IMG/VR virus record: IMGVR_UViG_3300025030_000290
Location: 1-35,345 of that record
Direction: 5' to 3' (one strand)
DNA length: 35,345 nt
Source of the DNA: a virus
Part shown: positions 1-35,345 of the stretch, piece by piece
How positions within the stretch are numbered: position 1 is the stretch's first letter
Layout: every line of letters begins with the position of its first letter
Made by a program: the position numbers and the translations under genes
The notes under the pieces: generated by a model
What the model saw: only the letters and a program-made list of their open reading frames with translations
The model's database searches: none
Told to the model about the DNA's origin: nothing

Positions 1-2
1 TG

Positions 3-75
3 TACGGAAAATAAAGCAATCGGAATAGCGGGTTGAACTGGGTTAAGCCTCAAGTTTAACCCGCTATTTCCGTAT
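3..75 (+). promoter_or_regulatory. Leader with competing hairpins upstream of the tape measure gene
   Basis: The 86 bases before the tape measure gene contain a strong inverted repeat. Bases 22-34 (GGAATAGCGGGTT) pair with 58-71 with a single bulged base. Bases 3-13 could instead pair with about 66-75, and bases 40-46 (GGGTTAA) with 56-62. The three alternatives share the same 3' arm, so they exclude one another. A GGAGA ribosome site at 76-80 follows directly. Frame 1 is open from base 1 to a TGA at 34-36 and may be the tail end of an upstream gene. A control role is inference. Confidence 0.45.
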
Positions 76-86
76 GGAGAGCATTT

Positions 87-3000
87 ATGTCGCAGAATGA
101 AAAACTGGGAATTGAGATAAATATAGATTTGGGTAAGGCCAAGGAGCAGATCGACCGGCTGAATGGCTTGTTGGCGAAGCTTGGTCAATCCCCGGATGCT
201 GCTCAGAAGAGTCTGGAGAAGTTGACTGCTCGGATTGAGGCTTTGGGTAAGGCTACTGGCTTAGCTCCGGAAAGGGTCAAATCTTTGATGAAGGCTTTTG
301 AGGACTCTTCCTCGTTCGAGAAGTTCTTTAAGAACTTGGGTAAGTTCGGAGAAGGAACTGAGAAAGTCCTGAATGCCGAAAAAGTGATGATCAGGCAGCG
401 CAATAAGGACCTTGAGACCGCAGGCAATGAGCGGATGGTCCTGATTCGTAGACAGAACCAGCAGGAGCTTGAAGAGCGCAGGCGTACGATTCAGATGCTG
501 AAGGCGCAAAGCCTCGATGACACACGCAAGATACAAATTAGCGCAGCATCAGGTCCTGCTGATGGGATGCTATCCACAAGGGCTGCGTTCATTAGGAGGC
601 AGCAGGAGGACCTCGGGAAGCAGGTTCTTGATATCCAGAAGAACACGGAGAAAATTGCCAACGCTGAGAAAGCCTCAGAGAAACTGAGGATCAAGGTTCT
701 TGAGACTGCAGGCAACGAGCGGCTGATTCTGATTCGGCGCCAGAATCAACAGGAGCTTGAAGAGCGTAAAAGGGCTGTGCAGCAGATTCAAGCTCAGTCA
801 TCTCAGCAGCAGTTATCTTGGAACGCAGCAGCCGGGACTCAGGGGGTCAAGTATCAAGGAGTACAGGGAGGCTTTGTTAGGTCCTCTGTTCAGGCTCAGA
901 ATCTGAGTACTGATGCAATGACTCGGCTGCAGACTGAAGCCAATAAGATGAATGCTGCCTTGAGGGAGGCGCCCAAGCACGTAAATGTGTTGGATGTAGC
1001 CCTTGGGAAATTGACTGCCAGGATCGCTGAATTCTACTCAGTTCGCGCAGTTTTGTTTGCGGTCACCAATCAGATCCGCGATGCCATTTCTGGCGCCTTA
1101 GACTTCAACCAGTCGATGTACGACATCGCCGCAGTTTCAGGCTCTACGGATAAGGAGATGGCTATGATGGGGGATAGTATCCTCAACATCGCGACCCACT
1201 CCAAGTACACCGCGAAAGAAGTTGGTAACTTGCTACAGATTTTGGCTCAGGCAGGCGTAGCAGCTAAAGATATGCCTACGGTTTCGGGGGTGGTTGGTAT
1301 GTTCGCCACCGGGACCAACGCAACCCCGCAGCAGGCGGCTGACGTATTCACCACCTCGATGAACGTCTGGGACATCCAAGCAGAGGACTCAATTAGGATC
1401 GCTAACACCCTGACCGCTGCGCTCAATGCTTCCAAGTTGGAAGTTGGTGGTTTGAGCACCGCTTTCAACTACTTGGCTTCGCAGTCGGCTACCTTTGGAT
1501 ACTCACTCGAAGAGACCGCAGGGATTATTGCAGCAATGTCACAGGCGGGTGTTAAAGCCAGTACCATCGGTACAGGGGTGTCTCAGCTCTTGAAGGACTT
1601 AGCCGTACCGAAGGAACGATTCAAGGATTTACTCAAGACTTACAAAATAAGCCTGGATGAAGTCAACCCCACAATACACTCTTTCGCGGACATTGTGCAG
1701 GTGTTCACAGACAAGGGGGTTGCTGCAGAGGATATCCTGGCACGAATGGATACCCGCGTAGGACGCTCATTAGTTGCCGCAATGAAAGTAGGCGCTGGTG
1801 CCTTCCGGGACATGACCGATGCAGTAACCGGGTCTGAGTCCGCTATTGTAGCCTACTCCAAAAGCATGGAGGGTGCGAGGGCTAAGATGAATGTCCTGAA
1901 GCAGTCGTTCTTGGCTGTGGGGGTCAGTATCTCAGAATCACTAAGTGGGGTGTTTGGCCCCATGATCTCTGTAATAACTACAGTAGTTCAAGGATTAGGT
2001 ACTCTCCCTGGTCAAATTATTTTATTTGCAGGAGCCCTCAGAGTTTTAATTCCGGTAGTGAACTCACTCACGGTGTCTATGCTAGCCAACCCCTTATTTG
2101 GAGCTTATGCTGCGGTTGCTCTGACCATAACAGCAGTAATAGTCGCGCTAGGCTACTTCGGCAGCAAGACCAGCGAGACTGCTGAAATATTCAAGGGCTA
2201 TAACGACCAGGTTCTCAAGAACGTAGAGGCGTACCAGCAAGTATCCAAAGCCATAAAGGAATCACGCAGGGAAGCAGAGCGCAACGACAAGGAGCTTGCG
2301 AAAGCTGGCGAACTCTACGACAAGTTAGGAGAAAAAGCTGAGTTAAGCAACAGCGTCTTGGAGAAAAAAGTCAAGATCACCGACGCAACTAAAATTGCCC
2401 TATACGAACTACAGAAACAGTACCCTCAGCATTTCGATAATATTGACCTTGAAAACCTGAAGTACGGAGATCAACTCAGCATCATCAGAAATATTAATCG
2501 CGAGCGCAAAATTAAGGACATCAGCAACGTCAATGCGATGAACAAGTTGGACGAGTCTATAGCCGAGAAGCAGAAGCGTGTTGCTGAACTGGAAGCCCGC
2601 GCCCAAGACGAACCTACCTTTTTCGGCCCAGGTTATATCGGTACCAAAAACGAAATTGATCAGTTGCAAAAGGACATTAAAGCGGAAAAGCAGGAACTTG
2701 AGAGAACAGCCCAGATGACCTCCGCAGGTTCTTGGTACTATAACAAAGGACAGCGCCACTTTAATGATGGTTCTCCTGACGATGAGAAAAAGAAGGATAA
2801 AGATAGTAAATTAGGGCACGGGACTGCGGGGCCTAAAGCAGTAGATATGGGTGAGGTCCTCCGCAAAAACCAGAATGAAACGGTTAAAAAAATACAAGAG
2901 TATGAAGTAAAGACCATTGAAAACACAATCAGCGAAATACAAACCCAATTGACCGATGCCCACAAACGTGGGGATGCAGTAGCGTTTAAAAATCTCTCCG

Positions 3001-4613
3001 GTAAATTGGAGCAGAAGTTCCAGGAACTCCGAGACAAAAAGGAAGAGCGCTTTGTAGAGGATTACTGGGCCTCGTTAGCGCAGAGTATCGGCGCGGAGTA
3101 TCAAGATGGAAAATTCGTTTTCTCTGGTGACAAATCCGAGGATAACAAGAGGAACTACGAGGCAAACAAAGGTGGGTTTCTCGCAGATGTTCAAAAGCGC
3201 TTTGCCGCTTTCAGGACTGACCTTACTGCGGAGCAAAGCAAGAACCTGACCAAAATGCCTGACCCCAAAATAGATCTCCTTTCCCTCGGCGCAGACAAAA
3301 AAGAAAAAGTTCTCAATTTTGAACTCAAGGCATTCCAGCAGCGTGCTGAGATCCAGAAGGAGGAGACGTACACCGCCGCAGGTATTTATGAAATTGAGGA
3401 GTCAATCCTACTCAAGACTAGGGAAATCGGTGCCCAGAAAGTCAAGAATCTTGAGGCCGACAACGCGGCAATTGAGAAGTGGCTCAAGCAGAATGAAGGC
3501 AACGAGGCACTCAAGCAGAAAGCGGAGGAGTATCGCGGAGTACTGGAGCGAAACAAGGAGACCATCAAAGACCAGAACCTCCTCCTCGAAGCTCAAGGCA
3601 AGCAGTACGACCGATTAACTGACCACTCCTTCTGGAGTAACTTCAAGAAGGGTTCTGGGTCTGCTTGGTCTAGCATCTCCGACACTGACAAGCTCTCCCA
3701 AGGTCTCGGCTCCGACCTCACCAACTCAGCATTCAACGGAATCACAGGCACGCTAAGCAACACCCTCTCCACCTTCATAATGCCCGATCAAGATGCAATC
3801 GACAGCATCAAGTCCAAGATCAACGAGTTGAATGTTCAGAAGGCGCAGATCCAGGCATCAATCAGTTCTATTACGTCGAAGGGCGAGTTCATGACCGGCG
3901 CCGACAAGACCGCGTTGAATGAGCAGGCGTCGGGACTGGAGGCTGTGAACGCTTCTTTAAGAGAGCAGGAGAAGTTGCTGGACAAGCAGAATAACGCTTG
4001 GAGTAGATTTAAGGACGGGCTCGCTGAGACCATGAAGCAGATCCTGAAGACTCTGCAGGAGTACATCATCAAGCTGATGGTCGTTGCTTTGGTTAAGAAG
4101 ATCGCGGGTGTCGCCGCAGGTTCAGGAGGTGAAGGAACCATCCCCGCCATCGAGAACGTAGGAGGCCAGGATATTGCCACAGGCTTGGCTGCTACAGGAG
4201 CCACAGGCGGTTTGGTAGGCACCAACAGGATTGGCAAGAACCCCTTGATGGCCTTTGCGTCAGGTGGGTTAGTCCCGATGATGCCTGGGGCTGATCCCAA
4301 TAAAGACAGTGTTCATGCGCTTCTGCAGCCAGGTGAATTTATTTTACCGGCGTCAGTAACCCGGAAGGTGGGTATCGGATTCCTTGAAAACCTCCGAGCA
4401 CAGAAATTTGCAGAAGGTGGTCTCGTAGGTGGTTCAGGTAATAGAAGCAAAGGCGCCTCAGGAGAAATCCCAGTCAACTTAACTTTGATTAATGTAGCTG
4501 ATGTAAATAGCATACCCCCTCAACCAGTGGACGCAAATCAAGTCATCAACATCGTTAGTTTTGACATCAACAAAAAAGGCACCATTCACAGAACAATGAA
4601 ACTAGCAATCTAA
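87..4613 (+). CDS. Tail tape measure protein (TP901-type)
   Basis: This 1508-residue protein sets the length of the phage tail and is expected to be threaded inside the tail tube. The N-terminal 330 residues are charged and predicted coiled coil. Residues of about 320-600 match the TP901-type tape measure core in style, with alanine, glycine and methionine-rich helices and a run of the type AGVKASTIGTG. A hydrophobic stretch lies near residues 665-692 and may insert in the host membrane. The C-terminal end is glycine-rich. The general rule of 0.15 nm per helical residue would predict a tail of roughly 225 nm. The ATG has a GGAGA site seven bases upstream. It contains an internal duplicated segment, listed separately. 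Length and position ahead of gpM/gpL-like genes make the call firm. Confidence 0.93.
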   Translation: MSQNEKLGIEINIDLGKAKEQIDRLNGLLAKLGQSPDAAQKSLEKLTARIEALGKATGLAPERVKSLMKAFEDSSSFEKFFKNLGKFGEGTEKVLNAEKVMIRQRNKDLETAGNERMVLIRRQNQQELEERRRTIQMLKAQSLDDTRKIQISAASGPADGMLSTRAAFIRRQQEDLGKQVLDIQKNTEKIANAEKASEKLRIKVLETAGNERLILIRRQNQQELEERKRAVQQIQAQSSQQQLSWNAAAGTQGVKYQGVQGGFVRSSVQAQNLSTDAMTRLQTEANKMNAALREAPKHVNVLDVALGKLTARIAEFYSVRAVLFAVTNQIRDAISGALDFNQSMYDIAAVSGSTDKEMAMMGDSILNIATHSKYTAKEVGNLLQILAQAGVAAKDMPTVSGVVGMFATGTNATPQQAADVFTTSMNVWDIQAEDSIRIANTLTAALNASKLEVGGLSTAFNYLASQSATFGYSLEETAGIIAAMSQAGVKASTIGTGVSQLLKDLAVPKERFKDLLKTYKISLDEVNPTIHSFADIVQVFTDKGVAAEDILARMDTRVGRSLVAAMKVGAGAFRDMTDAVTGSESAIVAYSKSMEGARAKMNVLKQSFLAVGVSISESLSGVFGPMISVITTVVQGLGTLPGQIILFAGALRVLIPVVNSLTVSMLANPLFGAYAAVALTITAVIVALGYFGSKTSETAEIFKGYNDQVLKNVEAYQQVSKAIKESRREAERNDKELAKAGELYDKLGEKAELSNSVLEKKVKITDATKIALYELQKQYPQHFDNIDLENLKYGDQLSIIRNINRERKIKDISNVNAMNKLDESIAEKQKRVAELEARAQDEPTFFGPGYIGTKNEIDQLQKDIKAEKQELERTAQMTSAGSWYYNKGQRHFNDGSPDDEKKKDKDSKLGHGTAGPKAVDMGEVLRKNQNETVKKIQEYEVKTIENTISEIQTQLTDAHKRGDAVAFKNLSGKLEQKFQELRDKKEERFVEDYWASLAQSIGAEYQDGKFVFSGDKSEDNKRNYEANKGGFLADVQKRFAAFRTDLTAEQSKNLTKMPDPKIDLLSLGADKKEKVLNFELKAFQQRAEIQKEETYTAAGIYEIEESILLKTREIGAQKVKNLEADNAAIEKWLKQNEGNEALKQKAEEYRGVLERNKETIKDQNLLLEAQGKQYDRLTDHSFWSNFKKGSGSAWSSISDTDKLSQGLGSDLTNSAFNGITGTLSNTLSTFIMPDQDAIDSIKSKINELNVQKAQIQASISSITSKGEFMTGADKTALNEQASGLEAVNASLREQEKLLDKQNNAWSRFKDGLAETMKQILKTLQEYIIKLMVVALVKKIAGVAAGSGGEGTIPAIENVGGQDIATGLAATGATGGLVGTNRIGKNPLMAFASGGLVPMMPGADPNKDSVHALLQPGEFILPASVTRKVGIGFLENLRAQKFAEGGLVGGSGNRSKGASGEIPVNLTLINVADVNSIPPQPVDANQVINIVSFDINKKGTIHRTMKLAI
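372..800 (+). repeat. Duplicated 47-residue coiled-coil segment inside the tape measure gene
   Basis: Residues 96-142 (bases 372-512) and 192-238 (bases 660-800) are copies of each other. Both contain the block LETAGNER, two variable residues and LIRRQNQQELEER, and both end in AQS. The copies lie 96 residues apart. The DNA differs at many third positions, so the duplication is not recent. Each unit is charged and helical. Confidence 0.85.
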
Positions 4614-4619
4614 CAAGGT

Positions 4620-4641
4620 GGGCCAAGATTTATCTTGGCCC
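4620..4641 (+). promoter_or_regulatory. Perfect 9-bp hairpin in front of the HNH gene
   Basis: GGGCCAAGA (4620-4628), loop TTTA, then TCTTGGCCC (4633-4641) form a perfect stem seven bases after the tape measure stop codon. No T run follows, so it is not a standard terminator. It ends four bases before the GAGG ribosome site (4645-4648) of the HNH gene, so it could limit translation of that gene, slow readthrough or protect the tape measure mRNA end. It also removes the TTG at 4635 as a likely start. Confidence 0.6.
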
Positions 4642-4652
4642 GCAGAGGATAT

Positions 4653-5672
4653 ATGCGAAAAGAACTGGAAGATTTAACAGGCAAGCATTTTGGACTTTGG
4701 ACTGTAATTGAGTTTGCTAGGTATAAACCTGAAGCATATTGGTTGTGCAAGTGCGGGTGTGGAAAAGTTAAAGAAGTTTATGGATACAACCTCAAGCGGG
4801 GTTTTACTAACTCATGCGGTTGTATCCCCACAATTGTAGTAAACAGGCCTAAGACCCAGAAGCCTAGAAAAGATTTGGTTGGGTGTAGGTTTGGCAGGCT
4901 TGTGGTAGTTAATTTTTCACATAGTAAAAATAGCAAGCACTACTGGGTTTGCAAGTGTGATTGCGGCAATATAATTACCAAATTTACAGCAGCTTTGACT
5001 TCTAAAAATCATCCGGATAAATCGTGTGGCTGCTGGGCCAAGGAAAAGAAAGTTGCAACACTTAAGGAATATTTCTCAGATGGCAAACGGAGTCCTAAAT
5101 TAATAGACTACACTGGCAGGCGGTTCGGGCGCTTAGAAGTACTTAAACTGCTTCCTCAAAGGACCAAAAATAGAACGACTTGGCTTGTAAAATGTGACTG
5201 TGGGGAAGAAAAAGCGGTATCCAGGGGGGCACTTGATAGTGGGCGAGTCAATTCTTGCGGTTGCTTCCGAAGAGAGGATTCTAGAAAGAAAATGCTTAAA
5301 TTGCGCCCAACGCAGGTTGGTCAAAATAATCCAGCATGGAATCCTGATATCACAGATGAAGAGCGCAAGCTTAGACAGAAGAGGTTGAGGAGTAAAGAGG
5401 TAACTGAGTGGGCTAAGACAATAAAAATAAGAGATAACTTCACATGCCAGTTGTGTAATGGTGGTGGGCGCCTTAATTCCCACCACCTAGATTCCTACCG
5501 AGCACACCCAGACAAGCGTACTGACTTGACCAACGGAGTAACTCTGTGTAAAACCTGCCACGATGCTTTTCACAGTGCATTCGGTAGGAAAGTAACTTAC
5601 GCGGATCAGTATTACGAATTCAGGGATTACTACGCCCAAACAAATTCATATATGAATTCAAAATCAGGATAA
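4653..5672 (+). CDS. HNH homing endonuclease with three N-terminal Cys repeats
   Basis: This 339-residue protein is a probable free-standing homing endonuclease that cuts DNA to spread itself. Residues 7-57, 74-127 and 152-204 are three copies of a unit that opens with a D-hydrophobic-T/V-G...FG motif, continues with a CKCDCG-like cluster and closes with SCGC. Units of this kind commonly precede HNH nucleases in phages and probably bind zinc and DNA. The HNH domain spans about 255-330, with zinc pairs C265/C268 and C299/C302 and a catalytic His pair at 277-278. I chose the ATG at 4653 because GAGG lies four bases upstream. A TTG at 4635 lies inside the hairpin. The gene interrupts the usual tape measure to gpM junction and overlaps the next nuclease by one base, which marks both as mobile insertions. 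Confidence 0.88.
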   Translation: MRKELEDLTGKHFGLWTVIEFARYKPEAYWLCKCGCGKVKEVYGYNLKRGFTNSCGCIPTIVVNRPKTQKPRKDLVGCRFGRLVVVNFSHSKNSKHYWVCKCDCGNIITKFTAALTSKNHPDKSCGCWAKEKKVATLKEYFSDGKRSPKLIDYTGRRFGRLEVLKLLPQRTKNRTTWLVKCDCGEEKAVSRGALDSGRVNSCGCFRREDSRKKMLKLRPTQVGQNNPAWNPDITDEERKLRQKRLRSKEVTEWAKTIKIRDNFTCQLCNGGGRLNSHHLDSYRAHPDKRTDLTNGVTLCKTCHDAFHSAFGRKVTYADQYYEFRDYYAQTNSYMNSKSG

Positions 5673-6199
5673 TGCGCGTTCCTGAAGACCTAACAAATAA
5701 AACCTTCGGCAGGCTTCTGGTGCTTAAAAGGGCGCCAAACAAGAACGGAAGAACCTGCTGGCTCTGCTTATGTACCTGCGGGACATTTAAGGAGGTGCGT
5801 GCTGCTAGTCTGAAAAATGGCAGCACCACCTCCTGTGGTTGTAAGCGAAGAGAAAGGCTCCACGAAATGATGAAGCAAGGGACCTTGCGCGGAAGAGGAA
5901 TCGAGCACCTGAAATGGGCGGGTGCAATTAAATCCAGAGACGGGAAATCTTGCTTCCTCTGCAATCATCCAAGCAAATTAGCAGCGCACCACCTCTATTC
6001 CTACCACGCCCACCCTGAGTTGAGAACTTCTTTATCCAACGGCGTCACTCTTTGCGATCAGTGCCACAAAGAATTCCACAAGATGTTCTCGTTCAAGTTT
6101 AATAACCCAGATCAATTCACGGAGTTTCGGGAATATTATTTCGACCGGATGTATTCAGAAATGGATTTGAATTCGGATTGGCATATTTCTTTCTATTAA
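5672..6199 (+). CDS. Second HNH homing endonuclease, one Cys repeat
   Basis: This 175-residue protein is a shorter paralogue of the preceding gene. It has one N-terminal Cys unit (residues 6-57, ending SCGC) and an HNH domain with C94/C97, H106/H107 and C128/C131. The core region around HAHP, the SNGVTLC block and the final FREYY closely follow the first nuclease. Its ATG overlaps the upstream stop codon in the arrangement TAATG, so translation is probably coupled. The pair likely arose by duplication, with later gain or loss of Cys units. Nothing in the sequence suggests decay, and no intron boundaries are visible around it, so it appears free-standing. Confidence 0.87.
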   Translation: MRVPEDLTNKTFGRLLVLKRAPNKNGRTCWLCLCTCGTFKEVRAASLKNGSTTSCGCKRRERLHEMMKQGTLRGRGIEHLKWAGAIKSRDGKSCFLCNHPSKLAAHHLYSYHAHPELRTSLSNGVTLCDQCHKEFHKMFSFKFNNPDQFTEFREYYFDRMYSEMDLNSDWHISFY

Positions 6200-6271
6200 T
6201 TTTAGGAAATAAGGTACCCGCAGACCCATATTAGAGTACAGAAGCAGCTTTTTCTTACTTGAGGAGAACCC

Positions 6272-6679
6272 ATGCCAACCCCAGTTTTCCCTACAAATTA
6301 TACAACGGCTGGTCTGCCCTCTACCACAGGGACGGACCACAGATTGCCTAATCCGGCTAGACCATTAGCCGAGGCAATCAAGGTTCCCTCAATCACTTTT
6401 CAGGCGGATTCGGGGCATACTCAAAGAAGGGTAAAAAGCAACCCTATAAAAGTCTGGGATTGTAACTACCCCGCGCTCTACGCGAACCAGGCGCAAGCCA
6501 TAGAGACCTTTTTCCTAACTATGTACGGATCTGTCACCTCTTTCGATTGGTGGCATCCAGTTTCTAAATCAAAATACCACGTCCGTTTCCAGTCGGACAC
6601 GCTCGAAAAAAAGTACATCGAGCACGGACCCAAAGGTCCTATATACACGCTCTCGTTTAAGCTGGAGCAGACGTGGTAG
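6272..6679 (+). CDS. Minor tail protein, lambda gpM-like
   Basis: This 135-residue protein lies where lambda-type phages carry gpM, directly after the tape measure apart from the HNH insertion. The central and C-terminal part, with an FDWWHP stretch and an end of the form YTLSFKLEQ, resembles the compact beta fold of gpM and distal-tail-like proteins. It would sit at the junction of tail tube and tail tip. A GAGGAG ribosome site is seven bases before the ATG. The last seven bases overlap the GTG start of the next gene. Family assignment relies mainly on gene order and size. Confidence 0.65.
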   Translation: MPTPVFPTNYTTAGLPSTTGTDHRLPNPARPLAEAIKVPSITFQADSGHTQRRVKSNPIKVWDCNYPALYANQAQAIETFFLTMYGSVTSFDWWHPVSKSKYHVRFQSDTLEKKYIEHGPKGPIYTLSFKLEQTW

Positions 6680-7014
6680 TACCTGTTGATCCTGAAGTTC
6701 TCACAAACCTTCAGAAAGAATGCACCAAATCGAATAAAGAAATCTGCGGAATTGTCAGCACAAACCAAGAAGTCTTCTTCATCCCCAACATCTCCAAAAC
6801 CCCGAGCAACTCCTTCCTGATGGACCAAGCACAGTACTTCCGGACCCTGAATTCCCTCTCCCGTTCAGGCCTTGGAGTACTGTGCCTTTTCCACACCCAT
6901 CCTGGAGCTTCACCGGAGCCCTCGGAGAAGGACTTGGAGTTCATGAAGAAATCTGCTTATGCGATGCTGATCGTTTCGTCTACCTCTTGGAGGTACTTAG
7001 ATGGCCCGGATTAA
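6673..7014 (+). CDS. JAMM/Mov34 metallopeptidase, N-terminal half of lambda gpK
   Basis: This 113-residue protein carries a complete JAMM zinc peptidase motif: Glu23 in KEICGIV, then His74-x-His76-Pro, Ser84 and Asp87 at the classic HxH-x7-S-x2-D spacing. In lambda, the JAMM domain is the N-terminal part of gpK, fused to an NlpC/P60 peptidase. Here it is a separate gene placed before gpL, and the NlpC/P60 half is encoded after gpL at 7957. The start is GTG, with a GGAG site seven bases upstream, overlapping the upstream stop. The C-terminus overlaps the gpL start by 14 bases. It probably acts in tail-tip assembly. Known JAMM enzymes cut behind ubiquitin-like domains, and such a domain begins the gpJ-like protein at 8335. 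Confidence 0.88.
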   Translation: MVVPVDPEVLTNLQKECTKSNKEICGIVSTNQEVFFIPNISKTPSNSFLMDQAQYFRTLNSLSRSGLGVLCLFHTHPGASPEPSEKDLEFMKKSAYAMLIVSSTSWRYLDGPD

Positions 7015-7960
7015 TCACCCGCTTTTCCAGAAGAAAACCACCGAATCCGCACAAGGCAAAATTCTTCATCTGATAGAAATCGAAATCCCGGACAATCCTA
7101 CTTTAAGGATCGTAGACAGCAACTGCGACATCTCGTTCGGTTCGGTGGTTTATTCTAAATTCCCGGTTCAATATTCCGGAACTACGATGTCCTCCGATGG
7201 CTCGATTGACAAGGCCACTTTGACCGTAGCAAATCCAGGCAGGGTTTTTCAGCACTACGTGAACGACTTCAAAGCTTTGAGAGGAACCAGAGTCTCGGTC
7301 AAAACGACCTACGAATCCTTCGCGGATTTTACCTACACGTTTGGGGCGGATGGTTCAGTCACCCCGCAGGCTAATGGACTGGCGGACTCCACAGCCTACA
7401 TCGAAGACGCCTTCGTAGTTGACAGTTACACCTCCAACGAAACCTCGATTGTCTTCAACCTGGACCCGATTGTTGACTTCAACATTCGGCTTCCTCGGAC
7501 TGCCTTCAACTCCAACGTATGCCGCTTCAGGTACAAAGATCCCAGGACCTGCATGTACTCTGGGAATCTATCAACCTGCAAGAAGACCTTAGATGACTGC
7601 AAACTCCATTTATTTGAAGTGGTTGATGCGGGAAGTACTACGATTGCTGCGGGGGGTTCTATAGCCACGACTACGAATGTGGTCGCTCCGATTGCAGGTG
7701 ATTTTTTGACAATTGGATCGGAAGTATTTGAAATTGAGGGAGTTATTGAAGGTTCTCCAATAACCAACCAGCCTACCTCGACCACGACTGATGGGCACAT
7801 AGTGGTCTATAGAAGGCTTGTGTATCAAGGAGTTAATATTCAGTTGGCTTCAGTTTCTACTTTAGGCGTTTCTGGTATTGGGAAAATCTACAAAGGAAAT
7901 CACGAACGATTCGGTGGATTTCCTGGGGTTCCCTCGGGAGTTCGAAGGATCAGGCTGTGA
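7001..7960 (+). CDS. Minor tail protein, lambda gpL-like, Fe-S cysteine motif
   Basis: This 319-residue protein resembles lambda gpL and DUF2163-type tail proteins. Typical gpL features are an N-terminal beta domain, a set of four cysteines (Cys174, 184, 193 and 200) and the closing motif RFGGFPGVP. In lambda gpL the equivalent cysteines bind a 4Fe-4S cluster. In the forms I know, the last Cys and the FGGFPG motif are close together. Here about 85 residues (roughly 207-295), rich in Thr, Val and Gly, lie between them and look like an inserted beta domain. The ATG overlaps the JAMM gene. The stop overlaps the GTG of the NlpC/P60 gene in the arrangement GTGA. Confidence 0.85.
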   Translation: MARINHPLFQKKTTESAQGKILHLIEIEIPDNPTLRIVDSNCDISFGSVVYSKFPVQYSGTTMSSDGSIDKATLTVANPGRVFQHYVNDFKALRGTRVSVKTTYESFADFTYTFGADGSVTPQANGLADSTAYIEDAFVVDSYTSNETSIVFNLDPIVDFNIRLPRTAFNSNVCRFRYKDPRTCMYSGNLSTCKKTLDDCKLHLFEVVDAGSTTIAAGGSIATTTNVVAPIAGDFLTIGSEVFEIEGVIEGSPITNQPTSTTTDGHIVVYRRLVYQGVNIQLASVSTLGVSGIGKIYKGNHERFGGFPGVPSGVRRIRL

Positions 7961-8331
7961 GGTTTTTAGAATATCTTCAGATTCCCTACTGCCACAAAAA
8001 GTCGGACTGCTTCGGATTGGTCAGGAAATTTTATGAAAATGAATTTCAAATTGAACTTCCCGACTTCGACTACGAGGAAAATTGGCATGATTCAGATCCG
8101 GATCTGATTTTCTTGAAAGCTCTCGAATTTGGCTTCTGTTCAATTTTTAGTTCACCCAAGTTTGGTGACGTTCTGGTTTTAAAGCACCGAGGGCTCCCTA
8201 CTCACTTGGGTGTCGTAATCGACAAAGGGGATTTCCTCCACACAACTCTAAAAGGCACTGCCTGTCATTCACACGTTAGCGGGTTTTGGGCTGACAAGAT
8301 TTGTGCAGTCCTCAGGTACAAAAAGGACTGA
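7957..8331 (+). CDS. NlpC/P60 peptidase, C-terminal half of lambda gpK
   Basis: This 124-residue protein has the NlpC/P60 catalytic pattern. Cys18 lies in SDCFGLVR, His83 in the THLGVV stretch, and a third polar residue, probably His95, follows in FLHTT. The PKFGDVLVLK segment is also typical. Enzymes of this family cut peptide cross-links in peptidoglycan. In phage tail tips they help DNA injection or assembly. The start is GTG, overlapping the gpL stop by four bases. Being separate from the JAMM domain is unusual relative to lambda gpK. Confidence 0.87.
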   Translation: MRFLEYLQIPYCHKKSDCFGLVRKFYENEFQIELPDFDYEENWHDSDPDLIFLKALEFGFCSIFSSPKFGDVLVLKHRGLPTHLGVVIDKGDFLHTTLKGTACHSHVSGFWADKICAVLRYKKD

Positions 8332-8334
8332 ACC

Positions 8335-11300
8335 GTGAAAATACTTCTGGATAAAGAGTTGATCCGCTACACCTCGCTTCAGGATGAAGTAGAAGTCTCA
8401 GGCACAACCGTGGTTGATGCCTTAGAAGACCTCTTCAACAAATTCCCGCAGTTCCTGGTTTTCCTCACGGTGTACAAAGGCGCTGAAGCAGAGAAGACCT
8501 CTATCCGATTGAATGGCGAATACCTGTTCGATCCGAAGGACTTGCATCGAGTTGTTTACGCTGAGGATATTATTGAGTTTGGTAGGGATGTCCCTGAGGG
8601 TGAGAAGGGCGGGCTGCAGATAGTTGTTGGTGCGGTTTTAATAGCGGCGTCCATCATGACGGCAGGAACCACGACTTGGGCTGCGATGGGCTTTTGGGCA
8701 CAAATGGGCGTGACTATGGGTGCCGGGATGGTGCTTGGGGGTGTTACTTCCTTAATTGTTGGTTCCCCCAAGCTCCCTACATTCGACTCAGGTAACTCCA
8801 CTTCAGCCACCTACACCTTCTCGGGAATCAAAAACACTACAGTCTCTGGAACTCCAATCCCGATTGTCTACGGGAGGCACAGGGTTGGTGGGCACGTCTT
8901 GAATGCCTATGTGGATGTTCTAGGTCAGTACAGTTACCTCTACACCCTACTGGGGATCGCGTCTGGGCCAATTAATCAGATTGACCCCTACACCATCGAG
9001 ATCAATGAACGGAACCAAGATAACTTTCAGGATCTGGCTTTCTACTGGAGGAAGGGTGATCAGTTCAATTTACCTCCAGCAGTCAATCCCTTGATTCAGC
9101 CCCAAGAAGTCGTGTTCAAGGAAGCCATATCTCCTTCCAGTTTTGTTGATAGTTGGTACACGTTGTTGCTTCCAAACGGAGGTGATGTAGACCAGATAAA
9201 TTTTAGATTGCAACACAAAAGCGGGATTTTGCTGGTTGAGCAGGGGGTGGGTAGGCTGCAGGTGTACAAGCAGGATGAAACCACCTTACTGTATGACTAC
9301 GTGGTCCCTCCTAATGTGTGGACACTAAAAAATCCAGGGATTACTGTTACGTACCCAACCATGATTAAGTTCGGGGAGTTGCTATCTGGCAACTTTATAG
9401 TTAAGGCTCAGGTTTACCAGACTGACCCTGATTCAGGCTACCCCGTATTATCCACCATCCCACTAGAAGAACTCAAAATTCTGGAGTATGTGAACACCAA
9501 CTCGGAAGATACTACACTAGACACGCTCGCAGTAATGAAGGGATTTAACCAACTTCAAAATTCCATCAGCTTTAACCAACTTATTCCTGACGAAGACCCT
9601 GACAACCAAAATATTGGGGCCATAGTTTCCACAGAAACTCCGGTAGAAACTGTCAAGATTCGCTTGAGTGCTCCAGGCTTTTATTCTGGCAACGGGACAC
9701 TAGGTGCAACAGTCCAATTTAAAGTCTACACCAGACAAAGCAATGTGAGCGCCTGGAGCCTCTACGACTTCACGGCCAATAAAGAGCCTGGTGTAGAGGA
9801 TACAGATTGGAACTACTTCAAAACAGACAAGCCTTCTAAAACGGAAGTCTCCGTAGCGAGAACCATCACCCTCCCGAGCATCGACTACTACGACATTAAG
9901 GTTGTTCGAGTAACCCCACGGCACACCTCAGACATTACCATCGCAGACGACATTTACCTGGCTGACCTTATTGAGATCTCTAGTGAAGGCTTGGCTTACC
10001 CTTGGGTCGCCCTTCTTGGAGCCAGGATTAGAGCTACGGACCAAATCTCAGGGAGCCTCCCCACGATCACGTCGATCATCGAGGGCTCCTGTGTCTCTTT
10101 GCCTACAGGCTACGTTAGCGAATACGACCCAAACACGAACCGTTCGATCAGGTACTGGTCCCAAGCTTGGGACGGCACCATGAGCACCGATTCCGACCCC
10201 GATAATGTCATTTGGACTGACTCCCCTATCTGGTGCCTCTGGGATCTCTTAACCAACCCGATTCACGGCCTCAACGAGCATTTCTCGATAAAACCTGAGA
10301 AGAAGAATCTGGTTCTGGCTAACCTGGTGCAGATGAGTTACTACTGCGATCAGTATTTGTTTGAGGACGGGACGGTTGCCACCTCCTACAACGAAGTCGA
10401 TGCTGAAGGTGTATTTCCTCGGGTAAGGTATTCGCTGAATCTGGTTATCGACCAAAGCAAGTCCACAAGAGAATGGGTCAACATCATTTGTGCCTCGATG
10501 AATGCCCTGCTCTTCCAAGCAGACGGGATGGTCTACCTCGATGTGGATCAGCCGAAGAACATCACTCAGATTTTCAATATGAGTAACATCAAGGATTATT
10601 CCCAGAGTTGTGCCTCGCTCCGGTCGATCCCTAATACTTACGAGGTATCCTTCTACAACAAGGACAAGGACTATGATCAAGATTCGTTCTTGATTGAGAC
10701 TCCTGAGTACCAAGCAAGCGACTTAACCACAGAAGAGCGCAAGCAGACCATGAGTTACATCGGGGTCACCGACGAGCGACAGGTTAGAAATCTTTTGTTC
10801 CGGACGATGAACGTAGCGAGCAACACCGGGACCATCGTTAGTTTTAAGACCGGCACGGAAGGCCTGATGAGCACCGTATTTTCCGTCGTAGGCGTTCAAC
10901 ACGACGTACCCCAATGGGGCTCCGGAGGGCTTATCCAGGAAGTGGAAAATGCCGGATCTTCCTGGTTGGTCACCCTGAGTGATTCCTTCGCCTACACCTT
11001 ACTTGAAGGAGATAACCTCTGGGGGCAACTAGCAATCAGCATCTCGAACGAAGGAAAGGTCCCAGTTGAAATCGGAGTGGTTGAGCCTGGGGTTAACGGA
11101 ACATATTCAGAAGTGAATATTTCCAAGACCTACGTGGATTCTGAGGGAGTCACCCAGAACTTCACTCCTGAAGCTGGAGCGACATACATCCTGGGCCAAG
11201 TAACCAACGCGGTGAAGCCCTTCAAAATCCTTAATTTGAAAAGGGACTCAGACGAACTTACTGAAGTCACTGCGGTGGAGTATCTCGAAGACGCTTATAG

Positions 11301-12093
11301 TGACGACATCACCAACATGCCGGTCGTGGCAATGCCTGCGTTCAGCCAATTGCCTTCCGTGGATAAAACTTCTGTCACATCAGTCGTGGCTGAGGAAACC
11401 ATCTACGTGGACACCACAGGAAACCTGAAGACTGGGGCCACGGTTTACTACGCCGTTCAAAACAACCTTCTCTGGGCGGGGTGCATCGTCTACTACGGGA
11501 TCGCTGGTAATTACTCACTGACTCCTGTGGATAAAACCGGAATCGTGTTCATCCCAGAGATTAGTCAAGAAGGCGACTACGACTTCATCTGCGTCTCCCT
11601 TTATTCAGACGGGACCAGGCAAACTGTAGCGGATGCTTTAGCTGATTCCAGGCAGCCCTATACCTCCCTCCATCTCACGCCCTATGTAGAAAACACGGAG
11701 TTCCTCAAAGGAGTCTCTGGGCTCCAATTGGTGGGCCAAGGGAACGACTCAGAATTCGTAGGCAAGGACGCCAAGTTCACCTGGAGAAGACCCTCAGCAA
11801 CCGACTTCAGGGTCAATAATGTTGCCTCGGATAATCCTCTGGGAGTTCAGAACGCCGATAGCTGGCTTAGAGAATACCGGGTGGAGATTAAGGATTCTTC
11901 CGGCAATTTACTGAGGACCACGAAGACCTTTGACGAATCCTACGTATACACCTACGAGCAGAATTACTCGGACTCAGGGACGCTGCCTCACCGGGAGTTC
12001 TCCATCGGGATCACGGCGGTTGACCGTTTAGGCAGGTCCTCCAAAACTTCAACTCTGACGGTGAGCAACCCGGCGCCCCCTGCGGTGGCATAG
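8335..12093 (+). CDS. Tail tip protein: gpI-like ubiquitin fold fused to gpJ central fibre
   Basis: This 1252-residue protein joins two lambda proteins. Residues 1-88 look like the beta-grasp, ubiquitin-like domain of tail assembly protein gpI. Residues 92-93 are Gly-Gly, followed by a hydrophobic, glycine-rich stretch (about 94-142), as in the second half of gpI. From about 150 it resembles host-specificity protein gpJ, with the VYGRHRVGG segment and large beta domains. The C-terminal 250 residues look like fibronectin type III domains and end in NPAPPA. The start is GTG, with AAGGA seven bases upstream. gpJ forms the central tail fibre and contacts the receptor. The fused beta-grasp domain with Gly-Gly would be a natural substrate for the JAMM peptidase at 6673; that link is inference. 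Confidence 0.82.
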   Translation: MKILLDKELIRYTSLQDEVEVSGTTVVDALEDLFNKFPQFLVFLTVYKGAEAEKTSIRLNGEYLFDPKDLHRVVYAEDIIEFGRDVPEGEKGGLQIVVGAVLIAASIMTAGTTTWAAMGFWAQMGVTMGAGMVLGGVTSLIVGSPKLPTFDSGNSTSATYTFSGIKNTTVSGTPIPIVYGRHRVGGHVLNAYVDVLGQYSYLYTLLGIASGPINQIDPYTIEINERNQDNFQDLAFYWRKGDQFNLPPAVNPLIQPQEVVFKEAISPSSFVDSWYTLLLPNGGDVDQINFRLQHKSGILLVEQGVGRLQVYKQDETTLLYDYVVPPNVWTLKNPGITVTYPTMIKFGELLSGNFIVKAQVYQTDPDSGYPVLSTIPLEELKILEYVNTNSEDTTLDTLAVMKGFNQLQNSISFNQLIPDEDPDNQNIGAIVSTETPVETVKIRLSAPGFYSGNGTLGATVQFKVYTRQSNVSAWSLYDFTANKEPGVEDTDWNYFKTDKPSKTEVSVARTITLPSIDYYDIKVVRVTPRHTSDITIADDIYLADLIEISSEGLAYPWVALLGARIRATDQISGSLPTITSIIEGSCVSLPTGYVSEYDPNTNRSIRYWSQAWDGTMSTDSDPDNVIWTDSPIWCLWDLLTNPIHGLNEHFSIKPEKKNLVLANLVQMSYYCDQYLFEDGTVATSYNEVDAEGVFPRVRYSLNLVIDQSKSTREWVNIICASMNALLFQADGMVYLDVDQPKNITQIFNMSNIKDYSQSCASLRSIPNTYEVSFYNKDKDYDQDSFLIETPEYQASDLTTEERKQTMSYIGVTDERQVRNLLFRTMNVASNTGTIVSFKTGTEGLMSTVFSVVGVQHDVPQWGSGGLIQEVENAGSSWLVTLSDSFAYTLLEGDNLWGQLAISISNEGKVPVEIGVVEPGVNGTYSEVNISKTYVDSEGVTQNFTPEAGATYILGQVTNAVKPFKILNLKRDSDELTEVTAVEYLEDAYSDDITNMPVVAMPAFSQLPSVDKTSVTSVVAEETIYVDTTGNLKTGATVYYAVQNNLLWAGCIVYYGIAGNYSLTPVDKTGIVFIPEISQEGDYDFICVSLYSDGTRQTVADALADSRQPYTSLHLTPYVENTEFLKGVSGLQLVGQGNDSEFVGKDAKFTWRRPSATDFRVNNVASDNPLGVQNADSWLREYRVEIKDSSGNLLRTTKTFDESYVYTYEQNYSDSGTLPHREFSIGITAVDRLGRSSKTSTLTVSNPAPPAVA

Positions 12094-12101
12094 AGGACAA
12101 A

Positions 12102-15100
12102 ATGATTAAATTAACTGGAGGAATCGGTAGCTTCACAATTACATGGGACCCAATTAATATTCCGGATGTCCTGGGCTACGTAGTTTGTGGGCAACCCGGC
12201 GTTGAAGATTTCGCAGTCAGCGGGTCCAATATTTTGAACGTAGGCCCTGAGACATCCTTCACTTATTATCCCGCAACCTCAGGGATGTTTTCGGTGAAGG
12301 TCGCTTGCTACGACAGCTTCAGCAACCCCAAAGCTCTCATCCTGTCCGACCTGAACTTCTCCGCTCTGCAAACCGTGGAGGTCAAAGGCCTGCTTGCAGA
12401 AGCTCTGGAGGCTCTCACAGGCCAACTCACCGAGAGCCAACTTCACCAAGATTTGTCCGGGAGGATCGACTTGATCGACCTCCCGGCACTTGGATTGGTT
12501 GATCGTTTGGATCAAGAGATTCTTGACAGGGGCTTGGCGGTGACTCAGGAGGCCCAGAACAGGGCCACAGCACTGACCAGTTACTACACGAAGACTGAAG
12601 CCGATTCAGCAACATCTTCAGCAATCACTGGAGCGACTTCTTCTCTTGTCAGTAATTCCTCACTAGCGACTTCCTTAACAAGTTACTACACCAAGACTGA
12701 GGCCGATTCAGCAACCTCTTCAGCAATTACCGGAGCGACTTCTTCGTTGGTAAGTAATTCGTCCCTAGCGACTTCCTTAACAAGTTACTACACGAAGACT
12801 GCAGCCGATTCAGCAACCGCCTCAGCAATCACTGGAGCGACTTCAGAATTCATTACCAATTCCTCACTAGCGACTTCCTTAACAAGTTACTACACCAAGA
12901 CTGAGGCCGATTCAGCAACCTCTTCAGCAATTACCGGAGCGACTTCTTCGTTGGTAAGTAATTCGTCCCTAGCGACTTCCTTAACAAGTTACTACACGAA
13001 GACTGCAGCCGATTCAGCAACCGCCTCAGCAATCACTGGAGCGACTTCAGAATTCATTACCAATTCCTCGCTAGCGACTTCCTTAACAAGTTACTACACC
13101 AAGACTGCGGCTGATTCAGCGATTGCCGACTACGTGAACAATACCAGCACCACGATTCAAGGATTGGTCGCTTCTGCCTCCATTGAGTCACACGTTAGGG
13201 CATCAACCACAGGGCCTGATTGGGATTCTGGAACGGCCTACTCGAAGGGCAAGGTGGTGGTGTTCAAAGTAGGAACCGAGCCTTATTTGTTCCAGCGGAT
13301 TACATCCACGGGAGGAACTCCTTCTCCTTCAGTAGTCACCGGGGTCGCTCAGACTACCACAGACTGGAAGCCGGTAACCGCTAACCTCTACGCCGAGACC
13401 ATGCTCAAGACGGATGTGAACGGGCATGTGGTTGGGGTTGGAATAGCGAACGACGGAGTGACAGGCGAAGTCGAGATCCTGGCTGACAAGTTCAAGATTG
13501 TACATCCTACGCTGCCTGAGCAATCGGCTCAGGTTTTCACCGTAGGGACTGTGGATGGGGTCACAGGTCAAGTAGGCATCAACGGCGCTTTGCTGATCGA
13601 CGGCTCACTTTCGGTTAGCCAGAACGTCTCCGTGGGTGGGACTCTGAGTATCGGAGGAGCTACCGTATCTTTTGCAGCGCCTACTCCAAGCGGGATAGGT
13701 GCTATCGAGACTAACTTAGGTAACGCGCCTGCTTCCATTTTGAATTCGAATGTAACCGCGACTTCAATCGGTGCGATTAAGACCGACTTGGCTAACGCCC
13801 CTGCAGATATTTTGAACAGCAACGTAACCCCAGTATCCATAAGTGCGGTAGCCACGAGCTTGAGTAACGCCCCTGCGGGAATCCTAAATTCAAACGTGAC
13901 TCCTACGTCTATAAGTGCCGTCGCCACTGACTTGACCAACGCTCCTTCCGGAATCCTAAATTCAAATGTGACTCCCGCGTCCATAAGCGCAGTGGCGACG
14001 AGTTTGAGCAATGCGCCTGCAGGAATCCTAAATTCGAATGTAACCGCGACTTCAATCGGTGCGATTAAGACCGACTTGACGAATGCTCCCGGAGGCATCC
14101 TCAACAGTAGCATCTCAATCAGTTCCACCGGGGTTTTATCTGGAGGCGGTGGCGGGACCGTTACTTTAACCGGCTTGGGCTACACAATTCCCACCTACGA
14201 CCTGATAGGCGGGACTAAACCTGCAGCAGACGCGGATAAAACCAGCACCATTTTAGGCGACACAGGGACTTTAACGCTGAACGCAGCCCTGACCATCAAC
14301 TCCCTCCTGACCATCTCAGGAAGTGCCGCAGGAATAACTTCCGGGCTGGCAAGTTATTCTTCTGATGGTACCGGCTTCTGGATCAGCAAGGACACAAGCA
14401 ACTCGCGAATGCGCGTGGGCACTGTGAGTGCTGGAGTTCTAACCAACGGGTTCGTTTGGGATGGGACTGCGTTTAAAGTCAAGGGCGAGATTCAGGCGAC
14501 CTCGGGTACGTTTGAAGGGAACATCAATTCGAGCGCGACGATTACTGGTGGGACTATTGTAGGCGGTACGCTGAAGACCGCAAGCACTGGTAAGCGGTTT
14601 ACTGTAGGAGGTACTGAAGAAGCAATAATGTACGATGCAACCGACACAGCGATTGCTAAAATGGGGGAGTATGGTTTCTACTCCAATTTGAAGGCTGGAG
14701 TTAGCTGGTCCTACAACTTTGAAGGAGTAAATGCGGCTAATTTTGGAGATGGGTGCCATCTAACCAAAAGTGGTTATGGGGGCGTCGTTGGGTATTTCAA
14801 AAGTACATCTACTGACAGTACCTACAACGTTTCTGCCGTTCTAGCTGAATCTGCTAACGGAGATGGAGTAGATGCTTCAGGAGCAGCGGGATACTATGAC
14901 TTCTACGCCTATGGCGCCGGGACAAACGGGCCTTTTACTGGCAGTCATGACGCAATTATAGACATGCAAGATCCCGCAACACAGGGAGATATTATCGCGG
15001 ATATTTTAATAATTAATCGACGAGACGTATCAAACTGTATTAGCGAGGTTGCGCTAGTTCACGAGGCACACTCCCCCGCTCTCGGTGTACTTACCTACCG

Positions 15101-15410
15101 AAGACCCTTAGGCAGAAAAGTTCCTGCTGCCTTAACCGGGGCAGAACCTGTCCTGTATGAGTTAGATCAAGCAAACAAGGAGTTTTGCATTGTGAACTCC
15201 CTCGGAGAGGGACAAATAAATGTCTGCAAAGATGGAGGAGCCATCCGCGCTGGTGACTATATTTGCTCCTCCACCCGGCCTGGTAAGGGCATGAGGCAGT
15301 CTGACGACTTGCTCCACAATTACACAGTGGCAAAGGCCAGAGAATCCTGTGTGTGGCAAGAGGGTGAGGACGATATCAGGATGATCGCCTGCACCTACCA
15401 TTGCGGTTAG
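12102..15410 (+). CDS. Repeat-rich tail fibre protein
   Basis: This 1102-residue protein begins with an FN3-like domain (about residues 1-95, core FTITWD) that looks like a continuation of the FN3 series at the end of the gpJ-like protein. It continues with a helical linker, five and a half repeats of 34 residues (starting TSYYTKT), a beta-rich segment, six repeats of 24 residues (core ILNSNVT) and a beta-rich shaft. The C-terminal 140 residues, with a GDYICSS segment and LLHNYTVAKA, resemble the end domains of other phage fibres that may fold or cleave themselves; that assignment is tentative. A GAGG site precedes the ATG. It is most likely a side or tip fibre for host recognition. The end overlaps the convergent lipoprotein gene by four bases. 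Confidence 0.78.
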   Translation: MIKLTGGIGSFTITWDPINIPDVLGYVVCGQPGVEDFAVSGSNILNVGPETSFTYYPATSGMFSVKVACYDSFSNPKALILSDLNFSALQTVEVKGLLAEALEALTGQLTESQLHQDLSGRIDLIDLPALGLVDRLDQEILDRGLAVTQEAQNRATALTSYYTKTEADSATSSAITGATSSLVSNSSLATSLTSYYTKTEADSATSSAITGATSSLVSNSSLATSLTSYYTKTAADSATASAITGATSEFITNSSLATSLTSYYTKTEADSATSSAITGATSSLVSNSSLATSLTSYYTKTAADSATASAITGATSEFITNSSLATSLTSYYTKTAADSAIADYVNNTSTTIQGLVASASIESHVRASTTGPDWDSGTAYSKGKVVVFKVGTEPYLFQRITSTGGTPSPSVVTGVAQTTTDWKPVTANLYAETMLKTDVNGHVVGVGIANDGVTGEVEILADKFKIVHPTLPEQSAQVFTVGTVDGVTGQVGINGALLIDGSLSVSQNVSVGGTLSIGGATVSFAAPTPSGIGAIETNLGNAPASILNSNVTATSIGAIKTDLANAPADILNSNVTPVSISAVATSLSNAPAGILNSNVTPTSISAVATDLTNAPSGILNSNVTPASISAVATSLSNAPAGILNSNVTATSIGAIKTDLTNAPGGILNSSISISSTGVLSGGGGGTVTLTGLGYTIPTYDLIGGTKPAADADKTSTILGDTGTLTLNAALTINSLLTISGSAAGITSGLASYSSDGTGFWISKDTSNSRMRVGTVSAGVLTNGFVWDGTAFKVKGEIQATSGTFEGNINSSATITGGTIVGGTLKTASTGKRFTVGGTEEAIMYDATDTAIAKMGEYGFYSNLKAGVSWSYNFEGVNAANFGDGCHLTKSGYGGVVGYFKSTSTDSTYNVSAVLAESANGDGVDASGAAGYYDFYAYGAGTNGPFTGSHDAIIDMQDPATQGDIIADILIINRRDVSNCISEVALVHEAHSPALGVLTYRRPLGRKVPAALTGAEPVLYELDQANKEFCIVNSLGEGQINVCKDGGAIRAGDYICSSTRPGKGMRQSDDLLHNYTVAKARESCVWQEGEDDIRMIACTYHCG
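12576..13124 (+). repeat. Tandem 102-bp repeats in the fibre gene (5 full copies plus a partial)
   Basis: Full copies begin at 12576, 12678, 12780, 12882 and 12984, and a partial sixth begins at 13086. Each encodes TSYYTKT followed by ADSAT-type residues and ends SLATSL. Two variants alternate in the order A, A, B, A, B. The A-B pair at 12678-12881 is copied at 12882-13085 with one visible base difference (TCA versus TCG near 13068), so this is a very recent 204-bp tandem duplication. The units are probably coiled coil. Confidence 0.93.
13692..14123 (+). repeat. Six tandem 72-bp repeats in the fibre gene
   Basis: Six contiguous 24-residue units have the form SIGAI or SISAV, a TDL-type stretch, NAP, then ILNSNVT. 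The second and last units are nearly identical at the DNA level over the segment beginning GCGACTTCAATCGGTGCGAT. The units probably form a repetitive beta or mixed shaft in the fibre trimer. Confidence 0.9.
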
Positions 15411-15694
15411 AAGAAGTAACTTTTGACGTTGCAGTAGTTGGCGTCGGTTTCCCAGTCAAGATAATAACTAGCACCGGGAAATTGGATTACCAGTAGGTAA
15501 TAAGGCGCAGAGTCTGTGTAGTAGGTAATCTTGGTGCTGGTGTCACGGTACTTAAGTATTTCGGCTGCTTTATCTTGGCAGGCACCATAATCAGCAGCTT
15601 GGGTTGGCGCAGCCAAAGCTGCCTGCGTAACACCAGCCTCGCTACCACAACCAGCCAACAACCCAACGACCAACAAAATAATCATTTTTTTCAT
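15407..15694 (-). CDS. Small outer-membrane lipoprotein, probable moron
   Basis: This 95-residue protein starts with a lipoprotein signal peptide: two lysines, a hydrophobic core and the lipobox LLAGC with Cys16. The next residue is Gly rather than Asp, which predicts outer-membrane sorting. The mature part is about 80 residues, with two more cysteines, and is rich in Tyr and Asp. A TTG lies one codon upstream, but the ATG at 15694 has GGAGG six bases before it. It is the only minus-strand gene in the late half, stands between two fibre genes and has its own promoter. Small phage lipoproteins such as T5 Llp block the receptor and prevent superinfection. That function is a hypothesis here. Confidence 0.82.
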   Translation of the reverse strand: MKKMIILLVVGLLAGCGSEAGVTQAALAAPTQAADYGACQDKAAEILKYRDTSTKITYYTDSAPYYLLVIQFPGASYYLDWETDANYCNVKSYFF

Positions 15695-15724
15695 CAACCA
15701 CCTCCTAGAAATTTAATTAATCAA

Positions 15725-15753
15725 ATACTAACCCAACTCAGCAACCATGTCAA
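15725..15753 (-). promoter_or_regulatory. Sigma70-type promoter for the lipoprotein gene
   Basis: Reading the minus strand, TTGACA (15753-15748) is a perfect -35 element. It is followed by a 17-base spacer and TAGTAT (15730-15725), which matches four of six positions of the -10 consensus. Transcription would start near 15718, leaving a leader of about 24 bases with the GGAGG site. The host polymerase could therefore transcribe the gene independently of the late genes around it. Confidence 0.75.
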
Positions 15754-15805
15754 CATAAAAATTCACTTCTGTACATAAATTCACTCCACCAAAGGAGTCT
15801 CCTAG

Positions 15806-17245
15806 ATGGCGCAATACAAACTCGGAACAATTTCAATAACTAACGGCACAAATGTGGTGACCGGGGTTGCTACACAATTTCTAGCAAATGTGGCTGTAGG
15901 TAACTCCTTTAAGGTTGCTGGGATCAACGCTATTTACTCAGTGATCGCGGTGGACTCCGACACGCAGATTAGGATAAGCCCCAATTACGCCGGGACTACT
16001 GCTGCAGGAGCGCAGTACCAGATTTCAACCTCATTTACTCCCAACCTGAATCTGGCTGAAATCGAGACAGGGGATTCCGAATTCGCGTTCCACCTGACCC
16101 ATGAGGTCATCCGAAAGTTGGACGCAGCAATTCCTGATTATACTGATGCGTTGGCAAGTAAATCTCCTTTGGCTGGGCCTGGGAGTTCTCAAAGTTTTAG
16201 TGTGGGGGCGTTGACGGCTACCACTTTGAACGGGTTTGCTACCTCCCAGACGCCGGGGGCGAATCAGATACTGGTGACTAACGCCAGTGGGGCTCTGGTG
16301 GTTCCCGGTGGTGCGATATTGGGCGCTCATGATGGCTCAGATAAAACATTCGTCGAACGGTTCAGCGGTGCAGCCCCCTACGCATACCTCAGCAGTGGCT
16401 CTGCTGATACTGATAGCTCTTCAGGATGGGTACTCCAATGCAGGAACTCGGCGGGGCAACTCTATAACGCACTGCAGATTGATGGTCGCGGAGACACAGC
16501 TACGGCTCCGGCTATCGCCGTGGCGTCAACAGGCAAAGTCGGCATTGGTGCAGTGGCGCCCCAAGCGATGCTGGAGGTTTTGGGTAATACCACCGTCTCT
16601 GGGTGGAGCGTCACCCAAGTTCTGAATGGTAACTACGCTGCGGGTGCGGGCGGTCTACCTGGGCTTCTTTTCCAATCCAACGGCACAATCCAGGCACTAA
16701 TAAGGACTCCCAACGGTGGCGGGCTGGCTTTCCATTATGGGACAGGGTTGGCTGAGGCAATGCGTATCACCTCTGCCGGGAATCTTCTCATCGGTGTTAC
16801 AACAGCTAACGGCTCTGGCGCGTCACTCCAGACCAAAGATGGCCTCACCTTCCCCGCAACACAGGTTGCCTCAGCTGACCCGAACACGCTGGATGATTAT
16901 CGGGAGGCATCATACACGGGTACAGCAACAGGACTGACAACAGCCCCAACAGGAATATTTACGTTTGTTCGTGCAGGTGGTTTGGTGGTAATGGACATCC
17001 CGACAATAATTGGCGAGAGCAACTCGACCGCGTTCACGGTAACAGGGATGCCAACTACGTGCAGACCTGTGTCAGCCAGGCGCGTTGTTGTGCGCGGGCA
17101 GGATAACGGGGTAGGTATATTCGGGTTGGTGACCATCGGTGCGGACGGTGTAATCACTATGTCACCGAGCCCGGCGACCGGAGCCCTTTTTGCGGCATCG
17201 GGTAGCAAGGGTGTCGCCCAAACTACAGTTACTTATCCCATATAA
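15806..17245 (+). CDS. Tail fibre or receptor-binding protein
   Basis: This 479-residue protein has the N-terminal pattern KLGTISITNGT...VTGV, common in phage fibre and tailspike proteins, where it makes a small beta domain. A segment with GKVGIG and AMRIT/GNLLIG, typical of fibre shafts, follows. The C-terminal region after a TFPATQ motif is beta-rich and probably the receptor-binding head. An AAGGAG site lies upstream of the ATG. Its neighbours are another fibre gene and a set of small proteins that may help it fold or attach. The receptor cannot be deduced. Confidence 0.72.
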   Translation: MAQYKLGTISITNGTNVVTGVATQFLANVAVGNSFKVAGINAIYSVIAVDSDTQIRISPNYAGTTAAGAQYQISTSFTPNLNLAEIETGDSEFAFHLTHEVIRKLDAAIPDYTDALASKSPLAGPGSSQSFSVGALTATTLNGFATSQTPGANQILVTNASGALVVPGGAILGAHDGSDKTFVERFSGAAPYAYLSSGSADTDSSSGWVLQCRNSAGQLYNALQIDGRGDTATAPAIAVASTGKVGIGAVAPQAMLEVLGNTTVSGWSVTQVLNGNYAAGAGGLPGLLFQSNGTIQALIRTPNGGGLAFHYGTGLAEAMRITSAGNLLIGVTTANGSGASLQTKDGLTFPATQVASADPNTLDDYREASYTGTATGLTTAPTGIFTFVRAGGLVVMDIPTIIGESNSTAFTVTGMPTTCRPVSARRVVVRGQDNGVGIFGLVTIGADGVITMSPSPATGALFAASGSKGVAQTTVTYPI

Positions 17246-17258
17246 AAGGAGCCAAATC

Positions 17259-17492
17259 ATGTTTGAAGAAACAAGCGAACTCGTAGAAGTGACCGTCCTC
17301 CCCGCAGAAGGCAATATCCAGGTAGGTAGGATGAACACAGTCAAGAAAGACGGCGAAGTAATTTCAAAGAAGATCCACTACACCCTTTATTCGCCTGAGA
17401 TGAAGGACCAGTTCATCACCGACATCGAGGCCCCCGCCAACGGAGGCACCCCTGGCATGGCTGCGCCGTACATCCAAGCTGTAGGTTGGTAA
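17259..17492 (+). CDS. Small unknown protein behind the fibre gene
   Basis: This 77-residue protein starts at an ATG with AAAGGAG eight bases upstream. The frame is open further upstream but has no better start. It contains the pattern VKKDGEVIS...HY, which I associate with short proteins often found beside phage fibre genes. No catalytic motif is visible. It may be a fibre accessory or chaperone; this is inference from position. Confidence 0.6.
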   Translation: MFEETSELVEVTVLPAEGNIQVGRMNTVKKDGEVISKKIHYTLYSPEMKDQFITDIEAPANGGTPGMAAPYIQAVGW

Positions 17493-17504
17493 AAGGAAAA
17501 TAAA

Positions 17505-17663
17505 ATGAATTTTCAGATTGAACTTGCAGAAAATGAGATCAACTATATTTTAACCACTCTCCAAGACAAGCCCTTCAAAGAGGTCGTCGGGCTGATCGAC
17601 AAAATCATGAAGCAGGCGAATGAGCAACTTTCGGTTAAAGAAGAAGTCCAAGATAAAGAATAA
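17505..17663 (+). CDS. Very small acidic helical protein
   Basis: This 52-residue ORF runs from ATG 17505 to TAA 17663, with AAAGGA 10 bases upstream. It starts MNFQIELAENEINYIL and ends in a charged KEEVQDKE tail. Two amphipathic helices are likely, the second containing VVGLIDKIMKQA. Short proteins of this pattern occur in tail accessory regions of other phages. Spacing and ribosome site make it a real gene; its function is unknown. Confidence 0.65.
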   Translation: MNFQIELAENEINYILTTLQDKPFKEVVGLIDKIMKQANEQLSVKEEVQDKE

Positions 17664-17665
17664 GA

Positions 17666-17679
17666 ATTCAGATGTGAAT
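17666..17679. repeat. Copy 1 of a 14-bp palindromic motif (ATTCA-GATG-TGAAT)
   Basis: An inverted repeat with 5-bp arms and a 4-base loop, placed between a stop codon and the ribosome site of the next gene. The identical 14 bases recur at 21991-22004 (inverted) and at 29717-29730. Confidence 0.7.
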
Positions 17680-17695
17680 CCTTGGAGGAGACTAG

Positions 17696-18028
17696 ATGAA
17701 CTACAATGACACAATTGAGCAGGGTGCCACTTTCTATCGAGAGGTGACCCTCTACACGGACATAAGCAAAACCACGCCGACCAACCTCACCGACAAGACT
17801 CCAAGAGCCTCCCTCATGACTCAGAATGGTCTGCATGTGGCAAATTTTGGTTGTGCTGTTTTGACTGCGTTAGAAGGCACAATTGCTTGGACCATGCCGC
17901 GTGCTACCACAGCACTACTAGAGCCCAGGCAGTACCTCTACAATTTGGACCTCGACGACGCTGATGATATCACCACCGACCGAGCATTATCTGGACAGAT
18001 CACGGTGAAGACTGGGCAGGTGCTTTAA
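17696..18028 (+). CDS. Probable virion-associated protein of unknown function
   Basis: This 110-residue protein begins MNYNDTIEQGATF and ends with ALSGQITVKTG. A beta-rich pattern, with a TIAWTMPRATTALLEP segment and a closing LSGQITV strand, is shared by small phage proteins coded near fibres. These look like immunoglobulin-like or baseplate modules. A GGAGGAG site precedes the ATG. The stop codon overlaps the next start by one base (TAATG). Specific function is not determinable. Confidence 0.65.
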   Translation: MNYNDTIEQGATFYREVTLYTDISKTTPTNLTDKTPRASLMTQNGLHVANFGCAVLTALEGTIAWTMPRATTALLEPRQYLYNLDLDDADDITTDRALSGQITVKTGQVL

Positions 18029-18255
18029 TGACCGCCTCGGTAGCAGCTAGAGCCATCTTCGGGCTAATTTTAGCTGGACTGATCCATGCGTCGGTGCTCT
18101 CGGAGGAAATCTATTGGGGTGTAGAAGCGCCTAGAGCGACCCACTCCGTGGTGACTCCCCGACCACCCGCCGTGACCGCTGAGGGAAACCTCTACGATGC
18201 AACAACCGGCGCATTTTTGTACGACGCAGTTACAGGAGCGCCTTTAATGGCTTAG
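18028..18255 (+). CDS. Small unknown protein with N-terminal hydrophobic helix
   Basis: This 75-residue protein is translationally coupled to the previous gene through TAATG. Residues 5-25 are hydrophobic and could form a membrane anchor or buried helix. The C-terminus carries a short duplicated motif, LYDATTGAF and LYDAVTGAP. It may connect adjacent tail or fibre components. I do not recognise a family. Confidence 0.5.
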   Translation: MTASVAARAIFGLILAGLIHASVLSEEIYWGVEAPRATHSVVTPRPPAVTAEGNLYDATTGAFLYDAVTGAPLMA

Positions 18256-18265
18256 TGAGGTGGAA

Positions 18266-20092
18266 ATGTCGGCTCAACCAATTTCAATTCAACAATTTTT
18301 AGAGGGAGTCCCTGTTGAATCCAGCCCTGAAAGTGGGGCCTACTTGGTCTCCGTGCGCAGCGGTGTTATTCGTAGGATCGGCTATTCCTCCCTCGTCTTG
18401 TCTCCCGCCGAGCGTGCTGCTAATGGTGAAGTGACTCAGATCCTTGGGTATCTCACTGAATTGGGCGACTTCACCGTTGAGACTCTAGCCTTGATAGAAG
18501 AGAAGCGCGCTGCAGGCTGGCCGGATTACTCGATACACATTCGCATCATGGGTACCTCCACTGTTGGTCTTGGTTCTTTTGTCGGGGTTTCTACTGCGGC
18601 GAGTGTCGCTGAATTTTCTGGGGTAGGTGGGTGGGCAGGACTAGGCTCTCTCACAGGGCTCTTTGTTTCGGCAGATGCTGCTGAATTTTCCGGCATTGGC
18701 ATAGCAATTGGCCTTGGTTCCCTCGCGGGGATCTCTGGAGCAACCAGTGTCGCTGAGGGCTCAGGAGTAGGGATAGCGCTAGGTATTGGCTCTCTTGATT
18801 GGGTGCAAACCGCTTCGTCTGTGAGTGATTTCGCTGGGATTGGAATTGCCGCTGGGGATGGGATTGGGGCGGTTACTGGAGTTCTGGCTACTTTGAGTGT
18901 GGCGGAACTTCTAGGCGCGGGAATCTCCTTAGGGATAGGGGCTTTGGCTGAAGTCGTTGTCGGAACCTCCGTAGAGGAAATTAGTGGTTCTGGCGTAGCT
19001 CTCGGGGTTGGTTCAGTAACAGGGGTGACTACTACTTCCTCCGTAGAGGAAATTAGCGGTTCGGGTGAGACGATCATTCTTGGGATAGGTGCTTTGACTG
19101 AAGTGAGCGCCGTAACTAGTGTAGCAGAAATATCTGGTACTGGAGTAGCACTTGGGGTTGGTGCAGGGACAGGCGTAACTGTGGCGTCTGAGGTTGCTGA
19201 AATATCAGGGGTTGGCGAAGCTGCAACCACTCCGGGCATTGCTGATCTGACTGGAGTTACAATCTCATCAAGCACTGAGGCTGCAACAGGAGTTGGGGTT
19301 GCTGTTGGTATCGGTGCTGCTACTGGAGTAACGGCTACGGCGTCTGTAGGTAGTGTTGATGGAGTTGGGGCTGCAGGAGCACCTGACGCACCCTCTGCGC
19401 CGACCCTCGCAACCGCATCCAGCAGCATAACGCCGTCATGGGGTGCGGTATCAGGTGCGACGAGTTATAACGTGTATTGGAAAGCAGGAACTGCTCCAAC
19501 AGCAACGGATGGGTCAGACGGGGCGACCAAAATTACAGGTGCAACTTCAGGCACGGCTGTAACAGGGCTGACAAATGGTACAACATACTACTTCTGTGTT
19601 ACGGCTGTTAATGCAAGCGGAGAAAGTGCTTTGAGCGCAAGCGATAACGCAGTTCCTAATGTGGTTACAGCCTACAGTTATGGTTTTGAGGACGGATTAA
19701 CTACAGGGTTGGTAGGGACGATTGTACAAGCACAGGAACTATATTCTCATACCGGTAGTTACTGTGGGTTCGCAGTTGCGGACGCACCACTAGGTGATTT
19801 TATGGAGTTATACAATCATACAGTGAACCCAACACAAACTACAGGTCACAGCATTTGGGTGCGTAGCGGGTCCTCTGAGGCTACTCCTAGCAATAGAACA
19901 GTTAAAATCTATCAAGGTGTGACACTTAAAGGTACCTTTATTGTGCCTCCTGATGCGTGGACCCAGTTATCCTTTGATCTTCTAGTGGAGAGTAGCGCCT
20001 TATCTGTGCAGGTCGAATCTACTTATTGGCTTGTTGACCCTGATGAAGGTTACGACGCGAGTCTTGTATTTGATGACATTGAGATTTTATAG
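18266..20092 (+). CDS. Glycine-rich repeat adhesin with FN3 and beta-sandwich domain
   Basis: The 608-residue product has an N-terminal region of about 90 residues and then about eleven degenerate 24-residue repeats rich in Gly, Ala, Val and Ser (pattern GVGVALGIGSLTGV plus SVAEIS). An FN3 domain spans roughly residues 370-465, with typical SYNVYWK and TNGTTYYFCVTAVN strands. The last 140 residues look like a carbohydrate-binding beta sandwich ending FDDIEI. I prefer the ATG at 18266 over the GTG at 18260, because the AGGTGG site lies just before it. It is probably a virion adhesin that recognises a surface glycan. The domain types are read by eye; the receptor is unknown. Confidence 0.62.
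   Translation: MSAQPISIQQFLEGVPVESSPESGAYLVSVRSGVIRRIGYSSLVLSPAERAANGEVTQILGYLTELGDFTVETLALIEEKRAAGWPDYSIHIRIMGTSTVGLGSFVGVSTAASVAEFSGVGGWAGLGSLTGLFVSADAAEFSGIGIAIGLGSLAGISGATSVAEGSGVGIALGIGSLDWVQTASSVSDFAGIGIAAGDGIGAVTGVLATLSVAELLGAGISLGIGALAEVVVGTSVEEISGSGVALGVGSVTGVTTTSSVEEISGSGETIILGIGALTEVSAVTSVAEISGTGVALGVGAGTGVTVASEVAEISGVGEAATTPGIADLTGVTISSSTEAATGVGVAVGIGAATGVTATASVGSVDGVGAAGAPDAPSAPTLATASSSITPSWGAVSGATSYNVYWKAGTAPTATDGSDGATKITGATSGTAVTGLTNGTTYYFCVTAVNASGESALSASDNAVPNVVTAYSYGFEDGLTTGLVGTIVQAQELYSHTGSYCGFAVADAPLGDFMELYNHTVNPTQTTGHSIWVRSGSSEATPSNRTVKIYQGVTLKGTFIVPPDAWTQLSFDLLVESSALSVQVESTYWLVDPDEGYDASLVFDDIEIL
18548..19378 (+). repeat. Gly/Ala/Val repeat array encoding 24-residue units
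   Basis: About eleven imperfect units have the consensus GVGVALGIGSLTGV followed by 5-6 variable residues and SVAEIS. Spacing varies by one or two residues in places. The same unit reappears near the end of the next gene (21203-21453). A solenoid or repeated beta-hairpin structure is likely. Confidence 0.8.
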
Positions 20093-20101
20093 AGGTGGCT
20101 C

Positions 20102-21541
20102 GTGCTATATATAAATAATGGAACAATTAAAATAGGGATTGTTCTCGAAGAGGGTGGACGACTAGCTCATTTTTCTAATTTGATCGATAATGTCAATGTA
20201 TTCCCGTACGTTGAAGGTACACTTGTTGAAATTGGCACCATAATGTCCGTATATGGCGATCCTTTAGGAGCCACTGACGGCAAGGGGTGGAATCTTAATC
20301 AACAACTAAGTCAGTTTGGGGAATTGCCTTCAATCGTAACAGGTCCCATTATTACTGAAAACGAAATCTATGTAAAAGCACTGCCCGTCATCTTTGAATA
20401 TTATGATGGTAATATGGATGTCAACCTAGAGTTGGAGCAATGGCTCACGCTCAATGGTAACGTAGTCACAATGCGGCACAAGCTGACGTATACCGGTCCC
20501 GATAGGAGCCAAAATTATGCAACAATGGGTGAGGTTGCCGAGCCCCCCTGGTATGGTTCCCCTGGGGTATGGGCACAGGAAGCCCCGTTTGTAGCTATGT
20601 CGCCATCACTGAACCACTATGCACTTTATTCGGGTGGTGCCCCGTGGACAGGCCAAGCGGTAGAACAAGGTGTACTGGATACTTTTACAGGCACCACACC
20701 TACAACTCCCCCATGGTACAATCCCACAGAAAAATGGATGGCGGGGCTTAATTCTAGCGGATGGGGTCTTGGAATATACGCGCCCGACTGTGCTGGATTT
20801 TTAGCAGGAGATAGGGCGCCTTATTCTGTTGCAATCGAGCCCTCCCAGCCATTTGGTTTTACTGCCGGATGGCCTACGCCAGTCGTGATGGAATACACAG
20901 TGCATTTCACGATAGGCACTGTTGAAGAGATCAGATCACGATTCTACACTGTGTCGGCATACAGCTTTTCAGTCCAGCCTAGTGCCACTGATGGATTAAT
21001 CAGTTATCAGACAGAATGTGCAAGTGACTACACCCTAGCCTACTCAACCGACAACGGGACCAACTTCACCACTGTCGGCACAGAATCCCCCGGCAGTCAC
21101 ACACTTGACCTCTCCGCTTTACCTAGCGGGACATATCAGGTCAAGCTCAGGATCACCCCTCTATCTGGCGACACCACCCCTGTGGTGAGTGAGGCGGTAG
21201 AGGCGGTGATAGGCATTGGTGTCATAGCAGGGACAGGTAACCTATCCGGGGTAGCAATCAGTGCAACCACCGAGGCAGCAACAGGAATCGGAGTCGCACT
21301 AGGTTTGGGCTCCCTCACCGAAATTTCCACTATAGCAACTACTGCACCAATAGAAGGGGTAGGCCAAACACTCATCGAAGGGGTAGGCGCTGCTTCAGGA
21401 GTCACGGTAGCAACCAGCACTGAAAACATCGTAGGTACCGGCATAACCGCAGGAACCATCAATCAAATCAGAGGCCCTGACAATCAAATTCTGGACCTTC
21501 GTGATGTCAACAACCAACCCATAACCATGCAGTATTTATAG
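20102..21541 (+). CDS. Probable adhesin: mutarotase-like beta domain plus shared repeats
   Basis: This 479-residue protein starts at GTG with AGAGG six bases upstream. Residues 1-270 are beta-rich with a pattern (GGRLAHFSN, LEQWLTLNGNVV) that resembles the galactose mutarotase-like domains of secreted sugar-binding proteins. A smaller beta domain follows (about 285-360), then three units of the 24-residue repeat found in the preceding gene (about 368-450), and a short tail ending ITMQYL. Together with its neighbour it looks like a second glycan-binding adhesin. The sugar-binding role is inference. Base composition in 19660-20980 seems more AT-rich than in the adjacent tail genes, which is compatible with separate acquisition. 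Confidence 0.5.
   Translation: MLYINNGTIKIGIVLEEGGRLAHFSNLIDNVNVFPYVEGTLVEIGTIMSVYGDPLGATDGKGWNLNQQLSQFGELPSIVTGPIITENEIYVKALPVIFEYYDGNMDVNLELEQWLTLNGNVVTMRHKLTYTGPDRSQNYATMGEVAEPPWYGSPGVWAQEAPFVAMSPSLNHYALYSGGAPWTGQAVEQGVLDTFTGTTPTTPPWYNPTEKWMAGLNSSGWGLGIYAPDCAGFLAGDRAPYSVAIEPSQPFGFTAGWPTPVVMEYTVHFTIGTVEEIRSRFYTVSAYSFSVQPSATDGLISYQTECASDYTLAYSTDNGTNFTTVGTESPGSHTLDLSALPSGTYQVKLRITPLSGDTTPVVSEAVEAVIGIGVIAGTGNLSGVAISATTEAATGIGVALGLGSLTEISTIATTAPIEGVGQTLIEGVGAASGVTVATSTENIVGTGITAGTINQIRGPDNQILDLRDVNNQPITMQYL
21203..21453 (+). repeat. Second location of the 24-residue Gly-rich repeat
   Basis: Three units with TEAATGIGVALGLGSL and SGVTVATS-type cores match the array at 18548-19378. The best pair is TEAATGVGVAVGIG in the first gene against TEAATGIGVALGLG here. 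The codons differ, so the copying is not recent. Confidence 0.75.
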
Positions 21542-21551
21542 GAGTTTCAAA

Positions 21552-21986
21552 ATGGCATATAACGCCGGAGTAACCCGTTATCAGAAGAAGAAGTGGATGG
21601 ACGAGCTTGTGACCAAAATTGGTGCAGGTTCCCTCAAAATGTCGATCCACTCCACTACGACCACTTGGGATGCAACTACCGATCCCACGACCCCGCAGGT
21701 TTATGGCACTACGGGCGAACTGACTTCCACTGGCACCGGCTACACCGCAGGTGGCTACGTGCTCACTGCAGCTAACCTCACTGCAAGCGGCAACGCTTAC
21801 CAGCTTGATTTCGCAGATGTAGAGACTGCGGCAGGAACCATCGACCTCGGCACCTACTGCGGCTGCATCTACGACACCACCGACACCAGCCGCGTTCTGG
21901 CGATCTGCACTCTGACCGTCACGCAGGCATCCGCAGGTGGAGCAATGACGTTCACCATCCCGGCTAACGCCATTGCTTTGTCCTAA
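21552..21986 (+). CDS. Probable virion structural protein of unknown function
   Basis: This 144-residue protein begins MAYNAGVTRYQKKKW and is rich in Thr, Ala and Gly, with alternating strands typical of small phage structural or decoration proteins. Its end has a TFTIPANAI pattern. AGGAG precedes the ATG. It follows the adhesin genes directly and is the last gene before the hairpin at 22007-22038, so it closes the structural block. Third positions are often C or G, as in highly expressed genes of this window. I do not recognise the exact family. Confidence 0.6.
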   Translation: MAYNAGVTRYQKKKWMDELVTKIGAGSLKMSIHSTTTTWDATTDPTTPQVYGTTGELTSTGTGYTAGGYVLTAANLTASGNAYQLDFADVETAAGTIDLGTYCGCIYDTTDTSRVLAICTLTVTQASAGGAMTFTIPANAIALS

Positions 21987-21988
21987 TC

Positions 21989-22006
21989 AAATTCACATCT
22001 GAATTT
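21989..22006. repeat. Copy 2 of the 14-bp palindromic motif, inverted
   Basis: AAATTCA (21989-21995), loop CATC, TGAATTT (22000-22006) form a 7-bp stem. Its central 14 bases are the exact reverse complement of 17666-17679. It directly precedes the terminator-like hairpin. Confidence 0.7.
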
Positions 22007-22038
22007 GGAGCCGCTCTTGAATTAGAGAGCGGCTCTTT
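22007..22038 (+). terminator. Terminator-like hairpin between structural and lysis genes
   Basis: GAGCCGCTCT (22008-22017) pairs perfectly with AGAGCGGCTC (22026-22035) across an 8-base loop, followed by only three T. The short T run suggests partial termination. No clear promoter is visible before the endolysin ATG at 22052, so lysis genes probably depend on readthrough. Confidence 0.65.
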
Positions 22039-22051
22039 CAGGAGATCAAAA

Positions 22052-22498
22052 ATGAAACCCAAGTGGCTTGAAATAGCCGAGAAAGAAATCGGAGTGCTCG
22101 AAAAGCGTGGAGGAGAAAATCCCAGAATCCTAGCCTACCACGCATCCACCACGCTCAAAGCAAAAGAGGACGAGATCCCCTGGTGTAGTTCTTTTATAAA
22201 TTGGTGTGTCACCCAAGCAGGAATCAAAGGCACCAATTCGGCTGCTGCAATTTCGTGGCGGAATTGGGGCGTTCCAACAGAGCCCAAAGAAGGGGCCATT
22301 GTCATAATCAGGCAGAAAAAGAAGGGTACTGATAAAGCAACGGGAAGCTCCTCAGGGAATCACGTAGCGTTTTTCAAGAAGATTGAAAAAGGAAGGATTT
22401 TTCTTTTGGGAGGGAATCAGTCGGACCAGGCGAAGGTATCAAGTTTCGGTCTTGGGAGTTACGAGGTTCTTGACTGCAGGTGGCCTGCTCAGGTGTAA
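22052..22498 (+). CDS. Endolysin, CHAP/NlpC-type (TIGR02594-like) peptidase
   Basis: This 148-residue protein fits the TIGR02594 family of cysteine peptidases used as phage lysins. Cys45 lies in PWCSSFINWC, His104 in GNHVAFF, and Asn122 follows in GGNQSD, giving a plausible Cys-His-Asn triad. It would cut peptide bonds of peptidoglycan at the end of infection. There is no signal peptide, so a holin is needed to reach the wall; no clear holin is visible in this window. A GGAG site lies upstream of the ATG. The next genes encode secreted and lipid-anchored products, consistent with a lysis cassette. Confidence 0.83.
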   Translation: MKPKWLEIAEKEIGVLEKRGGENPRILAYHASTTLKAKEDEIPWCSSFINWCVTQAGIKGTNSAAAISWRNWGVPTEPKEGAIVIIRQKKKGTDKATGSSSGNHVAFFKKIEKGRIFLLGGNQSDQAKVSSFGLGSYEVLDCRWPAQV

Positions 22499-22523
22499 CC
22501 AAAATAGATTTAAGGAGATAAAA

Positions 22524-22877
22524 ATGAAAAAGCTTATTTTGCTTCTGGTACTCATAGCAGCAACCCCTGTAGTAGCAGCCGAAACTGGGTATCTAGAGAG
22601 GGACTACAGTGGCACGGTGCTTCAAGGTGGGGCTCCCAACGGCTTGCTTTCCCAGACCTTGACCATCAACTCAACGACCATTGACGGTACTGACTCTATC
22701 TGGTGGTCTCTGTACCCACCTACCGCCTGTAAGGTCCGAATCATGCCTACTTCTGCGAAAGGATCTTACCCCCAATTCACTGCTCCTGTCGGAGTCAGCC
22801 TCTCCAGATTTGTGAACAAGGCGACTCCTTTCATCAACTTCAGCGGATGTACTTCAGGAGAACTGCAGCGGCAGTAG
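22524..22877 (+). CDS. Secreted or periplasmic protein in the lysis cassette
   Basis: This 117-residue protein has a clear signal peptide (MKKLILLLVLIAA) with probable cleavage after the Ala pair at 18-19. The mature part is beta-rich, with two cysteines (69 and 109) that could form a disulfide. The start ATG has AAGGAGA seven bases upstream; the frame is open further back only because it overlaps the endolysin gene. It follows the endolysin by 25 bases. It lacks the transmembrane anchor and coiled coil expected for an inner-membrane spanin, so its job in lysis or in changing the host envelope is open. Confidence 0.7.
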   Translation: MKKLILLLVLIAATPVVAAETGYLERDYSGTVLQGGAPNGLLSQTLTINSTTIDGTDSIWWSLYPPTACKVRIMPTSAKGSYPQFTAPVGVSLSRFVNKATPFINFSGCTSGELQRQ

Positions 22878-22895
22878 GAATTGGGAGCCTTGAAT

Positions 22896-23066
22896 ATGAA
22901 ATTATTTTTCCTCCTTCCTCTTATTACCGCCTGTTCCCTCAACTCAGTAGCGACTCCAAAAACCATAGCCATTGAAGCGGGAACCTCAGTCCGACACGAC
23001 GTAGGTGATGTTCCTACTCGAATTAATACAGTTTCCATCAAAGCACTTTGGGAACTTAGAAAGTAG
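22896..23066 (+). CDS. 56-residue lipoprotein, possible outer-membrane spanin subunit
   Basis: This short protein starts at ATG 22896, with GGGAG eight bases upstream. Its signal peptide is MKLFFLLPL followed by ITAC, a usable lipobox with Cys13. The mature part is only 44 residues. Position after an endolysin, size and lipid anchor resemble Rz1-like outer-membrane spanins, which complete lysis of Gram-negative cells. It has few prolines and no visible inner-membrane partner, so the spanin role is a suggestion. Confidence 0.6.
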   Translation: MKLFFLLPLITACSLNSVATPKTIAIEAGTSVRHDVGDVPTRINTVSIKALWELRK

Positions 23067-23075
23067 GAGGCCTAG

Positions 23076-23438
23076 ATGAAAGTAATTTCGAGTTTAGATT
23101 TTTCGATCCTGGAAGACGATAAGTATCGGCTTGATGAGGAGATTGTTTATTTTTCGGGTAGGTATGGTAAGACGGCCACCGTTCCCGCAGGCTACATCTC
23201 CGATGGTGCCACAGGCGCAATGGACATTGCCTCAAGAGCTTGGTGGGTTCATGACATTTTATGCGAGCGAGGAAAATGGGATGATGGTGCACCACTGAGC
23301 AACTGGCATTGCTCGCAGGTTCTTCAGGACATCCTGAAGGAAGAAGGGAGGTACTGGCAGAGTAAGCGGTGGTTTTGGGCTACGTGGTTGCTCGGGGGTG
23401 GCAAGGCGAGAGAGAACGGGATGTTCTCGGTTACATAA
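23076..23438 (+). CDS. DUF1353 family protein
   Basis: This 120-residue protein matches the DUF1353 pattern: the VPAGYISDGAT stretch, then an HD pair in WWVHDILC, and a helical region with WATWLLGGG near the end. Members are small phage proteins often found close to lysis genes; their role is not established. The conserved Asp and His residues could bind a metal, but no reaction is known. An AGGAGG site lies before the ATG. It is the last plus-strand gene before the terminator. Confidence 0.75.
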   Translation: MKVISSLDFSILEDDKYRLDEEIVYFSGRYGKTATVPAGYISDGATGAMDIASRAWWVHDILCERGKWDDGAPLSNWHCSQVLQDILKEEGRYWQSKRWFWATWLLGGGKARENGMFSVT

Positions 23439-23470
23439 AATTTAAAGTTCCTTCCTCCAAGGGGAACGAG

Positions 23471-23510
23471 AAAGGGCTCCTGGGTTGGTTACCAGGAGCC
23501 CTTTTGGTTT
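23471..23510. terminator. Strong terminator at the convergence of the two gene blocks
   Basis: GGGCTCCTGG (23474-23483) pairs with CCAGGAGCCC (23492-23501). The stem extends to 13 bp with flanking AAA and TTT. On the plus strand it is followed by TTTTGGTTTTT. On the minus strand only three T follow, so it should stop late transcripts efficiently and early transcripts less so. It sits between the last plus gene and the stop codon of the last minus gene. Confidence 0.88.
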
Positions 23511-23864
23511 TTAGCGTTCGACTAAAGGAGCCAAAGCTCCTACGATTGCTTTGAAGAGGTAATCCTTCGCCTGCTGCTCGATGGGCAGTTCCTCATAGGG
23601 AACGAAGCACGGATGCTCCTTCTTCTCAGGGTCTTTCACAAGCCCATAGGTCCAACCGTCGCGCTCTTTCTCGGCGAGCCAAGAATCGTGTGAGGCGCTT
23701 GCAGGGGCGTCGGGATTGCCGAGATTGAACTCGACGCCGCTGATGGCGCTCTGCGCCTGCCAGTCAGGAGCCTCGCCCCAAGTAGGCTGGCTGTGATCCC
23801 CAAGGCAGGCACAAAAGGCGCGGTTAGCTTCGTGGCAAACTGCGGCTACGTGAATAATTTTCAT
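23511..23864 (-). CDS. RyR-domain protein
   Basis: This 117-residue protein matches the RyR domain (PF02026) in the form common in phages: CHEANRAFC near the start, the SAISGVEF segment, then W-x-x-x-K with DGWTYG, KEHPC and VPYEELP. In ryanodine receptors the domain binds partner ligands; in phages the function is not known, though a nucleotide-like ligand has been proposed. It is the final gene of the minus-strand block. Its ATG lies just after the stop of the upstream small gene, whose last codons supply the GAGG ribosome site. Confidence 0.82.
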   Translation of the reverse strand: MKIIHVAAVCHEANRAFCACLGDHSQPTWGEAPDWQAQSAISGVEFNLGNPDAPASASHDSWLAEKERDGWTYGLVKDPEKKEHPCFVPYEELPIEQQAKDYLFKAIVGALAPLVER

Positions 23865-23868
23865 TTGT

Positions 23869-24036
23869 CTACATCCTCTCGTTGATAGCTTTCTGGATAT
23901 ACTCCAGGGTCGCTGAAATTAGTAATTCGTTTGTCTCGCTGTCGATCAGGTCCGCGTAGACGATCCCGTGCCTTGTATCTTTTCCTCGTCTGAGGTTTGT
24001 GATTACTAGTGATTTGTTTTGGAGGTCTTTTGTCAT
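23869..24036 (-). CDS. Small unknown protein between nrdG and the RyR gene
   Basis: This 55-residue ORF runs from ATG 24036 to TAG at 23871-23869. The ATG follows the nrdG stop TGA without a gap, and the frame ends four bases before the next ATG, so it fills the interval exactly. The product starts MTKDLQNKSLVITNLRRG and ends LEYIQKAINERM. It looks like a small basic alpha/beta protein. No family is recognised; the tight packing is the main argument that it is real. Confidence 0.6.
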   Translation of the reverse strand: MTKDLQNKSLVITNLRRGKDTRHGIVYADLIDSETNELLISATLEYIQKAINERM

Positions 24037-24489
24037 TCAGAAGTCAACTCCCTTCTTAAAAATGTGTTGATTGGTGGACGCCAATTTGATCCCATACTGC
24101 TCCTTCTCGCCCCTCAGGTTCTCCTCGTACCGACCGCACTTGAGGTAGGCCAAGTACCGCTTAGCGAACTCCGGGACTTCCAAAGGCTTCAGCCGGGTGA
24201 AGAGCCATATGTCCAAGCAGTTCCGGTCTAGGTACCACAGGAGAGCTTCGAGTTCCTCGTGGTCTTGGTCGAAGGGCTCACCACCGAAGATCATAATGTT
24301 CTCGATCAACTCCGGGAAGAAATAAATCTTCCTGTTGACGTCAACCAAGGCATCCCTCCAAGGAACCCCTTGATTAAAATCCCAACTTTCAGGGTTGTGG
24401 CAGTTCGAGCAATGAGGACCTCGACACCCCGCCAAGTAAATATCGAGGCTTCTTGTTTCCAGCGAGAATTGAGTTGTCAGGACGTTCAT
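24037..24489 (-). CDS. nrdG: Anaerobic ribonucleotide reductase activase NrdG (radical SAM)
   Basis: This 150-residue protein activates NrdD by making its glycyl radical. A 4Fe-4S cluster and S-adenosylmethionine start the reaction in the absence of oxygen. The cluster cysteines are Cys22, Cys27 and Cys30, followed by HNPESW, and the SAM-binding GGE is at 69-71. The usual NrdG motif is C-x3-C-x2-C; here the first gap has four residues (GCRGPHCSNC). Its ATG overlaps the nrdD stop by four bases (ATGA), so the two proteins are made together. Length matches the family. It should fold and act as usual if the longer loop still places the cluster. Confidence 0.9.
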   Translation of the reverse strand: MNVLTTQFSLETRSLDIYLAGCRGPHCSNCHNPESWDFNQGVPWRDALVDVNRKIYFFPELIENIMIFGGEPFDQDHEELEALLWYLDRNCLDIWLFTRLKPLEVPEFAKRYLAYLKCGRYEENLRGEKEQYGIKLASTNQHIFKKGVDF

Positions 24490-26387
24490 GCAATTCCCGA
24501 GTAAAATTGCCTGTGAGGGAAATCCTGCTCCCGTCTGACCTTATGCCACGATTTAACCGAGGTAAGGAAGCCCACCACACGGGTCAGCTTGTCCACAATT
24601 TCTCCTCCGCATTCTGAGCAGGTTTCCGAGATCCCTACAGTCATGTGGCCGTTCTCACATTTGTTCAGTAGGAAGTTGATTGCGAAGTAGATGACCCCAG
24701 CTTTAGCTGCAGCCTTAATCAAGTTCACCACCAGCTTAGGATCTTCGATCTTCTGCTCCACATTCAGGTGACAAATGGAGCCTCCGGAGAAGTGCTTGTC
24801 GAACAGCCCTTGGAGCATTATGCGATCCAACAGGTCTGCTTCGACCGTCAGGGGGATGAACTGATTGCTGTAGAGGTCATACCTCTGGTTGAACCCGAGC
24901 AACCTGTCCTTCTCCGCGAGCTTGACAGAAACATTTTCTCCTGGGATTTGCTCACAATTATGAGGCGACTTGAGTTTCTTCTGCCACCTGTCGTTCTCGG
25001 AGTTGATGGTGTTCAGGATTGCTAGCACGAAATCCTGCCCGTCTTTGGTCATTATGTCGTAGCCCATAATCTCACAGGCTTCGTTCAGGCCATTAACCCC
25101 ACAGGTCGAGTATTGCTTGTTGAGGTCCATAAATCCGTGGGAGTAAAGCGGGAGGTTCCCGTTCTCGATCCTCTTCTTGACGATGTGCCTTTTCGTGTTG
25201 TTGATTCGGGAGCACGTACCCACTAACCGCTCGACCTCAGCGAAGAATTTCTCGGGGTCCTTTTTGTGCCTGAAGGCTAGCTTCGGCATGTTGATGGTGA
25301 CGACGCCGAGCGAACCGATTTTGCTGGAGCCCGAACCGAAGGAGTTGAAGTACTCGTTGTCGGTCTCGCTCCGGAGCCTGCAGCAACTTGAAAGGGTTGA
25401 TGATTTCCCGGTGTAGATGTTGATGAAGCCAAATTCGAGGTTCCTCTCTGCTACCTGGTTGAGGAAGGTCTCGTCGTGGATTTCTCCTGAATCGTCTACT
25501 GCGAAGCACGCAGTCGTTATCGGGAACGTAATGGCGGTTCTTCGCATTTCAGTGTTCATTACATCGAGGAAAAGCATCTGCAGCTTTTTCACGATCTCGA
25601 TGTCCGGAGTGGAACCGTCAGGGAAAACGTAGTTCGGGCAGAGGCTTCCCAAGAACTCCTCGTCATAAACCGAGACGTTCGTGAAGGGGCTCTGGGATGC
25701 CCTGAGCGGCTGATTGACCGTGTAGACGAAGGACACAAGATTCTCCTTCACATAACGCCAGCAATCCTCTTCACTCGCGAAGCTGAAGTTGGCATCCATC
25801 TTGGTCGCCAGAATATTCTTGACGTAGTAGCTCATGACGATCAGTAGATCCGCAAGTCCTGCCGCACCCAACGTAGAATTGCTGGCGAGCACTACGAACT
25901 GCTCCAGTTGCGACTTGAAGCTGTAGAGGTACTTAGGAGGCACTGAGGTGATTTTGCTGATCATCGGAAGGCCCAGAAGCATCACGTCGTATGTCGAGTA
26001 GTTGAAACAGTAGGCTTGGGACGATCCGATGCCATGAACGTCATTCACGTAGATGTCACCGCAGACCTGCATCTCGATAACCTCGTCCGCTGTCTCCTTA
26101 TTATAGAGCTTCTTGAAGTGCTTCCACAGCATGTAGTAGGAATTCAGCTTCAGGAATGGCTTGGGCAACTCTGCGTTGTAGACGATGTTGCTCATGTCGC
26201 CCAAGTTGGAGTTGGCGTCTATTGAGACATCAGCCGTAGTTTTAGCCGCGAAGAAATCCTTGGAGAACTTGGGGAGGTCGAGTTGCTTCCCGATCCCATC
26301 CATATCGAAAAGCTTTTGCGGGTACTTGGATTTGAGGAGATCCATCAATTCTTCGAACTGAGGGTCGTAACTAAAAAAGATATTCAT
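24486..26387 (-). CDS. nrdD: Class III anaerobic ribonucleoside-triphosphate reductase NrdD
   Basis: This 633-residue enzyme makes dNTPs from NTPs under anoxic conditions with a glycyl radical. Diagnostic parts are the SIDANSN motif near residue 55, the SSCCRLRSE segment, the TCGVNGLNEA loop, and the C-terminal RVVGFL with the radical Gly606. The end, with SVKSWHKVRREQ and HRQFY, resembles bacterial NrdD forms rather than E. coli NrdD. There is no N-terminal ATP-cone, so the overall activity control seems absent. A structural zinc site near the end has Cys577, Cys590 and Cys593, but the expected fourth Cys is missing; His581 may replace it. It is co-translated with nrdG. It would supply dNTPs for replication in an anaerobic host. 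Confidence 0.94.
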   Translation of the reverse strand: MNIFFSYDPQFEELMDLLKSKYPQKLFDMDGIGKQLDLPKFSKDFFAAKTTADVSIDANSNLGDMSNIVYNAELPKPFLKLNSYYMLWKHFKKLYNKETADEVIEMQVCGDIYVNDVHGIGSSQAYCFNYSTYDVMLLGLPMISKITSVPPKYLYSFKSQLEQFVVLASNSTLGAAGLADLLIVMSYYVKNILATKMDANFSFASEEDCWRYVKENLVSFVYTVNQPLRASQSPFTNVSVYDEEFLGSLCPNYVFPDGSTPDIEIVKKLQMLFLDVMNTEMRRTAITFPITTACFAVDDSGEIHDETFLNQVAERNLEFGFINIYTGKSSTLSSCCRLRSETDNEYFNSFGSGSSKIGSLGVVTINMPKLAFRHKKDPEKFFAEVERLVGTCSRINNTKRHIVKKRIENGNLPLYSHGFMDLNKQYSTCGVNGLNEACEIMGYDIMTKDGQDFVLAILNTINSENDRWQKKLKSPHNCEQIPGENVSVKLAEKDRLLGFNQRYDLYSNQFIPLTVEADLLDRIMLQGLFDKHFSGGSICHLNVEQKIEDPKLVVNLIKAAAKAGVIYFAINFLLNKCENGHMTVGISETCSECGGEIVDKLTRVVGFLTSVKSWHKVRREQDFPHRQFYSGIA

Positions 26388-26418
26388 TTATGCTCGGTGC
26401 TCCTGTGGTGTTTGAAAT

Positions 26419-26448
26419 GAAAGGCTGGCAGTTCCCCACCAGCCTTTC
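26419..26448 (-). other. Hairpin between dut and nrdD
   Basis: GAAAGGCTGG (26419-26428) and CCAGCCTTTC (26439-26448) pair perfectly over 10 bp with a 10-base loop. Reading the minus strand, TTTCATTTC includes the end of the stem, so the T run is weak. It could be a partial terminator or a processing or stabilising site that sets different levels of Dut and NrdD mRNA. No promoter is apparent between it and nrdD. Confidence 0.55.
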
Positions 26449-26453
26449 TAAAA

Positions 26454-26891
26454 TTAAATTCCCGAATGGCCGAAACCGCCCTGCCCTCTTTCCGAGTCGC
26501 TCAGTTCGCCTACCTCTTCCCATTGGATCGTCTCGAACTTGTTCAGTACGAGTTGGCAGATCCTGTCGCCGGGATTGATGGTGCACGGCTCGGTGCCATG
26601 GTTGATCAGGATGGCCGCGAGTTCGTTTCTGAATCCTGCATCTATAGTCCCGACGCAATTAGCCAGGCTTATCCCGAATGCCATTGCTATCCCACTTCGA
26701 GGCCTCAGTTGGATCTCGTAGCCTTCTGGGATCTCCACTTGAATCCCAAGCGGAATCAGCTTCCTGTCTCGGGGCCACAAGGTGACTGGCTTTTCGATAG
26801 CAGCCCTTCCATCACAACCTGCGTCTCCCGGCTTGGCGTACACAGGTACTCCGAAATCTGCCAGATTCTTAACCTTAACGGCGACAGCCAT
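26454..26891 (-). CDS. dut: dUTP pyrophosphatase
   Basis: This 145-residue trimeric-type dUTPase splits dUTP to dUMP and pyrophosphate, which keeps uracil out of phage DNA and supplies dUMP. The five motifs are present: PGDAGCDG (motif 1), RPRSGIA (2), GTIDAGFRNEL (3), the NPGDRICQLV block (4) and RGQGGFGHSG (5). Motif 3 has Phe in place of the usual uracil-pocket Tyr, and motif 1 has Cys where Tyr is common. The catalytic Asp of motif 3 is kept, so activity is expected. It starts directly after the stop of the preceding small gene. Confidence 0.93.
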   Translation of the reverse strand: MAVAVKVKNLADFGVPVYAKPGDAGCDGRAAIEKPVTLWPRDRKLIPLGIQVEIPEGYEIQLRPRSGIAMAFGISLANCVGTIDAGFRNELAAILINHGTEPCTINPGDRICQLVLNKFETIQWEEVGELSDSERGQGGFGHSGI

Positions 26892-27161
26892 TTACGCAGC
26901 CTCCCTGTCCCGATCTTGATACTCCCTGCACCAGGTCTGGGTCAGCGCATCGACTTCAAGGTCAACCTCAACGAATTCGTCGGAGTTCTTCTGGTACTCC
27001 TTCCACTTTTTGTAGTCGGCTTTAATCGACTTCACGCTCACGTCGTACTTCTTGGCGAATTCAGTGAGGGCGTCCTTGATGTCGGCGCCGATGTCCTTCT
27101 TCCTGACTTCCTGTGCTTCGATGTCCCTGTAGAAGGGAATGAGTTCTTCCTGCTTAATCAT
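26892..27161 (-). CDS. Small helical charged protein
   Basis: The 89-residue product is almost all helix and strongly charged, with KKDIGADIKDALTEFAKK in the middle. The pattern resembles small phage helical proteins that bind DNA and, more loosely, GapR/DUF2312-like proteins; neither match is firm. Its ATG overlaps the upstream zinc-ribbon gene by eight bases, and its stop abuts the dut start, so it is part of the operon. A role in DNA metabolism is inferred from its neighbours. Confidence 0.6.
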   Translation of the reverse strand: MIKQEELIPFYRDIEAQEVRKKDIGADIKDALTEFAKKYDVSVKSIKADYKKWKEYQKNSDEFVEVDLEVDALTQTWCREYQDRDREAA

Positions 27162-27432
27162 TAAAAATCTCCAGTTTTACTTTTATGTTCATGAGTTGGT
27201 CTGCTGCGTTATGAAGCTTCACAAGCTGCTTGTCGATGATGTGGGTCATGTAACGAGCCTCATCCGAAGTGAAGAGGGGCTCGCAGCCAGGGCAATCGCC
27301 TTCGGCCTCTTCATGGGAAATGAAAAGGACCGGCCCGGTGCAGATCGGGCAGACGTACATGAAGCCATCAGGAACTTCGAATTCGGTTGGTTCTGCTATT
27401 GGGTACTCGCATTTGCTGCAGTAATACGTCAT
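27154..27432 (-). CDS. Small zinc-ribbon protein with three CxxC pairs
   Basis: This 92-residue protein has Cys5/Cys8, Cys28/Cys31 and Cys47/Cys50. The first two pairs fit a zinc ribbon and the third may bind a second metal or help dimerise. The C-terminal 35 residues are helical. AAGGAGC lies before the ATG. It could be a DNA-binding or adaptor protein. No known family is clear. Confidence 0.65.
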   Translation of the reverse strand: MTYYCSKCEYPIAEPTEFEVPDGFMYVCPICTGPVLFISHEEAEGDCPGCEPLFTSDEARYMTHIIDKQLVKLHNAADQLMNIKVKLEIFND

Positions 27433-27446
27433 TCTGGGAAGCTCCT

Positions 27447-28067
27447 TTAGGCTACGCTGATTTCAGCGGGTTCGATGTTAAGCATGTGAACATCCGGGTT
27501 CGAGGATGCCATATCCGCGAGATGGACTACGATCTCGTAGGGCGTGTACTCATCTGGGAATTTTTTGATCCTGTTTGCGGGAGACCTGCGGGCCGTCCAA
27601 ATCCCCATATGATGCGCGATAGCCCCTGTGATAGCCGAGAGCATTGGGACTTCCTCACCCTTCTCCTCTTTGAATTCCTGCGCTGCTTTGTGGACGAAGA
27701 GGGCACTGTCCCAATCGTGGAATTTCCCAGTAAATTTCTGCTTGACCTCAACGCCCTTCTCGTAGTCTGAGTACTTCAGGATATCGTGGAGGAGGCACGC
27801 AGCGATCACTGCGTCCATGTCATCTTTCTCGAAGCCATAGGCTCTCCCGAAACGCATCCCAAAGGAGACGGTGGAGCGCAGGTGGTTGATGAGGCCATAA
27901 GGCTCCAGATTGCTCTGGGCTGGGTGGTACTTCGATGTCGAGCTGCTCGCTACTTGGGTCAGGTACGCTGGTGCCTTCATCAGCGTGTAGGCCACGAAAT
28001 CCTGGATCAGCGGATTTTTGATTTGCTTCAGTTCAGCTTCAACTAATTCGATAATTTCTTCGCTCAA
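27447..28067 (-). CDS. HD-domain phosphohydrolase
   Basis: This 206-residue protein has the metal-binding pattern of the HD superfamily: His62 in LINHLRST, His94-Asp95 in LLHDILKY, His152-His153 in AIAHHMG and Asp185 in VHLADM. HD enzymes split phosphate bonds in nucleotides or signalling molecules. In this nucleotide-metabolism cluster a dNTP or ppGpp-like substrate is possible but unproven. The start is TTG, overlapping the upstream stop as TTGA. The first ATG inside the frame would remove 29 residues of the helical lead-in. The ribosome site is weak, so expression probably depends on coupling. Confidence 0.85.
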   Translation of the reverse strand: MSEEIIELVEAELKQIKNPLIQDFVAYTLMKAPAYLTQVASSSTSKYHPAQSNLEPYGLINHLRSTVSFGMRFGRAYGFEKDDMDAVIAACLLHDILKYSDYEKGVEVKQKFTGKFHDWDSALFVHKAAQEFKEEKGEEVPMLSAITGAIAHHMGIWTARRSPANRIKKFPDEYTPYEIVVHLADMASSNPDVHMLNIEPAEISVA

Positions 28068-28285
28068 TTTGTCTCTTTCTCCCTCACCTCAGCGACTCCG
28101 CTGAGGAAATCAATGTTGATGCAGGTGGTTCGTCCTGATGGTGTCTCAAGAGTCAACCAGCCTGCTTCTACTTGTTTTAGGACTCCTTCGTGTGGGACCA
28201 AGGAGCCATATTTGTCGATCAACTGGACCTTCTTATCCAGAAGGGACTCAATGCCCGAGGACTCAGGTTTCTTCTTGGGTGGCAT
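28064..28285 (-). CDS. Small basic unknown protein
   Basis: This 73-residue protein starts MPPKKKPESSG, a basic disordered lead, followed by a beta-rich part (VQLIDKYGSLVPHEG, WLTLETPSG) that looks like a small barrel of the SH3 or Sm kind. It overlaps the next gene by four bases. The start codon lies inside the upstream small gene, whose acidic codons GAGGAGGAAGAG form its ribosome site. A nucleic-acid-binding role is conceivable; no family is recognised. Confidence 0.55.
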   Translation of the reverse strand: MPPKKKPESSGIESLLDKKVQLIDKYGSLVPHEGVLKQVEAGWLTLETPSGRTTCINIDFLSGVAEVREKETN

Positions 28286-28412
28286 CCTCTTCCTCCTCTC
28301 CTTCCCAACACCAGGCGTCTTCAGGAATCACCTGGTCCAATTTCAGTTCACACTCGCCCCCGCCGTAATCGACGGGGGCTATTCTTGTGTACGGGCAATG
28401 CGAGTAGCACAT
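28263..28412 (-). CDS. Very small Cys-rich acidic protein
   Basis: This 49-residue ORF starts at ATG 28412, immediately after the TAG of the upstream gene, and ends at TGA 28265-28263, overlapping the next gene by 23 bases. It begins MCYSHCPYTRIAP and ends in an acidic tail. Four cysteines and one histidine (Cys2, His5, Cys6, Cys21, Cys35) could bind a metal. The last third is highly acidic and its codons double as the ribosome site of the next gene. No family is recognised. Confidence 0.55.
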   Translation of the reverse strand: MCYSHCPYTRIAPVDYGGGECELKLDQVIPEDAWCWEGEEEEDATQEET

Positions 28413-28754
28413 CTAGGGAAGCGCTCCTTGCCATAGAGGGAGTTGGGTCTCAGCATCTTCTACGTAGTCAACCAACTTCCACCGGTCGGTATTCTTGGGC
28501 CACTCTTCGTAACTCCCGTTGCCCCAGAAAACTTCAGCTTCTTCGCTGTTATCACCCCAGCCCACTGGTTGCAAGAAGCAGAGGAACTCCCCGTTGAACT
28601 TGAAGAGCACTTCGTTCATGGAACAGTTGGCGCCCGACTTAGCTTGCTGCGGGAAGGGGGTCACGCCCAGAAGTTCGAAGCCTTCTACCTGCTGACCAGC
28701 CGCTACCGCGTTTAAGATGTCTCTGTTGAATTTTTTAGGTTCCCTGTATTTCAT
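28413..28754 (-). CDS. Unknown 113-residue protein
   Basis: This protein starts at an ATG with a strong AGGAGGAG site that overlaps the stop of the phosphoesterase gene. It is alpha/beta, with many aromatic residues near the end (VFWGNGSYEEWP, WKLVDYVED). The segment NEVLFKFNGEFLCFLQPVGW suggests a compact beta core. I do not recognise a family. The tight position in the operon points to a real gene with a small accessory role. Confidence 0.6.
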   Translation of the reverse strand: MKYREPKKFNRDILNAVAAGQQVEGFELLGVTPFPQQAKSGANCSMNEVLFKFNGEFLCFLQPVGWGDNSEEAEVFWGNGSYEEWPKNTDRWKLVDYVEDAETQLPLWQGALP

Positions 28755-28765
28755 TTCATCTCCTC

Positions 28766-29707
28766 CTAATACATCTGCAGGAGTCGCTCAAGCGCGATCT
28801 CCTCAACGTCGTAGCGACCCGGAGCCCAATGAGTCAAGATCGCGAGCCCTCTCCAGTAGGCGTTCAGGCCTCCATACGCATAGGCGTCAACGTGGGCAAA
28901 GAAGGCGCCCATCATGCTGACTTGGGTGATGGTGTCTGCCCCGTGGCGGAAATAATTCACGCTCTCGCGCCTATGAGAGTGAGCAAAGACGACTGACTTG
29001 GCGGTTTGCTCTGCCGCCCGGTGAATCGCGTATTTCCCGGTAACCGGCTGATTCGCGGCGTTCTGGGGTGAGTGCGTAAAGAGAACGCCTTCAAACTCAA
29101 TGCTGTCCCGGTAATCCACGACTTTGTGGACCCCCAACTCGTAGAGCCCCAGGTCCTTCACAAGATCCAGATGCTCCTTCAGTTCGGGCTTGGTTTCGAG
29201 GTAGCGGTCTAGCCTGGAACTGTGGTTGCCTTTTATGAACACCACTTCCGGCTTGTAGCCCGCGATCTTCTTGATAGGTTCAAGCAGCAACCTCAGCGCT
29301 TCCTTCCCTGCTGCTACATCCTCGATGTAGCGCCTGCCTTCCATGACTCCAGATTTGGTCAGGTCCCAATTAGAAAGTGATTCCAGCGTCACCCAATCAC
29401 CCAAGGTGATTACTCGATCCGGCCTGCGTTCCGCAATAAGCTGCCCCGCTTTCGCAAATCGAGTGAGGTCCTGATCAGGCCCTACATGAGCATCAGGCAC
29501 AACCAGAGTCGTGCTCCAGCCCTTGTCAGGTACCTTCTTCCCCAAGTACTCCTCCTTCGCCGCGCTCCATCCTCCGAAGACGCGCATGAAGGGGTCCTCA
29601 GTAACTCCGAACTCTGACCTCATTTCTCTTCGAGTGGGCAACTTGTCGTGCCTCTCCACGAACTGACCTAGCAATTCGAGGAGTTGTTCCTTCGTGTAGC
29701 TACTCAT
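28766..29707 (-). CDS. Calcineurin-like phosphoesterase with N-terminal HNH-associated repeat
   Basis: The product has 313 residues. Residues 4-56 fit the homing-endonuclease-associated repeat (PF18780 type), with a TKEQLLELL helix, LPTRREM and a MRVFGGWSAA end; this repeat usually binds DNA. Residues 66-290 form a metallophosphoesterase with D72-x-H74, D104 in LGDW, N161-H162 in KGNH, H212 in FTHS and H243-x-H245 in AHSH. The metal centre is complete, so hydrolysis of phosphodiester or phosphomonoester bonds is expected, perhaps on DNA. The ATG at 29707 has AGGAGT four bases upstream; a longer frame to 29854 overlaps the RusA gene and has no ribosome site. Confidence 0.85.
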   Translation of the reverse strand: MSSYTKEQLLELLGQFVERHDKLPTRREMRSEFGVTEDPFMRVFGGWSAAKEEYLGKKVPDKGWSTTLVVPDAHVGPDQDLTRFAKAGQLIAERRPDRVITLGDWVTLESLSNWDLTKSGVMEGRRYIEDVAAGKEALRLLLEPIKKIAGYKPEVVFIKGNHSSRLDRYLETKPELKEHLDLVKDLGLYELGVHKVVDYRDSIEFEGVLFTHSPQNAANQPVTGKYAIHRAAEQTAKSVVFAHSHRRESVNYFRHGADTITQVSMMGAFFAHVDAYAYGGLNAYWRGLAILTHWAPGRYDVEEIALERLLQMY

Positions 29708-29714
29708 TTGACTC

Positions 29715-30137
29715 CTATTCAGATGTGAATTCATCTGGGCGAAATTCAGAAATAAGAAGTTCCGCCCTTGGGTTTTCCTTGTCGATTCCGCCGAAACTGT
29801 AGGAGACATCTCGGACGATTTTGTAGTTGTCGTCGGAGATGAGACCAAGTTCAATCAAGGCATCATCCGTGAATTTCTGTACAATCGTCAGGACGTTACC
29901 CAAGTCGAACTCCCGCTTGGTCTGTGGGAACACCGTGTAGTGAAATCGAAACGGAGGTTCTCCGATTGACTGCTTCGAGCTTCTCACTTCGTCCCAGACG
30001 ATTCCCTTGTAGATGACCTTCATCTGGTTGTTGGTCATGTGGTGAAGATTCCTATATCTGTTTAGATTTAAAGGGATCTTCATGTCGGCCTTCGTCTTCC
30101 TTGGGATGGTCACCGTTAAAGGCAGGCTAATCCTCAA
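29715..30137 (-). CDS. RusA-like Holliday junction resolvase
   Basis: This 140-residue protein resembles phage RusA-family resolvases, which cut four-way DNA junctions. It shows the lead VTIPRKTKAD, LNLNRYRN, and the core with Asp78 (FDLGN), Lys88, Asp91/Asp92 (TDDAL) and Asp102/Asp103 (SDDN), and ends with NPRAELLI. In E. coli RusA the core reads DLDN; here the second Asp is Gly. The start is TTG, within the last codons of the upstream gene; an ATG 18 codons further on would delete the conserved first strand. Its neighbours (ligase-like, SbcCD) support a recombination role. Confidence 0.78.
   Translation of the reverse strand: MRISLPLTVTIPRKTKADMKIPLNLNRYRNLHHMTNNQMKVIYKGIVWDEVRSSKQSIGEPPFRFHYTVFPQTKREFDLGNVLTIVQKFTDDALIELGLISDDNYKIVRDVSYSFGGIDKENPRAELLISEFRPDEFTSE
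29717..29730. repeat. Copy 3 of the 14-bp palindromic motif, inside the RusA gene end
   Basis: Exactly the same 14 bases as 17666-17679, here overlapping the last codons and stop of the resolvase gene. The bases further on (TCATCTG) extend a second palindrome, CAGATG...CATCTG. It lies just upstream of the phosphoesterase ribosome site on the minus strand. Confidence 0.65.
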
Positions 30138-30339
30138 GGTACTTGCTCAGTTGATTTGCGATGTCCTCACAAAGATTATCGGTGACCCCATAGGTGGTTC
30201 CTTGGTGGGAACGGCAATTCCCTTCTCCGATTGCTTTGAAGTCTCGATAAAAATAACTCAACGTCTCTTCATCCTCAATCACGAATCTCACCGTGATTGG
30301 CTTGAAATCCACTTTCTCCCTCGTCACTTCCACTTTCAT
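30127..30339 (-). CDS. Small unknown protein between ligase-like and RusA genes
   Basis: The 70-residue frame starts at ATG 30339, chosen because AGGAG (30350-30346) is six bases away. An ATG two codons earlier touches the ribosome site. The product begins MKVEVTREKVDFKP and ends NQLSKYLED. It is alpha/beta, with TVRFVIEDEETLSYFYRDF in the middle. It overlaps the 3' end of the ligase-like gene by 65 bases and the RusA start by 11. No known family is recognised. Confidence 0.55.
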   Translation of the reverse strand: MKVEVTREKVDFKPITVRFVIEDEETLSYFYRDFKAIGEGNCRSHQGTTYGVTDNLCEDIANQLSKYLED

Positions 30340-31855
30340 CTTCATCTCCTTTTTCAACTGGCAAAAAGCGCCAGCCTCCATCTTCTCTTGCTTCGATCCG
30401 GTGCCCCTTGTACTTATAAGGCACCATCTCAAGCATCTCAGGTTCCCACGAAGAAGCCATGCGCTTTCGCCGCATGACTCCGCTGGGCGTGATCCAATTC
30501 CCAACTCCGTTGTGCTCAAAATGATACTTCATGTTTTTGTCGCAGATCGCACAGATCCCGGCGCCGTGTGAAGGAGCATTTGTACCCCCACAAAGGGTGC
30601 ATTTTTCCAGCCGGGTATGTTTTCCGTGCAGCCTGTACCTGCGCCAAGGGGCTTTGTCCCATAGGATTTTCCTACCAACACCAATCTTGGTCCCACCTAC
30701 TTTCAGGTAGAGAAATTCCAAGAGCTTGCCTTTCACCGGCTTGATGTTGTTCAGGAGAGCGTTGTCCCTCCCTGAGAAGCTGAAAGCTACCCGGAAGAGA
30801 TCCCCGTTGAACCAAACTAAAAACCCTTTGGCGTGCCCGCCTACGTGCCAGAATCGTTCTACGATTCCTACGGTCACCCTGACCTCAACCACATGAGATT
30901 CGCCGGTTCTCAAGGTATCCTGGTCGGTCAGCGCTAGGTACTCGCAATCCGAATGCTCCATGACCTTGACGACTTCACCCAAAACTTCCTCTTCCCGAAA
31001 TGCGAGGCCCACATAATTGGGCGTGATCTGCGTGAGCAGGTTGTTATCCTGAAATTTTCGCAGCTTCTCTACTCGCTCGGGAAACGGAGTTGTAGGCTTG
31101 CCGTTGAGGGTCAAGGCAAACTCCTTCAGATTGTCGAAATAATCAACTGGGTGAAACACGGTCCTTCCTGAATTCAACCGCCCCGCGTAGCCCGTCAGGG
31201 TAAATCGTGGAGTTCCGATGTACTGCATGTCCACAGGAAGTAATGGCTTGATGCTAACTAATTTTCCTGCCACACATTCAAATGACCTAGATGATCTAGG
31301 CTCCCTAGAAACCACCCCCAGCCTCATGTCCGGGGCCATGACAGCGGAGATAGCGACCGGGTAATTCAGCGCAGCGAAGCTTGTCTGGAGGGCCTCAGGT
31401 GCCTTATAAATTTCGAAGGTGTTAACCACACCAAGGTCGAGCGAGGTCTGAATCTCCATGACGGGTAATCCTTTAGTAAAACTTTTTGAAACTAGCGAGA
31501 GGTAGAACTCACGGTCGATCCTGCCGGTCTTAGCCAGGAACTTGATGAGTTCTGATTCCCTCGTGCGAGTCACAGTTTTCCGATTGAAGAACCTGACGAC
31601 TTCCAGAAATCCACCGAAAGATGCCTCAGAGATTTCTAGTTCCGGGACTGAGTGGTACCTGGAGTCGTCGATGGCCTTGAACCGAAAATTCAACATGCAG
31701 AACCAGCAGGCGAAAGTGAGTAGCCATTCGGATTCTTCTGGAAGCTTCAGGACCCCCTCAGCGAATTGCTTCCTCTTTTCCTTGGGCGACCTGAGTTCAA
31801 CCAAGGAATTCCGGAAGTTCAAAACTTCTTCGATGTTGGAAAGTTCGATTTTCAT
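30275..31855 (-). CDS. DNA-ligase-like protein with degenerate catalytic motifs and zinc ribbon
   Basis: This 526-residue protein follows the layout of phage ATP-dependent DNA ligases. It has a helical DNA-binding lead (1-160, with SKSFTKGLPVMEIQ), a nucleotidyltransferase-like core (165-330) and an OB-fold-like part (330-400, with KGFLVWFNG and IGVGRKILWDK). The catalytic motifs are missing, however. Where KxDGxR (adenylated Lys) is expected, I read AVMAPDMR (171-178). DGEL is TGYAGRL, EGhhhK is EYLALT (305-310), and the motif V lysines are Glu and Arg. A zinc ribbon (Cys419/422/435/438) and an acidic tail follow. It could be an inactive ligase homologue that binds nicked or broken DNA. The fold assignment is by eye. 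It is co-translated with the SbcC-like gene (ATGA overlap). Confidence 0.5.
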   Translation of the reverse strand: MKIELSNIEEVLNFRNSLVELRSPKEKRKQFAEGVLKLPEESEWLLTFACWFCMLNFRFKAIDDSRYHSVPELEISEASFGGFLEVVRFFNRKTVTRTRESELIKFLAKTGRIDREFYLSLVSKSFTKGLPVMEIQTSLDLGVVNTFEIYKAPEALQTSFAALNYPVAISAVMAPDMRLGVVSREPRSSRSFECVAGKLVSIKPLLPVDMQYIGTPRFTLTGYAGRLNSGRTVFHPVDYFDNLKEFALTLNGKPTTPFPERVEKLRKFQDNNLLTQITPNYVGLAFREEEVLGEVVKVMEHSDCEYLALTDQDTLRTGESHVVEVRVTVGIVERFWHVGGHAKGFLVWFNGDLFRVAFSFSGRDNALLNNIKPVKGKLLEFLYLKVGGTKIGVGRKILWDKAPWRRYRLHGKHTRLEKCTLCGGTNAPSHGAGICAICDKNMKYHFEHNGVGNWITPSGVMRRKRMASSWEPEMLEMVPYKYKGHRIEAREDGGWRFLPVEKGDEDESGSDEGESGFQANHGEIRD

Positions 31856-34086
31856 TGCTGAATTGATGTCGTTCCATCCTCGTGTTTAGTAGCTCTGATT
31901 ATGGTTGTGTAGGTCATCGGCAGCGCCAGTTCGGAGTGGGCGATTATGGCGATGCAGCGACCTTGCTCCTTCAGGTAGCCCAGCACCTCAAAAAGACCAG
32001 CCTTCCCTTCTTCATCTAGTGACCCGAAAATTTCATCGAGGCAGAGAACGTTAAAAGAAGAGGAACCTGTGGCCTCCAAAATTTCAAGAGTAGCGAAGAG
32101 GCAGGACATCTTGACCCTCGCCTTCTCACCCTCCGACCAGTTCGCCCACTTAACCGTCTTGTGACTGTCAGTGACCGTGAATTGGACTTCACCATCTTCA
32201 TCAAGATAGAAAGCGCACGCGATTCTGCCTGAGGTAATCATCTCCGAATACTTTCGGATCAGGATGTTGAAGCTCCTCAGGAACCTGTCGATTTTCCTAA
32301 CTCGATAACCCTTCGGCCCGAGGATTCCCAACCAATTCCTGATGTCCTCCAAGGTACTTTCTGCTTGAAATAATTCATTTCTTGAAGCGGCCAACCGGAG
32401 CAACAAATCTCGATTGTTTTCCTCGACTTGGCGGTTGAGTTCTTTTCTCGCTCGCGCCAATGCGTTGTGGTCCTTGACCTTAGTAACTTCAGTATCAATT
32501 TGGGAAACCTCGTTTTTTACTGAAGTCAACTTAGAAGCAACGTCGCCCAATGTCTGATCAAGCTTAGCCAAAACCAGAGGATCTGCATCAACCACAGGAC
32601 CAACCTCAGCCTTCAGCCGGTTCAACTCGTTCTGCTTCTGCTCGAACTGCAGGTGCTCCATCCCGATTGATACCGTTTCCTGCAAGTTCAATCGAATCCG
32701 GCGCTTGCGATCCTCGAAGCAACTCACGTCCATCTGAGCTTGGTTACCGTCGATCCTGGTGTCGGGGTTGGCTTCGAACTTCTCAAGCTCCTGTGTCTTC
32801 CTGGTGATTTCCTGCCAAACCTTCTGGATGACTCGGTACTTTGAGAGGGAGGCTTCACATTTTTCAATGAGGTCTGAATCCTCAGCAATCTGGTTCCTGA
32901 GATCCAGGATCTGCATTTGGAACTGGTCAGGGTCAACTCGATGCCCACAGGTAGGGCAATCGCCCCTCTTGGAGGAATCTTCGAGGCTTACGACTTCGTT
33001 TTGTTTCTGCCCCCGCTCCGTCTGCTTTCGGGTCAACAGCGCCTCGATCTTCTTCAGTTGCTCCTCAGCGAACTCCAGTTCAACTTCAGGAGTTTCCAAT
33101 TTGGAAAGTTCTTCCCTCAATGGAAGCAGCCGTTCGATCTGAGGCTTGGCCTTTTCGTACCTAGCGAGAACCCCTTGAGCCTCTTGAAGCTTGGATTCAG
33201 TGAACCTGAGTTCTTCCTGAAGCTTAGTTGCTCTGCTTTGTGCGTCCTCTTTCGACATTTCCGGGATTTGGAAATCCTTCAGTTCAGCTTCGATTTCCTG
33301 AATCCTCTCTTGTGTCGCTTGGTTCACCTCTGCTTTTTTAAGCTTTTCTGTGAGGTCGCTTCGATCTCTGGAAAGTTCCAGTTGTTGGGCTTTCAAATTA
33401 TCAACTTCAACCCAAAGATTCTTCAGTCGCTCCTCAAGCTCAGCAACCGCTACTTCCTCAAGTTCAGGCTGGGTTTGAACCACGCCCTGCTCCATCATCT
33501 CAATGTTTTTCTGAAGCATCAGGATTTTGCCGTGCTTTCCTGCAAGAGCTTTTTCCTTCTCCTTCATTCGGTCGAATTCTGCGTCGAGTTCATCCAGGCG
33601 ATTGACTCTGGAGATGAACTTTTTGCGCTCTCCATCTGAAGAGGATTCGAGCAAATTCAAGGAGCTTTTCGGGCTCTGGTAAACGAGGTCTACGAAAGTC
33701 GAATAGTCGGTTTCGAGGACCTCTTCGAGGAACTTCAGATTGTCCGGGATTCTCTTCAGGTGCCTTTTATGCTTCGCGCCGTTGACCTCTTCATAAATCT
33801 CGATCTCGCCGGTCTTCTTCGAGTTCTTGACGTACCACTCGGAAGCGCCTTTGGTGAACCAGATTTCGATCTCATAAGGCTGGCCTGTGATCTCGTTATT
33901 CACGTCGTCTACTTTGGTGCCCTTCGGGTTCTTGTTGAACAGGCCTTGGATCAGCGTCAGGAAAAGGCTCGTCTTGCTGGCGCCGTTGTTGCCGATGACC
34001 GAGTGAATCCCATTCTCGAACCTGAAGTCGAGGTACTTGTAGGCGAAGCAGTCTCGGGCCACTACTCGGGTGAACTCGACTACCAC
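31852..34086 (-). CDS. sbcC: SbcC/Rad50-like recombination ATPase (T4 gp46-like)
   Basis: This 744-residue SMC-type ATPase works with a Mre11/SbcD nuclease to open and trim DNA ends. The Walker A motif is GNNGASKTS (32-40), with Ser in place of the usual last Gly. Long coiled coils flank a zinc hook, CPTC at Cys377/Cys380. Near residue 650 is the signature WSEGEK. Walker B CLDE with the SLD D-loop follows around 680, and the H-loop IAHS near the end. Its size is like that of phage homologues. The start is GTG, with AGGAGG seven bases upstream, inside the end of the zinc-finger gene. The partner nuclease is encoded two genes upstream. Confidence 0.92.
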   Translation of the reverse strand: MVVEFTRVVARDCFAYKYLDFRFENGIHSVIGNNGASKTSLFLTLIQGLFNKNPKGTKVDDVNNEITGQPYEIEIWFTKGASEWYVKNSKKTGEIEIYEEVNGAKHKRHLKRIPDNLKFLEEVLETDYSTFVDLVYQSPKSSLNLLESSSDGERKKFISRVNRLDELDAEFDRMKEKEKALAGKHGKILMLQKNIEMMEQGVVQTQPELEEVAVAELEERLKNLWVEVDNLKAQQLELSRDRSDLTEKLKKAEVNQATQERIQEIEAELKDFQIPEMSKEDAQSRATKLQEELRFTESKLQEAQGVLARYEKAKPQIERLLPLREELSKLETPEVELEFAEEQLKKIEALLTRKQTERGQKQNEVVSLEDSSKRGDCPTCGHRVDPDQFQMQILDLRNQIAEDSDLIEKCEASLSKYRVIQKVWQEITRKTQELEKFEANPDTRIDGNQAQMDVSCFEDRKRRIRLNLQETVSIGMEHLQFEQKQNELNRLKAEVGPVVDADPLVLAKLDQTLGDVASKLTSVKNEVSQIDTEVTKVKDHNALARARKELNRQVEENNRDLLLRLAASRNELFQAESTLEDIRNWLGILGPKGYRVRKIDRFLRSFNILIRKYSEMITSGRIACAFYLDEDGEVQFTVTDSHKTVKWANWSEGEKARVKMSCLFATLEILEATGSSSFNVLCLDEIFGSLDEEGKAGLFEVLGYLKEQGRCIAIIAHSELALPMTYTTIIRATKHEDGTTSIQQ

Positions 34087-34262
34087 TCCTCTTCCTCCTT
34101 TTTAGGCTTAACGCTTTCAGTGAATTCAAATTGGGTGATGTCTTCGGTCCCAATCAAGCACTTCGCGCACCGCCTGTAGATGATTCCTGGACTGGACTTA
34201 CGTTGGACATGAAATACTTCTGTGGACCCAGAGTCACAATTACCACATAGCGCTAGTCCCAC
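34080..34262 (-). CDS. Small zinc-ribbon protein between the SbcD-like and SbcC-like genes
   Basis: The 60-residue product has Cys6/Cys9 and Cys32/Cys35, a clear zinc ribbon, and an acidic end (KKEEEEW). The start is GTG, with the AGGAGGAAGAG ribosome site lying within the codons for the acidic tail of the upstream gene. It overlaps the SbcC-like start by seven bases. It may be a DNA- or protein-binding helper of the SbcCD complex; this is inference from position. Confidence 0.6.
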   Translation of the reverse strand: MGLALCGNCDSGSTEVFHVQRKSSPGIIYRRCAKCLIGTEDITQFEFTESVKPKKEEEEW

Positions 34263-34510
34263 TCCTCTTCCTCCTGAGGAATCGTGTAGGATTTCTCCTT
34301 AACGACCCTGCCTACGAAGAGGCCAAGGAAAAGGACTTGGAAGGCGAACCCCCTCAATGAGGGAATAAAGAGGAAGGGGAAAATCATGTCATCCAGGTAG
34401 CCCATCGCGGAAAACTCGAAGTCAATCCCAAAGAGCCTTAACCTGAGAACTACGGTCCTATTGGGCTCGTTTAAGGAACCTTCGATTTCAAATAAGTCTG
34501 AGAATTTCAA
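34253..34510 (-). CDS. Small membrane protein between the SbcD-like and SbcC-like genes
   Basis: The 85-residue product contains a hydrophobic block of about 35 residues (MGYLDDMIFPFLF and FAFQVLFLGLFVG) that could form one or two membrane segments. The N-terminal third is soluble and the end is acidic, QEEEEWD. The start is TTG, overlapping the SbcD-like stop as TTGA, with a good AAGGAGG site. Membrane proteins inside this recombination cluster are unexpected. A holin-like or envelope-anchoring role cannot be excluded. No family is recognised. Confidence 0.55.
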   Translation of the reverse strand: MKFSDLFEIEGSLNEPNRTVVLRLRLFGIDFEFSAMGYLDDMIFPFLFIPSLRGFAFQVLFLGLFVGRVVKEKSYTIPQEEEEWD

Positions 34511-35345
34511 GCTGCCTCCTTCCAGACCGTCATCATCCGGTCGATTTTAGGTTCGTCGTACCCAAGTTCCTTCAGGTACATAGCCAGTTCCTCGTCGAGC
34601 GAGGCGTTGATGATTTCTTCCTGCTCTCCATTTTCCTGAACCAGCACCTGCAAAGCCTCAGGCACCTTCACCAGCTTGACATTGGATTGGGGCGCTACGA
34701 TGGTCTTCAACTCAGGTACGGTCCCGGTGACCTCGATCCGGTAGAAGTCAGTCGCATTCAACTCAGGAAATTCTTCATCTGCTCGAATTCGGATCTGAAT
34801 TAGTGAGGGCAAATTCGTAGCCAGCCTCTCGTACTTCGCAGTGCCCTTGTCAACGGTCAGGAGGAGAACTCCGGTATCGACCGAAGTTTGAAACTCCTTG
34901 TTGATCGGGTGGTTCGTGTAGATGAGCTTGCCTAGTGTGAGGGCCGAATGTATATCGCCTGCCACAGCAAGATCGAAAGGCTCCAGCAAATGATCGACAT
35001 CAATTTCCTCCTTGACGAACTGATTGTAGCTGCAGCAGAAATGCGAGATCAGGATGTTCAGCTTGGTGCCGGTTACTGAGGGACCTTGGTAGGTCCCGAG
35101 ATCGCAGTGGCTCAAGAAATGGAGCGTGCAATCCTCTTCCTGGATCAGGTGCGTCCAAGGCTTCGGCTGATAATTGACCTTGATCGTCTTGTCCTTGCCC
35201 ATGTCGAGGTGCCCGAAGGTGTCCTTGCCTGGTCCGATACTTTCGTGGTTGCCTCCTATCAGGTAGACTTCGACACCCGCTTCGCGGCACATACGGAAGA
35301 AGATGAAAGCAAGCTCCTGCTCTTCAAGTTCGGGTTCACATTTCT
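34507..35345 (-). CDS. sbcD: SbcD/Mre11-like nuclease (T4 gp47-like), 5' end outside the window
   Basis: The reading frame is open to the right edge, so at least 279 residues are seen and the true start lies beyond 35345. The visible part has the GNHES motif of Mre11-type phosphoesterases, the LISHFCC motif His and the AGDIH motif, which replaces the usual GHxH pattern. The first metal motif (DxH) must lie outside the window. The C-terminal half resembles the capping and DNA-binding part. SbcD/Mre11 supplies the nuclease to the SbcC-like ATPase encoded downstream. An ATG at 35292 exists but would remove the core strand before GNHE, so it is not the real start. Confidence 0.85.
   Translation of the reverse strand, partial: KCEPELEEQELAFIFFRMCREAGVEVYLIGGNHESIGPGKDTFGHLDMGKDKTIKVNYQPKPWTHLIQEEDCTLHFLSHCDLGTYQGPSVTGTKLNILISHFCCSYNQFVKEEIDVDHLLEPFDLAVAGDIHSALTLGKLIYTNHPINKEFQTSVDTGVLLLTVDKGTAKYERLATNLPSLIQIRIRADEEFPELNATDFYRIEVTGTVPELKTIVAPQSNVKLVKVPEALQVLVQENGEQEEIINASLDEELAMYLKELGYDEPKIDRMMTVWKEAA

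Follow-up and report, generated by a model that had tools for sequence, protein, structure and literature searches.

The question raised by this locus is what may be done by a phage protein that has the layout of an ATP-dependent DNA ligase and lacks the residues on which catalysis by such enzymes depends. The gene lies in a genome fragment of 35,345 nt (IMG/VR record IMGVR_UViG_3300025030_000290, positions 1–35,345), hereafter the window, and its product is referred to as the pseudo-ligase. Homologues were found on four other IMG/VR contigs. These represent two further lineages, whose proteins share 95% and 91% identity with that of the window; the window protein and these two homologues constitute the family considered here. 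Two further scans of IMG/VR returned the same four contigs again, and relatives were absent from the INPHARED, PLSDB, and GTDB genomes and from 15 other ligase-bearing virus records. The known range of the family is narrow, three close lineages only, and the homologue contigs may stem from related samples, because their names bear neighbouring sample numbers. The features of the locus are listed in Table 1.

Table 1. Features of the pseudo-ligase gene and its neighbours in the window, with the residues of the 526-aa protein to which they correspond
Feature	Residues	Coordinates	Strand	Evidence or remark
Pseudo-ligase gene		30275..31855	-	526 aa; ORF, homologues, ligase homology
Helical lead domain (counterpart of ligase N-terminal DNA-binding domain)	1-152	31400..31855	-	profile, pairwise z
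Degenerate nucleotidyltransferase-like domain	153-318	30902..31399	-	profile score, MAFFT alignment
Motif I counterpart, SAVMAPDMR	170-178	31322..31348	-	alignments; ligases EKLDGLR
Motif III counterpart, FTLTGYAGRLNSGRT	218-232	31160..31204	-	alignment
Motif IIIa counterpart, YFDN	239-242	31130..31141	-	alignment; Asp241 retained
Motif IV counterpart, CEYLALTD	304-311	30923..30946	-	alignment
Motif V likely counterpart, VVEVRV	322-327	30875..30892	-	alignments; register uncertain
OB-like domain	319-405	30641..30901	-	colinear in alignments; pairwise z
Cys4 motif, C419-x2-C422-x12-C435-x2-C438	416-441	30533..30610	-	alignment
Small extra C-terminal region and acidic tail	446-526	30278..30520	-	dN/dS, charge
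SbcC-like gene, upstream		31852..34086	-	phrog_77, E=4.9e-70
SbcD-like gene, cut by window end		34507..35343	-	phrog_100, E=4.6e-12
RusA-like Holliday junction resolvase gene, downstream		29715..30137	-	phrog_1682, E=1.7e-29

Searches with the 526-aa protein gave no match in Pfam at E<=1, a single match in PHROGs (E=0.23), no ligase match in NCBIfam, and no meaningful relative among PDB sequences. HMMER thus returned no ligase from any of these four collections, and the cut-offs of the curated ligase family models (Pfam, NCBIfam, and PHROG) were not reached. A role in defence was also considered and set aside, PADLOC giving no match.

Ligase ancestry, which had been proposed in the first-pass annotation, was upheld by profile comparison. 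The first ligase profile was made from 11 intact phage ATP ligases, namely the ligase of a homologue-bearing record, a close relative of it, and nine diverse phage ligases. Using hhalign, the profile of the three family sequences matched this ligase profile with a probability of 91% and a score of 55.8 over 360 colinear columns, spanning pseudo-ligase residues 9–386. The window sequence alone scored 43.9, as compared with 26.2 or less for 100 shuffled sequences and 15.9 for the reversed sequence. When 172 ORF products of this and other phages were ranked against the ligase profile, the 4 true ligase ORFs came on top, followed by the 3 family members (scores of 53.6, 43.9, and 38.4); the next protein scored 25.8. 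With a second ligase profile of 18 sequences, the pseudo-ligase scored 40.7, whereas its shuffles did not exceed 27.2; hmmsearch gave E=5e-5, a value that refers to a single comparison. Identity to the ligases in the alignments was approximately 14–19%, and G129, R178, D241, R261, L265, D400, and K401 are common to the pseudo-ligase and all or nearly all of the ligases in the MAFFT alignment. As judged from sequence comparison, the assignment of the pseudo-ligase as a distant relative of ATP-dependent DNA ligases is well supported.

The individual domains were also compared. A helical lead domain and an OB-like part had both been claimed for this protein; the former was supported by the score of residues 1–175, and the latter mainly by its position. 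Residues 1–175 scored 24.9 (shuffle maximum, 20.1) and residues 160–285 scored 24.1 (shuffle maximum, 19.8), and residues 1–150 alone scored 19.6, below the shuffle maximum of 20.7. Pairwise comparison of the lead domain with ligases gave z values up to 4.85. For the OB part (residues 285–410), the score as a separate profile was not above that of column shuffles, and pairwise comparison with ligase OB domains gave z values up to 4.0, with 2.5 for a C-terminal control region. Because its own profile score stays within the shuffles, the OB assignment is based mainly on its colinear position and is the least secure element of the case for ligase homology. Structure prediction by AlphaFold gave no usable model from the three family members alone (pLDDT 29.2); upon adding ten ligase rows, a model of pLDDT 38.6 was obtained, in which the lead domain contained helices and the OB part showed a beta pattern. 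The top Foldseek match of the latter model was T4 ligase with DNA (6dt1, E=0.02), a weak match biased by the ligase rows. Since these rows were supplied and the confidence of the model was low, this match is taken as consistency and not as proof.

The loss of the catalytic motifs, the central claim of the first-pass annotation, was supported, although single motif residues may persist. KxDG was absent from all three family proteins and present in all 18 intact ligases checked; likewise, DG[E/D] was absent from the three and [D/E]GE was present in the 18. For motifs I and III, the loss can be stated without recourse to any alignment, because KxDG and DG[E/D] occur nowhere in the family proteins. 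In motif I, EKLDGLR of the ligases is replaced by VMAPDMR, in which the lysine has become Met173 and Arg178 is retained. Motif III DGEL corresponds to TGYA or NSGR, the register being uncertain, and the acidic residue is gone in both registers; in addition, motifs III and IIIa lie closer together than in most of the ligases compared, by roughly 20 residues or more. Motif IV EGxxxK has become EYLALT, with loss of the glycine and lysine, and motif V KxK has most likely become ExR, although the register is uncertain. In the OB part, GSGF is replaced by AFSF, and motif VI RxDK by LxDK, with loss of the arginine. Judging from these alignments, the motif residues that may persist are Arg178 (motif I), Asp241 (motif IIIa), Glu305 (motif IV), and Asp400 and Lys401 (motif VI).

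The substitutions were identical across the three lineages, except at residue 175, a conservation that had been named as a point to check. The possibility of a moved active-site lysine was examined: residues 140–230 share only Lys151, Lys198, and Lys203 among the members, none at the motif I position. Between residues 151 and 198, no lysine is shared by the whole family, which leaves no candidate for the covalent nucleophile at the motif I position. Homologues carrying an intact KxDG and acting as ligases were looked for as well, and this possibility was ruled out, all family members being devoid of both KxDG and DG[E/D]. The conclusion that catalysis has been lost in the family is well supported by these sequences.

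Behind the OB-like domain, the pseudo-ligase carries additional parts. The four cysteines of the Cys4 motif were invariant in all family members, the intact ligases had no counterpart, and the region gave a weak match to DZR_2 (E=0.061). The motif is probably a zinc ribbon, in agreement with the added zinc ribbon that had been suggested. The C-terminal region that follows (residues 446–526) evolves fastest, with dN/dS values of 0.19–0.29, and its last 28 residues (499–526) form an acidic tail with a net charge of -8.

Pairwise dN/dS values of the pseudo-ligase were 0.11–0.14, lying between those of the intact ligase (0.10) and SbcC (0.16). Constraint extends over the whole protein and is loosest at the extreme C-terminus. 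The intact reading frame and low dN/dS indicate that the pseudo-ligase is selected as a protein and is not a decaying gene.

An intact ATP-dependent ligase was also encoded in all four homologue-bearing records (G001–G004), approximately 12–14 kb upstream of the pseudo-ligase gene, in a module together with DNA polymerase, exonuclease, and helicase. This ligase is 466 aa long as read, its lead, nucleotidyltransferase, and OB domains were recognised by Pfam, and it matched phrog_114 with E=8.5e-101. No intact ligase was present in the window, because the corresponding place would fall beyond its right end. The possibility that these are phages without another ligase was ruled out by the four records, and the presence of a separate intact ligase strengthens the case for a pseudo-ligase. 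An origin by recent duplication from the ligase that the phage itself carries is disfavoured, because that ligase was among the weakest pairwise matches to the lead domain.

The gene order in the window was SbcD-SbcC-pseudo-ligase-RusA. Translational coupling to the SbcC-like gene and closeness to a RusA-like gene had been noted in the first-pass annotation. The latter was supported by the phrog_1682 match downstream; as for the former, the SbcC stop codon and the pseudo-ligase start codon share the sequence ATGA both in the window and in L001, from one homologue lineage, but in L002, from the other, a gene for a 215-aa protein (L002:4354-5001) lies between SbcC and the pseudo-ligase, overlapping the start of the latter. 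Strict adjacency to SbcC is therefore not conserved. The 215-aa protein is unrelated to the pseudo-ligase and gave no match in family searches. In Vibrio phage D254, which is T5-like, the order is SbcD, SbcC, a short gene, RusA, exonuclease, and dUTPase, with no ligase-like gene between SbcC and RusA; two T5-like phages and Rhizobium phage RHEph10 had no annotated gene of matching size beside SbcC.

Other genes were observed in these regions. In L001, a gene with an HNH-like motif (L001:6424-7092), probably a homing endonuclease gene, is situated between the pseudo-ligase and RusA. Directly after RusA in the window, a single frame (28766-29854, minus strand) combines a homing-endonuclease-associated repeat (PF18780) with a metallophosphoesterase domain. 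Record G001 also encodes a 669-aa protein (L037:12285-14294) that matched phrog_1735 with E=8.5e-283, a family with no assigned function. Its relatives in Caulobacter phiCbK-like phages and in Serratia phages are approximately 55% and 52% identical to it, respectively, an unusual degree of conservation for phage proteins.

Several explanations are possible for these observations. Chance resemblance to ligase profiles in a fast-evolving phage protein, with no true homology, would agree with the failure of HMMER to find a ligase in Pfam, PHROGs, NCBIfam, or PDB, with the low identity to ligases, and with an OB part that alone scores like shuffled sequence. However, the colinear match over the full length lies far above the shuffled, reversed, and real-protein controls, and the near-invariant positions listed above are retained, making such a resemblance very improbable. 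If the homology is real, the ligase pocket might have been re-used for a different, undescribed activity. The strong purifying selection, the arginine of motif I, the aspartate of motif IIIa, and perhaps the glutamate of motif IV would be in keeping with a changed enzyme, but three close sequences define no new cluster of catalytic-looking conserved residues, and no lysine at the motif I position could act as the covalent nucleophile; we give this explanation hardly any weight.

Two non-catalytic roles that differ from the one preferred here have also to be weighed. The protein might hold nicks or 5′-phosphate ends and exclude the host or phage ligase, thereby preserving programmed nicks or recombination intermediates. 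A ligase body without the chemistry would be a natural competitor at nicks, ligatable nicks are kept in the virion DNA of some phages, including T5, phiKMV-like phages, and tf (PMC3517423), and the SbcD-SbcC-RusA order resembles that of the T5-like Vibrio phage. Nevertheless, nicked DNA in the source phage would be purely hypothetical, the homologue-bearing phages have retained an intact ligase, and the phosphate-contacting residues are gone, so that protection of nicks appears unlikely. The absence of these residues would instead suit a protein that serves SbcCD or RusA as an adaptor or regulator, with the ligase fold as a mere scaffold, contacts made through the putative zinc ribbon and the tail, and DNA bound in a manner not resembling that of ligases. 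The operon position with its ATGA coupling and the invariance of the four cysteines point in the same direction. Against this stand the purely putative nature of any contact with SbcCD or RusA, the unrelated gene separating SbcC and the pseudo-ligase in L002, and the fastest evolution being found in the C-terminal region; we consider an adaptor of this kind no more probable than the protection of nicks.

The explanation we prefer, and regard as probable though well short of certain, is that the protein is a highly diverged, full-length relative of T4-type ligases, non-catalytic and retained as a binder of DNA structures in phage recombination and repair. The loss of the active site, the selection on the protein, the repair genes beside it, and the separate normal ligase together suggest a DNA-binding helper and not an enzyme. 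The protein would act as a nick-, end-, or branch-binding factor, and the gene context suggests a possible partnership with SbcCD or RusA. In the mechanism proposed, a ligase ancestor would have given rise to a pseudo-ligase unable to self-adenylate or to seal DNA. The inherited ligase clamp and the Cys4 zinc ribbon would hold nicked, broken, or branched DNA, SbcCD and RusA would process the DNA thus held, and the separate intact phage ligase would seal the product; contacts with proteins may be a function of the acidic tail. The motif V lysines and GSGF, which contact DNA or phosphate in ligases, are gone, and ligase-like DNA binding can therefore not be assumed. The more specific proposal, that a natural and fixed pseudo-ligase, present together with an active ligase, serves as a non-catalytic junction reader in concert with SbcCD and RusA, and is the first to be described in a phage, is put forward tentatively, as a possibility that we would not quite call probable.

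Compared with T4-type ATP-dependent ligases (phrog_114; PF04675, PF01068, and PF14743), the pseudo-ligase has the same domain order and three-domain body length, aligns colinearly by profile over the whole length, and retains structural positions. It differs from them in having no nucleophilic lysine, DGE, motif IV and V lysines, or motif VI arginine, in the shortened III–IIIa segment, the extra Cys4 motif, and the acidic tail, and in being missed by every ligase family model. In the NAD-dependent ligase LigA, a Cys4 zinc finger follows the OB domain, the same placement as that of the Cys4 motif of the pseudo-ligase, with a different spacing of the cysteines. Unlike LigA, the pseudo-ligase has a body that aligns with ATP ligases, and no sequence match to LigA was found. 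Another observation concerns the intact ligase (L008:1042-2439), whose lead domain matched DUF6433 (PF20025) and phrog_461, phage proteins with no assigned function. These proteins resemble only the lead domain of the intact ligase and may be stand-alone ligase lead domains; the pseudo-ligase itself gave no match to either model.

Kinases and proteases offer well-known cases of pseudoenzymes. A search of the open-access literature revealed no description of a phage DNA ligase retained after losing catalysis, in agreement with what had been stated in the first-pass annotation. In a catalytically dead form, human Lig4 promotes end joining and also stimulates Lig3 (PMC9638927), so that a structural role for an inactive ligase is plausible in general. 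The inactivated DNA ligase IV (K273A, PMC9638927) resembles the pseudo-ligase in that a ligase body acts without catalysis, as is proposed here; however, K273A was engineered by a single substitution in a eukaryotic enzyme, whereas the loss in the pseudo-ligase is natural, fixed, and spans all the motifs. If the preferred explanation is correct, the ligase clamp would be useful as a pure binder of DNA structures in recombination. The pseudo-ligase would then parallel, in nature, the dead Lig4 that was obtained by engineering and still contributes to repair, and a simple phage system would become available for testing what a ligase body does apart from catalysis.
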